From Spirosoma sp. KCTC 42546 (lineage in GTDB: Bacteria; Bacteroidota; Bacteroidia; Cytophagales; Spirosomataceae), in the NCBI RefSeq assembly GCF_006965485.1, contig NZ_CP041360.1:4010501-4074500 (forward strand): a stretch of 64,000 nucleotides of DNA, in the 5' to 3' direction. The notes beneath the pieces are model-generated. The model had not been told where the DNA came from. It ran no database searches and was given only the letters and a program-made list of their open reading frames with translations. Of this stretch, positions 1-64,000 are shown piece after piece. Position 1 is the stretch's first letter. Each line of letters starts with the position of its first letter. The translations under genes and the position numbers were made by a program.

Positions 1-1
1 T

Positions 2-202
2 CCAACCGTTGGCAATGTGTGCATGGATATGACCATGATCGACGTCACGTCGGCAGTGGCTTCGGAAGGGGATGACGTCATAATTTTTGGTCCTGATCTA
101 CCCATTACGGAATTGGCAAAACAGATGGACACAATTCCGTATGAGATCCTGACGGGTGTTAGTGAACGGGTAAAACGGGTGTTTTTCAAGGAGGGAAACT
201 AA
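2..202 (+). CDS. alr: Alanine racemase, C-terminal end (partial)
   Basis: This is the last 66 codons of a gene that begins outside the window. The stretch VGNVCMDMTMIDVT followed by GDDVIIFG and IPYEILTGVSERVKRVF is the conserved C-terminal beta-domain of PLP-dependent alanine racemase, which converts L-alanine to D-alanine for peptidoglycan in the cytoplasm. In many Bacteroidota this domain is fused behind a MurF ligase domain, and the missing upstream part would decide that. The reading frame is open from base 2. Its last bases are repeated in degenerate form near base 1375, on the far side of the endonuclease gene. Confidence 0.9.
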   Translation, partial: PTVGNVCMDMTMIDVTSAVASEGDDVIIFGPDLPITELAKQMDTIPYEILTGVSERVKRVFFKEGN

Positions 203-369
203 CTATACTGAACATCCTTTGACATACATCGATGCCCGCCAGCGTTTGCCAGGTGTACCATCAGCTAAGCAGGTAGTAAATGCCAAAACCACCTTGATAC
301 GAAGTGGCCTGAGTACAAACTTATCAGTAGGGTGGTCGTAGCGAATTGTGTCGTACGATTCGGGATATC

Positions 370-1230
<861 letters not shown>

Positions 1231-1563
1231 CTATCAAAGATAGATAGCTACGTTTAAGACAACTAGATATTATTTTCTTATCACTATTAACATAATTTGG
1301 ATATTATTTGTATCCTGAATATGTGTAACGCAGTATAATATATTGACTAATAGTTAGTTAAAGTGATTAATTGCTTTCAAGGAGGAAACAAAGTATACTG
1401 AACGAATTTCGGGTTCATAATAAAGCATCCCCATCACCCCTAACAATACATAGTTCGTACGAAGCCATTTAATGAGCCTGCCTGATACAAAACCAGCCCC
1501 ATCAATGATGATGGGGCTGGTTTTGTATTAATCGTACTGAATATTCCTTTTTCTGACTTGTGA
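1231..1563. other. Intergenic region with degenerate alr-tail copy
   Basis: No credible gene is visible in these 333 bases. Bases 1231-1370 are AT-rich and probably hold the promoter of the leftward endonuclease gene. Bases 1375-1403 resemble bases 184-213 at the end of alr, with about 26 of 30 positions matching and one gap. Bases 1485-1528 are a strong hairpin terminator, listed separately. Confidence 0.5.
1485..1528. terminator. Perfect 20-bp hairpin, likely terminator
   Basis: The arms 1485-1504 and 1509-1528 are exact reverse complements around a 4-base loop. GC-rich cores (CCAGCCCC / GGGGCTGG) are flanked by A runs on one side and T runs on the other, so the hairpin can work in both directions. 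It lies just downstream of the leftward small secreted-protein gene ending at 1564. Confidence 0.8.
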
Positions 1564-1782
1564 TTAGCTGTTGTTTTTCATGCTTTTATGCATTTTTTTC
1601 ATCGCCTTTCCCGAATCAGCTTTCATCTCATTGCCTTCCTTTTTGCCCTCTTTTTTCATCGCTTTTGCGTCTTTCTTCAGTTGCTTTTGCTCCATTTTAG
1701 CTTCCTTCTTGGTTTCATCCTGAGCGAAAGCTGTACCAGACATCAGCAGTATAGCGACAGCAAAAATCATTGCATTTTTCAT
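1564..1782 (-). CDS. Small lysine-rich secreted protein
   Basis: The product has 72 residues and I do not recognise its family. The first 20 residues are a clear Sec signal peptide ending in GTAFA before QDE, so a mature protein of about 52 residues is exported to the periplasm. The mature part is almost all Lys, Glu, Met and Asp in short heptad-like runs (KKEAKMEQKQLKKDAKAMKK), suggesting a charged helix or coiled coil. Similar low-complexity secreted peptides are common in Cytophagales. It is followed by a strong hairpin and has its own upstream gap, so it is probably monocistronic. The function is unknown. Confidence 0.65.
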   Translation of the reverse strand: MKNAMIFAVAILLMSGTAFAQDETKKEAKMEQKQLKKDAKAMKKEGKKEGNEMKADSGKAMKKMHKSMKNNS

Positions 1783-1903
1783 TGTTTATTCGGAGTAAAG
1801 TGACTATACATTACTCATAACTTGTTATAAACTAAATAGTTATTAAACATTCATTAAAGTTGATTTATCAAGCATTTTCCGAACCTTTTTAAAGGACAGG
1901 AAT

Positions 1904-2209
1904 CTAACTGGCTTGTAAAATTTCGCATACCTCAGCAGCTTTGTGCTTAATCTGAATCAGTATCTGTTCCTTTTCTTCGTAATTGACCGATTCACTAAAC
2001 TGTTTATACTCCTCATTAATAGCAGCCTGCATGAGGTTAAATGCGTTCGAATAAATCGCGCTCTCTTCAGCTACTTCGCTCTGCAAGTCTGTCACCAGCG
2101 TTTGAATGTGTCTGAACTTGTACTTGATCACTTCTTCATTATCAACCTTTAACGGCATCAGGGCCGTTGTCTCAGCTACGATTTTCTGTTTAATCTGTTC
2201 GTTATCCAT
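1904..2209 (-). CDS. Hypothetical helical protein
   Basis: The product has 101 residues with no signal peptide or membrane segment, so it should be cytoplasmic. The sequence is rich in Glu, Gln, Lys and Ala and looks helical throughout (MDNEQIKQKIVAETTALMP, then LQSEVAEESAIYSNAFNLM). No catalytic motif is visible and I do not recognise the family. It stands alone between the small secreted protein and a long hairpin. The even residue composition and ATG start support a real gene over the antisense frame. Confidence 0.55.
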   Translation of the reverse strand: MDNEQIKQKIVAETTALMPLKVDNEEVIKYKFRHIQTLVTDLQSEVAEESAIYSNAFNLMQAAINEEYKQFSESVNYEEKEQILIQIKHKAAEVCEILQAS

Positions 2210-2436
2210 ACTCGTGAAAGGCCGTCAATTTGAGAAGAATAGAGCCTTAGTGGATTAACCCGAAGTACTCCTTAAGGTTTAGCAGGACCAGCCGTAAGTA
2301 AGGTAGGAGCTGGTATTCTACTCGTCTCAGTGTACATGACTGGGCAGGAAGGATCACCGACTCCAGGAAGATGGACGGTGCAACGTGTTTCATAAGGAGG
2401 TGGCTTCGTTTTACTGACCCTGAACGCAGTTGGTAA

Positions 2437-2487
2437 TGAAATAAGGGCAATAGGTGAAAACTTACTTCACCTATTGCCCTTATTTCA
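2437..2487. terminator. Perfect 22-bp hairpin, likely terminator
   Basis: The arms 2437-2458 and 2466-2487 are exact reverse complements with a 7-base loop. It lies 15 bases past the stop of the leftward gene at 2502-3185 and is the natural terminator for it. An ORF reading leftwards from 2492 begins inside this hairpin and is therefore unlikely to be real. Confidence 0.8.
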
Positions 2488-2501
2488 CTCACTGACCTAC
2501 C

Positions 2502-3185
2502 CTAATTACTCTTCTTCGCCTTCACGGCTTCAACGTTCTTTTTGCGACTTTCCAGTTCAGTGAGCGCTGTAGCCTGATCAGTTTTATTCGTCTCAATATC
2601 TTTGTTAAGCTGCTCCAGTTCTTTTGCGTTATCGTCAATGCGCTTCAGAAGCTTCTCTTTTTCTTTGGCATTTTGCTCAATGGCACGTTGGAGCTGTTCG
2701 CCTTTTCGCACCATCTTCTGGTGATTTTTCTGAGCATCGTCAAAACTGACTTCCGCTGTTTTGACTTCCTGTCCATACAGGGTGCCGTCGGCAAATCCTT
2801 TTAGCAGGGCTTCGGCAGCGGAGTAACCAGTGCCTCCTGTAGTTACGAAGTTACCACTACCGAGGTCGAAGGCAGCAAAAATTGTAGCCGATGTTCTGGA
2901 CGATTTTACCGTACTCACTAAGTTGATCGGCTCCGACGAAATAGCTGGAATATCAGCATTAGGAACCCGATAGGTACCGCGGGATGACGAGAGCTTGCCG
3001 TATTTCTGGAGCTGGGCTTCCCAATCCTTTTCAATCTGCTTTCCATCGCCTTGCAGGGTTAAATACAGGCCGGATACTTTCGCTTTATCAATTGTGCTTT
3101 CACCTGCGTAAACAGTTTGAGCATAGGTTGAAGTTGCTAGGGCTAGTAGCCCTATAATCAGGATGTAACGTACTGAAATGTTCAT
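2502..3185 (-). CDS. Secreted coiled-coil protein, unknown function
   Basis: The product has 227 residues. An N-terminal signal peptide (LIIGLLALATSTYA before QTVYA) directs it to the periplasm. Residues 25-130 form a globular Ser/Gly/Thr-rich part. From about residue 150 onward the sequence is a long charged coiled coil (KNHQKMVRKGEQLQRAIEQN, then LLKRIDDNAKELEQLNKDIE). No enzyme motif is visible. It precedes nothing on the same strand and ends at a perfect hairpin. The family is not recognised; a periplasmic structural or adaptor role is only a guess. Confidence 0.7.
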   Translation of the reverse strand: MNISVRYILIIGLLALATSTYAQTVYAGESTIDKAKVSGLYLTLQGDGKQIEKDWEAQLQKYGKLSSSRGTYRVPNADIPAISSEPINLVSTVKSSRTSATIFAAFDLGSGNFVTTGGTGYSAAEALLKGFADGTLYGQEVKTAEVSFDDAQKNHQKMVRKGEQLQRAIEQNAKEKEKLLKRIDDNAKELEQLNKDIETNKTDQATALTELESRKKNVEAVKAKKSN

Positions 3186-3232
3186 TGTAATAGTTGGTTT
3201 GTCCGGTTTATAAGCCGGGATAAAGTGAATTG

Positions 3233-4471
3233 TTACGATAGGGTTTGGTCAATTTTTCGGGTAATCAACAGGCGTTTTTCGCCATTGAGTAAGGTTGTGG
3301 CCAGAATATACACAGAACCACCTTCCCGTAAAGATAATTTTTTCCGCAACTCCGCTACGGTTTGCGGGAAGTTGCGCACGGTAAGGTTTGCTTTTAGGTC
3401 TGGAACGGCCATTTTGAGTGCTTTCTGATCGGGTTTGCAAATTTCCTGTAATAAGAATATCCGACCCGGGAAATCGGGCTTTAACTCATTGCTAGTGTAT
3501 AAATGGCTATTGGGTGCCAGCTTGGTCAGGCCAAACCGGGAGGCTACTAACCGGAATGCACCCGCCTTTAATACGGCTGCGTTCGGCTCATATAGGTAAC
3601 GTTGGGGATCTCCCAATTGAACGTTCGCTGTAAGTTCGTCCTGCCATTGAAATTGTAACAGAATATCCTTGTCATTTAATAGGTTAACAGTGTTAAATTT
3701 TATGTTGTCTTTTGTAATTAACTGATTACTAAGTGTAAACAGAATTTCTTTTACTTCTCCTTGTAGAGCTACAATATGCACAGATTCGACAAAACCGGAC
3801 AACTGTCTGACGGCTAGATTGATGTCAAGTAACGGGGATGTCTTTATTAAAATTTTTCTGGCCAGCTTTAAGAGGGCGGAAACGGTGCCGGGTTGGGTTA
3901 TGTCGGGCTCACAGTTTTCCAGACTGACCACCCGCCCGCCCTGTTCGTCGCGCCGATGTGGGTCCAGATAGATCCAGTCAGCCTGTTTTGTTGATGAGCT
4001 TACCTGGCTTGTATTCGGCGTGGGATTTTCCAGGAGAGCCAGGCCGTTTCCTGTCTGAACCGTTACATTCTCCAGCCCTAGCAGTGGCAGGTTGTGAGCC
4101 GCCAGAGCTGCCAATTCAGGTTGATGCTCTATGTACACTACTTGGTTGACCTGTTGAGCAAATGCCCAGGTATCTACGCCCATACCCCCCGTAAGGTCAA
4201 CTAACAATTCTCCCTGAACGAGTGAGGCTTTATACCGGGCCGTTCGTTCGGAAGAAGCCTGTTCTACGGATAGGGCAGGTGGAAAAATCAGCTGATCGTT
4301 GGCGTACCAGCTAGGCAGTTTTTCTTTTGCTTTTTGCCGGGCTACAATTTGTGATGCGAGCTTTTTTAGGTCTAGTGCAGTCGGGTTCGGGCGTAGCAGT
4401 AAAGTCCGTACATCGTCGGTAATATGGGCTTTAATGAACTGACGTTCTGCGGGAGAAAGGAGAGTAGACAA
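3233..4471 (-). CDS. Class I SAM-dependent methyltransferase with THUMP-like domain
   Basis: The protein has 412 residues and is cytoplasmic. The SAM-binding motif I is DLTGGMGVDTWAF (residues 92-104) and the acidic post-I strand is VVYIEH. The later motif DWIYLDPHRRDEQGGRV is the DPxRR signature of a Bacteroidota methyltransferase family annotated with a C-terminal THUMP-like domain. By analogy with THUMP enzymes an RNA substrate is likely, but the target is not known to me. It transcribes away from the SulP gene, and the two share the 110-base intergenic stretch that carries direct repeats. The length matches the family. Confidence 0.85.
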   Translation of the reverse strand: MSTLLSPAERQFIKAHITDDVRTLLLRPNPTALDLKKLASQIVARQKAKEKLPSWYANDQLIFPPALSVEQASSERTARYKASLVQGELLVDLTGGMGVDTWAFAQQVNQVVYIEHQPELAALAAHNLPLLGLENVTVQTGNGLALLENPTPNTSQVSSSTKQADWIYLDPHRRDEQGGRVVSLENCEPDITQPGTVSALLKLARKILIKTSPLLDINLAVRQLSGFVESVHIVALQGEVKEILFTLSNQLITKDNIKFNTVNLLNDKDILLQFQWQDELTANVQLGDPQRYLYEPNAAVLKAGAFRLVASRFGLTKLAPNSHLYTSNELKPDFPGRIFLLQEICKPDQKALKMAVPDLKANLTVRNFPQTVAELRKKLSLREGGSVYILATTLLNGEKRLLITRKIDQTLS

Positions 4472-4523
4472 CCGTGTATTAATTTCTTTTTAACCTGTTT
4501 TTAATTTCTTTTTAATTTAGTGC

Positions 4524-4569
4524 AACGTTGCTGACTGCCTGAACGTTGCAGACGCATAACGTCGCTGAC
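4524..4569. promoter_or_regulatory. Triple direct repeat upstream of the SulP gene
   Basis: Three 12-base copies of AACGTTGCTGAC lie at 4524-4535, 4542-4553 (T to A at the ninth base) and 4558-4569 (T to C at the sixth base). The last copy ends 13 bases before the ATG at 4583. The spacing of 18 and 16 bases is close to 1.5 helical turns. This looks like an operator array for a DNA-binding regulator, or a 5' leader signal. No regulator gene is adjacent. Confidence 0.5.
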
Positions 4570-4582
4570 AAAACTACCGTTT

Positions 4583-6181
4583 ATGAAACAAGTTAGTCCC
4601 ATTCAAACCCTTACACAGTATAAACTAGCTTTCCTCCGTCGGGATCTGCCCGCCAGTTTATCCGTTTTTTTAGTGGCCTTACCGCTCTGTCTGGGTATTG
4701 CCCTGGCCTCGGGAGCCCCCTTGTTCTCGGGCCTGGTTGCGGGTATGATTGGTGGTATTGTGGTTGGCTTGTTGTCTGGTTCCGAAGTCAGTGTGAGTGG
4801 CCCGGCGGCTGGGTTAGCGGTCATCGTTGCCGACTCAATTGCAAAAATAGGTTCTTACGAGGCATTTCTGGTGGCCGTTGTGCTGGCTGGCCTGATGCAG
4901 TTGGTGCTCGGACTCATTAAAGCCGGTCGTTTCAGCAGCTTTTTCCCGGACAGTGTCATTAAAGGGATGCTCGTTGCCATTGGTATCGTCATTATTCTTA
5001 AGCAGATTCCCCATGCATTGGGCCGCGATAATGACTACGAAGGTGAATTTGAATTTCAACAACTGGCCGATGGCGAAAATACAATTTCGGAAATCTACCG
5101 CGCTATCGAAACGGCTAGCCCTGGTGCCGTAGTGATCAGCCTTGTTTCTCTGGCCTTTTTAATAAGCTGGGATGCGCTGGCCGGGCGAAGTACCCGAACC
5201 GTCTTCAAAAGTTTTCCGGCTGCGCTGGTCGTCGTATGCGGTGGTGTAGCCCTGAATGAGTTTTTTCGGGTGGCCATTCCGGAGTGGTATCTGGGGGATA
5301 CGGCTCACCAGCACATGGTGCAGATTCCGACCATTGCACCCGGTAAAAGCCTGTTTTCCATTTTCTATTTTCCCGACTTTAGTGTCTTATCTAACCCAAG
5401 GGTTTATGGAATTGCAGCTACCATCGCGCTGGTTGCCAGCCTGGAAACGCTCCTAAATCTCGAAGCGTCCGATCGACTCGATTCTGCGAAACGCATCTCA
5501 TCGACCAATCAGGAGTTAATGGCGCAGGGCGTCGGTAATCTGTTGTCGGGGATGATTGGCGGACTGCCTGTAACATCTGTGGTTGTCCGAACGTCGGCCA
5601 ATGTCTATGGGGGGGCACGAACCCGGGTGTCGACAATCCTGCATGGGGTATTCCTGCTGCTGGCGGTGTTTTTAGGCGGTGCATTGCTCAATCTGATTCC
5701 GTTGTCTTGCCTGGCAACGGTGTTGATTATGGTTGGCTATAAACTAGCCAAACCCGCAATCTTCAAAAAAACGTACCGGGATGGCTGGAGCCAGTTTGTC
5801 CCGTTTATCGTCACGGTCGTGGGGATTGTATTTACCGATCTGCTGATTGGTATTGCAATGGGGTCGGTTGTGGGGATTATTTATGTACTCTATACCAACT
5901 TTCAATCTACGTTCCAACTGGTCCGTACTGGAAATAAAGTGACGATTGCGTTTGAAAAAGACCTGTATTTCTTAAGCAAGCCACAGTTGAAAGAAGCACT
6001 GAATTCGCTCCAGCCTGGCGATGAGGTACTCATTGACGGGACCAAAGCCCCGTTCATTGATCACGACATTTTCAACATGCTTCATGATTACCGGGAAACG
6101 GCTACAGTTCAGGGGATTAACTATGAATTGAAGAATGTGCAGTTGAATCGACGGAAGCGAAAACGACAGGCAGTCCATTGA
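4583..6181 (+). CDS. SulP-family inorganic anion transporter
   Basis: The protein has 532 residues and is an inner-membrane transporter of the SulP/SLC26 family, which moves sulfate, bicarbonate or related anions. The conserved N-terminal block LPASLSVFLVALPLCLGIAL, the glycine-rich helices with SVSGPAAGLAVIV, and about 10-12 hydrophobic segments are all present. Residues from about 435 to 510 (FLSKPQLKEALNSLQPGDEV, then IDHDIFNMLHDYRETA) form a short C-terminal STAS-like domain. The substrate cannot be told from sequence; bicarbonate or sulfate are both possible. It is monocistronic, with the triple repeat directly ahead of it. Confidence 0.9.
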   Translation: MKQVSPIQTLTQYKLAFLRRDLPASLSVFLVALPLCLGIALASGAPLFSGLVAGMIGGIVVGLLSGSEVSVSGPAAGLAVIVADSIAKIGSYEAFLVAVVLAGLMQLVLGLIKAGRFSSFFPDSVIKGMLVAIGIVIILKQIPHALGRDNDYEGEFEFQQLADGENTISEIYRAIETASPGAVVISLVSLAFLISWDALAGRSTRTVFKSFPAALVVVCGGVALNEFFRVAIPEWYLGDTAHQHMVQIPTIAPGKSLFSIFYFPDFSVLSNPRVYGIAATIALVASLETLLNLEASDRLDSAKRISSTNQELMAQGVGNLLSGMIGGLPVTSVVVRTSANVYGGARTRVSTILHGVFLLLAVFLGGALLNLIPLSCLATVLIMVGYKLAKPAIFKKTYRDGWSQFVPFIVTVVGIVFTDLLIGIAMGSVVGIIYVLYTNFQSTFQLVRTGNKVTIAFEKDLYFLSKPQLKEALNSLQPGDEVLIDGTKAPFIDHDIFNMLHDYRETATVQGINYELKNVQLNRRKRKRQAVH

Positions 6182-6260
6182 TAAATTCAGCACCCAGGGA
6201 ATTTCAACAGTAGGTTTTGGCAAAATGCGATTTACAGACGGTAGGAGGTTGCCCTAAAAC

Positions 6261-7739
6261 GTGAGCCTCCACATACGTATGTATACCTATTCAATACGGT
6301 TCTGGTCGATCAGTTTTTTACTCAGCCTGTTTGTCTCTATTTCAGCTACTAGTTATGGTCAGGTAGCTTCAACGAAACCCCGGTCAGGATCGCCTGAGTC
6401 TGGCAAGTCTAATGTAGGGGGTGTCGAGTTTTGGCTGACGGATCCGGTTCGCCCGGTGCTGTTTGTGCGGCAACCTTCGCTTTCCTTTACAGAAGGAAAC
6501 GCAAAGACACCAACGATTCACATCGATGCCGCACAGACTTACCAAACCATTGATGGATTCGGCTACACCTTAACGGGGGGCAGCGCTATGCTCATCAGCC
6601 GAATGGAAAAGACTGCCAAGGCTAAACTACTAACCGAACTGTTTTCAACGGAAGGGAAAAGCATAGGGGTTAGTTATTTACGGCTAAGCATTGGTGCATC
6701 GGACCTTGATGAGCAGGTGTTTTCGTATGATGACCTGCCCGCGGGTCAAACAGATCCCACACTGGCTAAATTCAGTCTGGCTCCCGATCAACAGTACCTG
6801 ATTCCGCTTCTTAACGAGATTCTGGCCATCAATCCGGCCATTAAGATTCTGGGATCGCCCTGGTCGCCACCCACCTGGATGAAGTCGAATGGCAACTCAA
6901 AAGGAGGGAGCCTGAAGCTGGAGTTCTATGATACCTATGCCCGCTATTTTGTCAAGTACATTCAGGGCATGGCGAAAGCGGGCATTCGGATTGATGCCGT
7001 CACTATACAAAACGAACCGCTGCATCCGGGTAATAACCCCAGCTTGCTGATGCTACCTTCCGAACAGGCATTGTTCATCAAAAAAAGCCTGGGCCCCGCG
7101 TTTAAAGCGGCTAAAATCAAAACAAAAGTAATTCTCTACGATCATAACGCCGACCGGCCGGATTACCCCATAACGGTTCTGAATGACCCAGAAGCCCGCC
7201 AATACATTGATGGTTCGGCTTTTCACCTGTATGGTGGTCCAATCAGCGCACTTTCGGAAGTACATAAGGCTTACCCTGACAAAAACCTGTATTTTACGGA
7301 GCAGTGGATTGGCGCACCCGGAAATCTGAAGGGTGACTTAGCCTGGCATGTTCGCGAACTCATCATTGGAGCCACCCGCAACTGGAGCCGGACGGTGTTA
7401 CAATGGAACCTGGCCGCCGATCCGAAACAGAATCCACACACGCCCGGCGGCTGCGACCAGTGCCTGGGAGCATTAACGATTGATGGGAATACAGTTAAAC
7501 GAAATCCGGCCTATTACAATGTGGCTGTAGCGTCTAAATTTGTGCGTCCGGGTTCGGTACGTATCGCATCCGACGAAATCAAAAATTTACCGAATGTCGC
7601 CTTCAAAACACCTGATGGACATATCGTGCTGATTGTTTTAAACGATAGCCCATCCGCCCAGAAATTCAGTATAGCTTATCAGGGCAAACAGGCCAGTGCA
7701 ACCCTGCCGACCGGAGCCGTGGGAACGTATGTGTGGTGA
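6261..7739 (+). CDS. Glycoside hydrolase family 30, secreted
   Basis: The protein has 492 residues with a signal peptide ending near SATSYGQ. It is a GH30 TIM-barrel enzyme (glucosylceramidase or beta-1,6-glucanase type). The IDGFGYTLTGGSA opening strand, the SPWSPPTWMKSNG block, the acid/base Glu252 in TIQNEPLHPG and the nucleophile Glu347 in LYFTEQWIG are all present. A beta-sandwich tail closes the protein. The GTG at 6261 has a GGAGG 12 bases upstream; an ATG at 6279 would give a more compact signal peptide and is the alternative start. It is followed 18 bases later by a second glycosidase-like gene, so the pair is probably one transcription unit for extracellular glycan breakdown. Confidence 0.9.
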   Translation: MSLHIRMYTYSIRFWSISFLLSLFVSISATSYGQVASTKPRSGSPESGKSNVGGVEFWLTDPVRPVLFVRQPSLSFTEGNAKTPTIHIDAAQTYQTIDGFGYTLTGGSAMLISRMEKTAKAKLLTELFSTEGKSIGVSYLRLSIGASDLDEQVFSYDDLPAGQTDPTLAKFSLAPDQQYLIPLLNEILAINPAIKILGSPWSPPTWMKSNGNSKGGSLKLEFYDTYARYFVKYIQGMAKAGIRIDAVTIQNEPLHPGNNPSLLMLPSEQALFIKKSLGPAFKAAKIKTKVILYDHNADRPDYPITVLNDPEARQYIDGSAFHLYGGPISALSEVHKAYPDKNLYFTEQWIGAPGNLKGDLAWHVRELIIGATRNWSRTVLQWNLAADPKQNPHTPGGCDQCLGALTIDGNTVKRNPAYYNVAVASKFVRPGSVRIASDEIKNLPNVAFKTPDGHIVLIVLNDSPSAQKFSIAYQGKQASATLPTGAVGTYVW

Positions 7740-7757
7740 TGAAATTTTTAAAAGAAT

Positions 7758-8678
7758 ATGACTCGAATTACCTTTTTTCTATCCTGTCTGGTATCCTGCG
7801 GATGGGTGTTGTTGGATACTGTGCCAGCTATACCAACCGCTTCATCTGACTTTCCAGCGGAGATTACCCATTTTAAGCCTTATGCGGCCAATCCGGTTTT
7901 TAGTGGAACTGGTGCCGATACCTGGGATCAGAAAATTCGGGAGAGGGGCTATATTCTTAAGGAAGGGGATCAATATCATCTCTGGTATACAGGCTACCGG
8001 GATGGAAAGGATCAGACCCGGTCGCTGGGGTACGCTACATCTGCGGATGGTCTGACCTGGACACGCTACAAAGGAAATCCAATTCTACCATCAGTCTGGG
8101 TAGAAGATATGACGGTTCTCAAATCAGATGGGACGTATTACATGTTTGCCGAGGGAAAAAACGATATAGCGCACCTGTTAACCTCAACAGACCGGGTGAA
8201 CTGGCAGGAGCGAGGCCCGCTCGATATCCGATATACCAACCACCAGCCCCTCAGCCAGGGACCCTATGGAACACCCGCGATCTGGAAGGAAAACGATACC
8301 TGGTATCTGTTTTACGAGCGAAAGGATCAGGCAGTCTGGCTGGCAACCTCCAAAGACCTGAAGGTCTGGACCAATGTACAGGACGAACCCGTTCTGGCGA
8401 AAGGCCCAGCCGATTATGACCTCTATGCCGTGGCTATGAACCAGATAATCCGTTACAAAGGCGCTTATTACGCCTATTACCATGCATCAGCCTTTTCGGA
8501 TTGGCACGAGTGGTCAACTAACGTGGCCGTCTCGAATGATCTGATTCACTGGACCAAGTACTCGGGTAATCCAATTGTAAAGGGAAACAAATCAAGCGGT
8601 ATTCTGGTGGACGACGGTAACCAGTTTCGGCTGTATACCATGCACCCAGCCGTCAATGTATTTCTACCAGCAAAGTAA
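7758..8678 (+). CDS. Secreted five-bladed beta-propeller glycosidase-like protein (GH43/GH32 superfamily)
   Basis: The protein has 306 residues after an N-terminal hydrophobic signal. The repeated pattern of xxYHLWYTGYR, LGYATSADGLTWTRYKGNPI, YYMFAEGKND, TWYLFYERKD and GNPIVKG is the blade signature of the furanosidase superfamily (GH32, 43, 62, 68 and related). Acidic residues in DTWD, VEDM and YERKD are candidates for the catalytic carboxylates, but I cannot assign a specific family. It sits 18 bases behind the GH30 gene and probably acts with it on the same polysaccharide outside the cytoplasm. Its stop codon lies inside a hairpin shared with the convergent oxygenase gene. Confidence 0.75.
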   Translation: MTRITFFLSCLVSCGWVLLDTVPAIPTASSDFPAEITHFKPYAANPVFSGTGADTWDQKIRERGYILKEGDQYHLWYTGYRDGKDQTRSLGYATSADGLTWTRYKGNPILPSVWVEDMTVLKSDGTYYMFAEGKNDIAHLLTSTDRVNWQERGPLDIRYTNHQPLSQGPYGTPAIWKENDTWYLFYERKDQAVWLATSKDLKVWTNVQDEPVLAKGPADYDLYAVAMNQIIRYKGAYYAYYHASAFSDWHEWSTNVAVSNDLIHWTKYSGNPIVKGNKSSGILVDDGNQFRLYTMHPAVNVFLPAK

Positions 8679-8700
8679 AGACGCATCCTTTCGTCTTTAC
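8675..8700. terminator. Hairpin across two convergent stop codons
   Basis: GTAAAGACG at 8675-8683 pairs exactly with CGTCTTTAC at 8692-8700. The stem contains the stop codon of the rightward propeller gene and that of the leftward oxygenase gene, so it probably serves both as a terminator. Confidence 0.55.
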
Positions 8701-9578
8701 AAGAGCCCATCGGGCCCAACGGCCTCAATTTCAGGCGGTCCATCGGGGTAGTACCGGAAGCTGGTCTTTGCAATGAGGGATGGATAGGGCTTGAACGTAA
8801 TCCATCGAAGCGGCCATTTACGTAGCCATAGCGCCCCTTCGGTCAGATTAATGAACCAGTCAGCTGGGCGTTGATAGCCAAAAGCCAGCCTGAGTTTGTC
8901 AGAAATAAGTGCAGCAAAAGTGGGTTGCACCAGTGGATGCAGAAATTGGGGAAACCAGCCCTGGACGATCTTCACGGTTGCATCGGCAATTTTGCGGTTG
9001 CTTTCCGTATAGCGAAAATGCTTGTCTTCATACGCATCCGTAAAGGCACGTAAGTCGGCCAGGGTTTCGGGGAGGTCGCTCAGGTTCATTCGCTTGCCAA
9101 CCTCCCGAAAGAAATAAAACAAGGCCCGCTCCTCGGCCGCCGTTAGTTTCCGCCAGCCGAATCGATTTAGCCAGTCGATGGGGTAGAAGACAAACGTGGC
9201 CAGTACGAACAGGAAATCGGTATTGTCGATGCGATAATGGCCGTGAATCGTATTCATGTGCGCAATGGCCCGCTGGCCTTTGTCGCTGTCGTAACCCGAT
9301 TCCATAAACTCCGAGATCAGTCGGCTGGTGTCGTCATAGCGTTTCTGTCCGTGGTGCTCAAATTCGCCCGTGCGGGCCAGCAAACCGGATACGCGAGGGC
9401 TGGCATAGGTATGAAACAGGGCTAGTTCCAGCGCACGGGTCATATCGAACGGAAATTCGTAGGCCGTTAACAAATGAACCATACGCTGGTGATCGCGAAC
9501 GGGGTCGAGTGTTTGTAGTTCGGCACGAACCGCCGGGTTCCGGAATAATCCAAACCGTTTGCTGTAGGTATTCTTCAT
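8697..9578 (-). CDS. MpaB-family oxygenase (DUF2236)
   Basis: The protein has 293 residues, with no signal peptide. It matches the DUF2236/MpaB-Lcp family: the RNPAVRAELQTLDPVRDHQR start, the helical GEFEHHGQKRYDDTSRLISE segment, the IHGHYRIDNTDFLFVLATFV segment and a C-terminal LTEGALWLRKWPLRW stretch. Family members are haem-binding oxygenases, including MpaB of mycophenolate biosynthesis and the rubber oxygenase Lcp. The histidines in IHGHYRI and HTYASPRV are candidates for haem handling. The substrate is unknown. It is probably monocistronic and shares an upstream region with the divergent metallo-beta-lactamase-fold gene. Confidence 0.8.
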   Translation of the reverse strand: MKNTYSKRFGLFRNPAVRAELQTLDPVRDHQRMVHLLTAYEFPFDMTRALELALFHTYASPRVSGLLARTGEFEHHGQKRYDDTSRLISEFMESGYDSDKGQRAIAHMNTIHGHYRIDNTDFLFVLATFVFYPIDWLNRFGWRKLTAAEERALFYFFREVGKRMNLSDLPETLADLRAFTDAYEDKHFRYTESNRKIADATVKIVQGWFPQFLHPLVQPTFAALISDKLRLAFGYQRPADWFINLTEGALWLRKWPLRWITFKPYPSLIAKTSFRYYPDGPPEIEAVGPDGLL

Positions 9579-9776
9579 TGTTATTTACTCCGGTGCAATG
9601 GTCCCTTCGAAGTCGAGATCGAAAATATAGCGGAGTACTTAAATTTCATTCATTTTTAGAAGACAATGTAAGCGAGAGACCAGACTTGTGCAAACGGGGA
9701 TTGAGTTGCCGGTAGTTTACCTGAACTTATCCCTTTTAACGTGGATGTTATGGATTGGTGATTAATACCAATTAGG

Positions 9777-11075
9777 ATGCAAATTTCAATTGATTCTTGT
9801 ATGATGCAAACTGCCTGGGCCAACCGATTTTTCTCGTTTCTCTCGATTTTTCTCTTGCTGATCAGGATCAGTAAAGCGCAAAGTCCCAAAGAAATGTTGC
9901 CACCCTGGAAAGCCGGGCATCTGGATATTCATCATATTAATACAGGCCGGGGGAATGCCACGTTTTTTATTTTGCCCGATGGGACAACGATGCTGATCGA
10001 CGCCGGAGCTCTTGACCCCACGTCAGAACGAACCCTAAGCCCCCGGAATACACCCGCTGTACCCAGTGCCGAAAAGCAACCCGGCGAATGGATTGCCCGG
10101 TATATTACAAGGTTCATGACGATGAGCCAGCTTCAGCCGAAGCTGGATTATGCACAGATCACGCACTTTCATAATGACCACATGGGTAGCCCCTCCCGGA
10201 TTTCGCCGAAATCGGAGAACGGTAACTTCGTGCTGACGGGCATTACGGAGGTGGCCGCGTATTTGCCCATCGACAAGATTATTGATCGGGGCTGGCCGGA
10301 TTATGCCTATCCGTACCCACTGACCAACCAGATGGTGACGAATTATCGGGCATTTGCCGACTGGCAAACCAAACATAAGGGCACTGTCTTTGAGCGCAGC
10401 AAGCCTGGGCGTACGGATCAGATTGTCCTGACGAAAAATCCGAATCAATTCGCTAAAACGGTTGAAATCAGAAACATCATTGCCAACGGAGAGTTGTGGA
10501 CGGGTTCAGGAACAGAAACACGGCAGCTTTTCCCAGCCCTAACCGGACTATCTCAACAGCAGCTCCCGTCTGAAAATATGTGCAGCATTGGCGTCCGGCT
10601 TCGCTACGGCCAGTTTGATTATTTCTCGGGGGGCGATATGCCTGGTGTCCTGCGGTTTGGTGCGCCCACGTGGCATGATGTAGAGACGCCGGTCTCTAAA
10701 GTGGTTGGCCCTGTAGATGCCCATATTCTTGATCATCACGGCAATCGGGATTCGCAAAACGACAATCTGTTGGCCGCGCTTCGTCCCAGGGTTGTTATCA
10801 TTCCGGTCTGGTCGTCGGACCATCCCGGCCACGATGTACTCGACCGTATTTACTCGCAGGAGATATACCCAGGGGAACGGGATGTTTTCGCAACCGGCAT
10901 GCTGGACGCGAACAAGCTGGTAATCGGGGAGTTACTGAACCGGCTCAAAAGCGATAAAGGTCATATTGTAATTCGTGTTGCACCAGGAGGGGAGCGCTAT
11001 CAGGTTATAACGCTAGACGACAGTACCGAAAATTTCACAGTTAAAGCTGTCTTCGGGCCTTATCAGGCACGCTAA
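9777..11075 (+). CDS. Secreted metallo-beta-lactamase-fold hydrolase
   Basis: The protein has 432 residues. A hydrophobic N-terminal segment ending near ISKAQS is a signal peptide; internal ATGs at residues 9 and 10 would give a cleaner one. The motif THFHNDHMG (His130, His132, Asp134, His135) is the HxHxDH metal site. Later LDHHGNRDSQND and SSDHPGHD supply further metal-ligand candidates. The arrangement resembles the ComEC/Rec2-type stand-alone hydrolase domains, which may act on phosphodiesters or other substrates. No membrane channel domain is present. A periplasmic or surface hydrolase is the safest call. Confidence 0.75.
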   Translation: MQISIDSCMMQTAWANRFFSFLSIFLLLIRISKAQSPKEMLPPWKAGHLDIHHINTGRGNATFFILPDGTTMLIDAGALDPTSERTLSPRNTPAVPSAEKQPGEWIARYITRFMTMSQLQPKLDYAQITHFHNDHMGSPSRISPKSENGNFVLTGITEVAAYLPIDKIIDRGWPDYAYPYPLTNQMVTNYRAFADWQTKHKGTVFERSKPGRTDQIVLTKNPNQFAKTVEIRNIIANGELWTGSGTETRQLFPALTGLSQQQLPSENMCSIGVRLRYGQFDYFSGGDMPGVLRFGAPTWHDVETPVSKVVGPVDAHILDHHGNRDSQNDNLLAALRPRVVIIPVWSSDHPGHDVLDRIYSQEIYPGERDVFATGMLDANKLVIGELLNRLKSDKGHIVIRVAPGGERYQVITLDDSTENFTVKAVFGPYQAR

Positions 11076-11146
11076 AAATAAACTCAGTTTAAGGTAAATG
11101 GAACCAGAAATTAGTCCTCCTGACCGGGTTTGGCCATTTTTGTCGA

Positions 11147-11836
11147 TCAGTAGGGGGTATAATGATTAATGGCAATTTTGCTAACCTTTCCCTGCGTAAA
11201 ATGCACCTGGACTTCGTCCTGCTGATCGGGTCCGGTTTTGTACATAAAATACCATTGGGGTGACTGGCTCATGCCCTGGTCATACATAGTTGACAGGTTT
11301 TTGGTCTGTAAGGAAATACGCTCAAATTTGTTCGAGTAGGTAGTCATTCCCTTGATAACAGCCAGCTTATCATATAACGTGCCAATCGGATCTCCAACAC
11401 GAACTGCGGCATTTGCCATCAATAGGACAGGCCATTGAGTGAGCTTCACTCCGCTATTCAAATAGATACTTTTAACCGCTTTATTTTCAATTGTGATTTG
11501 TACGCCAGAATCGGTTCCCTGCTGTTGATCCAGGATAATGTATTGGTACAGGGGTATGCGATCCTTTAGCTTCGCGAGATCTGAAAAAATATTGCTGACT
11601 ACGTTTAAGTACGTCACTCCTTTGGTTTGCTGGAGCGATTGAATAGTCGTATAAACGGGTTCAGCTCCTTCACCGATCGGTATACCCAGATAGGTTCCTG
11701 TTAAGACGCTGTCTCGGGTCATGCGAAATGGCACCGGCTCAGGACCCGTTGTTGTGGTAGGTGAAATGGATGGTTCTGTTTGACAACTGGTTATCAGGGC
11801 TATGAGTAGCAATACGCCAACTAGATTAGTTTTCAT
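11147..11836 (-). CDS. Lipoprotein of unknown function
   Basis: The protein has 229 residues. A lipoprotein signal peptide ends at ITSC with Cys18, followed by a Pro/Thr-rich linker. The rest is a mixed alpha/beta domain, with VYTTIQSLQQTKGVTYLNVV near the start and QVHFTQGKVSKIAINHY at the end. No enzyme motif is visible and I do not recognise the family. It converges with the metallo-hydrolase gene. The following 272 bases up to the next rightward gene hold no visible gene. Confidence 0.7.
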   Translation of the reverse strand: MKTNLVGVLLLIALITSCQTEPSISPTTTTGPEPVPFRMTRDSVLTGTYLGIPIGEGAEPVYTTIQSLQQTKGVTYLNVVSNIFSDLAKLKDRIPLYQYIILDQQQGTDSGVQITIENKAVKSIYLNSGVKLTQWPVLLMANAAVRVGDPIGTLYDKLAVIKGMTTYSNKFERISLQTKNLSTMYDQGMSQSPQWYFMYKTGPDQQDEVQVHFTQGKVSKIAINHYTPY

Positions 11837-12108
11837 TGAGTAAAAGGGGGCTATTTTAACTGGACAGACCCTTTCTGGGCGGGTTAGGTTGGAAAGGATT
11901 GCTTAAACTAAGGGGAATTCTGATGTCGTACCGTCCGGGACGATGGTATGACCAGTAAAAAACCCTACTAGTCTGGAACGGTTAATGAGTTTCCCGATCA
12001 AAACAAACGTTGGGGGTTTGGCCACAAACTTGACACGATTTCCCACATTCATTTGCAGGCTAACCTAGCCTAAGGTTCTTTTGAATCAATAAACCCAACG
12101 TCTAGTTT

Positions 12109-12864
12109 ATGAAACTCTTTATCTTACTCGCCCTTTTAGGAGCCTTCCCAGCCTGGAGTCAGGTAACGGATTCGACCAGCCAGACTCCCTTTCCGGCAAA
12201 AAGCAATTTTAGATCTGGGTTCCTGATGGAGCCTGGATATGCCTACGTGGCTACCCTGATTCCGACGATGAGATCATTCTTTCGCGACAATCATGTTAAG
12301 ACTGAAAGTAATCTGGACAAGATTATTGTGGCTGGGTTCGGTTATCGCCTATACCGATTCAAAGGGATGATACACTCGTTTGTGGGGCTAGATCAGCGCT
12401 TATTACCGCCACCTGAGCCCGCCGGATCAAATCTGGTAGCTCGCCGACAGAACTTGAGCGGGTTAGACGTACACTTGGGCTACGACGTAGCCAATACCCG
12501 CAACAAACGTGTGTTTATCAATGCTGGCGTAGGTAGTATACGGTATGAATACAGTCTGTTTCGAACAACCAGTCAGATTGTTCCTTTTCAAACGATCTTC
12601 CAATATGCTCCTCCGGCAAGTGTACCATCGCTCTATTTAACCAGCGGGTACTGGGACGTTCATGTGGAAGTGTCTCAACGTGAAAAACGGAAGGATACCT
12701 TTCTATGGGTAAGCCGTATTGGCTACCGACGGGGTTTCCAACCCATTGCCTGGCAGTCTGAGGCCTATCAATTGACGGATGCTCCTCGGGACCGGATCAG
12801 CCAGTTTTACCTTCAGCTGGGTATTTACTTTTCCCGAAACCGTCTGGATCGTCGGAACCAATGA
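12109..12864 (+). CDS. Outer-membrane beta-barrel-like protein
   Basis: The protein has 251 residues with a signal peptide (LLALLGAFPAWSQ). Alternating aromatic and polar residues and a final strand of FYLQLGIYFSRNRL with a near-terminal aromatic suggest a beta-barrel of about 8-12 strands in the outer membrane. The family is not recognised. It is the first gene of a tight operon: its TGA overlaps the ATG of the next gene in ATGATG/TGA fashion, and a sensor kinase and response regulator follow. This placement suggests a role in envelope sensing or as a target of that system. Confidence 0.65.
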   Translation: MKLFILLALLGAFPAWSQVTDSTSQTPFPAKSNFRSGFLMEPGYAYVATLIPTMRSFFRDNHVKTESNLDKIIVAGFGYRLYRFKGMIHSFVGLDQRLLPPPEPAGSNLVARRQNLSGLDVHLGYDVANTRNKRVFINAGVGSIRYEYSLFRTTSQIVPFQTIFQYAPPASVPSLYLTSGYWDVHVEVSQREKRKDTFLWVSRIGYRRGFQPIAWQSEAYQLTDAPRDRISQFYLQLGIYFSRNRLDRRNQ

Positions 12865-13268
12865 TGCCGGTCCTAGTTGCGCTGCTTGTGTCGCTATTTA
12901 CAGGAAACGAACAGCGCCCTGCCAACCAACCCGAATCAGCTCAATTGATTCTGTACCGCGAAAAGGAATTTATTTCGGGCCTTGGGAAAGCGTATACCTT
13001 CAAAATCAATGAACAGAAGCAGGGCAAACTTTCGCCCAACCGGTTTGTTCAAGTAACCATACCTGTGGGTCGAATTAAAGTGGAGTTTGATAATGATTAT
13101 TTTACGCATAGTCGGCCACTTTGGTTATCGGTGCAGGCTGGTCAAACCTACTACGTGAAGGCGGCAGTCGAAGTCGATTTCCTGAGCAGTATGATGGTGA
13201 TGGCACCCGTTGATCCGCAACAGGCCCGCCAGGAGCTTCGTCGTATGAAACCTGAGCAACCCGATTAA
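12861..13268 (+). CDS. DUF2846-like exported protein
   Basis: The protein has 135 residues. A short hydrophobic N-terminus suggests export. The core, with LILYREKEFISGLGKAYTFK, INEQKQGKLSPNRFVQVTIP, VGRIKVEFDN and LSVQAGQTYYVKAAVEVD, resembles the DUF2846 beta-sandwich, a small periplasmic or lipoprotein domain of unknown role. It overlaps the stop of the upstream barrel gene by 4 bases and is followed 12 bases later by the sensor kinase gene, so translation is probably coupled. Confidence 0.6.
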   Translation: MMPVLVALLVSLFTGNEQRPANQPESAQLILYREKEFISGLGKAYTFKINEQKQGKLSPNRFVQVTIPVGRIKVEFDNDYFTHSRPLWLSVQAGQTYYVKAAVEVDFLSSMMVMAPVDPQQARQELRRMKPEQPD

Positions 13269-13280
13269 GCGAACCTGTTC

Positions 13281-14312
13281 ATGAACCGACGACCTCCACG
13301 TTCATCGTTATACGCCAGACTCCTGTTTACAGGCGCTTTGCTAGCCCTGCTCGCCTATTGGGGGTGGCTCCTGTACCGCCTTGTTGGTCCGCACCTAAAG
13401 CAACTGATGCCTGATTTAGGTAGCCTGGTTCGCTATTTAACAGGTTTGCTTTTTTTGATCGCCTGCATTGGTTTACTGGGCTATCTGAATTATCGGCTGG
13501 CCTTTCGGCGATGGATGCATCAGGATCAAACGCGGCTCTATTACTGGAGCTGGCTATGTTTACTCGCGTATTTGTTGTTTGAGGGGCTGCAATTTCGCAC
13601 CGACCAGGAACCTGACTTCGTCGACGAAAATATTCTGGTAACCCTGTTGCTGATCGGCATCGTTATCCTGTATGGGTTTATTGCGGATTCTCTGCAAACC
13701 CGGCGGCAACAACAGCTGTTGATTCAACAAAAAACGGAAGCTGAATTAACGGCATTAAAGGCGCAGATCAATCCTCACTTTTTGTTCAATTCGCTCAATA
13801 CGATCTATAATGAAGCGCAGCAATCCGAAAATCAACCCGTTGCCGACCTCATTGAACAATTAGCCAGCATCTTACGATTCACCTTACAGGAATCGACCCG
13901 TCCGCTTATTTCCATTGAGCAGGAATTTCAGTTTCTGGAAAAATACCTGGCCCTGCAACGCGCCCGGCTACCTAAACTGGACTCCCTGCAAGTACGATCC
14001 CAACTGGACTGGGATGGGCACCCAGCGCAAGTAGCTCCTCTGTTATTAATCCCCTTCGTGGAAAACATGTTTCAGTATGGCGTCAGTCTGAACCATCCGA
14101 CTACCCTGGAGTTGAATGTGTTGGTCGAAAATCAACGGCTTGTTATGCGGGCAGTCAATACAGTAGGGACCATTACGGGTGCTAAGGGTGGCTCCGGAAC
14201 CGGGATCAGGAACGCCCGCCAGCGCCTGGCACTATTGTACCCAAACCGGCACGAGTTGCACATTGAACAAACCAGCCAGTTGTTTAGTATAACGTTACGA
14301 ATAGACCTCTAA
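13281..14312 (+). CDS. LytS/YehU-type sensor histidine kinase
   Basis: The protein has 343 residues. Four hydrophobic segments occupy roughly residues 11-36, 52-73, 87-103 and 118-136. The His_kinase domain follows, with the phospho-acceptor His166 in AQINPHFLFNSLNTIY. The ATP-binding N box is PFVENMFQYG (Glu261, Asn262) and the G box is GSGTGIRNARQRLALLY. Such kinases of the 5TM/4TM Lyt type phosphorylate a LytTR response regulator, and that partner follows after 6 bases. No extracytoplasmic sensor domain is visible, so the signal may be sensed within the membrane. Confidence 0.9.
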   Translation: MNRRPPRSSLYARLLFTGALLALLAYWGWLLYRLVGPHLKQLMPDLGSLVRYLTGLLFLIACIGLLGYLNYRLAFRRWMHQDQTRLYYWSWLCLLAYLLFEGLQFRTDQEPDFVDENILVTLLLIGIVILYGFIADSLQTRRQQQLLIQQKTEAELTALKAQINPHFLFNSLNTIYNEAQQSENQPVADLIEQLASILRFTLQESTRPLISIEQEFQFLEKYLALQRARLPKLDSLQVRSQLDWDGHPAQVAPLLLIPFVENMFQYGVSLNHPTTLELNVLVENQRLVMRAVNTVGTITGAKGGSGTGIRNARQRLALLYPNRHELHIEQTSQLFSITLRIDL

Positions 14313-14318
14313 AACCCT

Positions 14319-15008
14319 ATGCTTCGTGCCATTGCCATTGATGATGAACCCGCTGCGCTGGATGTGCTGAGCCGCTTTGCCGACAAGGTCCCATTTGTGG
14401 AACTGTCGCAAACCTTCATGAATACGACCGAAGCACTCACCTATTTGCACACCCAGCGCGTTGATCTGATTTTCCTGGATATCCGGATGCCGGATCTGTC
14501 AGGGACGGATTTTGCTCAGTTGGTGGCTCCACTCAAGAAGTCGATTGTTTTTACGACTGCGTATAGTGATTATGCGTTAGAAGGGTTTGCGCTGAACGCC
14601 CTCGACTATCTGCTAAAACCCATTGATTTTGGGCGGTTTCTGCACAGTTGCAATCGGGCGTATACCCAGTTCCTGCTTCAGCAGGGAGAGCCCTCGAGTA
14701 TTTTTGTGAAAGATGGGTATGACTGGGTTCGGGTCAATCTGGGAGATGTACTCTATATTCATTCGGACACGAACCTGCTCTTTATTCATGAACAGCACCG
14801 GCAGGTCAGCACGCGAATGACCTTAGCCGAGATGGTTTCTATGCTGCCGGGCGACCAGTTTATTCGGGTTCACAAATCCTATTTAGTTGCGGTAAAGGCC
14901 ATTCGAAAACTGGAGCGTCATCAGGTAACGGTTGGGAGCGGGGGGGCAGTCATTCCATTGGCAGCTAGTTACCGCCAACCGCTGGAGCAGCGTCTGTTGG
15001 GTAAGTAA
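14319..15008 (+). CDS. LytTR-family response regulator
   Basis: The protein has 229 residues. The receiver domain shows Asp8/Asp9 in AIDDEP, phospho-acceptor Asp54 in LIFLDIRMPD, and Lys100 in DYLLKPI. The C-terminal LytTR DNA-binding domain spans about residues 122-226, with IFVKDGYDWVRVNLGDVLYI and the typical FIRVHKSYLVAVKAI stretch. It is the cytoplasmic transcription-factor partner of the preceding kinase. Co-transcription with an outer-membrane protein suggests it may regulate its own operon. Confidence 0.92.
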   Translation: MLRAIAIDDEPAALDVLSRFADKVPFVELSQTFMNTTEALTYLHTQRVDLIFLDIRMPDLSGTDFAQLVAPLKKSIVFTTAYSDYALEGFALNALDYLLKPIDFGRFLHSCNRAYTQFLLQQGEPSSIFVKDGYDWVRVNLGDVLYIHSDTNLLFIHEQHRQVSTRMTLAEMVSMLPGDQFIRVHKSYLVAVKAIRKLERHQVTVGSGGAVIPLAASYRQPLEQRLLGK

Positions 15009-15199
15009 TTAGTTGGACAACCGTATTTCTACGGATTACGAACTACCTATAAAATTTCGACTTCCCGGTAACGGACCTCCGGTTTTAACCCCAAAATCAG
15101 GGCATTCCACCCCCGCAACCAGCCATTCAGCGTACTTAATTTTGAACTAAGATGTTGATTTTTGAAGTTCGAAACTAAATCTAAAAATGCGCATACAGG

Positions 15200-15505
15200 A
15201 TGGTATATAGTCGGGAAGTACGTTTTGAAGGGACGCCACCTTCTATCCCTATAATCATCGAACGGGTTCGTCAGCTCACGGGTATTCAGGCAAACTACTT
15301 AGCCAACCAATGGCTTCTGGCCAACCCGGTTGATACAAATGACGTATTTAGCCTCTATCAGGAGGGCGAAAACTCGCTCCTGTTATTGGACGAGGGGAAG
15401 GAAACCGTTTTACTGCGAGCCACTTTATATACACTATTAGAACTGGGCGGCTATTACGATGATTGGCCTGAAGAAACCCCGAATCCAAATCTAACCAGCA
15501 ACTAG
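15200..15505 (+). CDS. Hypothetical small protein
   Basis: The product has 101 residues with no signal peptide. It is acidic and looks like a compact alpha/beta domain, with an N-terminal strand, a helix IIIERVRQLTGIQANYLA, then a strand pair around SLLLLDEGKETVLLRATLYT and an acidic tail. I do not recognise the family. It resembles in general shape the small proteins that act as immunity or adaptor factors, but no toxin gene is nearby. It stands alone. Confidence 0.5.
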   Translation: MVYSREVRFEGTPPSIPIIIERVRQLTGIQANYLANQWLLANPVDTNDVFSLYQEGENSLLLLDEGKETVLLRATLYTLLELGGYYDDWPEETPNPNLTSN

Positions 15506-15696
15506 CGGATGCTACTGTAAGGTTTGTGGTCCAGTAGAAGCGTCTTTCTGCAGATCATATCGTTCACTGAGTAAATTTCCTGGCCGCGTGTTGATTATCG
15601 GTTACGTATACTTGAGGAGGTTAGCAATTATTTTTTGTCCAATACAGGCACCACAGTTGACAATTCCCATAAATCCTCGCAATTTCACCTCAGAAC

Positions 15697-15888
15697 ATGA
15701 ATAAGCTGAACCTTTACATGAAAGTGATTCGACTAATAGGGGTGATTTTGCTGCTGGTTGCCATGGGTTGGTTGATGCAAACACTAGAGCATCGCCGATT
15801 GGAACGAGTACGGCTGTCAGCCCGGCAGGATTCGATTGACTGGATGAGTACGCACCGAGTGCTGGCAAAATCAAACAGGAAACGTTAA
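15697..15888 (+). CDS. Small single-pass membrane protein
   Basis: The product has 63 residues. One hydrophobic segment (LIGVILLLVAMGWLMQTL) is followed by a strongly basic tail ending in KSNRKR. This pattern fits a small inner-membrane protein with a cytoplasmic tail. An antisense ORF covers the same bases but has poorer composition. No family is recognised, so this is a tentative gene. Confidence 0.4.
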   Translation: MNKLNLYMKVIRLIGVILLLVAMGWLMQTLEHRRLERVRLSARQDSIDWMSTHRVLAKSNRKR

Positions 15889-15900
15889 CCGCTACCAGGG

Positions 15901-16191
15901 TTATCTGGCAATCGCTATACTTGGGAGCTTAAACTGTTCAACCTTAGCTGGTAAATCGACATTCGTTCGTTTTAGAGAAGTCAGGAATGACTCTGTATCC
16001 GCTCCGTAACTTCGCTGGCTAACTCCGAATAAAAGGATCCCCTTTTTGCCCGATGGGTCGGTAAACGGTTTATATCGGTACACATTTCGTTCAACTATGC
16101 TCTGCGATTTCCCATCCGGCGTAGCCTGACTAAGCAAAAAATCGAGCAGGAACTCACCGGTCCCGGGCAGTTCTCTAAGCTGGTAGCTCAC
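15901..16191 (-). CDS. C-terminal half of a split secreted protein
   Basis: Starting from a GTG that overlaps the stop of the upstream half by 4 bases (GTGA), this frame encodes 96 residues (SYQLRELPGTGEFLLDFLLS and onward). It lacks a signal peptide of its own, which makes little sense for a free protein. Reading across the junction with one extra A in the A6 run at 16199-16204 joins it smoothly to the upstream half as ...LKEKNPLVSYQLREL. I read it as the second half of one secreted protein, either frameshifted or translated by slippage or coupling. Confidence 0.6.
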   Translation of the reverse strand: MSYQLRELPGTGEFLLDFLLSQATPDGKSQSIVERNVYRYKPFTDPSGKKGILLFGVSQRSYGADTESFLTSLKRTNVDLPAKVEQFKLPSIAIAR

Positions 16192-16505
16192 CAGCGGATT
16201 TTTTCTTTTAGTTTCTTTAATTCCGCCACTTTCGTTCCTACCGCTTCTTGTACAGTAAGAGTGCCTCTCAGCAGGTCAAAGAAAATCATGGATGTAAACC
16301 GGGATGGGTCAACACCAACGGCCAAATATTCCTGCTTGTAAAAGGCAGGTGTCGGGTGCGATGTCCAGGCTAAGTGATAGGCCGTTCGCTCGAAGAGAAT
16401 GGGGCCGGGCACCTGTAAATAATCAATAGGTGATCTGGCGGTCTGCGCTGGTGAAACCAGTGGGAATAGGCAGGCCATCAGGAATAGAAAAAGGAACCGT
16501 TTCAT
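16188..16505 (-). CDS. N-terminal half of a split secreted protein
   Basis: From the ATG at 16505 the frame encodes 105 residues, beginning with the signal peptide MKRFLFLFLMACLFPLVSPA. A longer start at 16535 would bury that signal. The frame ends at TGA right after a poly-A codon run (GAA AAA ATC). The mature part (SPIDYLQVPGPILFERTAYH) continues logically into the downstream frame, giving a single protein of about 200 residues, of unknown family and probably periplasmic. The break is at a 6-base homopolymer, a place where sequencing error, slippage or real mutation are all possible. Confidence 0.65.
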   Translation of the reverse strand: MKRFLFLFLMACLFPLVSPAQTARSPIDYLQVPGPILFERTAYHLAWTSHPTPAFYKQEYLAVGVDPSRFTSMIFFDLLRGTLTVQEAVGTKVAELKKLKEKIRW

Positions 16506-16595
16506 GTGTGCTCGTGACGAAAAAATTGTATCCATGGGCTTTGGCCCGTATTTAATTTCAACCCTTCACGGGTAAAACCCATGGGCACAACCTGA

Positions 16596-16976
16596 TCAGG
16601 CTTTCACTTTAGGATCGTTGCCGTATTCATTGGCACCCTGAGTGCCTTCTGTGCAGGCCAGAATCAAGTTGTAGATGGGGATCAGCGCATACCAGCCACT
16701 CTTGCCTACATCGTGCATACGCCGAACGGCAACCGAAACGGATGGCACCAGAATGGCTAGATTAACCAGCATCAGTAGCCAGCCAATCACCGTTGAGCCA
16801 CCAAAGAGAAAAATGTTGGTGTAGTTTAAGACCTGGGTAACCACAACGTTAACCAGAAAAAAATACCAGTATTCAGTTCGGCGGGCGCGCCCCTGAAAGT
16901 CGCTGTACTTTTTTAGTACCGCAACATAATTGTCAACAATGGAAACACTGGTAGCGGAATTGATTGAGGTGTTCAT
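16596..16976 (-). CDS. DUF805 family membrane protein
   Basis: The protein has 126 residues and about three or four hydrophobic segments. It carries the family hallmarks: YSDFQGRARRTEYWYFFL at the start, VRRMHDVGKSGWYALIP in the middle, and a G..G.NEYGNDPK tail. DUF805 proteins are small inner-membrane proteins of unknown function, widely distributed in bacteria. It lies divergent from the sugar dehydrogenase gene. Confidence 0.9.
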   Translation of the reverse strand: MNTSINSATSVSIVDNYVAVLKKYSDFQGRARRTEYWYFFLVNVVVTQVLNYTNIFLFGGSTVIGWLLMLVNLAILVPSVSVAVRRMHDVGKSGWYALIPIYNLILACTEGTQGANEYGNDPKVKA

Positions 16977-17289
16977 GAGTAGTAATGAGTTGTTTTAGGA
17001 TGATGGGTCAAAAATAGAACGTCCGTTGGGGGGTGAACAACTGCCAACTGGTAACAGGTAGGGAAATTCGGGTGGCAGGTAGTCACTTGCCGTTAATTGG
17101 CTGACAGGATCTGCTTCTATGGATTCTGCTAATCAGACGCCTAGAATCCCTTAGAATCAAAAGAATCTAGTCTGGGGAAACACTAGCTTTGTAAATTATC
17201 ATTTTTATGGCAGCAAGCTTCGTATGTTTGTCATGCCTGTTTATAGCTAACTCTATATTCACGTTAACCAAGCAAAATACTGAACTAAA
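16977..17289. other. Divergent intergenic region with AGAATC repeats
   Basis: This stretch of 313 bases lies between the leftward DUF805 gene and the rightward dehydrogenase gene and holds no gene. AGAATC occurs three times, at 17143, 17153 and 17162, about one helical turn apart, with one reverse copy at 17122-17127. TAGCTTTG at 17184-17191 matches the Bacteroidota -7 promoter form TAnnTTTG, although no good -33 TTTG is visible at the right distance. Confidence 0.4.
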
Positions 17290-18504
17290 ATGAGGAACAG
17301 TTTTCTAATGATGCTGGCAAGTACTTCGCTGGCATTAACAGCCTGTGGCCAGGCTACATCCGATAACTCAAAAACCCTTCCATCGGTAGAAACCAAAGAG
17401 CCCAATTCTGCTTATAAACCCGCTTTTGCGGGTCAAACCAGAATCGCTGCTGTGAAGTCGGCTACCAACTACGAAGGCAAGGTGCTGACCGAAGCCCTGA
17501 AGAGCCCCTGGGGTATTACCAGCCTGCCGGATGGGCGACTGCTGATCACGGAGAAGGAAGGAACGATGCGCATTGTCACCTCTGCCGGTAAGGTAAGTGA
17601 GCCGATCACGGGTATTCCGAAGGTAAATCCATCGGGCCAGGGCGGATTGTTAGGGCTTCGGGTTGACCCCGCTTTTCAGACGAACCGGATGGTGTATTGG
17701 GTGTTCTCTGAAGCGCTTCCCGAAGGAAATCTGACCGCCGTTGCCAAGGGTAAATTGTCGGCCGATGAAAAAAAGATCGAGGGCGCAACGGTCATTTACC
17801 GCGCCACACCGGCTTATAAAGGCAATCTGCATTACGGGGGGCGAATTCTTGTCGATAAAAGCGGTAACCTGCTGATCAGTACCGGAGAACGCTCTGATCT
17901 GGCAACCCGGCCACAGGCTCAGTCGCTCAATTCTGGCCTGGGGAAAGTAATCCGGATTACAAAAGACGGTAAACCGGCCCCCGGCAATCCATTTGAAGGT
18001 CAGGCCGGTGCCCGCCCCGAACTCTATTCCTATGGGCATCGGAACGTACAGGGACTTGCTATCGATCCGGTAACGGGCGATCTGTGGGAGAATGAATTTG
18101 GCCCACGGGGAGGTGATGAAGTCAATCATATTAAGCCCGGCAAGAACTATGGCTGGCCTACGATCACCTATGGCATTGAATACAGTGGCAAACAGGTAGG
18201 CGACGCTATCCAGCAAAAGGATGGACTGGAGCAACCGGCTTATTATTGGGATCCTGTTGTATCGCCCAGTGGGTCAACCTTCTACAGCAGTGATCATATT
18301 CCTGAATGGAAAAACAACCTCTTTATTGGCGCGCTGAGTGGCATGCACATCGTACGCCTTGTTATTAAGGATGGTAAGATCGTGGGCGAAGAGCGGTTGT
18401 TGCCTAATGAGTACCAGCGTTTTCGTGACGTTACAGAAGGAAAAGATGGGGCCTTGTATGCCATTACAGATCAGGGAAGATTGTACCGCATCGATAAAAA
18501 GTAA
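17290..18504 (+). CDS. PQQ-dependent sugar dehydrogenase, lipoprotein
   Basis: The protein has 404 residues. A lipoprotein signal ends at LTAC with Cys19. The rest is a six-bladed beta-propeller of the soluble aldose sugar dehydrogenase family (GSDH, PF07995), with SPWGITSLPDGRLLITEKEG, GQGGLLGLRVDPAF, YSYGHRNVQGLAIDPVTGDL and ENEFGPRGGDEVNHIKPGKN. The H and R in GHRN and the acidic loop GPRGGDE are typical of the PQQ/calcium site. It probably oxidises aldoses at the outer membrane or periplasm with electrons passed to the respiratory chain, if PQQ is available. It is monocistronic and ends at a very long hairpin. Confidence 0.88.
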   Translation: MRNSFLMMLASTSLALTACGQATSDNSKTLPSVETKEPNSAYKPAFAGQTRIAAVKSATNYEGKVLTEALKSPWGITSLPDGRLLITEKEGTMRIVTSAGKVSEPITGIPKVNPSGQGGLLGLRVDPAFQTNRMVYWVFSEALPEGNLTAVAKGKLSADEKKIEGATVIYRATPAYKGNLHYGGRILVDKSGNLLISTGERSDLATRPQAQSLNSGLGKVIRITKDGKPAPGNPFEGQAGARPELYSYGHRNVQGLAIDPVTGDLWENEFGPRGGDEVNHIKPGKNYGWPTITYGIEYSGKQVGDAIQQKDGLEQPAYYWDPVVSPSGSTFYSSDHIPEWKNNLFIGALSGMHIVRLVIKDGKIVGEERLLPNEYQRFRDVTEGKDGALYAITDQGRLYRIDKK

Positions 18505-18524
18505 GGTTCGCTTTTATTGATAGC

Positions 18525-18589
18525 TTATACACAAGGTGCCCCTTTTCCCTGCTAAAACTAGCCAGGGAAAAGGGGCACCTTGTGTATAA
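18525..18589. terminator. Perfect 27-bp hairpin terminator
   Basis: The arms 18525-18551 and 18563-18589 are exact reverse complements with an 11-base loop. The hairpin starts 20 bases after the sugar dehydrogenase stop codon. A-rich and T-rich ends allow function in both directions. Confidence 0.85.
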
Positions 18590-18713
18590 ACAACCGGGCT
18601 AGGCTAGTCTCAGCCAACTCTATCCAGCGCCGATACTACGCTGTTTTATCCCTACGGGTTAACTGGTTTTAAGGCTTGAGGCAATCAATTTTGGTAAGGT
18701 CAGAGCTATCAGA

Positions 18714-21275
18714 CTAAAACCTGGGTTCCCAGACCAGATTCGTGTAGTACAGGCCACCAACCGCCGGTCCGCCAATGAAGGTATAATAGTATTTGTTGGT
18801 CAGATTAGTGCCACCCACTTTCACCAAAAGATGTATGGGCTGGATGCGGTAACTCACCTGAGCATCCACCGTATTGATGGCCGATACGGTACCTGTAGCC
18901 AGTTCCGATTGCCACAAAAACGCATCCTGATGTTTGTAGTTCACCGAGAAGCCCAGTCCACGCCACAGGTTTCCGTTCGAGACGCTCAGGTTCGTGATCC
19001 AACGGGGCGTATTGAATGAACTCTCCAATCCATCCCCATTATCGGCCCGGTCAAGTTTGGCAAAGGAGGCATTGCCACCTGCCGACCAGTTTTGGGTCAG
19101 GCTGTACCGAAGGCCTAAGCTGGCCCCGTAATTATACACCCGCGTTTGTGAATTGGTCCACAATCGGTACCGATCCTGGGTTGTTGCCGACGAAAAGTAA
19201 TAAGCCAGCGAATCTGGATTTGATCCTTTTGCAAGGTTGGCATTCACCTGCGCAATGAAGTTCTGATAAGCCGTGTAGTACACATCGGCATCTACATAAA
19301 GCCGATTTTTGATTAACAATCCTTTATAACCCAGTTCATAACTATTGACCTGTTCGGGTTTCAGATAGGTATACGGACTCTGTTTCAGAAGCCCTTTGTT
19401 TTTCTGGATAGCCTGTTCTGTAGTGAGTTTGTTCGTATTGACATCCGTAGTGATGGCCGCCTGAAAGGCATTGATCGAGGTGACCAGATAGGCGTTTTCA
19501 TAAATCCCATGCGACATGATCGGTAAGCCTCCAACGCGTTTTACACCGCCCGAGTTGATGTTTGTAAAGCCCTCGAACAAGGATGGAAACCGGTAGCCAT
19601 TCTGGTACGACAGGCGAATGTTGTGCGTTTCCGAAGGGGAGTAGACCACTGATAATCGGGGATTCAGGCGGGCGTCGAAGTAGGTGTTTTTGTCGACTCG
19701 TACTGATCCGGCCACTTTCAGCTTATCATTAAAAAACGTGCGGCTAAGCTGGACAAATCCCCCTGTTTTGCCATAAACAAGGTTTTTTCCCTGCTCGGTG
19801 GGGTTGATAAAGTAATTGCCATCCGGGAAAACAACGTATCGTCGGAAATCAAAGCCAGCCTGAATCGTTAGGCCGGTCTGCTGCCGGAACCGCTGCCAGA
19901 GGACTTTTGTCGGTTCAACTTGTCCTTCGGCATGGTACATCCACGATTGTACCCGGAGGGCCGCGCCAATGTCCCAGTTGTTAATGTCCCGGAGTTTGGT
20001 AATCAGGTCGTTAAAGGTTTGCGTACCCGGAATCGGGCGGCCCTGATCCGCCACGGAGCGAGCATCCCGTAACGCGTCCGTCACCGCTAAACCGGTCTGC
20101 GTATCCAGATTAAACCGGTTGGTAAAATCGGTAAACCACTGGTTATCGGTTTTAAACGACTTGTCGATGTTTTCGGCCATTGACCGGATGTTGTAGGAAT
20201 CGCCCGTGTTTTCACTGCTTCGGTAGGCCCGAATTTGTATTGAAGGTGTGGTAAACGTGATGCTGTGCTGATCGAGCCGGTAGTTATCGAGTCGAAAACG
20301 GTTGGTTCGCTGATAAACATTGTCCAGCGTGGCTCCCTGGTACGTATACGCCAGCTCGACGGTGGGCGAGAACCGATAATGCAGGGATAGATCACCCCGC
20401 AGATTTTGCAATCCGTAGTCCGTAGACTCCCGTTCATAATAGCCCGTTCGACCAATGCTATAGCGTTTCCCACCCAGTGTTAGCGTTCGGCGGTTGGCTG
20501 CTTCATTGCCATATCCGTTGACCGGATCATAGGCCGGATTATCAGCACCGAACAAACCAAGGGATGCATTGCCGTTGGGGTTGAGATCGTCGTGATTGTC
20601 GGCCACCCAGTCGTATCCTTTTTGGTAAACCATATTCACCTTGAAGGCGAAGTGGTTACCAAGTTGATGGGCATACCGGATACTGGTTTCATAATACACC
20701 TTAGCCGACACACCGGCATCGCCAACGTGATTGAGACCTGTTTTCTGTCCGATACTGAGTCCCTGGGAATCGAATGGGTTTCTCGTTAATATGTTAACTA
20801 ACCCGTTAAGGGCATTCATTCCGTAAAGCGCCGAAGCCACGCCCGGTACTACTTCAACCTGTTGAATGTCCAGATCCGATGGTGCCAGCGCGCTCGCAAT
20901 AGGCGCCCCAATGTGCGGAGCCTGGTTATCACGGCCATCTACGAGTTGCACAAAGCGGACGTTGGTGGTGGCGGCAAAGCCCCGGGTATTATAGACTTTA
21001 AAACCCAGGCTCGAGGTAAGCAATTGGACGCCTTTAAGATTTTCGATCGCATCAAAATAGGAGGGCTGGGCGGATAAACGGATGCGCCGGGCATCGATCA
21101 CCTCAATACTAACCGGTGATTTCAGGATACTCTCCGATACGCGGGAAGCAGAGATAACGACCTCATTGAGTTGGATTTTTCGCAGCGAATCAATGGACGT
21201 ACCCGTGGTGTCCGATTGGCTGATGGCCTGTACGGTTGTAGTAAGAAAGATTAGTAAAAAGAAGAGGTATTTCAT
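18714..21275 (-). CDS. TonB-dependent outer-membrane receptor
   Basis: The protein has 853 residues. A signal peptide ends near TVQAISQ. The plug domain follows, with VVISASRVSESILKSPVSIE and the LYGMNALNGLVNILTRNP block. A large 22-stranded barrel ends in NLVWEPRF, with the terminal Phe used for barrel assembly. There is no N-terminal carboxypeptidase-like domain and no SusD partner, so it is more like a siderophore, vitamin or metal receptor than a SusC glycan importer. The specific ligand is unknown. An exact 20-bp inverted repeat covers the 60 bases just before its start codon, and a PAS histidine kinase lies upstream on the same strand. Confidence 0.92.
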   Translation of the reverse strand: MKYLFFLLIFLTTTVQAISQSDTTGTSIDSLRKIQLNEVVISASRVSESILKSPVSIEVIDARRIRLSAQPSYFDAIENLKGVQLLTSSLGFKVYNTRGFAATTNVRFVQLVDGRDNQAPHIGAPIASALAPSDLDIQQVEVVPGVASALYGMNALNGLVNILTRNPFDSQGLSIGQKTGLNHVGDAGVSAKVYYETSIRYAHQLGNHFAFKVNMVYQKGYDWVADNHDDLNPNGNASLGLFGADNPAYDPVNGYGNEAANRRTLTLGGKRYSIGRTGYYERESTDYGLQNLRGDLSLHYRFSPTVELAYTYQGATLDNVYQRTNRFRLDNYRLDQHSITFTTPSIQIRAYRSSENTGDSYNIRSMAENIDKSFKTDNQWFTDFTNRFNLDTQTGLAVTDALRDARSVADQGRPIPGTQTFNDLITKLRDINNWDIGAALRVQSWMYHAEGQVEPTKVLWQRFRQQTGLTIQAGFDFRRYVVFPDGNYFINPTEQGKNLVYGKTGGFVQLSRTFFNDKLKVAGSVRVDKNTYFDARLNPRLSVVYSPSETHNIRLSYQNGYRFPSLFEGFTNINSGGVKRVGGLPIMSHGIYENAYLVTSINAFQAAITTDVNTNKLTTEQAIQKNKGLLKQSPYTYLKPEQVNSYELGYKGLLIKNRLYVDADVYYTAYQNFIAQVNANLAKGSNPDSLAYYFSSATTQDRYRLWTNSQTRVYNYGASLGLRYSLTQNWSAGGNASFAKLDRADNGDGLESSFNTPRWITNLSVSNGNLWRGLGFSVNYKHQDAFLWQSELATGTVSAINTVDAQVSYRIQPIHLLVKVGGTNLTNKYYYTFIGGPAVGGLYYTNLVWEPRF

Positions 21276-21279
21276 GATG

Positions 21280-21336
21280 AGTCGTTGTATTCAAACAAAT
21301 ATAACGGTTCGCTATGTTTGTTTGAATACAACGACT
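21280..21336. promoter_or_regulatory. 20-bp inverted repeat at the TonB receptor start
   Basis: The arms 21280-21299 and 21317-21336 are exact reverse complements with a 17-base spacer. The inner arm ends 4 bases before the receptor ATG (read leftwards). The minus strand carries TATATTTG at 21303-21296, which matches the -7 promoter form and lies partly in the spacer and partly in the arm. It may be a terminator for the upstream kinase gene, an operator around the promoter, or a leader hairpin that masks the ribosome site. Confidence 0.5.
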
Positions 21337-21401
21337 AAATTTAAACCAGACATGAGATAAACTAACGTGAATTCGGCGTTAAAACAGGAAACCGGCGGCA
21401 A

Positions 21402-22619
21402 TCAGTAGATAGGTAAAAACACACTGAAGATTGAGCCCTGGCCGGGTTGACTTCTGGCTATGATTGCGCCCCCATGATTGGCCACTACCTTGTCGCAGAT
21501 GGCTAGCCCAATGCCGGTTCCGTCAAACTCGCTTTTGCTATGTAGTCGCTGAAAGACTGTGAATATGCGGTCCAGGTATTTCTCCTCGAAACCAATCCCG
21601 TCGTCGATGACATCAATGCGATGATAGGCGATGCCTTTTCGATCTGACTTAACAGCCTTTGGAACACTACTGGACGCTACCCATTCGTAGAGGATATGAA
21701 CCTGAGGAGTAACTCCCGGTTTGTGAAATTTCAGGGCATTGCTCAACAAATTTTGGAACAATTGCTCTAATTGCGAAGGGTCGCCCTCTACCATGGGTAA
21801 GTCGCTCACGTGCACAACTGCATTCGTTTCGTCGATGACCCAGTCCAGATTTTTCTCCGCTGACCGAACGATTTCGGTCAGTGATACCATCCTGCTGGTA
21901 TCCCGTTGGGTGGAAATTCGGGAGAAGCTCAGTAAGTCGCGAATCAGCGTAGACATCCGGTTGGCTGCGGATTGCATGCGTTCAATATAGGTTATCCCTT
22001 CGCCCAGCTCAGAGCCGAATTGGGTCTTAAGTAAATCCCCAAATTGCTGCACTTTGCGAAGAGGCTCCTGCAAATCGTGGGAAGCGATATAGGCAAATTG
22101 CTGAAGGTTAACATTGGATCGCTTCAAATCCTGAACTGAGTCTTCCAGTTGCTGGGTCCGTTCCTGAACCTGCTGATCGAGGTCCGCCGACAGTTGTCGA
22201 TAGCGTTCTTCACTGTGTTGGAGCGCCTGGCGATCGGCCACCTGCTGGGTAATTTCGATACCTGTTGCGATGATCCCGTACACGACTCCCTGATGATTTC
22301 GGATAGGTTTGAAGGAAAAGTCAAAACAAACCGTCTTTGTGATCCCATCAACGACCATAGTTGCTGGGGTGTTATTGGATGCGAAGGGGATACCCGTCGT
22401 AAAAACGTCATCTAATATGCCCAGAAAGGGTTGCCCTTCCATTTCTGGAATGGCCCTGGCTAATGGCAGGCCGATTACTTTATCGCCTTTCCCCCATACT
22501 GCCAACTGAGGCTCGTTGGCCACTGTTATGATCAATTCCCGGCCAACCAGTAGGGCAATGGGAATAGGGGATTCCATAACAATGGAACGAAAAATAGCCT
22601 CGTCGTTTACTTCTGTCAT
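21402..22619 (-). CDS. PAS-domain sensor histidine kinase, cytoplasmic
   Basis: The protein has 405 residues and no membrane segment, so it is cytoplasmic. Residues 10-125 form a PAS domain (SPIPIALLVGRELIITVANE and the VVYGIIATGIEITQQ end). A coiled-coil linker (RYRQLSADLDQQVQERTQQL) leads to a HisKA domain with His181 in YIASHDLQEPLRKV. The ATPase domain carries LFQNLLSNALKFHKP (N box), VIDDGIGFEEKYLDRIF and GTGIGLAICDKVVANHGG. Such bacteriophytochrome-like kinases usually signal through a separate regulator, which is not in this window. It lies upstream of the TonB receptor on the same strand. Confidence 0.9.
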   Translation of the reverse strand: MTEVNDEAIFRSIVMESPIPIALLVGRELIITVANEPQLAVWGKGDKVIGLPLARAIPEMEGQPFLGILDDVFTTGIPFASNNTPATMVVDGITKTVCFDFSFKPIRNHQGVVYGIIATGIEITQQVADRQALQHSEERYRQLSADLDQQVQERTQQLEDSVQDLKRSNVNLQQFAYIASHDLQEPLRKVQQFGDLLKTQFGSELGEGITYIERMQSAANRMSTLIRDLLSFSRISTQRDTSRMVSLTEIVRSAEKNLDWVIDETNAVVHVSDLPMVEGDPSQLEQLFQNLLSNALKFHKPGVTPQVHILYEWVASSSVPKAVKSDRKGIAYHRIDVIDDGIGFEEKYLDRIFTVFQRLHSKSEFDGTGIGLAICDKVVANHGGAIIARSQPGQGSIFSVFLPIY

Positions 22620-22755
22620 GAAGGAATAGGTGTAATTTGTTAACTAGCTAACCAGATTTTTCAACTTGGGTTTCATAATAGAAGTGAATTGTGTTCCTAT
22701 GGGCACTGTGAGGGCGAACGCGTAGCCAGATTCGACGTGTACAGAATCCTAATAA

Positions 22756-22788
22756 AAAACGGCTGACCTTAGCAAGGCCAGCCGTTTT
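22756..22788. terminator. Hairpin terminator behind DUF2911 gene
   Basis: AAAACGGCTG and CCTT at 22756-22770 pair with AAGG and CAGCCGTTTT at 22774-22788, with one A/C mismatch. It lies 22 bases past the stop of the leftward DUF2911 gene and is flanked by A and T runs. Confidence 0.75.
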
Positions 22789-22809
22789 AGCGATAATTGA
22801 TAACGAAAT

Positions 22810-23664
22810 TTATTTTTTTGCAGCCGCAATCAGGTCATTGGCCATTTTTACGTAATCTGCATTTTTAGCTTCGGTGGCCAGAGTTACCGTTTTCTCGGCG
22901 CTGGCAATAGCAGCCGCTTTTTGGTTTAATTTCTGTTCGATCCGGGCTTTCAGCAACATCACCCAGAAGGCTTTTGGATTTTGTTCGGTGGCCTTGGTCA
23001 CCCAACCCAGTGCCTGTTTCAAATCCCGGTTAGTGTCGTAATAATAACTGGCTGCTTCAAAATAAGCTGGTTTGTCAGACGCTAACGAGGCCTCAATGTT
23101 CTTCACGATCGTTTGATCGATATCGGCAGTAATGGCAACGGGAACGCGGGTTTTATCCCACATGATTTCCAGCACAGCCGAGTTGGGTAGAATATCGGCT
23201 AGATTGATGGTAAAGGTTTCTACTTTGTTGGCCAGCGTAGTTGGTTTTACCTGAACCCGTACCACTTCGTTTTCTTTTTTATAATCGCCCACGTTTGCGC
23301 CCAGATTAAGGTCTTTGGACAGCATAACTTCCCAACTGGATTTACCCGGAATAGTGAACAGGCCGTAAGTGCCCGCTTTCACATCTTTCCCTTCCAGTTT
23401 TACGTCTGTTGAGAACGTAATTTTAGAGGTGGCATTGGCACCAGTCCGCCATACTTTATCATAGGGAACCAGATCGCCGAAGATGGTACGTCCTTTCACG
23501 GCGGGTCGGGAGTACTCAAGGGTAATGTCCCCTAAGCCAAAGCTTTGTTTGGTGGTTTGGGCAGGGCTGGCGGCTGGTACTTTAAGCTGCGCCTGCGCAA
23601 TAGAAAATGAACAAATGGCAAGCAGCATGGCCAGGGCTATTGGCTGGAACTTTAGGCTCTTCAT
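22810..23664 (-). CDS. DUF2911 periplasmic protein
   Basis: The protein has 284 residues with a signal peptide (LLAICSFSIAQA). The DUF2911 domain spans about residues 25-185, with LGDITLEYSRPAVKGRTIFG, VWRTGANATSKITFSTDV and a typical KAGTYGLFTIPGKSSWEVML stretch. The C-terminal 90 residues form helices resembling a TPR-like repeat (YYYDTNRDLKQALGWVTKAT). Its function is unknown; the family is very common in Bacteroidota. It is monocistronic and ends at a hairpin. Confidence 0.9.
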   Translation of the reverse strand: MKSLKFQPIALAMLLAICSFSIAQAQLKVPAASPAQTTKQSFGLGDITLEYSRPAVKGRTIFGDLVPYDKVWRTGANATSKITFSTDVKLEGKDVKAGTYGLFTIPGKSSWEVMLSKDLNLGANVGDYKKENEVVRVQVKPTTLANKVETFTINLADILPNSAVLEIMWDKTRVPVAITADIDQTIVKNIEASLASDKPAYFEAASYYYDTNRDLKQALGWVTKATEQNPKAFWVMLLKARIEQKLNQKAAAIASAEKTVTLATEAKNADYVKMANDLIAAAKK

Positions 23665-23836
23665 GATGAAGGAATGATGGAGTTAATTGTTGTGCGTTTA
23701 GTTAGCGAAACTCAAAGGTACAATTAGCAGACCAGATAGTCTTCTTCTTGTAAGCAAATAAGGACTGCCTATCAAAAGCAAGCAATAGCCCAGCACCATC
23801 ATGCCTGAACGGCAATTGAAAAAATTAGTCCGTACC

Positions 23837-24967
23837 TTATTGATAAAATTTCAGGAACGAAAAGTCTGGATGGCGCATCTCCAGTTCGTTCCTGCCTGTT
23901 TCAAGCTGAGCTTCTGTAGCATAAACGAACATGTTCTGTTCATAGTCGCTGATCGCGGCTGCCAGGGTGTCAAATTTTCCACTAGTCAGGTTATTGGCTA
24001 GAATCATGGCGTCCATCAGTCCAATATTTACCCCCTGACCAGCAAAGGGCGGCATGATGTGCGCGGCATCACCAATAAGGGTTATCGGCAATGGTCGATT
24101 CGTTGTCCAGGGTTTATCCAGCGGTATTTTTCTCGTTGGCCAATTCACAAAAGAAGCCGTAGCGCGCACCAATTCTTTGTAGCTCGCATCCCAATCAGAG
24201 AGTCTATTTAAGAGGAATGTACGAATGCTGTCCGTATCCTGAAGGTTTACTCCATGTTCTGGACCCCATGCCGAAGGCTGTTTAAACATTACATTGTAGC
24301 TCAACAGGTTTCCATTCCTGGGGTTTGCCACGACTAAATTGCCATTGCTGGCGGTCATTAATATGGTATCGTTGCACAGTTGGTAGAACGCCGGGCAAGT
24401 CTTTTCCGGTTGAACTACTTCGCCCTGTATAATCAGGGTGCCGGTGTAGTCAATTTCGGCATCTGTAACATATTGTCTTGCCTTCGACATTCCTCCATTA
24501 GCACCAATGACAACATCGGTGGTTTCAATCCCATTCTTCTCGAAATGCAAAAGCCATTTTCCGTTCTGGTGGTCAAGTCCGGTAAATTTCCTGTCCCAGA
24601 CAACCGTATTGGCGGTTAAGCTGTCGAGTAGTAGTTGCCTTAAATCGTTTCGGTTTATCTCCGGATTGTTATATTGCTCGTCGGGTGTCGGTTTTCTAGA
24701 GAACAATACGTTTCCCTGTTTGTCGGCCACGGTTCTTCCCATGGGGATGGCCAGTGCATAATAGCGTTCCAATAATCCTGCTTCGTTCAGGGCATCCTGT
24801 CCCGACCCTTTGTGCAGGTCAAGTGTACCACCCGAAATTCGGGTGCGGGCGTCTTTATCCCGTTCGTAAACGGTTACGTCTACGCCTTTTTGCTGTAGTA
24901 ATCTGGCCATTGTTAGCCCAACGGGCCCTGCGCCAAGGATGGCTACTTTTTTATTCGTCAGTAACAT
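23837..24967 (-). CDS. TetX-like FAD-dependent monooxygenase
   Basis: The protein has 376 residues. The FAD-binding motif GAGPVG is at residues 12-17, followed by VTVYERDKDARTRISGGTLD and the block GSGQDALNEAG. The second FAD motif is ITLIGDAAHIMPPFAGQGVN (Gly299-Asp300). From memory, the order and wording of these blocks, including FYQLCND and the PLDKPW..RPLPIT region, follow tetracycline-inactivating TetX enzymes closely; those are about 388 residues. TetX hydroxylates tetracyclines in the cytoplasm with NADPH and oxygen. Whether this homologue acts on tetracycline is not shown. The TetX histidine near residue 234, in LHFGISF as I recall it, appears as Tyr here (LLSYNVMF). It lies downstream of an HxlR regulator and a VOC protein on the same strand. 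Confidence 0.85.
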   Translation of the reverse strand: MLLTNKKVAILGAGPVGLTMARLLQQKGVDVTVYERDKDARTRISGGTLDLHKGSGQDALNEAGLLERYYALAIPMGRTVADKQGNVLFSRKPTPDEQYNNPEINRNDLRQLLLDSLTANTVVWDRKFTGLDHQNGKWLLHFEKNGIETTDVVIGANGGMSKARQYVTDAEIDYTGTLIIQGEVVQPEKTCPAFYQLCNDTILMTASNGNLVVANPRNGNLLSYNVMFKQPSAWGPEHGVNLQDTDSIRTFLLNRLSDWDASYKELVRATASFVNWPTRKIPLDKPWTTNRPLPITLIGDAAHIMPPFAGQGVNIGLMDAMILANNLTSGKFDTLAAAISDYEQNMFVYATEAQLETGRNELEMRHPDFSFLKFYQ

Positions 24968-25065
24968 GATATTGCCTGGTTGATGTACGATGCAAAATTC
25001 CGGAATGCTACTTCCCCAGGCTTGTACAAACGCGACAAAATCAGTGGGTCGGGATCAACAAATCC

Positions 25066-25575
25066 TCACCGGACCTGCTGCATTTGTTCAATGGCTGTCC
25101 ATCCTTCCGGCGTTACACCCATGATCTCGGTGGCAACGCCCAGCGTTTGGTAAGTGTCGAAGAAAGCCATTCGTGCAATGGGGTGATCCACTTCGCTGAT
25201 GAGTGCATACCCTTGTTCGTGCAGATCGCTGGTGATCCGGTCGAATTCGTTAACCGGCAAACGGAACGCAAGGTGCTGGGTGCCGCCTGCGGGATATTGG
25301 GCGAGGTAATCGTGGAACATGCTTTGGCCGGAAACAGGCTGGATGAGTTCGAGAAAGCTACCCCCGTTATAGGTCTGCGTGGTCAGCCATTCACCAGCCA
25401 CAACCTGCCCATGATAGGTCATTCCCAGATCCTGTGCCCGAACATGTTCCGGTTGGGGAAAGCCAGTGATGCCCAGGGCGCTCGAAAGGAATGTTACAGC
25501 GACGTGAATGTCTGGGACCACCCAGCCGATTTGTGCGAATTCGAGTCCGGCGATGGTATTGTTGGTCGTGCTCAT
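25066..25575 (-). CDS. VOC-family (glyoxalase/dioxygenase-fold) protein
   Basis: From the ATG at 25575 the product has 169 residues (MSTTNNTIAGLEFAQIGWVV). An upstream in-frame start at 25740 would overlap the HxlR gene and add residues with no VOC character, so it is rejected. The fold is seen in IGWVVPDIHVAVTFLSSALG and in GGTQHLAFRLPVNEFDRITS, with a later IARMAFFDTYQTLGVATEIM. The His in QHLAFR and the Glu in ATEIMG are metal-ligand candidates. The enzyme class (glyoxalase, dioxygenase or antibiotic-binding protein) cannot be told. It lies between the HxlR regulator and the TetX-like gene, each separated by 98 bases, suggesting one regulated group. Confidence 0.8.
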   Translation of the reverse strand: MSTTNNTIAGLEFAQIGWVVPDIHVAVTFLSSALGITGFPQPEHVRAQDLGMTYHGQVVAGEWLTTQTYNGGSFLELIQPVSGQSMFHDYLAQYPAGGTQHLAFRLPVNEFDRITSDLHEQGYALISEVDHPIARMAFFDTYQTLGVATEIMGVTPEGWTAIEQMQQVR

Positions 25576-25673
25576 GGTTGTTTGCTGTCCAGTTATTGGT
25601 TGAGTAAAGTTAAGATAGGTGGGCTCCCCACAGCAGGTGCATTTGCGCCAAAAGGAAGGTGGTTTGCGACTAG

Positions 25674-26039
25674 TTACGCCTTCGGAAAATCGGGCGATTG
25701 AAACAAAGGCTCTAGTACAGCACGGTGTGATTCCCCCCAACGCGCAGCAATTTCGATTACCGGTATTAACGTTTCGCCCAGGGGTGTCAGCTCATACATC
25801 ACTTTGGCTGGTCGCTGATCAAAAATTGTTTTGATCAGGATGCCTTGATCCGTCAGCTGTTTCAGTTGCGTATCAAGCAGCCGCCTGGAAGCTTTAGGTA
25901 TATGGCGTTGCAACTCACCTGGTCTTTTGATACCACTGTGTATGCACCAGATCAAGTTGATCTTCCATTTCCCATTCATTACTTCCATGAACAGGTGCAG
26001 TCCGCAATCCAGTTCTATTGGCAATTTTCGTTCGTACAT
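25674..26039 (-). CDS. HxlR-family transcriptional regulator
   Basis: The protein has 121 residues and is a winged helix-turn-helix of the HxlR type: GLHLFMEVMNGKWKINLIWC, then RPGELQRHIPKASRRLLDTQ as the recognition region, then the wing VMYELTPLGETLIPVIEIAA. Such regulators often respond to electrophiles, quinones or redox stress and control divergent oxidoreductase genes. Here an aldo/keto reductase gene runs divergently with 90 bases between them, and a perfect 20-bp palindrome lies in that gap. Cys10-type thiol sensing is possible: a Cys is present at DCGLHLF near the N-terminus. Confidence 0.9.
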   Translation of the reverse strand: MYERKLPIELDCGLHLFMEVMNGKWKINLIWCIHSGIKRPGELQRHIPKASRRLLDTQLKQLTDQGILIKTIFDQRPAKVMYELTPLGETLIPVIEIAARWGESHRAVLEPLFQSPDFPKA

Positions 26040-26073
26040 CCTGCAAATCTCCTCTATTCTGTCATTTTTTTGA

Positions 26074-26093
26074 TACGGCTAAATTTAGCCGTA
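26074..26093. promoter_or_regulatory. Perfect 20-base palindrome, likely HxlR operator
   Basis: TACGGCTAAATTTAGCCGTA is its own reverse complement and lies between the divergent hxlR-type gene (start 26039) and aldo/keto reductase gene (start 26130), 34 to 36 bases from each start. Winged-helix dimers of this family bind such symmetric sites, so it is a likely operator shared by both promoters. Confidence 0.65.
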
Positions 26094-26129
26094 CTTGATT
26101 CAACAAGTCTGGCAATCGAATTTTGGATC

Positions 26130-27098
26130 ATGAACTATAAACTAGTTGGAACACACACCGGCTTACCGGCCAGCGAACTTGTATTGGGTGCCGCGAGTCT
26201 GGGTAGCCGTAAGGGGTATGGCGCTACGCCCGACGATAGTCAGAAAATTTTGGTAGCTTATGCCGAGGCAGGCGGCAATTTTATAGACGTGGCCGATCAA
26301 TACCAACTTGGCGAAGCGGAAGAGATCATTGGGCGGTTTATAGCCTCAGAGCGCCACAATTTCATTATCTGTACCAAATACACCCGCAGCAGTGAAACTG
26401 AGCCGTTGCCCAGCAATGAGGGTAATCATCGCAAAGCGATGCGTCAATCTGTTGAAGCCAGTTTGAAACGTCTGAAGACAGATTATATTGACCTCTACAT
26501 GCCGCACTATGATGATGGCCGAACGCCTGTTGAAGAAATTGCACGTGGGCTCGAAGACCTGGTTAAATCCGGTAAAGTGCTGTACACCGGCCTGGCAAAT
26601 TTTCCGGCGTGGAAAGCTGCTGCCATTGCCAGTACAACTCCATTGAGCGCCTTGCAACTCGAGTATAACCTGGTGCAACGAACAGCCGATCGGGAATTGA
26701 TGCCTATGGCCAGCTACTTTGGCCTGGGTACGATGCTTTATTCTCCCCTGGCAGGTGGGTTGCTTACCGGCAAATACCGCCAGGGGGCAACAGGGCGCCT
26801 GACACGTTCTGCCCCGGAAGGTTATCAGGAGAATATGGGCACCAAAGCCATACTGGACGAATTGGAATTGATTGCTGCCGAAGTTGACGCAACGCCCGGT
26901 CAGGTAGCCTTAGGGTGGACGCTGACCAAAAACTGTTTTCCAATCATCGGTGCAAGGGTCCTTGCACATATCACGGAAAGCATAAACGCGCTATCGATCC
27001 AACTAAGCCCTGATCAAATTACGCGTTTAGATGCTATCAGCGCTGTAAAAATGGGCTATCCGCATGAGTTGCTTAAAACAGTCCAAAAAGTCTACTAA
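26130..27098 (+). CDS. Aldo/keto reductase
   Basis: From the ATG at 26130 the protein has 322 residues. An in-frame start at 25845 would run antisense through the HxlR gene and cross the palindrome, so it is rejected. The AKR catalytic tetrad is visible as Asp53 (FIDVAD), Tyr58 (ADQYQL), Lys83 (ICTKYT) and His126 (YMPHYDDG). The NADPH-binding C-terminal region includes SPLAGGLLTGKYRQG. It reduces aldehydes or ketones in the cytoplasm and belongs to the Tas/YajO-like group. It is divergent from the HxlR regulator and probably controlled by it. Confidence 0.9.
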   Translation: MNYKLVGTHTGLPASELVLGAASLGSRKGYGATPDDSQKILVAYAEAGGNFIDVADQYQLGEAEEIIGRFIASERHNFIICTKYTRSSETEPLPSNEGNHRKAMRQSVEASLKRLKTDYIDLYMPHYDDGRTPVEEIARGLEDLVKSGKVLYTGLANFPAWKAAAIASTTPLSALQLEYNLVQRTADRELMPMASYFGLGTMLYSPLAGGLLTGKYRQGATGRLTRSAPEGYQENMGTKAILDELELIAAEVDATPGQVALGWTLTKNCFPIIGARVLAHITESINALSIQLSPDQITRLDAISAVKMGYPHELLKTVQKVY

Positions 27099-27105
27099 TA
27101 CTTCA

Positions 27106-27138
27106 TTGTATGACGGCTGGGCCGCAGCCGTCATACAA
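27106..27138. terminator. Hairpin terminator of the aldo/keto reductase gene
   Basis: TTGTATGACGGCTG at 27106-27119 pairs exactly with CAGCCGTCATACAA at 27125-27138 around a 5-base loop. It lies 8 bases after the reductase stop and is followed by A- and T-rich sequence. Confidence 0.8.
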
Positions 27139-27175
27139 AATTTCTCTATTCTACTTCTGCTTAATTGGTTACATA

Positions 27176-28327
27176 TTAAAAACCAGCTAGTTGTGTGTTT
27201 CGTTTCTGAATAGCTTCTTCGGTTCTTGGCACAAGCAGTTCTAAGCCAACATGAACGGCTTCGGCCTGAACTGCCTCAATAAACGGACGGAAATCGGTAT
27301 TGTAAGCCTGAAAGGCGGCTTCATAATCTCCATGCTGTTTTTGAAAGGCATCCGCCAGCGCAGCCGCTCCATCTATGGCCAGCGATCCGCCCCGGCCCGC
27401 AGCCGGTGAAGCACAATAGCCGGAATCGCCCACCAGCGCCATTCGGCCTTTTGTCCACGATGGCATCTTTACCTGACAGAGTTTATCGAAGTAAAACGTT
27501 TTCGAACGCATTACTTCGTCCAGTAGCTCTGTTGTTCGCCAGCCTTCTCCGGCAAACTGTTCCAGAATGATTTTCCGTTGTTGCTCCTCATCCCGATAAT
27601 CATACGGGATTTCGTTTTCGGAACGGAAACACAGCACAATGTCGGTCTTATTGTTGTACGCGTTCAGCATAATAGCTTTATCGGGCACATTATACATCTG
27701 AGCCGTGTCATCGTCGATCAGCAACTTGTTGACAATGGTGATCGAAAAATATTGCTCCAGAAAATGTACGTAGTCGGCTTCATGCCCGAACCAGATTCGT
27801 CGTACCGCCGAATGGATTCCGTCGCAGCCAAAAACCAGATCGAAGGCGCGTTGCGGACTATGTTTAAAGGTAGCCTGTACCGTATCCTCTGTTTCGTGTA
27901 AGGCTGTGATGCTATCGCTGAAAATAAATTCAACATCCTGTTTGACGAGATCGAATAAAATAGCCAATAACACATCTCGTTCGATTTCGTATTCGTCAGC
28001 ACGAGTGGGATCGCTGTTTTCTTCCTGGAAGAAGCCCACGGTCAGATCGTCCGCATTTTTAAACTCCATCCGTTTCGGGGCCAATCTGTTTCGCTCAATT
28101 TGCGCAAAGATGCCCATGCGCTTAACGACATCTATGGTTTTGCCGCGTATGTCGACAGGCGTACCACCCTTTTTAAGTTCGTTTGAGATTTCAACAACCG
28201 TTACCTGATACCCCAATTTGTTCAGCCAATACGCCGTTGACAGGCCGGCAAAACTTGCCCCCGACACGAGGGCGGTTCGTTGGGCGACAGTGTTCCGCCC
28301 GATATGATTATCGTTTACTGATTCCAT
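27176..28327 (-). CDS. FAD-dependent monooxygenase (second in cluster)
   Basis: The protein has 383 residues and is a PheA/TfdB-type flavin monooxygenase. The first FAD motif is VSGASFAGLSTAYWLNKLGY, and the second is GRMALVGDSGYCASPAAGRG, with VFGCDGIHSAVRR between them as the DG motif. It belongs to the same superfamily as the TetX-like enzyme but a different branch: the surrounding blocks do not match TetX. Substrates in this group are aromatic compounds or antibiotics; the actual one is unknown. An AraC-family regulator gene lies just upstream on the same strand. Confidence 0.88.
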   Translation of the reverse strand: MESVNDNHIGRNTVAQRTALVSGASFAGLSTAYWLNKLGYQVTVVEISNELKKGGTPVDIRGKTIDVVKRMGIFAQIERNRLAPKRMEFKNADDLTVGFFQEENSDPTRADEYEIERDVLLAILFDLVKQDVEFIFSDSITALHETEDTVQATFKHSPQRAFDLVFGCDGIHSAVRRIWFGHEADYVHFLEQYFSITIVNKLLIDDDTAQMYNVPDKAIMLNAYNNKTDIVLCFRSENEIPYDYRDEEQQRKIILEQFAGEGWRTTELLDEVMRSKTFYFDKLCQVKMPSWTKGRMALVGDSGYCASPAAGRGGSLAIDGAAALADAFQKQHGDYEAAFQAYNTDFRPFIEAVQAEAVHVGLELLVPRTEEAIQKRNTQLAGF

Positions 28328-28408
28328 TTTTTATGTGCTTTTACTAGACGATGCAAAGCAACAGCGTCTGGCAGGGATAAAAAACGGCAATACAGCGTAA
28401 GTATTGGA

Positions 28409-29266
28409 CTAATCGCGGTTTTTGGTTCGGAACGCCAAAGCCGTCATACCGGTAACTTTAGTAAACAGCCGTGAAAAATAGGGGTAATCGTCATACCCCA
28501 GTTCAGCGGAAATTTCTTTCACCGATTTATCGGAATAATACAGTAACCGTTTGGCTTCTAACACAACACGCTGCTGTATGTGATGGGAAACGGAATGGCC
28601 TGTTGTGTTTTTAACGCATTCGTTCAGGTAAGACGTAGAGATGTTTAGTCTTTGGGCATACTCAGCCGGGCGTTTGACCCTGGTATAGCTACGCTCCAAT
28701 AATTCCCTGAAGGCTTTGGTAATCGTATCGAATCGGGAAAGCTTGTCTGTTGATGTTGCTTCGGCTGTATACAGAGAAATAACTAAGGCAATCAGGGCAT
28801 TGGTACTGTCTTTGAGTAAGGAATGATAGAGTTTATCGGCTTTCCGTTCCGAAAATTTCAAGGCTAACGATACCGCTTCCGAAATAAGGGAAAACGTTTC
28901 GTTCGTTAACACCAAGGGTTTGGCAGGGGTGAGGCTTTCCAATAAGTTCAGGTAGTCGGGATTCAGGTTTTCGTTGTTGATGGCCCAACTGCTGACGGTG
29001 GCATGGTCAACGATCCGGGTGCGATGGACCTGATCGGGGTGCAGGTAAATAACCGACGAAGCCTCTAGTTTATACGTTTGAAAATCAATGTCGATGTGAA
29101 CGGTTCCACGTTCGAGCAGAAAGAACGAATGACGGTCGTGCCGATGGGATTGTTCGGCTTCCTGAATCAGGTGTAGATCGTCGATGGTTGTTTTTTCAAT
29201 GGCAATATCACCACCGAACTCATCAGTCATCGTATTAACAGGAATGGACGTCGTCTTTTTAGGCAT
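28409..29266 (-). CDS. AraC-family transcriptional regulator
   Basis: The protein has 285 residues. The N-terminal half is a cupin-like ligand domain (HRHDRHSFFLLERGTVHIDI, then SSVIYLHPDQVHRT). The C-terminal half has two AraC helix-turn-helix motifs: RPAEYAQRLNISTSYLNECV and VKEISAELGYDDYPYFSRLF. It is a cytoplasmic DNA-binding regulator, probably acting on the flavin monooxygenase gene that starts 81 bases downstream on the same strand. Its upstream region holds a large palindrome. Confidence 0.9.
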   Translation of the reverse strand: MPKKTTSIPVNTMTDEFGGDIAIEKTTIDDLHLIQEAEQSHRHDRHSFFLLERGTVHIDIDFQTYKLEASSVIYLHPDQVHRTRIVDHATVSSWAINNENLNPDYLNLLESLTPAKPLVLTNETFSLISEAVSLALKFSERKADKLYHSLLKDSTNALIALVISLYTAEATSTDKLSRFDTITKAFRELLERSYTRVKRPAEYAQRLNISTSYLNECVKNTTGHSVSHHIQQRVVLEAKRLLYYSDKSVKEISAELGYDDYPYFSRLFTKVTGMTALAFRTKNRD

Positions 29267-29284
29267 TGAGGCTGGTTAAATCGA

Positions 29285-29446
29285 AGCTGTTTAAACGTTC
29301 ATTTTCTAGCTATAATTTGCGTGTTTTTGTCATCCCGACGCCAGGAGGGATCTCAAGCTTCATAATAAACGGGCTTGAGATCCCTCCTGGCGTCGGGATG
29401 ACAAAAACGATTCAGTTTTAACGAAATTTAGAACGTTTAAACAGCT
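29285..29446. repeat. 162-bp nested perfect palindrome
   Basis: The inner arms 29323-29358 and 29373-29408 match exactly over 36 bases. The outer arms 29285-29300 and 29431-29446 match exactly over 16 bases. The 22-base gaps between inner and outer arms are equal in length but unrelated in sequence. The block lies between two leftward AraC genes. The GC-rich, T/A-flanked core looks like a mobile palindromic unit (REP- or MITE-like) or a very large terminator. Confidence 0.8.
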
Positions 29447-29491
29447 CATTGATAACCTGATTAACACACGAAATTCCGGACTACCCTTGCA

Positions 29492-30334
29492 TCAATCTTT
29501 TGTAAACGCGACGAAATCGTAGTTCACCGCCTGTTTCCTGGCCTTTCGGGCGAATGCCGCTGGCGTGGTGCCGCTATAGCGCTTAAACTCCCGGCTGAGG
29601 TGCGATTGATCCGTATAGCCCAGCTCATGCGCTAAGCCAGCGAGATTGGCATCTGGATGAAGCCATAAGTGGTTGCGTACCTGTTCAAAGCGAATCAGGC
29701 CCGACACGTCTTTCACCGTATAACCAGACGATTGCCTGAACTTTCGTTCCAGCGTACGAACCGTTGCGTGGGCGGCTGCCGCTACGTCGCTGACCGGTAG
29801 GGTGCCATTTGCCTCCCGCATGGCAACGCCCGCTTTGAACAGCGTACTATCGACCGCAACCTGCGACCGGGCATCCAGGAAATACTGATTTAGGTGGTTT
29901 ACTGCTTCGGCTATGTTACCCGTATGGATGCACTCATCCAGCGTAGATTGAAGCCGGGCGATCGGATGCTCAACGATGCGCACGCCGTCTTGCCCGGACG
30001 GTAGCCCAAGCAGATCGAATATGGTCCAGGGAAAGCACCGGATACCAATGATTTCTAAGCTGTTTTTTGTGTAAAAAACAGCAGGCTGATTGAGTAACCC
30101 CATCATAAATGGGGAGGGCAACGGCTGCAAGCGTCCGTGGTGCGCAAGACTACAGCCGCTTCCGAAATAGAAAATCAATTCTGCGTAACCATCCGGCTGT
30201 ACCTCGAAACTCGATTCGTGTTCTCCGACCTCTATTCGGTCGTACCAAAAGCACTTGATGGAATCCCGTAGTACTTCAGGAGGGTCAAATTCTACGTGTG
30301 CATCCATCCTTGCAATCAACTGCTTCAAAATCAT
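29492..30334 (-). CDS. AraC-family regulator with DUF6597-like N-terminus
   Basis: The protein has 280 residues. The N-terminus (VLRDSIKCFWYDRI, then FEVQPDGYAELIFYFG) is typical of regulators with a DUF6597-type sensing domain. The C-terminal AraC domain shows VSDVAAAAHATVRTLERKFR and LAGLAHELGYTDQSHLSREF followed by YSGTTPAAF. It is a cytoplasmic DNA-binding regulator with an unknown effector. It stands apart from the other AraC gene, separated by the nested palindrome, and lies just downstream of the restriction-modification island. Confidence 0.9.
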   Translation of the reverse strand: MILKQLIARMDAHVEFDPPEVLRDSIKCFWYDRIEVGEHESSFEVQPDGYAELIFYFGSGCSLAHHGRLQPLPSPFMMGLLNQPAVFYTKNSLEIIGIRCFPWTIFDLLGLPSGQDGVRIVEHPIARLQSTLDECIHTGNIAEAVNHLNQYFLDARSQVAVDSTLFKAGVAMREANGTLPVSDVAAAAHATVRTLERKFRQSSGYTVKDVSGLIRFEQVRNHLWLHPDANLAGLAHELGYTDQSHLSREFKRYSGTTPAAFARKARKQAVNYDFVAFTKD

Positions 30335-30415
30335 TCATAGAGACACCCAAATCAACGCAGTTAAGCAACGACCTGATTGTTAATTTTGCTCGCGAAGCGC
30401 ATTGGTAAATCATTT

Positions 30416-32035
30416 TTATATGGTTGGCAAACCCAACTCTTTTAAAAATTCATTGTGCTTTTCGGTATTCGCCAGAATGCTTTCATTGAGTAGAGCCAGT
30501 TTTGCATGTACGGCTTTTAAGTCAATCTGTACCTCGTCAATCGATGTGCTCACATATCTCGAAATGTTTAGGTTGTAGCCGTTCTTTTCAATTTCTTCCA
30601 GTGAAACCCGGCGGGCATAGCGCTCAATGTGTTCGGGCCGGTATTTGTACGTATCGACAATTCGACTTATGTGATTTTCGCTTAGACTGTTCTGCCGTTT
30701 TCCTTTGTCAAAATTTCCTTCTGAAGTTGCGTTGATAAATAACACATCATCCTGCTTTTTGCATTTTTTCAGGACTAAAATACAAACAGGAATACCCGTT
30801 GAATAGAACAAGTTAGACGGCAATCCAATGACTGTGTCAATGTGATTGTCTTTTAACAGTTTAGTACGAATTCGTTCTTCGGCACCGCCACGGAATAAAA
30901 CGCCGTGTGGCAGGATGATGGCCATTGTTCCTTCTGTTCCCAGAAAGTGAAAGCCGTGTAGCAAGAAAGCAAAATCTGCGGCTGATTTGGGGGCTAAGCC
31001 GTAACTCTTGAACCGAAAATCTTCGGCCAAGGTGTCGTTTGGTTCCCAACGCAGGCTGAATGGCGGATTGGCGACAACGGCATCGAACTCGATCTTTTTC
31101 GACGGATTTGGCTCGTTGAGTAAATCCCACTGGTTTTCTAAGGTGTCTCCGTGAAATATCTCAAACTCGGTGTCTTTCATACCGTGCAAGAGCATATTCA
31201 TTCGTGCCAGGTTGTAGGTGGTAATGTTCTTTTCCTGCCCGTAGAGTTTGCCGATATTACCGCCATTGTCCTTGATGCGCTTCCGGACGTTCAGTAGCAA
31301 AGAGCCTGAACCACAGGTAAAATCAAGTATCTTATCGAATTTCTTCTTTTTGCCCGAGCTAGGGTCTTGGCTGTCTAAGACGACAATTTCAGACAGGATG
31401 GTTGAAATTTGCTGGGGGGTATAAAACTCACCAGCTTTTTTGCCTGAACCGGCGGCAAACTCGCCGATCAAATATTCATAGGCATCGCCGAGGGTGTCTG
31501 AATCAGCCGAGAAATCGGCTATGCCTTCGGCAATTTTCTGAATGATGGTGCAGAGCTTTTTATTCCGTTCGGGTGACGTTTTGCCCAGTTTTTCAGAATT
31601 CAGGTTGATTTCTGAAAATAGCCCCTGGAAGGCCCGTTCAAACGATTCATTCTCGATGTAGCGAAAACCGGCTTCCAGCGTTACCAATAGCTCCGTGTTT
31701 TGCGTTCTGGCTAACTCGGTAATGTTGCTCCACAGGTGTTGGGGTTGTATCACATAATGCACCTTTCTACGCATTTGCTTTTCAAACTCCTGCACATCTG
31801 TTTCATTAGCTGCATACCAGACAGATAATGGTGTTCGCTTGTCGGTTCCATCCAATGTAGGATAGTCTGACCCTAATTCTTTTTTTGCCGATTCTTCATA
31901 GTTATACGACAGATACCGAAGGAAAAGAAACGAAAGCATATAATCACGGAAATCATCCGCGTTCATAGCCCCACGCAGTTGGTCTGCTATATCCCAAAGA
32001 GTTTTGCCCAGTTTTTGTTGTTCTTTAGTTGACAT
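30416..32035 (-). CDS. hsdM: Type I restriction-modification methyltransferase, HsdM
   Basis: The protein has 539 residues. It has the N-terminal HsdM helical domain (LWDIADQLRGAMNADDFRDY) and the SAM motif I at ILDFTCGSGSLLLNV (about residues 236-250). The catalytic NPPF motif is at 323-326 (DAVVANPPFSLRW), which marks an N6-adenine methyltransferase. With HsdS it modifies and protects the host DNA, and it is part of the HsdR2M2S complex. Unusually it is the last gene of the locus, about 1 kb beyond prrC, across a repeat and transposase block. A REP-type stem ends 29 bases upstream of its start codon. Confidence 0.96.
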   Translation of the reverse strand: MSTKEQQKLGKTLWDIADQLRGAMNADDFRDYMLSFLFLRYLSYNYEESAKKELGSDYPTLDGTDKRTPLSVWYAANETDVQEFEKQMRRKVHYVIQPQHLWSNITELARTQNTELLVTLEAGFRYIENESFERAFQGLFSEINLNSEKLGKTSPERNKKLCTIIQKIAEGIADFSADSDTLGDAYEYLIGEFAAGSGKKAGEFYTPQQISTILSEIVVLDSQDPSSGKKKKFDKILDFTCGSGSLLLNVRKRIKDNGGNIGKLYGQEKNITTYNLARMNMLLHGMKDTEFEIFHGDTLENQWDLLNEPNPSKKIEFDAVVANPPFSLRWEPNDTLAEDFRFKSYGLAPKSAADFAFLLHGFHFLGTEGTMAIILPHGVLFRGGAEERIRTKLLKDNHIDTVIGLPSNLFYSTGIPVCILVLKKCKKQDDVLFINATSEGNFDKGKRQNSLSENHISRIVDTYKYRPEHIERYARRVSLEEIEKNGYNLNISRYVSTSIDEVQIDLKAVHAKLALLNESILANTEKHNEFLKELGLPTI

Positions 32036-32063
32036 GGTTTGTTTTGTTAATCGGATTATATAC

Positions 32064-32244
32064 GGAATGGGCGTTACCCATTCCTATGGTATTACGCCCT
32101 TTCAGGGCTATTATGTATAGCCCTGAAAGGGCCACATCTCTTAACACAGGGTGACAGCCCTGTGCCACGGCAGCTACGGCAAGCAAAACCTATAGCCCTG
32201 AAAGGGCGGTATCTCACAGCACAGGGCTGTCACCCTGTGCTGTG
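32064..32244. repeat. REP-like hairpin cluster, left flank of transposase
   Basis: Bases 32064-32084 form GGAATGGG-CGTTA-CCCATTCC. GCCCT-TTC-AGGGC lies at 32096-32108, and GCCCT-GAA-AGGGC at 32120-32132 and 32195-32207. A 12-bp perfect stem lies at 32215-32226 and 32233-32244. The same hairpin types recur on the other side of the transposase, so they are likely its mobile substrates. Confidence 0.75.
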
Positions 32245-32245
32245 A

Positions 32246-32698
32246 TCAATCCCAAACATATCGTTCATCATACTCTACAGCATACTTCTTTAAAAAAGCT
32301 CGATATTCATCTTGAAAGGTCTTTTTACTATGATGCTCATGCTGATTGGCGATATAAGCGATTACCGTATCCACTTGAGATGGATTGACCGAAAAAGCAC
32401 CATATCCATCCTGCCAATAAAAATTACGGTAATCTTCTCCTTTAGTTTTTATCCATTTGGACGAATGTGACTTTACTTCTTCTACCAGTTTCATCAATGC
32501 TATTTTTTTGGAGAGTTTACAAAGGATGTGTATATGGTCGATGTAGCCACCCACTTTTATAGGTTGGCATTCCAGCTTATTGCAGATGCCTCCCAGGTAG
32601 CTATGTAATTCCTGTTCCACTGGTGGCTGGATGAATGGCAGCCTGTGTTTGGTGCTGAATACTACGTGGATATAATTTTGTACTAATGATTGTCCCAT
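32246..32698 (-). CDS. IS200/IS605-type Y1 transposase, RAYT-like
   Basis: The protein has 150 residues. It is a single-domain HUH endonuclease: the His-x-His motif is at residues 55-57 (DHIHILC), and the catalytic tyrosine is probably Tyr115 in VIAYIANQHEHHSK. The opening VQNYIHVVFSTKHRLPFI is characteristic of the IS200/IS605 TnpA and REP-associated tyrosine transposase group. It cuts and joins single-stranded DNA at hairpins. Both flanks carry arrays of hairpins of the kind such enzymes recognise. No TnpB accessory gene is present. The insertion splits hsdM from hsdS-prrC. Confidence 0.85.
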   Translation of the reverse strand: MGQSLVQNYIHVVFSTKHRLPFIQPPVEQELHSYLGGICNKLECQPIKVGGYIDHIHILCKLSKKIALMKLVEEVKSHSSKWIKTKGEDYRNFYWQDGYGAFSVNPSQVDTVIAYIANQHEHHSKKTFQDEYRAFLKKYAVEYDERYVWD

Positions 32699-32727
32699 AA
32701 TTTAGATAGTGTGCTCTATGTTATTAC

Positions 32728-32986
32728 GCCCTTTTAGGGCTTTATGGATGCTGTTCGTTGTTATCGCAGATGGAATGGGTGTTACCCATTCCTATGGTAT
32801 TATGCCCTTTCAGGGCTTGATGGGTGTTCGTTATTATCGGATGGAATGGGTGTTACCCATTCCTATGGTATTATGCCCTTTCAGGGCTTGATGGGTGAAT
32901 AGCCCTAAAGGGGCGTAATCTGTTAGCGATGGGCATCGTCCATCGCTGATAAAACAATCCCACACGCGGTCAAGCCCTGAAAGGGC
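32728..32986. repeat. REP-like hairpin cluster, right flank of transposase
   Basis: GCCCT-AGGGC stems occur at 32728-32740, 32804-32816, 32875-32887 and 32974-32986, with an imperfect one at 32902-32914. GGAATGGG-CCCATTCC stems occur at 32772-32792 and 32843-32863. The last two lie in tandem 71-base units. An AGCGATGG-CCATCGCT stem is at 32925-32947. These share sequence with the left-flank hairpins. Confidence 0.75.
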
Positions 32987-33019
32987 GTAATTATTAGGTA
33001 GTTGAATATCCATATTATG

Positions 33020-33066
33020 ATTTTAGAAAATAGCCCTGCATTTTATGCAGGGCTATTTTCTAAAAT
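33020..33066. terminator. Perfect 22-bp hairpin terminator behind prrC
   Basis: Arms 33020-33041 and 33045-33066 are exact reverse complements with a 3-base loop. It lies about 43 bases past the stop of the leftward prrC gene. If it works, transcription of the hsdR-hsdS-prrC unit ends before hsdM. Confidence 0.8.
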
Positions 33067-33108
33067 TGTGCTGGTGGTTGGGATTATGGTCATTTATTTG
33101 ACATTACG

Positions 33109-34230
33109 TTAAGCAAATATTTCAGGTAATTGAAAGTTGTGTGTATCCAAAAATGCGTTCAGTATTCTTTTAAATAGGTCTTTATTATCTTCATTCATTT
33201 CAGTAGGTTGATAAATGGAGTATTTTCCATGACTTAGCAAATTTAAAGCACGAGAGAACAGTACTTCATCATCCACACCATATATACATTTGGAAAAATC
33301 ATCGTAACCAAAAAAGGTTGACGTCTTTTCTAAAACACTACGTAACATATTAAAATGATAGGTATTTATTTTTGCTGAATCTGATACCTTTTTTAGTTCG
33401 GTCAACAAAGCAACGTGATGAAAAAACGGGGTGTCGTCTGTAGCTCTCAATACATAACCATCTGCTCCATTTTTATGTAAAAAGTGACTTTTGTGTCCAG
33501 TACTCCTGAGTTCGTTATACATCACATTGAAAAATAACGAGTGGTGTGTAGAAATAACAACTCTGACTTTTTCTTTTCCTCTTTTTAGTAATTGAGCTAA
33601 ATCACTGGCCACAGCAATAGCGTTGTTGTCATCAAGTGAAGAAATTGGGTCATCAATATAAATATGTCGAACCCAACTATACGACTCATCACCATCAATG
33701 GCTAACTCACATATAGCTAGAAAAATGCACCAAATGAAAATATTTTCTTCTCCTCTTGATACCTTGATATTATCCAGGATTATATATTCTGGCTCTTCTG
33801 CTTCTGGTCTAAACTTCGGATTTTTAATTTGCTTTCTAAAAACAATAGTCCAATCATCATAATTTATCGTAAAATTAAAATCGGTGTATCGTTCAAGAAA
33901 ATTAAAAATCTTTTCTTCAAGTGCCAGTTCCCTGAATCCTTCAAAAAATCTAGAACTTTTGTTGATGATTAGATGCCTTTCGGAGTCATTTTCAAGATCA
34001 TTGTTCCAATGAAAAAGGTCTTCTGTGTATGCATTGTAGTAGAGGGTATCTGTAACTGGGTTTTTCTTACGTTTCTTACTTATGTCTTTGAATTCCATGG
34101 AAAGGCGGGTTTTCCCCGTTCCATTGTAGGCATATAGCAAAACAAAATGATGATTATTTAAATCGTCTCGTAACCTGGTGGCTACTTTGGTTAAATCTTT
34201 GTATTTGTATAGTTTTTTTTGATCACTCAT
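33109..34230 (-). CDS. prrC: PrrC-type tRNA anticodon nuclease
   Basis: The protein has 373 residues (E. coli PrrC has 396). The N-terminal ABC-type ATPase shows Walker A AYNGTGKTR (34-42), the LYYNAYTEDLFHWNNDLE block, signature SRGEEN (158-163), Walker B YIDDPISSLDD (191-201) and the switch His in STHH (229-230). The C-terminal nuclease part carries the triad Arg297, Glu301 and His334 with spacing of 4 and 33, against 4 and 32 in PrrC (Arg320, Glu324, His356), in FNMLRSVLEKTSTFFGYDD and LLSHGKYS. In E. coli the enzyme is kept latent on the type I complex, is freed when phage T4 Stp inhibits restriction, and cleaves tRNA-Lys. It starts 3 bases after hsdS here, so its translation is probably coupled to hsdS. 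The substrate tRNA is inferred. Confidence 0.93.
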   Translation of the reverse strand: MSDQKKLYKYKDLTKVATRLRDDLNNHHFVLLYAYNGTGKTRLSMEFKDISKKRKKNPVTDTLYYNAYTEDLFHWNNDLENDSERHLIINKSSRFFEGFRELALEEKIFNFLERYTDFNFTINYDDWTIVFRKQIKNPKFRPEAEEPEYIILDNIKVSRGEENIFIWCIFLAICELAIDGDESYSWVRHIYIDDPISSLDDNNAIAVASDLAQLLKRGKEKVRVVISTHHSLFFNVMYNELRSTGHKSHFLHKNGADGYVLRATDDTPFFHHVALLTELKKVSDSAKINTYHFNMLRSVLEKTSTFFGYDDFSKCIYGVDDEVLFSRALNLLSHGKYSIYQPTEMNEDNKDLFKRILNAFLDTHNFQLPEIFA

Positions 34231-34233
34231 TCT

Positions 34234-35511
34234 CTAATCATTAATTTTTGGAAATAATCCTTGCATCAATCCCTTTTTATGCAACTTTAACTGCTCTATT
34301 TTCTCCTCTTGTGCCGTGATTAAAATATCTAACGAAGAAAGGCATTCAGCTATTTTTTGCTGTTCTTTTAGGTTTTCAGGATAAGCAAGAGAAAAACTTC
34401 CCATCTGTTCTAAATTCAGATTTGGTTGTGCTCCTACAGAAATACTTTTCTGAATATACCTTTGCATTATTTCAGATTTCAAAATATGTAAGATAAAGTT
34501 TTTATTTTCTTTTTCTTTCAATCTTACAATTGCTAGAGCTTGATTTGTATTGGCAGGTAAAATATCTTTTTTGACAATATTTACTTTTCCTATAGTTGCT
34601 CCTGCAATAGCGAATAGAATATCACCTTCCTTTAAAATAGAACGTTTTAATTCCTTAGTATGCGTATCTTCATCCACGAACATGCATTTGTCAAGAATAA
34701 TATGGTTATTTTGAAATGCTTCTATTTTTATGAAGCGAATCCCTGCCTTTGAAAACTTTTGAGGTGTCGTGCCTTTTGTAATTACTTCGCAAATACTTCC
34801 CAACTTCTTCTCCTCCCAATCTCCATCCTTCTCAAACTCAGGAAAACGCCATTTAGGAACCGTTTCGCCTTCTTGCGGAAACAAGTTTTGCATCAAGCCT
34901 TTTTTGTGCTCTTTTAAGGCGTATAATTTTTGACTGTGAGCGGCAATTACTTCATCTAAGGAAGAAAGGCAATCAGCGATTTTTTGTTGTTCTTCGAGAT
35001 TTCTAGGGGTTTTAAATTTAAGTTTATTTAAAGCAACCATTGTCAAAGCTTTTTGTGATGAACCAATTGCTGACGCTAAAATCTTTTCTTTTTCTACATC
35101 AAGCAAAACTTCTAAAAAGCCTGAATCTATTGTAATATTTTTCATCCAAATCAAATTCCCATCCTTAAAATAGAATTTGTCGTTGTTCTTAACACAATAA
35201 ACATTAGCCAATGTTCCTACGGCAGTAATCAAAATATCTCCTATTACTGGAACACCATATTTCTCTCTAATTGTATCATATTGCTCTTCTGAGATATACA
35301 AAATATCTTCTGGAATATTATTATTTTTTAATTGAGATATTTCCTTTCCTCTGAAAAAGGGAATACCATTTGAAACGTAATCAGCTAAATGAACTCTTTT
35401 ACTTGATGTTAATTCTGCAATTTCCCCCAATTTTTTCTCCTCCCACTCCCCATCCTTCAAAAACTCAGGAAAACGCAATTCGGGTATTAATTTATTCGTT
35501 TGGTTCTCCAT
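34234..35511 (-). CDS. hsdS: Type I restriction-modification specificity subunit, HsdS
   Basis: The protein has 425 residues with two target-recognition halves, each followed by a conserved coiled-coil arm. The start of each half is nearly the same (ELRFPEFLKDGEWEEKKLGE at 11-30; RFPEFEKDGDWEEKKLG at 222-238). The arm is also repeated (EEQQKIADCLSSLDEVIAAH at 173-192; KEQQKIAECLSSLDILITAQ at 382-401). It sets the bipartite DNA recognition sequence for methylation and cutting. Its start overlaps the end of the DUF1016 gene by 20 bases and its end is 3 bases before prrC. The region is distinctly AT-rich compared with the housekeeping genes, in line with acquisition by transfer. Confidence 0.95.
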   Translation of the reverse strand: MENQTNKLIPELRFPEFLKDGEWEEKKLGEIAELTSSKRVHLADYVSNGIPFFRGKEISQLKNNNIPEDILYISEEQYDTIREKYGVPVIGDILITAVGTLANVYCVKNNDKFYFKDGNLIWMKNITIDSGFLEVLLDVEKEKILASAIGSSQKALTMVALNKLKFKTPRNLEEQQKIADCLSSLDEVIAAHSQKLYALKEHKKGLMQNLFPQEGETVPKWRFPEFEKDGDWEEKKLGSICEVITKGTTPQKFSKAGIRFIKIEAFQNNHIILDKCMFVDEDTHTKELKRSILKEGDILFAIAGATIGKVNIVKKDILPANTNQALAIVRLKEKENKNFILHILKSEIMQRYIQKSISVGAQPNLNLEQMGSFSLAYPENLKEQQKIAECLSSLDILITAQEEKIEQLKLHKKGLMQGLFPKIND

Positions 35512-36535
35512 TGTTTTGTTGAGTGGCGTTTAATTCGTTCAGTATCAACGTTTGTAAGGCTGCCTGGGGCAGCAGTAGTTGGTACTCCGCAACGCCGATG
35601 GGTTTATTGATGTCTTGCAGGGCAATTTCTACGTCGAGGTGGTCTTTATCGGCGCAGAGAATGATGCCGATGGATGGGTTTTCGGTTTCGCTTTTTTCCA
35701 GCCGGTCGAGCAGGGAGAGATACAGATTCATTTTCCCTACATATTCGGCTTTGAAGCTACCAATTTTCAATTCAATGGCCACCAGCGAACGAAGGCCCCG
35801 GTGAAAGAAAAGCATGTCGACAAAATAGTCCTTGCCATTGTATTCCAGTCGGTATTGGTTGCCAATGAAGCTAAACCCTTTGCCCAATTCTAGAATAAAG
35901 GCTCTGATTTTGGCGATGAGTCTGTTTTCTAATTCCAGCTCTTTAACGGGTTCGGTAATGCCCAAAAATCCCAGATTATAGCTGCTTTTGAATACTTCAT
36001 TGGCATAATCGGCATGGGCCGCCGGCAGCGTCTGATCAAAATTGTGGGTTTTGATTTGTTGCTGCGCCTGCCCAAAACTGTCCAGTTTGATGGCATTGAG
36101 CAATAAATCTCTGGACCAGCCTTTCGTCAGGGTTTCGTTGGCGTAGAATTCGACAGCGTCAAGGGATTGTAGCTTATTAAGCAATAGTAAGTTATGACCC
36201 CAGGGCAAAACTGCGACAGCTTGTCGCAGTTTTGTATCGGCCTGATGATACCGCTCATAAAAGCGTTTCATGTCCCACAGGTTTCGCGGAGACAAACCCA
36301 TATTCGGAAACTCGTTTTTCAGGTCTGTGGATAATTGGTTAATTACACCGCTGCCATAGCCCTCTTCCAGTTGTTTTTCAGAAAGCAGCTTTCCCAGATT
36401 CCAGTAAACCGATTGCGTACTGCTGTTTACCTGTCGGGCAATCAGGATACGGGCCGTGTGGATTTGGCTAATCGCTTGCTCTACTAGGTCGGCATACGCG
36501 GCTTCGGTCAAGGGCGGTGGGGTTAGTTTACTCAT
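35492..36535 (-). CDS. DUF1016 (YhcG-type) PDDEXK nuclease-domain protein
   Basis: The protein has 347 residues. Residues 1-190 match the DUF1016 N-terminal domain (ARILIARQVNSSTQSVYWNL, then LSPRNLWDMKRFYERY, then WGHNLLLLNKLQS). The C-terminal PDDEXK nuclease shows Asp240 (DYFVDMLFF) and Glu255-x-Lys257 (AIELKIG). The family is uncharacterised and is often found inside or next to type I restriction loci. A role as a DNA nuclease or resolvase is a guess. It overlaps hsdS by 20 bases, so the two are probably co-translated. Confidence 0.88.
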   Translation of the reverse strand: MSKLTPPPLTEAAYADLVEQAISQIHTARILIARQVNSSTQSVYWNLGKLLSEKQLEEGYGSGVINQLSTDLKNEFPNMGLSPRNLWDMKRFYERYHQADTKLRQAVAVLPWGHNLLLLNKLQSLDAVEFYANETLTKGWSRDLLLNAIKLDSFGQAQQQIKTHNFDQTLPAAHADYANEVFKSSYNLGFLGITEPVKELELENRLIAKIRAFILELGKGFSFIGNQYRLEYNGKDYFVDMLFFHRGLRSLVAIELKIGSFKAEYVGKMNLYLSLLDRLEKSETENPSIGIILCADKDHLDVEIALQDINKPIGVAEYQLLLPQAALQTLILNELNATQQNNGEPNE

Positions 36536-36614
36536 TTGTCAGAATTATGATTTTTTGGATTGAACGATTTTAGGATTTTGGGTCATTATTGAAGTTACTC
36601 CCGTTATCCCTTAA

Positions 36615-37022
36615 TCATAAAGCTGACTTTTTACTATAGTACTTATTGTCAGGATGATTTACATTATACACTCTTTTAAATTCAAGGCTTTTTGCTCCAA
36701 AATTTATTAATAGTCCGATAGCTAAATTATAAGCCTGGCAATAATTCATTGCCTGTGCTAAATGCACATCTTCCAAACGTATTAAAGCTTTTAACTCAAC
36801 CATTATAGTTTCTTCAACAAAAAAATCAACCCGTCGAGTACCAATATCAAACCCATCGTAGAATATGGTCATCTCCATTTCTCGTTGGTATATCAGTCCT
36901 TGTTTTTGCATTTCAATAGCCAGAGCACGTTAATAAATCACTTCCTGAAAGCCATTGCCTAACGTACTATGAACCTTCATCGCACAGCCAATAATTTTAT
37001 GTGTTAATTCATCAAGTTTCAT
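36615..37022 (-). pseudogene. GxxExxY protein gene with in-frame stop
   Basis: The gene reads from ATG at 37022 as MKLDELTHKIIGCAMKVHST and then GNGFQEVIY, the GxxExxY signature of a small PDDEXK-like family. Codon 31 is TAA (36932-36930) where a Gln codon would fit. The frame then continues in full to 36615, with RRVDFFVEETIMVELKAL holding the Asp/Glu-x-Lys nuclease-like residues. An internal ATG at 36911 would give a 98-residue product lacking the signature. A simple CAA to TAA mutation explains it. It lies 37 bases past the hsdR stop. Confidence 0.8.
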
Positions 37023-37058
37023 AGCAATCTTTTCATCCTGTAATCATAAAATCTTAAT

Positions 37059-40000
37059 TCAGACATCATACGCGGCTAACCCGGCTATCTCACGCCCTTC
37101 GGCTATTTTCTTTAATTGGGGCACCAGGTCCTCCATTAGGGCCAGTTCTTTGAGTCGGCGTTGTTTCCAGCCAAGTTCCAGCGGCTCCAACAGATCGGTG
37201 AGTTTTTCGCCGTCGAAGATCATCCGGCTCATAATGCCATCGACAAAGGCTTTCAGGTCAGCCGTTTGCAAACCGTGTTTGTTGGCAATGACCGCCAGTT
37301 CCTTTTCGTTTTTCTCAACTTTAAACGTATCGTAGCCTTTGGTTAACGTAGTCGTATCCTGTCCGCTGTTCCAGTCCAGGCTGTTGATGTAATCCGTTAA
37401 GTCTTCCTGCTCGTCCATCAGGTTGGCATTGGCACTCAGCAAACTAATCACCTGCTCTTTGGTCATTTTTTGCCGGGCGGGTTTCTTCTGCGTACTGTCG
37501 GCAATCAGGCTCATAATGTAGTCGTAGTCGATCACGGCCGACGCAAACAGCACAAATTCAAAATCCAACTGCTGAATGTCGGGCGGTGCGAAGTCGCCTT
37601 CTTTTTGCTGTATTTCCTTAAGCTGTTTAGCGGTTTCCAGATACGAGCTTCTAAACTCCTGCAAGGTTTCTTTAGGCAAAATGGCTTCTATTTTAGCCTG
37701 CTGTACCTCGTCTAAATCGGTGTATTGGTCTAGCTGGGTTTTCAGCCGTTGGACTTCCTTAAAGTTTTTCACAAAGGCAATTCGGGCAGCATCTCCTTTC
37801 AGGTTGTACACTTCCTGCGGTTCGTTTACCAGATTATGCTGTTGCATGAAGCTGCCTAAGGCTTCAATGGCTTTCTGATATTTTTCAATCACCACAGGCG
37901 CAGGGTCAACGAGCCAAATCTCTTTGGCTTGCCCGTTGTCTTCACCAGAAAAGAGGGCAATAGCCTGGTTTACGGCGTCTTGTTGAGAGCGAAAATCTAA
38001 AATGTTGCCGTACGGTTTGGTATCGTTCAGCACCCGGTTGGTTCGGGAAAACGCCTGTATCAACCCGTGGTATTTCAGGTTCTTGTCCACATACAAGGTA
38101 TTCAGGTATTTGGAATCAAACCCGGTTAGCAACATATCCACCACGATGGTAATGTCGATTTTGTTTTTGTGGGGATAGTCTTTGTTGCTGTATTTCTGGT
38201 CTTTTATCCGGCTTTGCACATCCTGATAATACAAATCGAACTCGTTGATCGAATGACTGGTACCATATTGCTTGTTGAAATCAGCAATAATTTCGATCAG
38301 TGCTTTTTTCTTCTCTTCAGGGTTATGTTTGTTATCTTCTTTCTCCTGCGTTAAATCTTCCTGTAATTGTTTTATATCCGCAGCATTCTTTTGGCTTTGC
38401 TGGTCGCCGTCTTTTGCAATGAGCTGCGCCGGTGGAGAGAACACACAGGCAATGTTTAACGGAACATACAGGTCGTCGGCTTCTTTCTTTTTCTTCTGAC
38501 TATTTTTGAACAGCTGATAATACTCGATGGCGTTATTGATCGAAGCGGTTGCCAATACGGCATTGAAACGCCTTGAATTGGTAGCCGCATTGTGTTTGTT
38601 CAAAATAGCTTCTACGACAGCCTGTTGCGCAATCGGTTCACCAGGTTTGGCGTTTTGCGTGCCTTTGCCTTTGAAATAGTCGATATGAAAACGCAATACA
38701 TTTTTGTCCTCAATGGCGTGGGTAATGGTGTACGCGTGTAATTGCTTCTTAAAAATATCCTGAGTGGTTATATTGGTCTTCTCTTCGCCATCAATTTGCT
38801 TGTAAGCCGCATTTTCATCAAAAATAGGTGTACCGGTAAAGCCAAAAAGCTGAGCATTTGGAAAAAACTCCTTGATGGCTTGGTGGTTATCGCCAAACTG
38901 CGAACGATGGCATTCGTCAAAGATGAACACCATCCGCTTGTTGCTCAACGGCTCCAGACGCTCTTTGTAATTTTTCTTGTACGTGCCGTCTAACGCTAAC
39001 CCTAGCTTTTGAATGGTTGTAACTATTACCTTGTCGGCATAATCAGTAGATAATAAACGTCTTACCAATGTTTCTGTATTGGTGTTTTCTTCTACGCTGC
39101 CTTCCTGAAATTTATTGAACTCTTCGCGGGTTTGCCGGTCAAGGTCTTTGCGGTCAACAACAAACAAACATTTTTCAATATCGGGATTATCTTTCAGTAG
39201 GGTAGAGGCTTTGAACGAAGTCAATGTTTTACCACTGCCGGTCGTGTGCCAGATATAGCCGTTGCCCCGATTTTGATGAATGCAATCGACAATGGCCTTT
39301 ACCGCGTAAATCTGATAGGGCCGCATCACGAGCAATTTTTGCTCGCTTTCTACCAGCACCATGTACTTGCTAATCATTTCGCCAAGAGTACACTTGGTTA
39401 GAAATTTTTCGGTAAATGAGTCAAGCTGCGTTATTTTCTTGTTTTTCTCATCGGCCAATTGATAGATGGGCAAAAACTGTTCATCGGAATTGAAAGCAAA
39501 ATGCTGATTTTTATTGTTGGCAAAGTAGTAGGTATTGGTTCTGTTGCTCACGATAAACAACTGCATATAGCAAAGCAGCGAGTTTCCATACCCATTACCG
39601 GGTTCGTTTTTGTAGTCCACGATTTGCTCCATAGCCTTACGAGCCGTGATGCCTACGTTTTTAAGTTCGATTTGCACGATAGGCAAACCGTTGATTAGCA
39701 GAATAATGTCGTACCGTTGATGGCTGTTTTCTGTATTGATGCGTAACTGGCTAATTACTTCAAAATCATTTTTGCACCAGTCTTTATTATTTACCAGTGT
39801 GTAATGAAGTGGCGTTCCGTCCTCACGTTGAAAGTAGTTCCGTTCACGCAGAAGTTTTGACGCAGCAAACACATCAGGATTGATGATTTCTTCCCGTAAG
39901 CGTAAAAACTCATTCTCTGAAAGCCGGACACGATTAAGTGCTTCAAATTTAGTTTTGAAGTTTTGCTCAAGCGTTTTCCGATCAACAATCTCGGGTCGAT

Positions 40001-40064
40001 AGATGTATTTAAGCTCTGTAAGTTGCTTAATCAGGCCTTCTTCTAGTTGGTTTTCTCTACTCAT
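37059..40064 (-). CDS. hsdR: Type I restriction endonuclease, HsdR
   Basis: The protein has 1001 residues. The nuclease domain has Asp119 and Glu133-x-Lys135 (RYDIILLINGLPIVQIELKN). The SF2 translocase follows, with motif I TTGSGKT (274-280), the DECH box (382-385, FDECHRSQFG), LFGFTGTPIFDE, and the later helicase motifs VDMLLTGFDSKYLNTLYVDK and QAFSRTNRVLNDTKPYG. The C-terminal helical domain contacts HsdM. With HsdM and HsdS it pulls DNA through the complex and cuts far from the recognition site. It is the first gene of the island here, transcribed leftwards from beside the tRNA-Val gene, which is a less usual gene order. Confidence 0.97.
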   Translation of the reverse strand: MSRENQLEEGLIKQLTELKYIYRPEIVDRKTLEQNFKTKFEALNRVRLSENEFLRLREEIINPDVFAASKLLRERNYFQREDGTPLHYTLVNNKDWCKNDFEVISQLRINTENSHQRYDIILLINGLPIVQIELKNVGITARKAMEQIVDYKNEPGNGYGNSLLCYMQLFIVSNRTNTYYFANNKNQHFAFNSDEQFLPIYQLADEKNKKITQLDSFTEKFLTKCTLGEMISKYMVLVESEQKLLVMRPYQIYAVKAIVDCIHQNRGNGYIWHTTGSGKTLTSFKASTLLKDNPDIEKCLFVVDRKDLDRQTREEFNKFQEGSVEENTNTETLVRRLLSTDYADKVIVTTIQKLGLALDGTYKKNYKERLEPLSNKRMVFIFDECHRSQFGDNHQAIKEFFPNAQLFGFTGTPIFDENAAYKQIDGEEKTNITTQDIFKKQLHAYTITHAIEDKNVLRFHIDYFKGKGTQNAKPGEPIAQQAVVEAILNKHNAATNSRRFNAVLATASINNAIEYYQLFKNSQKKKKEADDLYVPLNIACVFSPPAQLIAKDGDQQSQKNAADIKQLQEDLTQEKEDNKHNPEEKKKALIEIIADFNKQYGTSHSINEFDLYYQDVQSRIKDQKYSNKDYPHKNKIDITIVVDMLLTGFDSKYLNTLYVDKNLKYHGLIQAFSRTNRVLNDTKPYGNILDFRSQQDAVNQAIALFSGEDNGQAKEIWLVDPAPVVIEKYQKAIEALGSFMQQHNLVNEPQEVYNLKGDAARIAFVKNFKEVQRLKTQLDQYTDLDEVQQAKIEAILPKETLQEFRSSYLETAKQLKEIQQKEGDFAPPDIQQLDFEFVLFASAVIDYDYIMSLIADSTQKKPARQKMTKEQVISLLSANANLMDEQEDLTDYINSLDWNSGQDTTTLTKGYDTFKVEKNEKELAVIANKHGLQTADLKAFVDGIMSRMIFDGEKLTDLLEPLELGWKQRRLKELALMEDLVPQLKKIAEGREIAGLAAYDV

Positions 40065-40109
40065 TCAAACTATAGTCACAAAGTCGCTCAAAGTTACTTT
40101 TTACATCTG

Positions 40110-40301
40110 TTAATCTGTCGGTACGCTGGCTAAAAGTTGCTCCATTTGTTTGAATGAGCGTCGGCTTCGTGTGTTGGGCCAGATATGCCACTTGTGAGGC
40201 TTGCTAAGAAGGTCACGAAGCAACTGATAAGCTGCTTGGCTATCTCCCGAAGCCCAAGAAGAAATGTTAGTGGATGTTCGGGAATCGAGAAAGGACGAGA
40301 G
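40110..40301 (-). pseudogene. Possible gene remnant upstream of hsdR
   Basis: A frame open from 40301 down to a TAA at 40110 has protein-like composition (DSQAAYQLLRDLLSKPHKWH, then FKQMEQLLASVPTD) but no start codon. It may be a degraded relict. A different frame of the same strand also has an ORF, with a less natural sequence. I cannot name a family. Confidence 0.2.
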
Positions 40302-40473
40302 TCATGGTAATTTTTGGTCACCCAACTACGGAGTCATAACCAACTAGTAGAAACCACTGATACGAATTTATCTTGTTTATAAGTGTTTTTTGTCCTAGGA
40401 TTATCATGTAATATGTAGATTCTCACTATGGAAATAACCAATTTGAGTACAGTTTACATACAGTAAAACGCAA

Positions 40474-40506
40474 AAAAGGCCCAAATTCAGCGAATTTGGG
40501 CCTTTT
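40474..40506. terminator. Hairpin terminator behind tRNA-Val
   Basis: AAAAGGCCCAAATTC at 40474-40488 pairs exactly with GAATTTGGGCCTTTT at 40492-40506 with a 3-base loop. It lies 17 bases from the 3' end of the leftward tRNA gene and has a run of A on its left that reads as U in the transcript. Confidence 0.85.
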
Positions 40507-40522
40507 AGACAACGTGTCCCGG

Positions 40523-40597
40523 TAGGAAGTAGCGGGCTCGAACCGCTGACCTCTGCTCTGTCAAAGCAGCGCTCTGAACCAACTGAGCTAACCTCCT
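40523..40597 (-). tRNA. tRNA-Val (anticodon GAC)
   Basis: Reading leftwards, the acceptor arm AGGAGGT pairs with ACTTCCT (one G-T pair). The D arm is GCTC and GAGC around the AGTTGGTTCA loop. The anticodon stem CTGCT/AGCAG encloses the 7-base loop TTGACAG with GAC at the anticodon position. The T arm AGCGG/CCGCT carries the TTCGAGC loop. The length is 75 bases and CCA is not encoded. Its 3' end faces the restriction island, a common integration side for mobile islands. Confidence 0.9.
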
Positions 40598-40703
40598 TTA
40601 TTAATGGAAAATGGATAATGTAAAACGTATAATGACAGATCAAGCTCAAGTACATTACCCATTGTTCATTGTACATTATTCATTCCCGAAAGGGAGTGCA
40701 AAC

Positions 40704-42014
40704 TTACAAAACTTCCTCTGTTTCCAAATGGGTATGGTAAACTTTTTGTGAGGGAATGCGCCATAACAGCACAAAACCGATCACGAAAAGCACCAGCAGG
40801 GCCAGAATACTGTTGCGCATGCTCCCCGTAATCTGTTCAATCAGGCCATACACTAGTGTACCTAATACGATGGAGGTTTTTTCGGTCACGTCGTAGAAGC
40901 TGAAATACGACGCGGTGTCGGTAGTTGCGGGAATGAGCTTGGAATAGGTGGAGCGGGAAAGGGATTGAATACCGCCCATGACCAGCCCAACCACGCCCGC
41001 CAGTACGAAAAACTGCGATTCAGTTTGTACGTAGTAGGCGGCTGCGCAAATGCCAATCCAGATCAGTACCGCCGTCATCAGTGCGTACGTATTACCAATG
41101 ATTCCCGATAATCTGGAGAAGCCATACGCACCCGGAATGGCCACTAATTGAATGAGCAAAATGGTGATAATCAGGCTCTGTCCGGGGAGCCGTAACTCGT
41201 CGCTGCCAAAAATGGTCGCTACGTACATCACGGTTTGAACCGCCATGTTATAGACGAAGAACGATACCAGAAATCGCTTGGCTAAGGGGCGCTCCTGTAA
41301 GTCGTTCCAGACATGCCGCAATTCCTTAAACCCATTTAACAGGTAATTGCCCGACTGAGCCGCCTTTTTCGTGCCATCGGGCAGCCGGCTGAAGGGTATC
41401 TGAGCGAAACCAACCCACCACAAACCAACGGTCAGAAAGGCAATTCGAGACGCCATAGCTTCGGAGATATTGCCGAACCACTCGCGTTTCAGAATCACCA
41501 GCAGGTTAACCACCATGAGCAGAACGCTCCCCAAATACCCCATCGAAAAACCCCGCGCACTCACCCGGTCGTACTGGTCTTCGGTGGCAATGTCGGGCAG
41601 GTACGAATTATAGAACACGATACTGCCACTCCAGCCAATCAGGCTGATCCAGAAGCAGATAACAGCAAAGGTGGTGGTTTCCTTCGTGAAGAAATACAGC
41701 AGACTGCAACTGATAGCGCCCGTGTAGCAAAACACTTTCATAAATGTTTTCTTCTTCCCACTATAATCGGCAATGGCTGTACATAGGGGCGACAGCAGGG
41801 CCGTAAACAGAAAAGCTGCCGAAATGGTGTAGGAAAACAGGACCGAGTTTTTGATGGAGAGTCCCAGGAAATTTATAACGGGTCCGCCTTCACTATTGAG
41901 TGCAGTGGCCGAAAAGTAAACCGGGAAAATACTGGAGACAATAACCAGGGAGTGAACCGAATTCGCCCAGTCGTAAAATGTCCAGGCAGTCAGGGTACGG
42001 GGGTTGTTTTTCAT
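40704..42014 (-). CDS. MFS transporter, UMF1/Atg22-like
   Basis: The protein has 436 residues and about 12 hydrophobic segments, so it is an inner-membrane transporter. The N-terminus (TLTAWTFYDWANSVHSLVIV) and the ADYSGKKKTFMKVF loop match the UMF1 family related to vacuolar Atg22. The substrate is not known; amino acid efflux is suggested only by the Atg22 link. It is probably monocistronic, downstream of the alpha/beta hydrolase gene with about 100 bases between them. Confidence 0.88.
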   Translation of the reverse strand: MKNNPRTLTAWTFYDWANSVHSLVIVSSIFPVYFSATALNSEGGPVINFLGLSIKNSVLFSYTISAAFLFTALLSPLCTAIADYSGKKKTFMKVFCYTGAISCSLLYFFTKETTTFAVICFWISLIGWSGSIVFYNSYLPDIATEDQYDRVSARGFSMGYLGSVLLMVVNLLVILKREWFGNISEAMASRIAFLTVGLWWVGFAQIPFSRLPDGTKKAAQSGNYLLNGFKELRHVWNDLQERPLAKRFLVSFFVYNMAVQTVMYVATIFGSDELRLPGQSLIITILLIQLVAIPGAYGFSRLSGIIGNTYALMTAVLIWIGICAAAYYVQTESQFFVLAGVVGLVMGGIQSLSRSTYSKLIPATTDTASYFSFYDVTEKTSIVLGTLVYGLIEQITGSMRNSILALLVLFVIGFVLLWRIPSQKVYHTHLETEEVL

Positions 42015-42117
42015 TTACCAAGGTGTATTGGGTGGAGTGAGTTAAGTTGGTGGAGTAAGTTAACTAGGTGAAGTGAGTTATTCGTTAGCGTACAACAAAC
42101 ATACTACACATACAACA

Positions 42118-43002
42118 CTATTTACCTACTCCACTAACTCCACTTAAAAACTCAATAACGGCTCGTGTAAACGCATGATTTGAATCTCCGGCTACCATAT
42201 GGCCAGCGTCGGCTACGCTTACACTTTGCACATGCGGAACGGCATCTAAAAATTCTGCCATTACTTTTTCGCTCACCACATCGCTGATGCCTCCCCGAAC
42301 AATGAGCGTTGGCACCGTGAGGGCATTGGCCGCCCGGTATAATCGCTCTTCATTTTGTATCTGTTTGTCAGGACTGGTTGTGTGTCGCCAGACGGAGAGC
42401 ATGGTTGGGTCCCAGTGCCAGTAGTAGCGCAATTCGCCGGTTGGGCTTTGACGTAGTCGCAGGTTTTTCTCCAGACGACTGTGATCCGAGGGGCGTGGCC
42501 GGTGGGGGAGATAGGCCGCCACGGCTTCGGCCGCTTCGGTTAAACTGGCAAAGCCATCCTGATTATTGCTCATAAACGCAAATATCCGTTCAATGCCTTT
42601 CTGCTCCGTGCGGGGGGCAATATCGACCAGCACAATAGCGGTGCAGATCGATTCCGTTCCGGCTGGACGTTCGCCTTCCGCTATCAGGGCCGTCATACCG
42701 CCCATCGATGCCCCAACAAGGGCCGGTTTCTGATCGAGCTGGGCCACAACAGCCCGGAGGTCTTTAGCCAGGTAATCAATTGTATACTGCCCATCCGCCG
42801 ACCAGTCGCTGTCGCCATGTCCGCGGGCATCGAGGGCTATGGCATACCAACCCGCATCGGCCAGCCAACGGGCGGTGTCGCCCCAGGAATGGCGCGTTTG
42901 GCCACCGCCGTGAAGGAGTAGCACAGGCGGATTTGAGGGATCACCCCAGGCATCGGCGGTTAGAAAAAAATTGGGTTCAGTTTCAAAACGAAGTGATTTC
43001 AT
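42118..43002 (-). CDS. Alpha/beta hydrolase
   Basis: The protein has 294 residues with no signal peptide. The oxyanion-hole motif HGGGQTRHSW, the LDARGHGDSDW strand and the nucleophile elbow GASMGG (Ser99) are all present. The acid residue is probably in the VPTLIVRGGISDVV region, and the catalytic His is in VADAGHMVAGD. Substrates range over esters, lactones, epoxides and haloalkanes, so the reaction cannot be assigned. The inverted-repeat block lies right behind its 5' end. Confidence 0.88.
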   Translation of the reverse strand: MKSLRFETEPNFFLTADAWGDPSNPPVLLLHGGGQTRHSWGDTARWLADAGWYAIALDARGHGDSDWSADGQYTIDYLAKDLRAVVAQLDQKPALVGASMGGMTALIAEGERPAGTESICTAIVLVDIAPRTEQKGIERIFAFMSNNQDGFASLTEAAEAVAAYLPHRPRPSDHSRLEKNLRLRQSPTGELRYYWHWDPTMLSVWRHTTSPDKQIQNEERLYRAANALTVPTLIVRGGISDVVSEKVMAEFLDAVPHVQSVSVADAGHMVAGDSNHAFTRAVIEFLSGVSGVGK

Positions 43003-43017
43003 ATAGGGGATTCTCGT

Positions 43018-43149
43018 GTTCTCGCTTGGCTTAGCCGAGTGAGGACTATTGGTTCAAGGGCCTCTGGCCCGTTTTGGACATTTTTCTTTATTGCACCGGC
43101 CGGAAGCCGTTAAAAATATAGCCCTCACTCGGCTAAGCCAAGCGAGAAC
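43018..43149. repeat. 27-bp inverted repeat pair with inner hairpins
   Basis: Bases 43018-43044 and 43123-43149 are exact reverse complements over 27 bases, with 78 bases between. The right arm overlaps a second inverted pair, AAAAATATAGCC at 43112-43123 and GGCTATATTTTT at 43153-43164. GGGCC and GGCCC also pair in the spacer. This nested layout suggests a small mobile palindromic element or a folded transcript. Confidence 0.65.
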
Positions 43150-43279
43150 GATAGGCTATATTTTTGTCGTGGTGTCAGTTTCTTAAAACCGACACCACCA
43201 AACTACCCTACGAGCTTAACCTGACTAGTATGATGAGGACATAGACTGAGGATTCGAATCCAACTTGGTCAAACGTTAC

Positions 43280-44071
43280 TTACGTGTTGGTTAACTCCGT
43301 AATAAGTTCCTGATTACGGAGAGGTTGCTGTTGCAGTAAGTGATAGTCAGAGGCCGTAAACAACTTGCCATAGGATTCCAGATCGGTGGGCCGGTGAAGA
43401 TCTGATCCAATAAAATCGACCCATTTATTGGTTAAAAAACGATGTGCCTGCGCCTGTACCCGACGGCCATAACGTCCGGTCATTGATCCCCAGTTGAGTT
43501 GAAACAGACAGCCTGCATTCCGTAAATCAGCGAGTAGTTTCAGGTCACTGTGGTAATAGGTATAGCGTTCAGGGTGCGCCAGTAAAGGCTGGTAGCCCTG
43601 CCCCAGTAAATGAAAGACAATTTCATGCAGAAAATTTGGCGCGGCTGCCCAGCCTGTTTCAAAAAGCACGTACTTCTGTTTCCCGAAACTCGACAACTGG
43701 TCGGCACGGAGCAGGTCCAGGAATAAATCGTCGAGCAGATATTCCGCAGCTACCTGGATCGTTATCGGAATCTGATGTTCCTTTACCAGGTTCTGTAGCA
43801 TACGCTGACCTTTTAAAAGATCCTCCTGCCTGTTTGGGTACCAGTCCTGACTAACGTGTGGGGTTGTAATAACCCGTTGAATACCCCAGGCCGAAAGCTG
43901 TTGCAGACAAACAAGGGCTTCTTCCGGGCTGGATACACCATCATCGACTCCCGGAAGCAAGTGAGAATGAATGTCGGCCTGCCAGTAACAGCCCGGTTGA
44001 TCCGGTGGTTGATTGGACTGATTTCTGAACGGGGCAAGTAATCGGTTGAGTAACTTATTCACGCTAGTCAT
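43280..44071 (-). CDS. CpsB/YwqE-like tyrosine phosphatase (PHP domain)
   Basis: The protein has 263 residues. It is a PHP-fold metallophosphatase: the HSHLLPGVDDG motif (His35, His37, Asp43 and Asp44), ITTPHVSQDW, LLAHPERYTYY and DFIGSDLHRPTDL supply the metal ligands. CpsB-type enzymes remove phosphate from the tyrosine-rich tail of the polysaccharide autokinase. Such a kinase is encoded 10 kb away in the same cluster. It is divergent from the WecG/TagA gene. Confidence 0.88.
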   Translation of the reverse strand: MTSVNKLLNRLLAPFRNQSNQPPDQPGCYWQADIHSHLLPGVDDGVSSPEEALVCLQQLSAWGIQRVITTPHVSQDWYPNRQEDLLKGQRMLQNLVKEHQIPITIQVAAEYLLDDLFLDLLRADQLSSFGKQKYVLFETGWAAAPNFLHEIVFHLLGQGYQPLLAHPERYTYYHSDLKLLADLRNAGCLFQLNWGSMTGRYGRRVQAQAHRFLTNKWVDFIGSDLHRPTDLESYGKLFTASDYHLLQQQPLRNQELITELTNT

Positions 44072-44218
44072 TGACGAAAACGATAACTACACCGTCAAGG
44101 GTTGTATTTATCGGTGTGTAAAGGTACGGGTAAACGGCTTTGAGATGGTTCGTTCGTACATGTTACTTTTTACCAATTCGGCGTCTACCAACTGACTGTT
44201 TACCGAACGGTTTTTGTT

Positions 44219-45016
44219 ATGATTCTCTCCGGTGCCCCCGATTCACGATCACCTCAGTCTGTCCGAAAGAATGTTGTTAGCCTGGAGATAAGCCTCAGTT
44301 CATACCAACAGTTTATACAGGACATACTGCAAGCCGCTTGTCTGCGTAAGTCGGGTTACGCCTGTTTTGCCAATGCCCATATGATCGTTGAAGCGGTTCG
44401 CGATCCGGCGTTTGCAGAGATGGTTAACAGGGCTACCTGGACAACTGCCGATGGGGTGCCGGTAGCCTGGGCAATACGCCTGTTATACGGACGTCGACAG
44501 GAGCGTATTACAGGACTCGATGTATTACCTGCACTACTTCAGGAGGCACCCCGGCACGATGTTTCGGTTTATGTCTACGGGTCTACACCGGCAGTGCTCG
44601 AACGTTGTGCCGATTACTGTGCGCAACATCACCCGGAACTGTCCATTTCGGGTCTATATGCTCCTCCGTTTCGGGCATTGACAGCCGGGGAAGAAGAGGA
44701 GGTTGTTGAACGTATCCGGACGTCGGGTGCCGGGCTTGTTTTTGTCGCACTGGGTTGCCCCAAACAGGAGAAATGGATGGCTGCCCTGTCGCATCGGATT
44801 CCAGCTGTTTTGCTGGGCGTCGGAGGGGCGCTGCCCGTTACAGTTGGCGTACAAAAACGGGCACCCAACTGGATGCAATTTGCTGGTTTAGAGTGGTTGT
44901 ATCGATTCTTTCAGGAGCCTCGCCGACTGTTCTCCCGCTATTTTAGTACGAACTCCCTGTTTGTATTTTACCTCACCCGGCAATGGATTCGTCAGTGGCT
45001 CCAGGCGGATAACTAA
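44219..45016 (+). CDS. WecG/TagA/CpsF-family glycosyltransferase
   Basis: The protein has 265 residues. It matches the family in the AHMIVEAVRDPAFAEMVNRA region, the TADGVPVAWAIRLLYG motif, RITGLDVLPALLQEA and GLVFVALGCPKQEKWMA. These enzymes add the second sugar (often N-acetylmannosaminuronic acid or ManNAc) to a lipid-linked carrier. Starts further into the ORF (near KNVVSLEISLSS) are possible. It heads a rightward run of three glycosyltransferase genes in the exopolysaccharide locus. Confidence 0.9.
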   Translation: MILSGAPDSRSPQSVRKNVVSLEISLSSYQQFIQDILQAACLRKSGYACFANAHMIVEAVRDPAFAEMVNRATWTTADGVPVAWAIRLLYGRRQERITGLDVLPALLQEAPRHDVSVYVYGSTPAVLERCADYCAQHHPELSISGLYAPPFRALTAGEEEEVVERIRTSGAGLVFVALGCPKQEKWMAALSHRIPAVLLGVGGALPVTVGVQKRAPNWMQFAGLEWLYRFFQEPRRLFSRYFSTNSLFVFYLTRQWIRQWLQADN

Positions 45017-45049
45017 TACATCATACACCTTACCTCATATATCTGGCAT

Positions 45050-46003
45050 ATGCCTGCTCCCATTGTTTTATTTGCCTATAAACGTGCCAGCGAACTTCAA
45101 CGAACAGTAACCGCGCTTCAGGCCAACTACCTGGCGGACCAAAGCGAGTTGTATGTTTTTGTCGATGGGCCCCGGCCCGGACGTGCCGATGAGTTGGCTA
45201 AAGTAGACGCTGTACGGGCCGTTCTGGATAATCTTACTGGATTTCGACGCATCCACCGGCTATATCGGGAGCAGAATATGGGCTGCGCCAACTCGATTAT
45301 TGCGGGGGTAACGGCTGTACTGCAAACCCATCCGTCTGTTATTGTGCTGGAAGATGACATAGTAACCAGTCGCAATTTTCTGGATTATATGAATCAGTGC
45401 CTAGAGCGATACGCCGATACGCCGACGGTTTTTTCGATTGGGGGCTACACGTTTCCGTTTCCACGACCTCAAGGCTATGAATCGGATGTGTATTTTTTCG
45501 GGCGGACCTGCGCCTGGGGGTGGGGCATCTGGGCCGATCGCTGGGAACAGGTCGATTGGGCGTTGAGGGATTTTGATACGTTTATTACCGATGAATCGGC
45601 CTGTAAAGCGTTCAATGCCAATGGCCAGGATCGGGTTCGCATGTTGAAACGAGCCTATACAAAAGAAATTGATGCCTGGGATATTCGCCTGTGTTACAGC
45701 GAGTTTAAATGGGGTGGCGTAACGGTCTATCCTACCATTTCCAAGACAATCAATATCGGCATCGACTCGGTCGATTCAACTACGGAGGTTGTATACAATC
45801 GGTATAAAACGGTGCTGGATAATAGCCTACCCCGGCGGCTTCAACTACCGGCCGATGTGTCGGTTAACCCAGCGTATGCACGGCGGTTTCGCCGGAAGTT
45901 TAGTGTTCCGGTGCGGATGTGGAACAAACTAAAAACCTTCCTGCTGGCAAGTCGTCTGGCTATCGGAAAGCGCGCAGGCGTTGGTAAACCGGTGGAACAA
46001 TAG
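45050..46003 (+). CDS. Glycosyltransferase, GT2/GNT-I-like
   Basis: The protein has 317 residues. The Rossmann-like start PAPIVLFAYKRASELQRTVT and the DxD-type motif VIVLEDDIVTSRNFLDYMNQ, followed by FGRTCAWGWGIWADRW, identify a nucleotide-sugar transferase of the GT-A fold. It would build the repeat unit of the exopolysaccharide on the cytoplasmic side. The sugar is unknown. It is 33 bases past the WecG/TagA gene and 2 bases before the next glycosyltransferase. Confidence 0.85.
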   Translation: MPAPIVLFAYKRASELQRTVTALQANYLADQSELYVFVDGPRPGRADELAKVDAVRAVLDNLTGFRRIHRLYREQNMGCANSIIAGVTAVLQTHPSVIVLEDDIVTSRNFLDYMNQCLERYADTPTVFSIGGYTFPFPRPQGYESDVYFFGRTCAWGWGIWADRWEQVDWALRDFDTFITDESACKAFNANGQDRVRMLKRAYTKEIDAWDIRLCYSEFKWGGVTVYPTISKTINIGIDSVDSTTEVVYNRYKTVLDNSLPRRLQLPADVSVNPAYARRFRRKFSVPVRMWNKLKTFLLASRLAIGKRAGVGKPVEQ

Positions 46004-46005
46004 CC

Positions 46006-47211
46006 ATGCGCGTATTACTGATTCATAATTTTTACCAGCAGGCGGGAGGAGAAGATACTGTGTTTCAACAGGAAGCAGCTATGCTTCGGGAAAACGGGGT
46101 AGACGTAGAAATGTTGACGTTTACTAACGAAAATTTCGAGGGAACATTACTCAACAAGTTTGGAGCAGCTACCCGGTCGATGTATAGTACGGATTCAGGC
46201 GACCGGGCCGGGCAGGTGATCGACCGGTTTCGACCCGATGTCGTTCATATTCACAACCTGTTTTATACCGCAACGGCCGCTGTCATTCGGGTGGCAAAGC
46301 AACGGGGCGTGCCTGTGGTGATGACCTTACATAACTACCGGTTAGTTTGTGTTAGCGGCCTGTTGATGCGCGAGGGGAAGATTCCCTGCGAAACCTGCCT
46401 CACCCAACTGGTACCGTTGGCGGGTATACGTCATGCCTGTTTCCGACAATCGCACCTGCAATCGGCGCAGTTAAGCCTGATTACTATGCTTCATAAACTA
46501 TCTGGAATCTGGCGACGTGTAGACCGGTTTGTAGTACTGACGGAATTTGCACGCCAGAAAATTTTGTCGTCATCCCTGGATCTTTCACCCACTCAAGTAG
46601 TGGTCAAACCCAATTTTGTGCCCGATGCAGGCTACGCTGAGCCTGGGCAACGACAGGATCAATTTCTGTTCATCGGTCGACTTTCGCCTGAAAAGGGGAT
46701 CCGAGTCATACTGGAAGCGGCCCGAAAAAAGCCGTTTAACCTACGAATTATTGGCGATGGTCCCCTGGCAGATGAAGTGAAAGAGGCCGTTGCTTCGTTA
46801 CCGCATGTGGAGTTTACGGGCTGGCAGAATCGGTCCACTGTTCTGGCCGCTCTGAAAACCTGCCGGGCCGTACTGGTACCGTCCGTCTGGTATGAGGGAT
46901 TACCAACGGTTATTCTGGAAGCTTTCTCGACAGGTACCCCCATCATTTGCTCCGATCAGGAAAATCTGAACCAGATTGTTAAGGATGAGCAGACCGGACT
47001 CCTGTTTAAAACCGGCAACAGCGACGACCTGAACCGGGTCATTGAGCGAATGAATCAGCAGCCGGAATTAGTCAGTCGATTGGCACAGGCCAGTAGAGGA
47101 GAATTCCCTCATTATTCAAAAGAAACGGCGTACAAGGCTACGATGAAGCTTTATGATGAATTGGTTAAGCAAAATTTATTGTCCACAGAGGCACAGAGAA
47201 TACAGAGGTAA
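46006..47211 (+). CDS. Glycosyltransferase family 4 (GT-B)
   Basis: The protein has 401 residues. The glycine-rich start LIHNFYQQAGGEDTVFQQEA, the VVHIHNLFYTATAAVIRVAK stretch, the GRLSPEKGIRVILEAARKKP motif and the nucleotide-sugar EX7E region (PSVWYEGLPTVILEAFSTGT) are typical GT4. It is cytoplasmic and adds a sugar to the lipid-linked repeat unit. Its last codons (LLSTEAQRIQR) lie in the left arm of a dispersed inverted repeat, so its C-terminus may have been replaced by repeat sequence. Confidence 0.9.
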   Translation: MRVLLIHNFYQQAGGEDTVFQQEAAMLRENGVDVEMLTFTNENFEGTLLNKFGAATRSMYSTDSGDRAGQVIDRFRPDVVHIHNLFYTATAAVIRVAKQRGVPVVMTLHNYRLVCVSGLLMREGKIPCETCLTQLVPLAGIRHACFRQSHLQSAQLSLITMLHKLSGIWRRVDRFVVLTEFARQKILSSSLDLSPTQVVVKPNFVPDAGYAEPGQRQDQFLFIGRLSPEKGIRVILEAARKKPFNLRIIGDGPLADEVKEAVASLPHVEFTGWQNRSTVLAALKTCRAVLVPSVWYEGLPTVILEAFSTGTPIICSDQENLNQIVKDEQTGLLFKTGNSDDLNRVIERMNQQPELVSRLAQASRGEFPHYSKETAYKATMKLYDELVKQNLLSTEAQRIQR

Positions 47212-47276
47212 AAAAAGTTAAAAATTACCAATTTATAATCTCTGTGTTCGCTGTGTCTCCGTGGACAATAAATTTT
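47171..47276. repeat. Dispersed inverted repeat between convergent genes
   Basis: AAAATTTATTGTCCAC at 47171-47186 pairs exactly with 47261-47276. The arms continue imperfectly to about 47208 and 47239 (cacagaggcacagagaatac versus its counterpart). Similar CACAGAG-rich repeats occur in many genomes. The left arm includes the GT4 stop codon. It may act as a terminator between the convergent GT4 and acyltransferase genes. Confidence 0.65.
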
Positions 47277-47282
47277 GTGCGA

Positions 47283-47987
47283 TTAACCATCGTACAGGCG
47301 CTCCTGTGCCCAGTTTATATTGTCTTTCAGTAGTTTAGCTGGGTTTCCTCCGATGATGATTCCCTCCTGATCGAACGATTTGGTTAGGACGGAGCGCGTA
47401 GCGACAATGGAATTTTTTCGGATGCGGACGCCTTTTAGAATGCTGCAATGGGCGGCTATCCAGACGTGATCATCAATAACAACATCTTTAGCATAGTTGA
47501 TTCGTTGCCCGGTTGTGGCATCCAGAATCGAATGCGAATCGCCGGTACGCACATCTATATCGTAGGCCAACAAACAATCCTCGCCGATCCGTATGCTGGA
47601 ACCAGGCTCCGTAACTGCCACATGAACATCTTCGATCATCGTGCGCGTGCCAATACTAATTTCGCCCCGTTCATCTTCGATCCACAGACTACCCCCTCGT
47701 TTAAACCGAACCTGTTTGGCAATATGAATCCGATTCGAATTGCCCCGGATGTATACCGTGAGTCCATGCAGACGGGCACCCTCTTCAATAAGAATCGTGT
47801 TATCATTACCATCAATATCGATCGTACAGTTTACACAAAATGCCGACCGGCTAATGGAGAGCTTATTCCGCTTACCTTGGATCGTTTTCGTAACGGTGGA
47901 TTTGAAAAACGAACCTGACTTAATCACTAATGCCAGTTTCAGAAGCATCGGATGCTGCTTGATAAATTCGTAGACTCGTTGCTTCAT
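47283..47987 (-). CDS. Hexapeptide-repeat acyltransferase (left-handed beta-helix)
   Basis: The protein has 234 residues. The isoleucine-rich hexapeptide repeats (TIDIDGNDNTILIEEGARLH, then IRIGEDCLLAYDIDV, VVIDDHVWIAAHCSILKGV and GIIIGGNPAKLL) form a left-handed beta-helix. It probably transfers an acetyl or succinyl group from acetyl- or acyl-CoA to a sugar of the exopolysaccharide. The catalytic His is likely in DDHVWIAAHC. It ends the leftward operon, separated from the GT2 gene by about 54 bases. Confidence 0.85.
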   Translation of the reverse strand: MKQRVYEFIKQHPMLLKLALVIKSGSFFKSTVTKTIQGKRNKLSISRSAFCVNCTIDIDGNDNTILIEEGARLHGLTVYIRGNSNRIHIAKQVRFKRGGSLWIEDERGEISIGTRTMIEDVHVAVTEPGSSIRIGEDCLLAYDIDVRTGDSHSILDATTGQRINYAKDVVIDDHVWIAAHCSILKGVRIRKNSIVATRSVLTKSFDQEGIIIGGNPAKLLKDNINWAQERLYDG

Positions 47988-48041
47988 GCCCTTAGTGTCA
48001 TTGGATACTTGATTGGGGTAGACCTGTTGTTGAGATACGGA

Positions 48042-48920
48042 TTAGTCGTTCATCAGTTTCCTGCGTACGTACCCGCCGAAGATCCGGGCCAAGTCAAAGG
48101 TCAGGTAGATTAGAAAAGCGGGTGCGTGAATACGGGCAAAGTGATACCTGGTCTTTAGGTTAATGGGTGATCGTGTCGTGAACAAAGCCCTTAAAAACTG
48201 TCGTATTGAGGTGGACTTGTTAAGGGCTAACCCAGTGGCCTCGGCATGTTCATAGACCACACAATTTGTGGCCACAAATAATGAAAAACCTGCTTTTCGG
48301 GCACGGATCGAAAAGTCGAGGTCGGCCATATGGTGCTGAAAATGAAGTTCATCGAGCAAACCGATTTTGCTAAATACTGAGATCGGTATCAGCATACCCC
48401 TGCCTGGCAGGCAATCGGAGGGAATATAGTGTGGGCCGGTTGCTAACAGAGCCTGTTGCTGTTTGAAACGGGTTTTGGCCAAATCCCGAATTTTCGCAAA
48501 CGACATGTCAATATGGGTTCCTGCATACAGAAGTCGGCCAGGCTCCCGGATATCGACAGATACTGAGCCGATTATACAGGGTTGCTTAGCAGAATAGGCA
48601 TTGAGCAGATTGGCCAGATAATTGGGGGCAATTTCCGTATCATCGTTTAAGGTCAACAGGAAGTCATTGGGTTGGCTTTTCAGGTGATCCAGTACATATT
48701 GAATACCCAGATTGGTGCCGCCCGCCCACCAGAGCGAGCCTGTACCCATGCGAACAAGTACGTTGGGAAATTCGGCCTGTATCATATCCGCCGTTCCGTC
48801 CGTTGATCCATCATCAACCACAACAACCTGATGAGCCTGCTCCGTTTGATCCCTCAAACAGGCCAGGCATTTTCGGGTATACTGCTTTCGATTATGGACC
48901 GGAATAACAACGTAAATCAT
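48042..48920 (-). CDS. Glycosyltransferase family 2
   Basis: From the ATG at 48920 the protein has 292 residues and starts directly with MIYVVIPVHNRKQYTRKCLA. An upstream start at 48983 would overlap the polymerase gene by 47 bases and add unrelated residues. The VVVDDGSTDGTADMI and LTLNDDTEIAPNYLANLLNA motifs (the latter with DDT) are those of rhamnosyltransferase-like GT2 enzymes. A hydrophobic C-terminal segment may attach it to the membrane. It builds the repeat unit in the cytoplasm. Confidence 0.88.
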   Translation of the reverse strand: MIYVVIPVHNRKQYTRKCLACLRDQTEQAHQVVVVDDGSTDGTADMIQAEFPNVLVRMGTGSLWWAGGTNLGIQYVLDHLKSQPNDFLLTLNDDTEIAPNYLANLLNAYSAKQPCIIGSVSVDIREPGRLLYAGTHIDMSFAKIRDLAKTRFKQQQALLATGPHYIPSDCLPGRGMLIPISVFSKIGLLDELHFQHHMADLDFSIRARKAGFSLFVATNCVVYEHAEATGLALNKSTSIRQFLRALFTTRSPINLKTRYHFARIHAPAFLIYLTFDLARIFGGYVRRKLMND

Positions 48921-48936
48921 ACCCTCAGATTTCAGA

Positions 48937-50334
48937 TTAGCGGATAGGAGCGTTGAGGTGTGATAGCCCATCCTGAGAAACATTGTTAACGGAGTCTATC
49001 GAAACGGTCAGACGAATCGTTGGTCTGGCCAGCCGTATTACGATGTGCAGATAGAACAAAACGGTTAACGAGCCTGCCGTAACGGAACTTTGCCCAAATA
49101 CGGTGAGCATGAGCAGCGAAAAGATAATGATCAGCAGAATCATATTGGATTTCATTTTGGCATGGAGCATGGCATACGAGACATAGCTGACTACATAGCC
49201 GAAGGCAAGCATGACAATAAGCCCGTAAAAGTCGTACGCGAAGTACAGTTCCGAAATCAGCCCGGTTCGAATACCCATTGTGTTATCGGGATCGAACAGG
49301 GTCATAAACGTGAGCGCACTATCTTTTGTAATGAGGTCGGCTTTATTGATTCCTGCAATACTTAGGATGCCCGAATTGATAAAGTTGGCCAGGGTGCTCG
49401 CTGTCAGATCATAACCCGGTATTTCTCCCGGTTTAAACTCGTTCACGGCTCGGATATATTCCCGGAATTCGACCCCCATGGGTAATCCTTCCCGGGCAAA
49501 CTGTGAGGATGAACTGCTGCCAAGCCGTAGATTTTGCAGGCTAACATAGAGGATGGCGGCTACCACGATCATGACGATGGATCGTGTATTGATGGTGAAC
49601 TTCCCGGCCATTATTTTTTCGTAGAAGAAAATAGACCCGATCGAAATGAGCAGAAACAGGCGTTTACTGTCAATGGAGGTAATGAGAATTGCCAGAATCG
49701 TCAGGGACAGCCAGACTACTTTTTCGGGTGTTCGCTGACTTCTCAGGAAACGATCATACAGCAATACGGCCGACACACAGTTAAAGAAGCCAAAATTATA
49801 GACGTATCCATAGTCGATATGGTACATTTTCTCGGTTACGTCGCTGCCGGAAAAGATAGGAATATAGCCCACATTACGGATGAAATCGACAAACCAGATG
49901 AGTGGGAAAAGTAGTAATGGATATTCAAGCCAGGTTAAATCGGTATACAGGGGACGGCCTTTTTCCTGATGCTCTGGTGTGATGGATGGAACGGTACAGT
50001 TAATGTCGTAAATAAACATGCCAATGCTCATGGCAATGAGAAAACTATTGTAAATGATACAACCTTCATCCATGGAGATGAAGTATGGATTAATGGCGTA
50101 GTAGTTCAGTATTTTAAGTTCTCCAATGTAAAGCCACAGAATCCAGAACGTGAGAAAGGCTTTGGTGAAACGGTTCTTCAGGTGGAATAAGATGAAGATT
50201 GGAATAATCAAGAGCGTATGGCTCAGGAGGGAGGGATAAATAAAGTACTCCGTATAGCCAAATACAGCCTGATAGACCAGGGGCGTAACCTGCGCGGCTA
50301 TACAACACATGATTAGCAGGAAGTACTTTTTCAT
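48937..50334 (-). CDS. Wzy-like oligosaccharide repeat polymerase
   Basis: The protein has 465 residues with about 11-12 hydrophobic segments and a large external loop (SSSSQFAREGLPMGVEFREY), typical of O-antigen or exopolysaccharide polymerases. Sequence identity within this class is low, so the call rests on topology and context. It joins lipid-linked repeat units in the periplasmic leaflet of the inner membrane. Its ATG overlaps the stop of the upstream acyltransferase by 4 bases. Confidence 0.75.
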   Translation of the reverse strand: MKKYFLLIMCCIAAQVTPLVYQAVFGYTEYFIYPSLLSHTLLIIPIFILFHLKNRFTKAFLTFWILWLYIGELKILNYYAINPYFISMDEGCIIYNSFLIAMSIGMFIYDINCTVPSITPEHQEKGRPLYTDLTWLEYPLLLFPLIWFVDFIRNVGYIPIFSGSDVTEKMYHIDYGYVYNFGFFNCVSAVLLYDRFLRSQRTPEKVVWLSLTILAILITSIDSKRLFLLISIGSIFFYEKIMAGKFTINTRSIVMIVVAAILYVSLQNLRLGSSSSSQFAREGLPMGVEFREYIRAVNEFKPGEIPGYDLTASTLANFINSGILSIAGINKADLITKDSALTFMTLFDPDNTMGIRTGLISELYFAYDFYGLIVMLAFGYVVSYVSYAMLHAKMKSNMILLIIIFSLLMLTVFGQSSVTAGSLTVLFYLHIVIRLARPTIRLTVSIDSVNNVSQDGLSHLNAPIR

Positions 50335-50987
50335 CGTGTTGAGTCGGTCAATAGATCGTTTATGTACCTGGCAGGGTTACCAGCCCATATCTGGTTGGCC
50401 GGAACGCTTTTCGTGACAACCGAGCCCGCTCCAATTACGGCATGATGGCCAATGGTAACACCCTTCAAAATAGTCACGTGTGCACCGATGAAGGCACCGT
50501 CCTGAATAACCACGGGTGCAGTAGCCGCCAGTGCATTGTCTGCATAGCCTGCCCGCTGGCGTACATCCAGACTATGAAAGTCCGTGTCATAAATAACGGT
50601 GTTTCCGCCAATGGTAACGTGATTGCCTATCGTAATGGACTCGTGGCAAACCAGGGCGGTGGCACTCATACCTACGTGATTGCCGATGTGTATTTGTCCG
50701 CCCAGATTCGCAATGAAAAAGCAGGGCTGTTGTCGCCCGATTCGATTACTGTAATTCATGCCGTTGATGAAAACAAAGGATTCCCCAATCACCAGTTGGC
50801 TACCATCCGTAATATCAACAACCGGAATCCCATAACTCCTCATGCCTTTACCGTAGACTACACCATTGAGGTAAAAATAGAGCCGGGTCAGCAGGGTTTG
50901 ACCAACGTACCAGATCCGTCGTTTTATGAACCGGATGGTGCGATATAGTAGCCTGCTAATCCTGAAGAGCATAGTTCGCGGGTTCAT
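50331..50987 (-). CDS. Hexapeptide acyltransferase
   Basis: The protein has 218 residues. Hexapeptide repeats run through IGNHVGMSATALVCHESITI, NHVTIGGNTVIYDTDFHSL, IQDGAFIGAHVTILKGVTIG and AVIGAGSVVTKSVPANQIWA, ending in NPARYI. The catalytic His is probably in CHESI or DTDFHS. It resembles maltose/galactoside O-acetyltransferases. Its start lies inside the flippase gene (32-base overlap) and its end overlaps the polymerase start by 4 bases, so the three are co-translated. An alternative start is at Met6. Confidence 0.88.
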   Translation of the reverse strand: MNPRTMLFRISRLLYRTIRFIKRRIWYVGQTLLTRLYFYLNGVVYGKGMRSYGIPVVDITDGSQLVIGESFVFINGMNYSNRIGRQQPCFFIANLGGQIHIGNHVGMSATALVCHESITIGNHVTIGGNTVIYDTDFHSLDVRQRAGYADNALAATAPVVIQDGAFIGAHVTILKGVTIGHHAVIGAGSVVTKSVPANQIWAGNPARYINDLLTDSTR

Positions 50988-52317
50988 GGCTCAATGTGTT
51001 CATAATCTGACGGTATTGCCGCATACATATCACCAGCAGAAAGCAATTCCACAGCGTACCGGCAATGACAACACTGGCGGGGCCTGCATTGGTAAACTGA
51101 AAAAGAACATAGTTTAGGGGGAAGTATAACACAATGCCCACCAGTGATGCTTGTACCAGTGTTTTAATCTGGCCGACGCCGTTGATAAAGTAGTTGTAGT
51201 TACTCAGGAAGATAAAACTGATGACGTAGGCCGTCAACCAGATGGAAAGACTGGTTGGAACCTGGATTTTGTGACCTATCCATAATGAAAAAACTAGTTG
51301 AGCTACCGCAAGCATCAGGAGGGCCAGGATGGCCATACCCGCACAGATCAGATTGAGTCGCCGGATAGTAGCCCGTATCCAACGAGTGTCTCGTTTGATG
51401 TACGCATCGGTAAAGGCCGACCAATACGGGGTGATGAAAATGCCGTACAGGAATGGCAATACACTGAAGTATTTATTGGCAATACTATACGGAGCCACGC
51501 TGTTGGACCCCAGATAATATGAAATGAAAAGCCCTCCGGAAGTGAACACAATAATGCTCACCAGTTGAAGAAAAAAAAACTGCCCGCTTATCGTCACTAA
51601 CTTTTTGATCAACGAAACGTCGATGTAGGAAATACCGGGGGCGAGTCGGGCGTAAGTCGTGCGAAAAAAATAAACGGAAACTCCACCAAAGACTAGTACG
51701 GGAACCAGGTTATAGATATGGGCAATAACCACCAGAGAGGCATGGAGAAAAACCGAAGCGGCATAGATCAGCAAGATGACGGCCACATTGACGATCAATA
51801 AAATCCACGCCACAGCTGCGGCCCGCTGGTCGGCCAGTAAAATGGAGTTGATCGGCTTCAGCAGAAGTTGAATGCTGAAACTTATCAATGTATAGGTAAT
51901 TATTGTGTTAATGAGTGCGGGCTGGTCGCTGTCAATATTAAGCAGGCTAGTCCAGTCCAGGAAAAAGTGTAGGGTGCCAAAAATCACACAGAACATAAGG
52001 GCAAATGCGCCCGAAAGAAAATACAGGGTACTAACGTAGTTTTTGGCGGCCGCATCATTCCCGGTATCAAAAAAGAGGACCAAACTATTTCGGAGACCGT
52101 TGCCAAAACTTACATCTACTAAGCTGAACCAACTGGTCAGAAAGGTAATGGTCATCCAGATGCCAAAGTCCTTGACACTGATGAACTGAACGGTTAATGT
52201 TACGGTCAGAAACCCAATTACCACACCAGCCCCTTTCAGAAAGATCGACTCGATCACGTTTCGATAGACGATCAGGCTTCGAGCATCAATACGGTGATGT
52301 TTACTCAATTTAACCAC
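50956..52317 (-). CDS. Wzx-like flippase (oligosaccharide translocase)
   Basis: The protein has 453 residues and about 12-14 hydrophobic segments, with the characteristic GNGLRNSLVLFFDTG loop near the N-terminus. It belongs to the MOP superfamily (RfbX/MurJ-type flippases). It moves lipid-linked repeat units across the inner membrane before polymerisation. A gap of 136 bases separates it from the sugar transferase gene, so a separate promoter is possible. Its 3' end overlaps the acyltransferase. Confidence 0.85.
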   Translation of the reverse strand: MVKLSKHHRIDARSLIVYRNVIESIFLKGAGVVIGFLTVTLTVQFISVKDFGIWMTITFLTSWFSLVDVSFGNGLRNSLVLFFDTGNDAAAKNYVSTLYFLSGAFALMFCVIFGTLHFFLDWTSLLNIDSDQPALINTIITYTLISFSIQLLLKPINSILLADQRAAAVAWILLIVNVAVILLIYAASVFLHASLVVIAHIYNLVPVLVFGGVSVYFFRTTYARLAPGISYIDVSLIKKLVTISGQFFFLQLVSIIVFTSGGLFISYYLGSNSVAPYSIANKYFSVLPFLYGIFITPYWSAFTDAYIKRDTRWIRATIRRLNLICAGMAILALLMLAVAQLVFSLWIGHKIQVPTSLSIWLTAYVISFIFLSNYNYFINGVGQIKTLVQASLVGIVLYFPLNYVLFQFTNAGPASVVIAGTLWNCFLLVICMRQYRQIMNTLSHEPANYALQD

Positions 52318-52453
52318 AAGCGGAGTTTTAAAAGTTATGCATACCTATCAACTTAGGTATACCCTGGATCGTTAAGTGGTGGATATTAGGTTATCTGTTA
52401 TTTACTAATAATTTGATAGTCAACTAAATAGCTGCTAATGTTTGCTCAATTAA

Positions 52454-53122
52454 TTAAAATGCATCTGTGTTACCCGTAAACATGGCTGCCAGCGTTTGGA
52501 AGCATATGTAGATATCGAATAAAAAAGACGCTTTCTGAATGTAGAACAGGTCGTAGCGAACCCGGTGTTTCATCATCAATGGATAGGTCATTCCTCCCCG
52601 ACATCCACTAACCTGCGCCAGCCCCGTAATACCCGGACGAATGCCGTTTCGTAATGAATAGGTAGGTAGGACGTGCCAATATTCAGCATCTAACCCAAGT
52701 GGATGGGGGCGGGGCCCTACCAGACTCATGTCGCCCAGGAGTACGTTCAGGAACTGGGGCATCTCGTCCAGATTTGTCCGGCGCAATAGACGGCCAAGGG
52801 GAGTTACACGCGGGTCATTTTTCGCGGCTTGACGAAAAACGCTTGTACCGGATGGTGGGGTGTACATTGTCCGGAATTTTAAACACCTGAACTGCTGCCC
52901 GTTTCGGCCTGACCGAAGCTGCACGAAAATAGCTGGCCCCGGCGAAGTAAGCCGGATAGCCAAGCAAATAAGTGGAATCATCCAACTTAACAAGAGTAGA
53001 GTGACCAACGCACTCATAACCAGATCGACGATTCGTTTGGCTGGATAGCCACTGGTTTGGGTTGCAATGAAAGGGATGACTCGTTTCTCAAGCCTTTGGG
53101 AGTTAATTGCTTCGGAGACCAT
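52454..53122 (-). CDS. Priming sugar transferase (undecaprenyl-phosphate)
   Basis: The protein has 222 residues. One N-terminal hydrophobic segment (LVMSALVTLLLLSWMIPLIC) precedes the Bac_transf domain: FRCLKFRTMYTP, LGRLLRRTNLDEMPQFLNVL, GDMSLVGPRPHP and RPGITGLAQVSGCRGG. It transfers a sugar-1-phosphate to undecaprenyl phosphate to start the repeat unit. It lacks the long multi-pass N-terminus of WcaJ-type enzymes, so it is a short form. It is 12 bases past the autokinase stop. Confidence 0.92.
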   Translation of the reverse strand: MVSEAINSQRLEKRVIPFIATQTSGYPAKRIVDLVMSALVTLLLLSWMIPLICLAIRLTSPGPAIFVQLRSGRNGQQFRCLKFRTMYTPPSGTSVFRQAAKNDPRVTPLGRLLRRTNLDEMPQFLNVLLGDMSLVGPRPHPLGLDAEYWHVLPTYSLRNGIRPGITGLAQVSGCRGGMTYPLMMKHRVRYDLFYIQKASFLFDIYICFQTLAAMFTGNTDAF

Positions 53123-53134
53123 ACGATTCCAGAA

Positions 53135-55483
53135 TTAATTAGGATTGAACCGACTGAGAAAAGACTTTTTTTTCTGCACTCCTTTGGTCTGGTACAAATC
53201 GCTTTTGTAGCCGCCATAACTATAGTAGCTGGATGCGTCGTTCTGTACAGCGTTGAGTATAACATTGAGTTTATTGAATCGCTTCTCCCGATATAACGAG
53301 TCCAGCATTTTCAGGCAGTTCTTCGGCGTAACATCGTGCCGAACAATGTAGAGAGTTGCATCAGCATGCTGGGCAATCAACTGGGCATCGGTCACTAATC
53401 CCACTGGGGGCGCATCGATCAGAATATAATCGAAGTGACGCCGAAGATCCATAATGAGCTGCTGTAGTCGGGGGCTGCTCAATACTTCCGACGGATTGGG
53501 GGGAAGTGGGCCACTTGTAATGATGAAATAATTTGGTTTATCGGGCAGAGGAGTGACAATTTGGGGTAAGCTTGTTTCGCCCGAGAGGTAATTGCTTAGC
53601 CCAGGACCATCGGGCAAATTAAGCGACTGGCGAAGCCGGGGTTTACGAAGATCCATCTCCAGAATTACGGTCCGCATACCCACTAACGCCAGACTTGCAC
53701 CGAGGTTCAATGAGATAAATGACTTCCCTTCTCCCTCAATGCTGGACGTAAAGAGCAATACCTGACTACTATCCTGGCTACTTCGGAGGTAATTTAAATT
53801 AGTTCGCAGCATCCGAATCTGCTCGGCAATAACGGTATTGCTCCGGTTGGCAACGACAAGTGCTTCGGACTGCTTTTTCTTGACGATCTCACCCAGAATT
53901 GGAACCTGTGTGCCTTCTTCAACATCTGATCGGTGCATGACCCGGTTATTGACCAGATCGTACACGGCCAGAAAAGCCGCTGGCAAGACTAAGCCCGCTA
54001 GCCCAAACAGTAGAAATAGTAAGGATTTATTGGGCTTTATAGGCTTCTCATCCGTCAGGGCGGCATCAATAACACGGGAGTCTGATATAGCCGATGCGTA
54101 GGAAACCGCCGTTTCTTCCCGTTTTCTTAGTAAATAGGTATATAAATCATTTTTAATAGCCTGTTGCCGGGTGATATTCAATAGGATACGCTCCTTGGCA
54201 GGAATTGTGCGGATAACGCTTTCTATTTTATGATTTTTGGCTAAGAACTGCTGTTGGGCTCCGGCTAGGATTTTCTGCATCGTCCCAATGTTTTCTGAAA
54301 TATTGGACCTGACCGTTTGAAGCTGGCTGTTGACCGTTTGTAACAATGGATTCTTCTCCGAGGTTGTCCGCATTAATTGATCACGCTGGGCTTCCAGTTT
54401 TGTGAACGTTTCGAAAAGACCGAGCAAGGTGGGGTCATTCAAGCCGAGTGTGGCTGGTGTGCCACTGCGGTACGCCGGTTGGCTATTCACATACTTTTGA
54501 ACGTCGTTCAGCGCCTGTAACTGAATGGTTACCTGACTCAGTTCGGTGTCGTTTTGCTGGGCACTTTCAAGGAAACCCTTCGCTTGAAGGCCCAGGTCTG
54601 TGATTCCTTCCGATGATTTATAGGTCTCTACCCCTTTTTCAACCGTTTGCAATTCGCCTGACACCAACTGAAGTCGATCATCAATAAAATTCAGTGTATT
54701 GGAAGCCACCCGGTTCTTATCTAATACGGAGGCCTTGGTATACAGGTCGATTAATCGATTTAAAATTGCTTCTCCTTTATCGGGAACGCCCGTTTCTATT
54801 GAAAGCATGATGACTGTGGACGCCTTACTGGTTGGCTCGGCTTTCAGTACCCTGAGGTAGTTTTTGGCAGTTTTATGGCGGGGAGCTACCTGAATCAGCA
54901 GGGGCTCAGTACTGGCCGATATTGCCTGTCGGGGAAAGAAGCGCAACCTGCCCATTGAAGTCTGAATACTCGTATTCAGTGGATACAGTTTATTCTCTAC
55001 TTTAATGGAGTTGTTGTCGATAAACTGGATCGTAAATGGCTTCTCCTGATACAGGGCGCTGGTCGGTTGCTCGATAATCAGTCGAATGGGGGACTGCTGA
55101 AATAACTCCCGTGGGCCATAAGGTGTATCATGGAAATACGTTACATCCAGACCGAGTTCCTGAACGACCTGATTCATGAGGGTGTACGATTTGAACACCT
55201 CAATCTCGTTTTCGACAATTTTTTTAGGCGCAAAAATTTCAAGGTCTTTTAAAATATTGTCGGAGTCCAGCCCTTTCTTTTCATCCTTGATCAACAAACT
55301 GCTTTGACTCAGATAGATTGGTTGCTTAAACTGCAAATAAACGTAAGCGGCCAACAGCATTAGGCCGAGGGTTATCAGGAACCAATACCAGTGACGAACA
55401 TAACGGAGCAGGGTGGTCCGGAAGGCGCTGTCTGTATCCATCACCTGGTAGGGTACGTAGGAATAGTTGGATGAATTAGACAT
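53135..55483 (-). CDS. Polysaccharide-biosynthesis tyrosine autokinase, Wzc-like
   Basis: The protein has 782 residues. The N-terminal Wzz domain starts with a membrane segment (WYWFLITLGLMLLAAYVYLQ). A long periplasmic coiled coil follows, then a second membrane segment near residue 510 and a C-terminal BY-kinase: Walker A IEGEGKSFISLNLGASL, Walker A' ILEMDLRKPRLR, Walker B DYILIDAPP. The tail has a tyrosine cluster (SSYYSYGGYKSDLYQ) for autophosphorylation. It controls chain length and export together with the Wza-like lipoprotein, which starts 17 bases upstream, and the CpsB-like phosphatase can reverse its phosphorylation. Confidence 0.95.
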   Translation of the reverse strand: MSNSSNYSYVPYQVMDTDSAFRTTLLRYVRHWYWFLITLGLMLLAAYVYLQFKQPIYLSQSSLLIKDEKKGLDSDNILKDLEIFAPKKIVENEIEVFKSYTLMNQVVQELGLDVTYFHDTPYGPRELFQQSPIRLIIEQPTSALYQEKPFTIQFIDNNSIKVENKLYPLNTSIQTSMGRLRFFPRQAISASTEPLLIQVAPRHKTAKNYLRVLKAEPTSKASTVIMLSIETGVPDKGEAILNRLIDLYTKASVLDKNRVASNTLNFIDDRLQLVSGELQTVEKGVETYKSSEGITDLGLQAKGFLESAQQNDTELSQVTIQLQALNDVQKYVNSQPAYRSGTPATLGLNDPTLLGLFETFTKLEAQRDQLMRTTSEKNPLLQTVNSQLQTVRSNISENIGTMQKILAGAQQQFLAKNHKIESVIRTIPAKERILLNITRQQAIKNDLYTYLLRKREETAVSYASAISDSRVIDAALTDEKPIKPNKSLLFLLFGLAGLVLPAAFLAVYDLVNNRVMHRSDVEEGTQVPILGEIVKKKQSEALVVANRSNTVIAEQIRMLRTNLNYLRSSQDSSQVLLFTSSIEGEGKSFISLNLGASLALVGMRTVILEMDLRKPRLRQSLNLPDGPGLSNYLSGETSLPQIVTPLPDKPNYFIITSGPLPPNPSEVLSSPRLQQLIMDLRRHFDYILIDAPPVGLVTDAQLIAQHADATLYIVRHDVTPKNCLKMLDSLYREKRFNKLNVILNAVQNDASSYYSYGGYKSDLYQTKGVQKKKSFLSRFNPN

Positions 55484-55500
55484 AGCAGACTCGGATTGAT

Positions 55501-56283
55501 TTAATTACGGGTGAGTAGGATTGCAATGAATGATAACGCACTTAGTACGGTGGGAACAATCAGGTAAAACCGATCTGCATTTGCCACACGTGCTTTGCCT
55601 GGTTCCACATATACAATGTCGTTTGGATGTAGGTAGTAATAGGGCGACCGAAACAAATTGCGCTGGGTTAAGTCAACGCGCGAAAATGTTTTTTTGCCGC
55701 TTTCTTCCCGGATAACCAGCACATTATCGCGCCGACCATAAATGGTTGCATCGCCCGCTAAACTTAGGGCTTCTATTAAGGTAACCTGATCGTTGGGAAT
55801 TGTGAAGAGGGCTGGACGCGTTACTTCGCCCAAAACTGAAATTCGGAAATTCTGATTACGCACATTCACCGTCGGCTCTTTTAAAAAAGGGCTCAATTTT
55901 TGCTTGATGAGCGCACTACATTCGCTAACGGTCAGATCACCAACGGAGAGCCGACCTACTAAGGGTAATTCAATTTCGCCCGATGCAGCTACCAGATAAC
56001 CTGCCATTTCGGGAAGGCCGCTGGTGTTGGCTTGTTGCTGCGTACGCCCAGTTGAGAGTGTGGTGAGAGCGTGCGGGTTAAAAAAAGCGGATGCATCGGC
56101 ATTGAGGCTACTCACCTGAATCGATAGTACATCACCCTGTTTAATACGGGGGACATAGGATTCGGCGATTGGGACACTGCCTTTTGCACCGGAATTGTCC
56201 TGAAAATAAACGACTTGCCTAGACGAAACACAGCTCAATTCCCCGAAGCAAACTCCGCAAAAACATGCTATAACAACGAACAT
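55501..56283 (-). CDS. Polysaccharide export lipoprotein, Wza-like
   Basis: From the ATG at 56283 the protein has 260 residues, with a lipoprotein-type signal (MFVVIACFCGVCFGELSC). A longer start at 56388 would add 35 residues ahead of the signal, so it is less likely. The poly-export domain starts at YVPRIKQGDVLSIQVSSLN and is followed by SLBB segments (FRISVLGEVTRPALFTIPND, then YLHPNDIVYVEPG). A C-terminal hydrophobic segment (LIVPTVLSALSFIAILL) may be a membrane anchor. It forms the outer-membrane export pore with the Wzc-like kinase. It heads the leftward operon. Confidence 0.88.
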   Translation of the reverse strand: MFVVIACFCGVCFGELSCVSSRQVVYFQDNSGAKGSVPIAESYVPRIKQGDVLSIQVSSLNADASAFFNPHALTTLSTGRTQQQANTSGLPEMAGYLVAASGEIELPLVGRLSVGDLTVSECSALIKQKLSPFLKEPTVNVRNQNFRISVLGEVTRPALFTIPNDQVTLIEALSLAGDATIYGRRDNVLVIREESGKKTFSRVDLTQRNLFRSPYYYLHPNDIVYVEPGKARVANADRFYLIVPTVLSALSFIAILLTRN

Positions 56284-56388
56284 ATGGCTTGTAGGGATGC
56301 TTAAAGCCCAACGGTTACTCGTATTCAGAGGGTTGTTACAGAGGTGAATCATAAACGGGTAAAAATTTTCCAGACTCAGCATTCCCAA

Positions 56389-57030
56389 AATAAATTCTTG
56401 GCTAAAAAGCTAAATCAGGGTAGACGTGCTTCAGCAGCAGGAATGAGAGTAGAGCATTGAATGCTTGTCTACGGCTAGTAATTTAACCATGAAGTAGCCT
56501 TAATCAAGCAAAATTTATACCAATGAATAATCATTTTTTGTTTCTACTGTAATTAAGTGTATACATGTTTTAGTAGGATGGGATAAATAGCTTTTAGACG
56601 CTATTTAGGCATATGGTAACTGATCAATTTGGCCACTACTGTGCTAGTATGCCTGTTGGTAGATAATATATACTTGACGGGTTGCCTTCTATAATCAATT
56701 TTATACAGATCATTCTGGCTACTAAGGGGTAGAATAAAGGCCCACTTCAATCAACAAAAATTGACTTCTATACACGCTTAAGATCGACGACAAGGCTTTA
56801 ATCTGGATGCTGTATCGATTGAAGGGTATAGATTCGCCACCCATGCAATCAGATACTGGCAAGTTCTGGGGAACCGCTTCGAAACTGAATACCAGACGAA
56901 AAGTAAAAGCCATTAATCCGTGTCACAAGCAGAACCTGTGACACGGATTAATGGCTAAGGGGATTTGACTTATTTAGATTCGCGAGCTAATACGAATACT
57001 CGCGTCTTGACTGGAGAGTTGAGGACCTTA
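56389..57030. other. Intergenic region upstream of the export operon
   Basis: No credible gene is visible in about 640 bases. The left part is AT-rich and should hold the promoter of the leftward export operon, but no clear TAnnTTTG element could be assigned. A short leftward ORF at 56722-56913 starts inside a hairpin and is not convincing. The right part holds the terminator at 56908-56956. Confidence 0.45.
56908..56956. terminator. Perfect 20-bp hairpin terminator
   Basis: AGCCATTAATCCGTGTCACA at 56908-56927 is the exact reverse complement of 56937-56956, with a 9-base loop. It lies downstream of the leftward lipoprotein gene that ends at 57031. Confidence 0.75.
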
Positions 57031-57489
57031 TTATAAGGTAGGGTCAAATTCAAGATTGATATCAGCATCTTTCCCATCTACGGGTGCACGCTGCCGAAGG
57101 ATGAGTTTACTCTTGGTCAACTGAATAATCGGGAAGTTGCCTTTGAAACCAGATACATCTACATCGATCGATTTGTTGTCGGTAGCAAGTGTCCAGGTGC
57201 CGCCATTGATAACGGAATTGGATTGTTTTGGGTCAAGAGCGCGGACGGTACCATCATTTCTAAACTGCATGTTGAGGTCATACAAAACCTGGGTCGCTAA
57301 ATTCAGGCGGCTTTTGTTGACGGCCTGTCCATCGGGTGTCGATACCTGAACGGTTCGCCAGTTATTGGCTACCAGCAATTCGGTTTGTGATGCCTCGGTA
57401 GGCGTTGGGTTGTTGCCATCGTCCTTTTTACAATGGGTAAGCGTTAGTAGCAGCGTGGTACACACCAGCAGAAGTCGGATTGGATTCAT
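57031..57489 (-). CDS. Lipocalin-like lipoprotein of unknown function
   Basis: From the ATG at 57489 the protein has 152 residues. The lipoprotein signal ends at LTHC with Cys20, followed by a charged Lys/Asp/Asn/Pro linker. An upstream start at 57549 would hide that signal. The rest has beta-strand blocks (LLVANNWRTVQVSTPDGQAV, then LNMQFRNDGTVRALD, GGTWTLATDNKSIDVDVSGF) like the lipocalin-type small domains common in Bacteroidota lipoproteins. It is probably attached to the outer membrane. The function is unknown. Confidence 0.7.
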   Translation of the reverse strand: MNPIRLLLVCTTLLLTLTHCKKDDGNNPTPTEASQTELLVANNWRTVQVSTPDGQAVNKSRLNLATQVLYDLNMQFRNDGTVRALDPKQSNSVINGGTWTLATDNKSIDVDVSGFKGNFPIIQLTKSKLILRQRAPVDGKDADINLEFDPTL

Positions 57490-57613
57490 AACGAGATAAA
57501 GCCGTTTTGTACGTACTTGTTTACATGAATAACGAGAAGCGTTTGCCAATTCGTTTAGTAACCGGGTCGCTTTACGCCCCTAAAATTCCGTAGTTTTGGC
57601 GAAACTTCAAGCA

Positions 57614-59260
57614 ATGCAGGGTTCATTTGGCAGTTTGTTTGTCTGGGTCGTTGGCTTTTGGCTGAATTATTATCCAGTAGCCAGCGCTCAGGAGTGTGCT
57701 GATCGGCTTAATTTTACGCCCGTTAGCCAGCCTAATCAGATTGAGTGGAGTAAATTTCCGGATTTTACACTCCCATTTCCTATTATCTATGGTGGTCCCC
57801 GGTTTGCCGATGTACAGGCGAGCCCATTACGGCATGGATTTAGTCATCTGGTTGATGTAAAAGATAGTGAATACGGCTCACTGGTACAGGCAAAGCAACG
57901 TGCATTGGTGTATTACGGGTTTGCAACAGGGCTGAATCAGCCGTGGGAAACCCTCGAAAGCCCCTGGGCAAATGACCTGGCAGCCTACCGTGCCAAGTGG
58001 GATCGCTTTTTGTCGGATTTGGCCGGGGGACAGAAAAACTCGGCTGGCTTATATGTTCTCCCGGTAAACCGGCTCTCCTTAGATATTGAACGATTTCTGG
58101 AAACGGATAGCCGGATTCTGAAAATCAAAACCGATACCCGTGTTCCCGAAATCTACCGGGCCCTTTCTGACGCCGACTTTGTGGCCGCCTATAAAAAAGC
58201 AATGCGCAACCTCTACGCGGAAGGGTTACGCTATGTTCGCCAGCATGCCGATCTGACCGGTATCAGCGTGAGTAGTTACGCCGATACTCCCGTATTAAAT
58301 ACCTACCTGAACGTACCAACTTTCACCTGGACTGATTGGACGACCAACCTCAGCCGGACAAATTACATGGTCCAGGATTCACTTGGGCGCGGTATAGGTG
58401 GCCCGTACTATGATCAATTAGACGCTTTGTCGCCCTCAGCCTATTATTATTACGACTATCCGAACCCACTGGCGAAAGACTATCTGGCGTATCTGCTGTT
58501 TCAGATCGAAGTGAATCGGGCCTGGAGTACGAAACCAGTGGTCCCCTGGGTCTGGCTGCGGTACCATGATAGTTCGAGTAGTTTCCCAAACTTCATCCAG
58601 CCCTTTATGGCGGAGGCTACGGCTATATTCCCTTTTTTTTCGGGGGCATCCGGCTTGTGGCTTTGGGAAAATCCTACCCTGACAGGTACCCGAACCGATA
58701 CCTATGCCGCCTATGAATACTTTACGCATGGACTGTATCGGCTATCACACTTTGCCGATATGTTTCAGGGGAACTATGAACTCGTGATTGAGACCACCGC
58801 CCGGGATTTAATGGATAAGCAACTGCCAGTTTGGCGGGGGGTTGCCAAAGAAAACAAAATCCTGATAGCCGCCCAAAACCCTTACGCGGCCGATGGCGTG
58901 AAAACCAGCCTGACGGTACGGTATAAGACCTGGCAACAGACCATTGAGCTTACCGGCCGTGAGGTGTATCTATGCCGTTTTGATATAGGCACGGTGACTG
59001 CTAACGAACCCGCTTTAGCTGATGTTAGCGTGTTTCCCAATCCAGCTCAAACAATCCTAATGGTGTCGTTCGGGCAATTACCCACATCAGCAACAAGCCT
59101 TGTTTTATTAAACACAAACGGCCAATCCGTCGTTAGGAGAGTGGTTAACAGTGTTAAGGAGTACATAAACGTGACGCATTTACCCGCCGGGCTCTATGTG
59201 CTCCGAATCCAAAATGAAACCGGAAGCCAAACGAAAAAAATAGTCATTACGAGTCATTAG
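57614..59260 (+). CDS. Secreted protein with type IX sorting domain
   Basis: From the ATG at 57614 the protein has 548 residues. An upstream TTG start is less likely because the signal peptide (VWVVGFWLNYYPVASAQ) begins right after this ATG. Residues about 30-465 form a large domain rich in Trp and Tyr (FPIIYGGPRFADVQ, LSLDIERFLETDSR, FTWTDWTTNLSRTN, VVPWVWLRYHDS) that looks like a TIM-barrel enzyme, possibly a glycan or polymer hydrolase, but I cannot name a family. The last 80 residues (VFPNPAQTILMVSFGQL, LLNTNGQSVV, LPAGLYVLRIQ, KKIVIT) are a typical T9SS type A sorting domain, so it is exported across the outer membrane and probably attached to the surface. Confidence 0.75.
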   Translation: MQGSFGSLFVWVVGFWLNYYPVASAQECADRLNFTPVSQPNQIEWSKFPDFTLPFPIIYGGPRFADVQASPLRHGFSHLVDVKDSEYGSLVQAKQRALVYYGFATGLNQPWETLESPWANDLAAYRAKWDRFLSDLAGGQKNSAGLYVLPVNRLSLDIERFLETDSRILKIKTDTRVPEIYRALSDADFVAAYKKAMRNLYAEGLRYVRQHADLTGISVSSYADTPVLNTYLNVPTFTWTDWTTNLSRTNYMVQDSLGRGIGGPYYDQLDALSPSAYYYYDYPNPLAKDYLAYLLFQIEVNRAWSTKPVVPWVWLRYHDSSSSFPNFIQPFMAEATAIFPFFSGASGLWLWENPTLTGTRTDTYAAYEYFTHGLYRLSHFADMFQGNYELVIETTARDLMDKQLPVWRGVAKENKILIAAQNPYAADGVKTSLTVRYKTWQQTIELTGREVYLCRFDIGTVTANEPALADVSVFPNPAQTILMVSFGQLPTSATSLVLLNTNGQSVVRRVVNSVKEYINVTHLPAGLYVLRIQNETGSQTKKIVITSH

Positions 59261-59289
59261 GTGGTCATTCCTAATGACCACAACCTATC

Positions 59290-61329
59290 ATGCCCAATCA
59301 ACTCCAATACGAAACCAGCCCATACTTGCTTCAGCACGCCGAAAATCCTGTTGACTGGTACCCTTGGGGCGATGAAGCCCTGACTAAAGCCGTTGCAGAA
59401 GATAAACCAATTCTGGTTAGTATTGGCTATTCGGCCTGCCACTGGTGCCATGTTATGGAACGGGAGTCATTTGAAAAGGAAGACGTAGCCTTGTTGATGA
59501 ACCAGCATTTCGTGTGTATTAAAGTTGACCGTGAGGAGCGCCCGGATGTTGACGCCATTTACATGGATGCCGTTCAGGCAATGGGTGTGCAGGGGGGCTG
59601 GCCGCTCAACGTGTTTTTGATGCCTGATGCCAAGCCATTTTATGGACTCACATACCTACCTAAAAAGAACTGGATGAATTTGCTGGATAGCGTTCGATCT
59701 GCTTTCGACGAACACCGACAGGATCTTGTCCAGTCGGCGGATGGGTTCGCGCGGGAGTTGAACCTATCCGATGCCGAACGCTATGGACTGACGCAGAATG
59801 ACCCACTTTTTGCGCCTGAAACGGTAGATGTACTGTACCGAAAAGTAGCAGTTAAGGCCGATGATGAAAAGGGGGGCATGCGTCGTGCCCCAAAGTTTCC
59901 AATGCCGAGCATCTGGCGATTTTTACTTCGTTACTACGATGCCACTGGCAACGAAGCAGCCCTACATCAAGTCAAACTGACGCTTGATCGGATGGCGCTG
60001 GGTGGAATTTACGATCAGCTTGGCGGGGGATTTGCCCGCTATTCAACGGATGCTGATTGGTTCGCACCCCATTTTGAGAAGATGTTGTATGATAATGGTC
60101 AACTTCTTACGCTTTACGCTGAAGCGTACAGTCTGACCAAAAGTCCGCTCTACAAACATGTTGTTTATCAAACCATTGGTTTTGCTCAGCGTGAATTATT
60201 GAGTCCCGAAGGCGGATTCTATTCCGCTCTCGATGCGGATAGTGAAGGTGTAGAAGGTAAATTTTACACCTTCACTACACCCGAGCTACAGGAGATTCTG
60301 GGGGGCGAGTACGACTGGTTTGCCGAACTCAATAATCTGACAGAAGCGGGTAACTGGGAACACGGACTGAACATTCTGCACCGCACGGAGTCCGATGAAT
60401 CATTTGCCGAACGTATGGGCTGGTCACTTGCCGAGCTGAATGTACGTCTGGATGCTACGCACACCCGACTATTAAGGGTACGCACGGAACGTATTCGGCC
60501 GGGATTAGACGATAAGATTCTGTGCTCCTGGAATGGTCTGATGCTAAAAGGGCTGGCTACGGCTTATCGGGTTTTTGGCGAGCCAGAGTTTTTAACCCTC
60601 GCTTTACGGCTGGCGTTCTTTTTGCTGAAAAAGATGCGGGACAGTCGAAATGGCCGACTTTGGCATACCTATAAACTGGGCAGGGCCCGCCAGGCCGGAT
60701 TCCTGGACGATTATGCCGCGGTTATTGATGGACTTGTGGCACTCTATCAGGCCACCTTCACCGAAAGCTGGTTGACAGAAGCAGACCAGCTCATGCAGTA
60801 TGTATTGGCTAATTTTAGCGATGATACAGTCGATGAGTTGACCGGCCCGGAACCGCTCTTTTTCTTTACCGACAAAAATGGAGAGGAGCTTATTGCCAGG
60901 CGCAAAGAGCTGTTCGATAATGTGATTCCTGCATCGAACTCAATGATGGCCGAAAACCTGTACACGCTGAGTTTGTTACTGGAACGACCCAATTATGCTG
61001 ACCGTGCCGACCAGATGCTGGGGCGGGTACAACCACTGGTTCAGCAAAACGCCGATTACCTGACCAACTGGGCCGCTCAATTTGCCCTTCGGGCACGTCC
61101 TACTGCCGAAATCGCTATTGTCGGCCCCCAAGCAGATCAGTTCAGAGCCGAACTAGATGCTGAGTATTACCCTAATAAAGTGCTCTGCGGTACTGCCGGT
61201 ACGAGTGAATTACCCCTATTACACCAACGAAACATGCTTGATGGACAAACGGCTATATACGTCTGTTACAATAGGGCTTGTCAGTTACCGGTTACCAGTG
61301 TGGCAGAGGTATGGCAGATGCTACATTAA
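59290..61329 (+). CDS. YyaL/SSP411-like thioredoxin-domain protein (DUF255)
   Basis: The protein has 679 residues with no signal peptide. The N-terminal thioredoxin-like domain carries [14 protein letters not shown] with Cys50 and Cys53. The following block ([20 protein letters not shown]) is typical. The remaining 500 residues form an (alpha/alpha)6 barrel related to GlcNAc epimerases ([20 protein letters not shown], then [20 protein letters not shown]). The function is unclear despite wide conservation. It starts 29 bases after the T9SS protein gene stop with a small hairpin between. Confidence 0.92.
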
Positions 61330-61549
61330 TTTTCCATTAAAATATGACCGTTTTATAAATTCATACAATTATTCCAAGTTTTTATTGTGATGAAAATAGG
61401 AAATTAATAGAATGGAAAATACCTTCATGGCGGTTTAGCATAGTACGGGTTAACTAAAGGGAGATAATGTATAGTATTGATTATTAGTCTTTTAGTTGCC
61501 AAGTTGCTGATTGTTAGATTCATCAATAGTACCTTATCACTATAACGCT

Positions 61550-62437
61550 ATGAACACCACACGTTTACTCCATTGCTTTGCTTATTTATTTCTGCTAATT
61601 GGTTTTTGGGGATGTACAGACCATCGAATTCCGGTTGCGCCAGGAGCCAGTCGTTTACGGGTTAAAACAATAATTCAGGAAGGGCCAAACGGCACATCGA
61701 AGATCAGTGCGTTCAACTACGATTCACAGGGTCGGCTGAGTTTGATTATCGGCTATCAGGCACCTGATAGCAGTACCACACCCGTAGAGAATACGGTTTT
61801 TCAATACGATGGCCAAAATCGACTGACCCAGGCACGGCGTGAGGTTGTCCGACGAGCAAGCAGTTCACCAAATCCGTTTGAACTCTACCGATATGGCTAT
61901 AATGGAGCTGGTCTGGTAGATGGGGTTGGATTCTCTTCAAGCAGCATGGGCGCTGTCACTCGCTGGAATGCAACTCTTCAATATAATGGTGCCAACAAAG
62001 CGGTGGGCAGTTCTGAATTCTTTGATATCCCTGGGGTTACAATTACGAGTAATAGTTCGTACGTCTACACCGGCAACAATATAACGTCCGTCACTACGAC
62101 ATCAACGCTTTTTCGAAACACACCCTTCACCACCACCAGCACAACAACCTATGCATTTGACACGAATGTAAATCCGTTCTATGGGGTATTTGTCATTCCT
62201 AAGCTTGCGCAGTTTGCGTTTCCACCAAGCGCAAGTCTTAATGACAACACCTACTTCGGGGGACTTCGTTTTCTGTCAACGTTAAGCCAGAATAACATAC
62301 TTTCTGCCATAGATGGTGGGGGAGGAGTCACCTTATATTCGTATACCTACAACGCGGCTAATCTGCCAACCAAACGCGTTACGGCCGCTGGTAATAGTGT
62401 TTTGGAAACTTTATACTTCGAGTATGAAAACTACTAA
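61550..62437 (+). CDS. YD-repeat-like lipoprotein, copy 1
   Basis: From the ATG at 61550 the protein has 295 residues. The lipoprotein signal ends at FWGC with Cys22. An upstream start at 61511 would hide it. The body has repeated Tyr/Asn/Asp-rich blocks (ISAFNYDSQGRLSLIIGYQ, FQYDGQNRLTQ, LYRYGYNGAGLVDG, LYSYTYNAANLPTKRV) like the YD repeats of RHS proteins, but far fewer. It ends in LYFEYENY. It is probably surface-exposed. A second copy follows after 45 bases and is nearly identical in the first third only. Confidence 0.75.
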   Translation: MNTTRLLHCFAYLFLLIGFWGCTDHRIPVAPGASRLRVKTIIQEGPNGTSKISAFNYDSQGRLSLIIGYQAPDSSTTPVENTVFQYDGQNRLTQARREVVRRASSSPNPFELYRYGYNGAGLVDGVGFSSSSMGAVTRWNATLQYNGANKAVGSSEFFDIPGVTITSNSSYVYTGNNITSVTTTSTLFRNTPFTTTSTTTYAFDTNVNPFYGVFVIPKLAQFAFPPSASLNDNTYFGGLRFLSTLSQNNILSAIDGGGGVTLYSYTYNAANLPTKRVTAAGNSVLETLYFEYENY

Positions 62438-62482
62438 GAGACAGGCCCAAGTTCAAACATAATAGCTTATTACCACAACCCT

Positions 62483-63358
62483 ATGAATACTACACGTTTA
62501 CGTCAAGGCTTGAGCATTTTACTGCTTATTATTGGTTTTTGGGGATGCACAGATCACCGAATTCCTGTTGTTACGCCAGGAGCCAGTCGTTTACGGGTTA
62601 AAACAATAACCCAGGAAGGGCCAAACGGCACATCGAAGATCAGTGCGTTCAACTACGATTCACAGGGTCGGCTGAGTTTGATTATCGGCTATCAGGCACC
62701 TGATAGCAGCACCACACCCGTTGAGAACACAGTTTTTCAATACGATGGCCAAAATCGACTGACCCAGGCTCTGCACTCGGAAGTTCGACGTGGATCAAGA
62801 TCTGAAACATACACGCTTGCTTATAATGCAGCAGGCCAGTTGTCGGGAATTGGTAACTCGCCCTCCACATTTGGTGTAGGTCTCCAATACAACACCCCTA
62901 ATCAGATCACATATAATAAAGGAATAAATGTGGGTGGTCTTCAATCCAGCGGAGGTGGTTCGTTCACCTTTACGGGAAATAACCTGACTTCGTCTACTGA
63001 TGTATTTTCTATAATCCGCTTAGGAGGGCCTAACATACCGGTTTACAATAGGTCGATCAGTACTACCTATGCATTCGATGAGAAAATAAATCCATTTTAT
63101 GGCGCATTTGTCATTCCCGCGCCGGGTGTATTTCTTCCTCCTGCCGGTGTGGGATCATTTGGGCCTTTCTACACCTATTACGGAGGCATTGATAATCAGT
63201 TTAACTTTAGTCAGAACAATGTGGCCTCGGCTATAACCGGGGGGGGCGTTACTCTTTACTCATATCTTTACAATGCCGCTAATCTGCCAACCAAGCGTGT
63301 TACGGCCACTGGCAACAGCGTGGTGGAGACGTTGTATTTTGAGTATGAAAACTATTGA
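62483..63358 (+). CDS. YD-repeat-like lipoprotein, copy 2
   Basis: The protein has 291 residues and is a tandem paralogue of the gene before it. The lipoprotein signal ends at FWGC (Cys22). The first 95 residues repeat the sister sequence almost exactly, from RLRVKTITQEGPNGTSKISA to FQYDGQNRLTQA. The middle (residues about 100-240) is largely different (RRGSRSETYTLAYNAAGQLS, then GGSFTFTGNNLTSSTD). The ends again agree (NAANLPTKRVTATGNS, LYFEYENY). The pattern suggests recombination or gene conversion with a diversified centre. The function is unknown. Confidence 0.75.
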   Translation: MNTTRLRQGLSILLLIIGFWGCTDHRIPVVTPGASRLRVKTITQEGPNGTSKISAFNYDSQGRLSLIIGYQAPDSSTTPVENTVFQYDGQNRLTQALHSEVRRGSRSETYTLAYNAAGQLSGIGNSPSTFGVGLQYNTPNQITYNKGINVGGLQSSGGGSFTFTGNNLTSSTDVFSIIRLGGPNIPVYNRSISTTYAFDEKINPFYGAFVIPAPGVFLPPAGVGSFGPFYTYYGGIDNQFNFSQNNVASAITGGGVTLYSYLYNAANLPTKRVTATGNSVVETLYFEYENY

Positions 63359-63374
63359 ACGCTAGACTAACGAT

Positions 63375-63422
63375 ATGTACATGCCCAAGGCACCCTTGAC
63401 AAGGAACCTTGGGCATGTACAT
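63375..63422. terminator. Hairpin terminator behind lipoprotein pair
   Basis: ATGTACATGCCCAAGG at 63375-63390 pairs exactly with CCTTGGGCATGTACAT at 63407-63422 with a 16-base loop. It lies 16 bases past the second lipoprotein stop. Confidence 0.7.
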
Positions 63423-63461
63423 GTTAAGATGTCAACAAAAAGAAATGAATTTTGTGAAATC

Positions 63462-63489
63462 ATTCATCATTCATCATTCATCATTCATC
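63462..63489. repeat. Four 7-base tandem repeats at the yjbQ end
   Basis: ATTCATC is repeated four times in tandem. On the minus strand the array starts in the last codons of yjbQ and holds its stop. Because 7 is not a multiple of 3, a change in copy number would shift the end of that reading frame. Confidence 0.6.
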
Positions 63490-63911
63490 AAATCTCCCCA
63501 GGCCGTCAAAACCAGCGTCCGGCTACCGCCATCATTTCGGTGCTCGCCGAGGTAAATTCCCTGCCACGTCCCTAAATTCAGCCGTCCATTCGTGATTGGA
63601 ATCGTCACTGAATGGCCCAACATGGCCGTTTTCAGGTGGGCTGGCATATCGTCGGAGCCTTCATAGTCGTGCTGGTAATAGGGTGCATTTTCTGGTACGG
63701 TCTTATTGAAAAATCGCTCGAAATCCCCTCTTACCGTTGGGTCAGCATTTTCGTTGATGGTCAGGCTGGCCGATGTATGCTGGATGAAGACCTGTAATAT
63801 CCCTGTTCGAATCTGCTGTAAGGCCGTAAATTCCCGTTCAATACTACGAGTTATCAAGTGGAAACCGCGTGGGTAGGGTGGTAAATGAATCGTATGTTGA
63901 ATGATCGTCAT
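63474..63911 (-). CDS. YjbQ family protein (UPF0047)
   Basis: The protein has 145 residues. The family blocks are all present: RGFHLITRSIEREFTALQQI, GILQVFIQHTSASLTINENA, HLKTAMLGHSVTIPITNGRL and LGTWQGIYLGEHRNDGGSRT. Family members are small cytoplasmic enzymes reported to have weak thiamine-phosphate synthase activity; the physiological role is uncertain. The C-terminal residues (LMNDE) and stop codon lie in a run of 7-base repeats. Confidence 0.93.
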   Translation of the reverse strand: MTIIQHTIHLPPYPRGFHLITRSIEREFTALQQIRTGILQVFIQHTSASLTINENADPTVRGDFERFFNKTVPENAPYYQHDYEGSDDMPAHLKTAMLGHSVTIPITNGRLNLGTWQGIYLGEHRNDGGSRTLVLTAWGDLMNDE

Positions 63912-64000
63912 GGGAAAGGGGAGTAGTTCATTTGTGGAAGAATAACTATCTTAGGGAGCAATCAGTTTGTCATTCCAGAAGGCTTCTATTTCTGAAAAAA

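Follow-up and report, generated by a model that had tools for sequence, protein, structure and literature searches.

The window, a 64,000-nucleotide stretch of the genome of Spirosoma sp. KCTC 42546, carries a type I restriction-modification (R-M) locus on its minus strand. Read on that strand, the gene order is hsdR, GxxExxY, DUF1016/YhcG, hsdS, prrC, Y1 transposase and hsdM (Table 1). The hsdR, hsdS, hsdM and prrC frames are all open and show the expected Pfam domains. The prrC gene begins 3 nt after the hsdS stop codon, which agrees with the original prediction of a gene directly behind hsdS. The GxxExxY match begins at model position 34-35, so the open reading frame listed for it is without its N-terminal part. 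A tRNA-Val(GAC) gene is found at 40521-40597, upstream of hsdR. Integration at this tRNA gene was rejected, as the longest exact repeat elsewhere in the window is 12 nt and there is thus no attachment repeat in the window. A prophage origin was also set aside, with no match among 50,697 phage records.

Table 1. Features of the prrC locus, with positions in the window
Feature	Position	Strand	Basis or remark
prrC	33109..34230	-	ORF with ATG start, 373 aa; PADLOC PrrC, Pfam AAA_13, tree
Walker A, AYNGTGKT	34108..34131	-	residues 34-41
ABC signature VSRGEE (residues 157-162) to Walker B IYIDDP (190-195)	33646..33762	-	motif positions, alignment
PrrC-specific block YYNAYTEDLFHWNNDL, residues 64-79	33994..34041	-	clade tally, invariant alignment columns
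Catalytic residues R297 (33340-33342), E301 (33328-33330), R327 (33250-33252), H334 (33229-33231)	33229..33342	-	alignment
Four-helix nuclease domain, HEPN-like, residues 269-364	33139..33426	-	structure model, VIA alignment
Segment aligned to EcoPrrC tRNA-contact region (Eco 284-294)	33415..33447	-	D265/D266 at wobble-contact D287
Perfect 22-bp hairpin with 3-nt loop, downstream of prrC	33020..33066	.	repeat search, folding
REP-like GCCCTGAAAGGGC repeat region between prrC and hsdM	32056..32991	.	repeat search
IS200-like (Y1) transposase within GCCCTGAAAGGGC repeat region	32246..32698	-	Pfam Y1_Tnp, E = 2.7e-26
hsdM, methyltransferase subunit	30416..32035	-	Pfam, PDB relatives
hsdS, specificity subunit	34234..35511	-	two stretches matched by Methylase_S, Pfam E = 6e-37
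DUF1016/YhcG nuclease-domain protein, accessory gene	35492..36535	-	Pfam; PADLOC PDC-S02
GxxExxY/PDDEXK_3 protein, accessory gene	36615..36911	-	profile match
hsdR, restriction subunit, EcoR124_C domain	37059..40064	-	Pfam, PDB relatives

The PDB relatives of HsdR are five HsdR chains of 1038 aa, one of which (4be7) is named EcoR124II; by PDB comparison, 2w00 has the same sequence as 7bst, the entry of the EcoR124II HsdM. HsdM matches 3lkd, an unnamed type I M subunit, at E = 7e-110, EcoR124II at 3e-84 and EcoKI at 8e-12. The E. coli reference used throughout is the IncY plasmid locus L014 (CP057875.1), annotated as hsdM, hsdS, 'anticodon nuclease' and hsdR, and its HsdR is close to the same PDB chains (2184 bits). 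Since HsdR, HsdM and the E. coli reference HsdR all match EcoR124-type chains, the partner complex in the window is EcoR124-like. Judged by these matches, HsdR and HsdM are nearer to EcoR124 than to EcoKI, i.e. type IC-like; an excerpt of PMC2610378 describes PrrC orthologues as invariably linked to type Ic systems. The original prediction envisaged another partner complex. The system is not of a new kind, yet its backbone is divergent and its gene order different.

The prrC product is matched by the PADLOC PrrC model PDLC02360 over residues 6-367 (profile search, E = 2.5e-137). The general family AAA_13 is the only Pfam family above cut-off (E = 6e-15), and there are weaker PADLOC matches to PDC-S06 and LmuB. 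The NTPase part, residues 8-275, is a Rad50/SMC-type head with an uninterrupted ABC NTPase domain; an excerpt of PMC2610378 likewise gives PrrC an uninterrupted ABC NTPase domain and a size range of 341-416 aa. Conservation was counted over 235 aligned rows, made up of the query, 120 database proteins (one of them the query) and 114 locus ORFs; the rows contain a few duplicates and many closely related proteins. Only locus ORFs of 340-460 aa entered this count; from the 80 related loci described below, this left out L049, where prrC is split into two pieces, and L053, at a contig end. The Walker A residues N36, G39, K40 and T41 are kept in 233-234 of the 235 rows. Ten of the 16 positions of the block YYNAYTEDLFHWNNDL were tallied by clade, and at nine of them the commonest residue does not change between the three PrrC clades; at T69, 10/10 third-clade rows have S. 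As a guess, this block may hold the published 15-residue N-domain 'PrrC box'.

The C-terminal part carries the residues of the nuclease. R297, E301 and H334 align to R320, E324 and H356 of EcoPrrC, and in the 396-aa E. coli reference protein D287, R320, E324 and H356 have the numbers published for EcoPrrC (excerpts of PMC2610378 and PMC3014915). Spacing is R-X3-E-X32-H in the window protein and R-X3-E-X31-H in EcoPrrC; a triad predicted to match PrrC in residues and spacing therefore does so in its residues and differs by one position in its spacing. R297 is present in all 235 rows, E301 in 234 (one D, in P0091) and H334 in 234 (one R, in L087, a metagenome contig), a conservation that, as read from the alignment, is not due to chance. 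R327, a residue that the original prediction did not name and the equivalent of EcoPrrC R349, is kept in 224 rows, and R327-x6-H334 forms the HEPN Rx4-6H motif in its Rx6H form. An excerpt of PMC3710099 places both PrrC and RloC in the HEPN superfamily.

A model of the nuclease domain (pLDDT 84.6, pTM 0.79), aligned with VIA against Foldseek's 240 best PDB chains, displays a four-helix bundle in which R297 and E301 share one helix, R327 is on the next long helix and H334 comes directly after. No solved PrrC structure was found by sequence with the window protein at E <= 10, and neither the three matches from the E. coli reference (E 0.03-0.6) nor the two from the profile (E 0.4-0.6) is a PrrC. 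By its sequence, the product is a member of the PrrC family, an ABC-type NTPase joined to a C-terminal four-helix nuclease domain, with predicted anticodon nuclease activity. ORF and motif checks recover the gene, Walker A, signature, Walker B and the R297/E301/H334 triad where the original prediction had placed them, and its assignment to PrrC in a type I R-M setting is backed by profile, alignment, tree and neighbourhood. The profile search that had been proposed as a check matched the PrrC model and did not place the protein among nuclease-free ATPases.

Relatives are abundant. At a threshold of E <= 0.001 there are at least 8000 matching proteins; apart from the window protein itself, the best among the matches listed has 88% identity. 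A match is found in 113 of 72,556 plasmid records. At the same threshold 33 of 395 Bacteroidota genomes match, the host's own included; 23 of these matches are strong (E < 1e-37) and 10 weak, eight of the weak ones lying in 728-770-aa frames, which is the length of other AAA_13 ATPases. Among 59 genomes (the host and its relatives), seven match the PrrC family at E <= 0.001, four of them strongly (G000, G015, G032 and G050). The host genome has no second AAA_13 protein at E <= 0.001 besides the window gene. Besides the host, 22 Bacteroidota genomes match strongly, and neighbourhoods were taken from 17 of them.

Linkage to type I genes is conserved. Of 80 related loci, all taken from titled genome records, 78 have hsdM after prrC, 74 have hsdR before it and 72 have hsdS before it; 69 have all three. 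No locus of the 80 has hsdM upstream of prrC on the same strand within 9 kb. Eleven loci are without the full set; in eight of these prrC is near a contig end, and the other three (L027, L032, L058) are without a recognised upstream hsdS. The accessory genes vary and include RhuM, ORF6N, DUF1828/1829, Schlafen AlbA_2 and DUF1016. RhuM-family genes (PF13310) recur at several places in the operon (L029, L041, L045, L063, L072, L094, L196, L205).

A PrrC tree of 108 rows separates an E. coli type (8 rows), a third Bacteroidota type (10) and the window type (90). The first two each form one side of a branch with SH-aLRT 100, the window type with 87. Branch support in all trees, which come from quick searches, is SH-aLRT alone, and for the branches separating the PrrC clades the program issued a long-branch warning.

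Anticodon nucleases of the PrrC family have been known since the 1980s. Alignment of the window protein with the E. coli reference gives 32.7% identity over 343 positions, the lengths being similar (373 vs 396 aa). With E. coli PrrC of the EcoprrI locus the protein shares the NTPase motifs, the triad, an acidic wobble-contact residue, hsdS directly upstream and an EcoR124-like HsdR. Identity to the Hsd subunits encoded next to the E. coli copy L014 is only 36% for HsdM and 33% for HsdR. Gene order differs: hsdR-...-hsdS-prrC-hsdM in the window, hsdM-hsdS-prrC-hsdR in EcoprrI and in the E. coli-type loci L014, L017, L018, L180 and L182.

The window order is that of PrrC170 from Klebsiella quasipneumoniae, which was cloned as HsdR, HsdS, PrrC, HsdM and is 35% identical to EcoPrrC. 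Expression of PrrC170 led to growth arrest, tRNA sequencing identified tRNA-Lys as the target, and defence was observed against T1 and T7 (PMC11555353). PrrC170 differs in its Gammaproteobacteria origin and in having no accessory genes named between its HsdR and HsdS. Two plasmid copies of the window clade, from E. coli (L010) and K. quasipneumoniae, Tokyo (L016), share 35.1% identity with the E. coli reference and have the PrrC170 gene order, plus extra genes between hsdR and hsdS. Because they share the order and the identity of about 35%, PrrC170 very probably belongs to the window's PrrC clade. RloC also combines an ABC NTPase with a C-terminal R-E-H triad. It differs, according to an excerpt of PMC2610378, by a coiled-coil/zinc-hook insert, a length about twice as great and only rare linkage to R-M genes; no CXXC zinc hook is present in the 373-aa window translation.

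The window PrrC is, with high confidence, an anticodon nuclease guarding its own type I R-M enzyme. The analysis shows that the protein belongs to the PrrC family with its motifs intact, that the linkage is conserved, and that hsdR, hsdS and hsdM are open and encode their Pfam domains; silencing, trigger, tRNA cutting and target are modelled on relatives. PrrC would be made together with HsdS and kept inactive on the HsdR/M/S complex. Blocking of the complex by a phage factor, perhaps with a nucleotide signal as well, would act as the trigger, upon which the Rad50-like NTPase half would free the C-terminal HEPN-like half. The latter would then cleave the anticodon loop of the host tRNA-Lys(UUU) 5′ of the wobble base, and translation and phage growth would stop.

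The target is probably the usual tRNA-Lys. The equivalent of Eco D287, a residue thought to contact the modified wobble base (excerpt of PMC3014915), is D265 or D266 in two alignments, the segment having indels and a register uncertain by one residue. This position is acidic in 88 of the 90 window-clade rows (D in 73, E in 15) and in 8/8 E. coli-clade rows. A search with Rfam tRNA and ARAGORN gave 42 tRNA matches in the host, 30 of which became loci; the 30 examined include two tRNA-Lys(UUU) genes with the anticodon loop CTTTTAA. E. coli tRNA-Lys has the same anticodon loop. The acidic position, the host tRNA-Lys(UUU) genes and the tRNA-Lys target of PrrC170, which has the same gene order, are the grounds for expecting tRNA-Lys. 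Another tRNA target, which the original prediction had named as a possibility, would be conceivable if the recognition segment has diverged: the segment aligned to Eco 284-294 varies between clades, and according to an excerpt of PMC3014915 substrates may vary since PrrC proteins differ in this sequence. With the wobble-contact position acidic in nearly all rows of both clades and the PrrC170 precedent (PMC11555353), such a change of target is unlikely here, and tRNA-Lys is the preferred reading.

The prrC-hsdM distance is unusual, at 1073 nt compared with a median of 8.5 nt in 78 related loci, 58 of which have a gap of 30 nt or less. The gap holds the repeat region with its transposase gene, and the hairpin, which begins 42 nt after the prrC stop codon, folds with an MFE of -36.3 and a z of -9.5 over a 109-nt stretch; it may separate the prrC and hsdM transcripts. 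Larkinella (L020), the closest of the named relatives, carries similar repeats and a 258-nt gap with no transposase ORF. At L092 a Y1 transposase, confirmed by Pfam, is found at the same prrC-hsdM place; similar transposases suspected by eye in L198 and L207 were not confirmed by Pfam. The long gap and the stable hairpin could point to a decayed or mis-expressed copy, in which the transposase/repeat block parts the toxin from part of its silencer and the gene is silent or otherwise controlled. This is quite improbable, as prrC, hsdS, hsdR and hsdM are all open with expected domains, L092 retains hsdR, hsdS, prrC and hsdM with its transposase in place, and a strain with active PrrC but without HsdM should be inviable. 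That the gene encodes an RloC-like or other AAA_13 ATPase acting alone, unrelated to the R-M enzyme, is scarcely credible: Pfam gives only general AAA_13 above cut-off and PDC-S06 and LmuB match weakly, but the PrrC model matches far better, the protein has 373 aa and no CXXC hook as against 658-897 aa for RloC (excerpt of PMC2610378), and prrC is linked to hsd genes, hsdM following it in 78/80 loci.

A third PrrC clade, found in Bacteroidota (L173-L179, L181, L184, L189), occupies the same hsdS-hsdM slot as the window gene, but its PrrC is only 29-34% identical. The order hsdR-hsdS-prrC-hsdM is present in 8 of the 10 loci; the exceptions are L189, which starts at hsdS at a contig end, and L184, without a recognised hsdR beside hsdS. 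HsdM is 69-84% identical to that of the window in eight of the ten (51% in L184, in pieces in L179), and HsdR is 65-84% identical in the seven loci with full-length HsdR. R297, E301 and H334 are present in 10/10 rows, and the PADLOC PrrC model matches 5/5 proteins tested. The wobble-contact column contains K in five, N in four and S in one, none acidic, and the HEPN arginine column (R327) has Arg in 2/10, the alignment being uncertain at both.

The third type is a single clade in the PrrC tree and is scattered in the HsdM and HsdR trees. Its spread over the first HsdM tree looks random, with 8 changes needed for 8 rows and at least 6 of these forced by starred branches. This tree left out third-clade L174 and L179 and E. 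coli-type L183 and L100, which have no HsdM ORF of 440-640 aa. In a second HsdM tree, also without the long-branch L184 and the E. coli type, 7 rows need 7 changes, all forced. In the HsdR tree, without the E. coli type and without L179, L184 and L189 (no HsdR of 850-1150 aa), 7 third-type rows need 6 changes, all forced. Window-clade rows number 90 in the PrrC tree, 87 in the HsdM trees and 73 in the HsdR tree. From these forced changes, prrC would have recombined with the R-M backbone at least six times, as estimated with quick trees. Among the 395 genomes, the top 30 hsdM matches (69-100% identity, the window's own included) have a window-type PrrC upstream in five cases and a third-type PrrC in eight; the other 17 show no PrrC in an upstream stretch of 1.5 kb or less, some being ended by the contig.

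Exchange of the toxin gene seems the simplest reading of this disagreement between trees. The trees would also disagree if ancient tandem copies had been lost differently, or if the hsd genes rather than prrC had been transferred. Under toxin exchange, it is tentatively proposed that the hsdS-hsdM place on an EcoR124-like backbone is an exchangeable effector slot, in which two anciently separated PrrC lineages have been swapped at least six times. The complex might then silence and fire more than one kind of anticodon nuclease, each probably with its own tRNA target, and docking might rest on the few features common to both lineages. A limited literature search found no published report of such a PrrC exchange.

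The window gene is an ordinary Bacteroidota member of a known and widespread family, with the gene order of a tested Klebsiella system. The more interesting point, which arose from the comparison, would be the exchange of toxins on a conserved restriction complex. There are three PrrC lineages on type I enzymes, two apparently swapped in the same slot, and a clade-specific change at the residue contacting the modified wobble base. Together they amount to a natural experiment on two questions: by what means PrrC is held by the R-M complex, and what determines its choice of tRNA. Exchange also makes the notion of the same guard with a different toxin head testable.

Fusions of prrC to hsdR are also found. 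At L100:9564-12011 (G015, of the same genus as the host), an E. coli-type prrC with an intact triad is fused in frame to HsdR, joined from about residue 585 on, and the N-terminal part of HsdR is absent. Two of the first four database matches checked, P0121 and P0124, are PrrC-HsdR fusions, and P0122 and P0123 are not. In P0121 the PrrC part stops before the triad, and in P0124 the start of the protein is cut.
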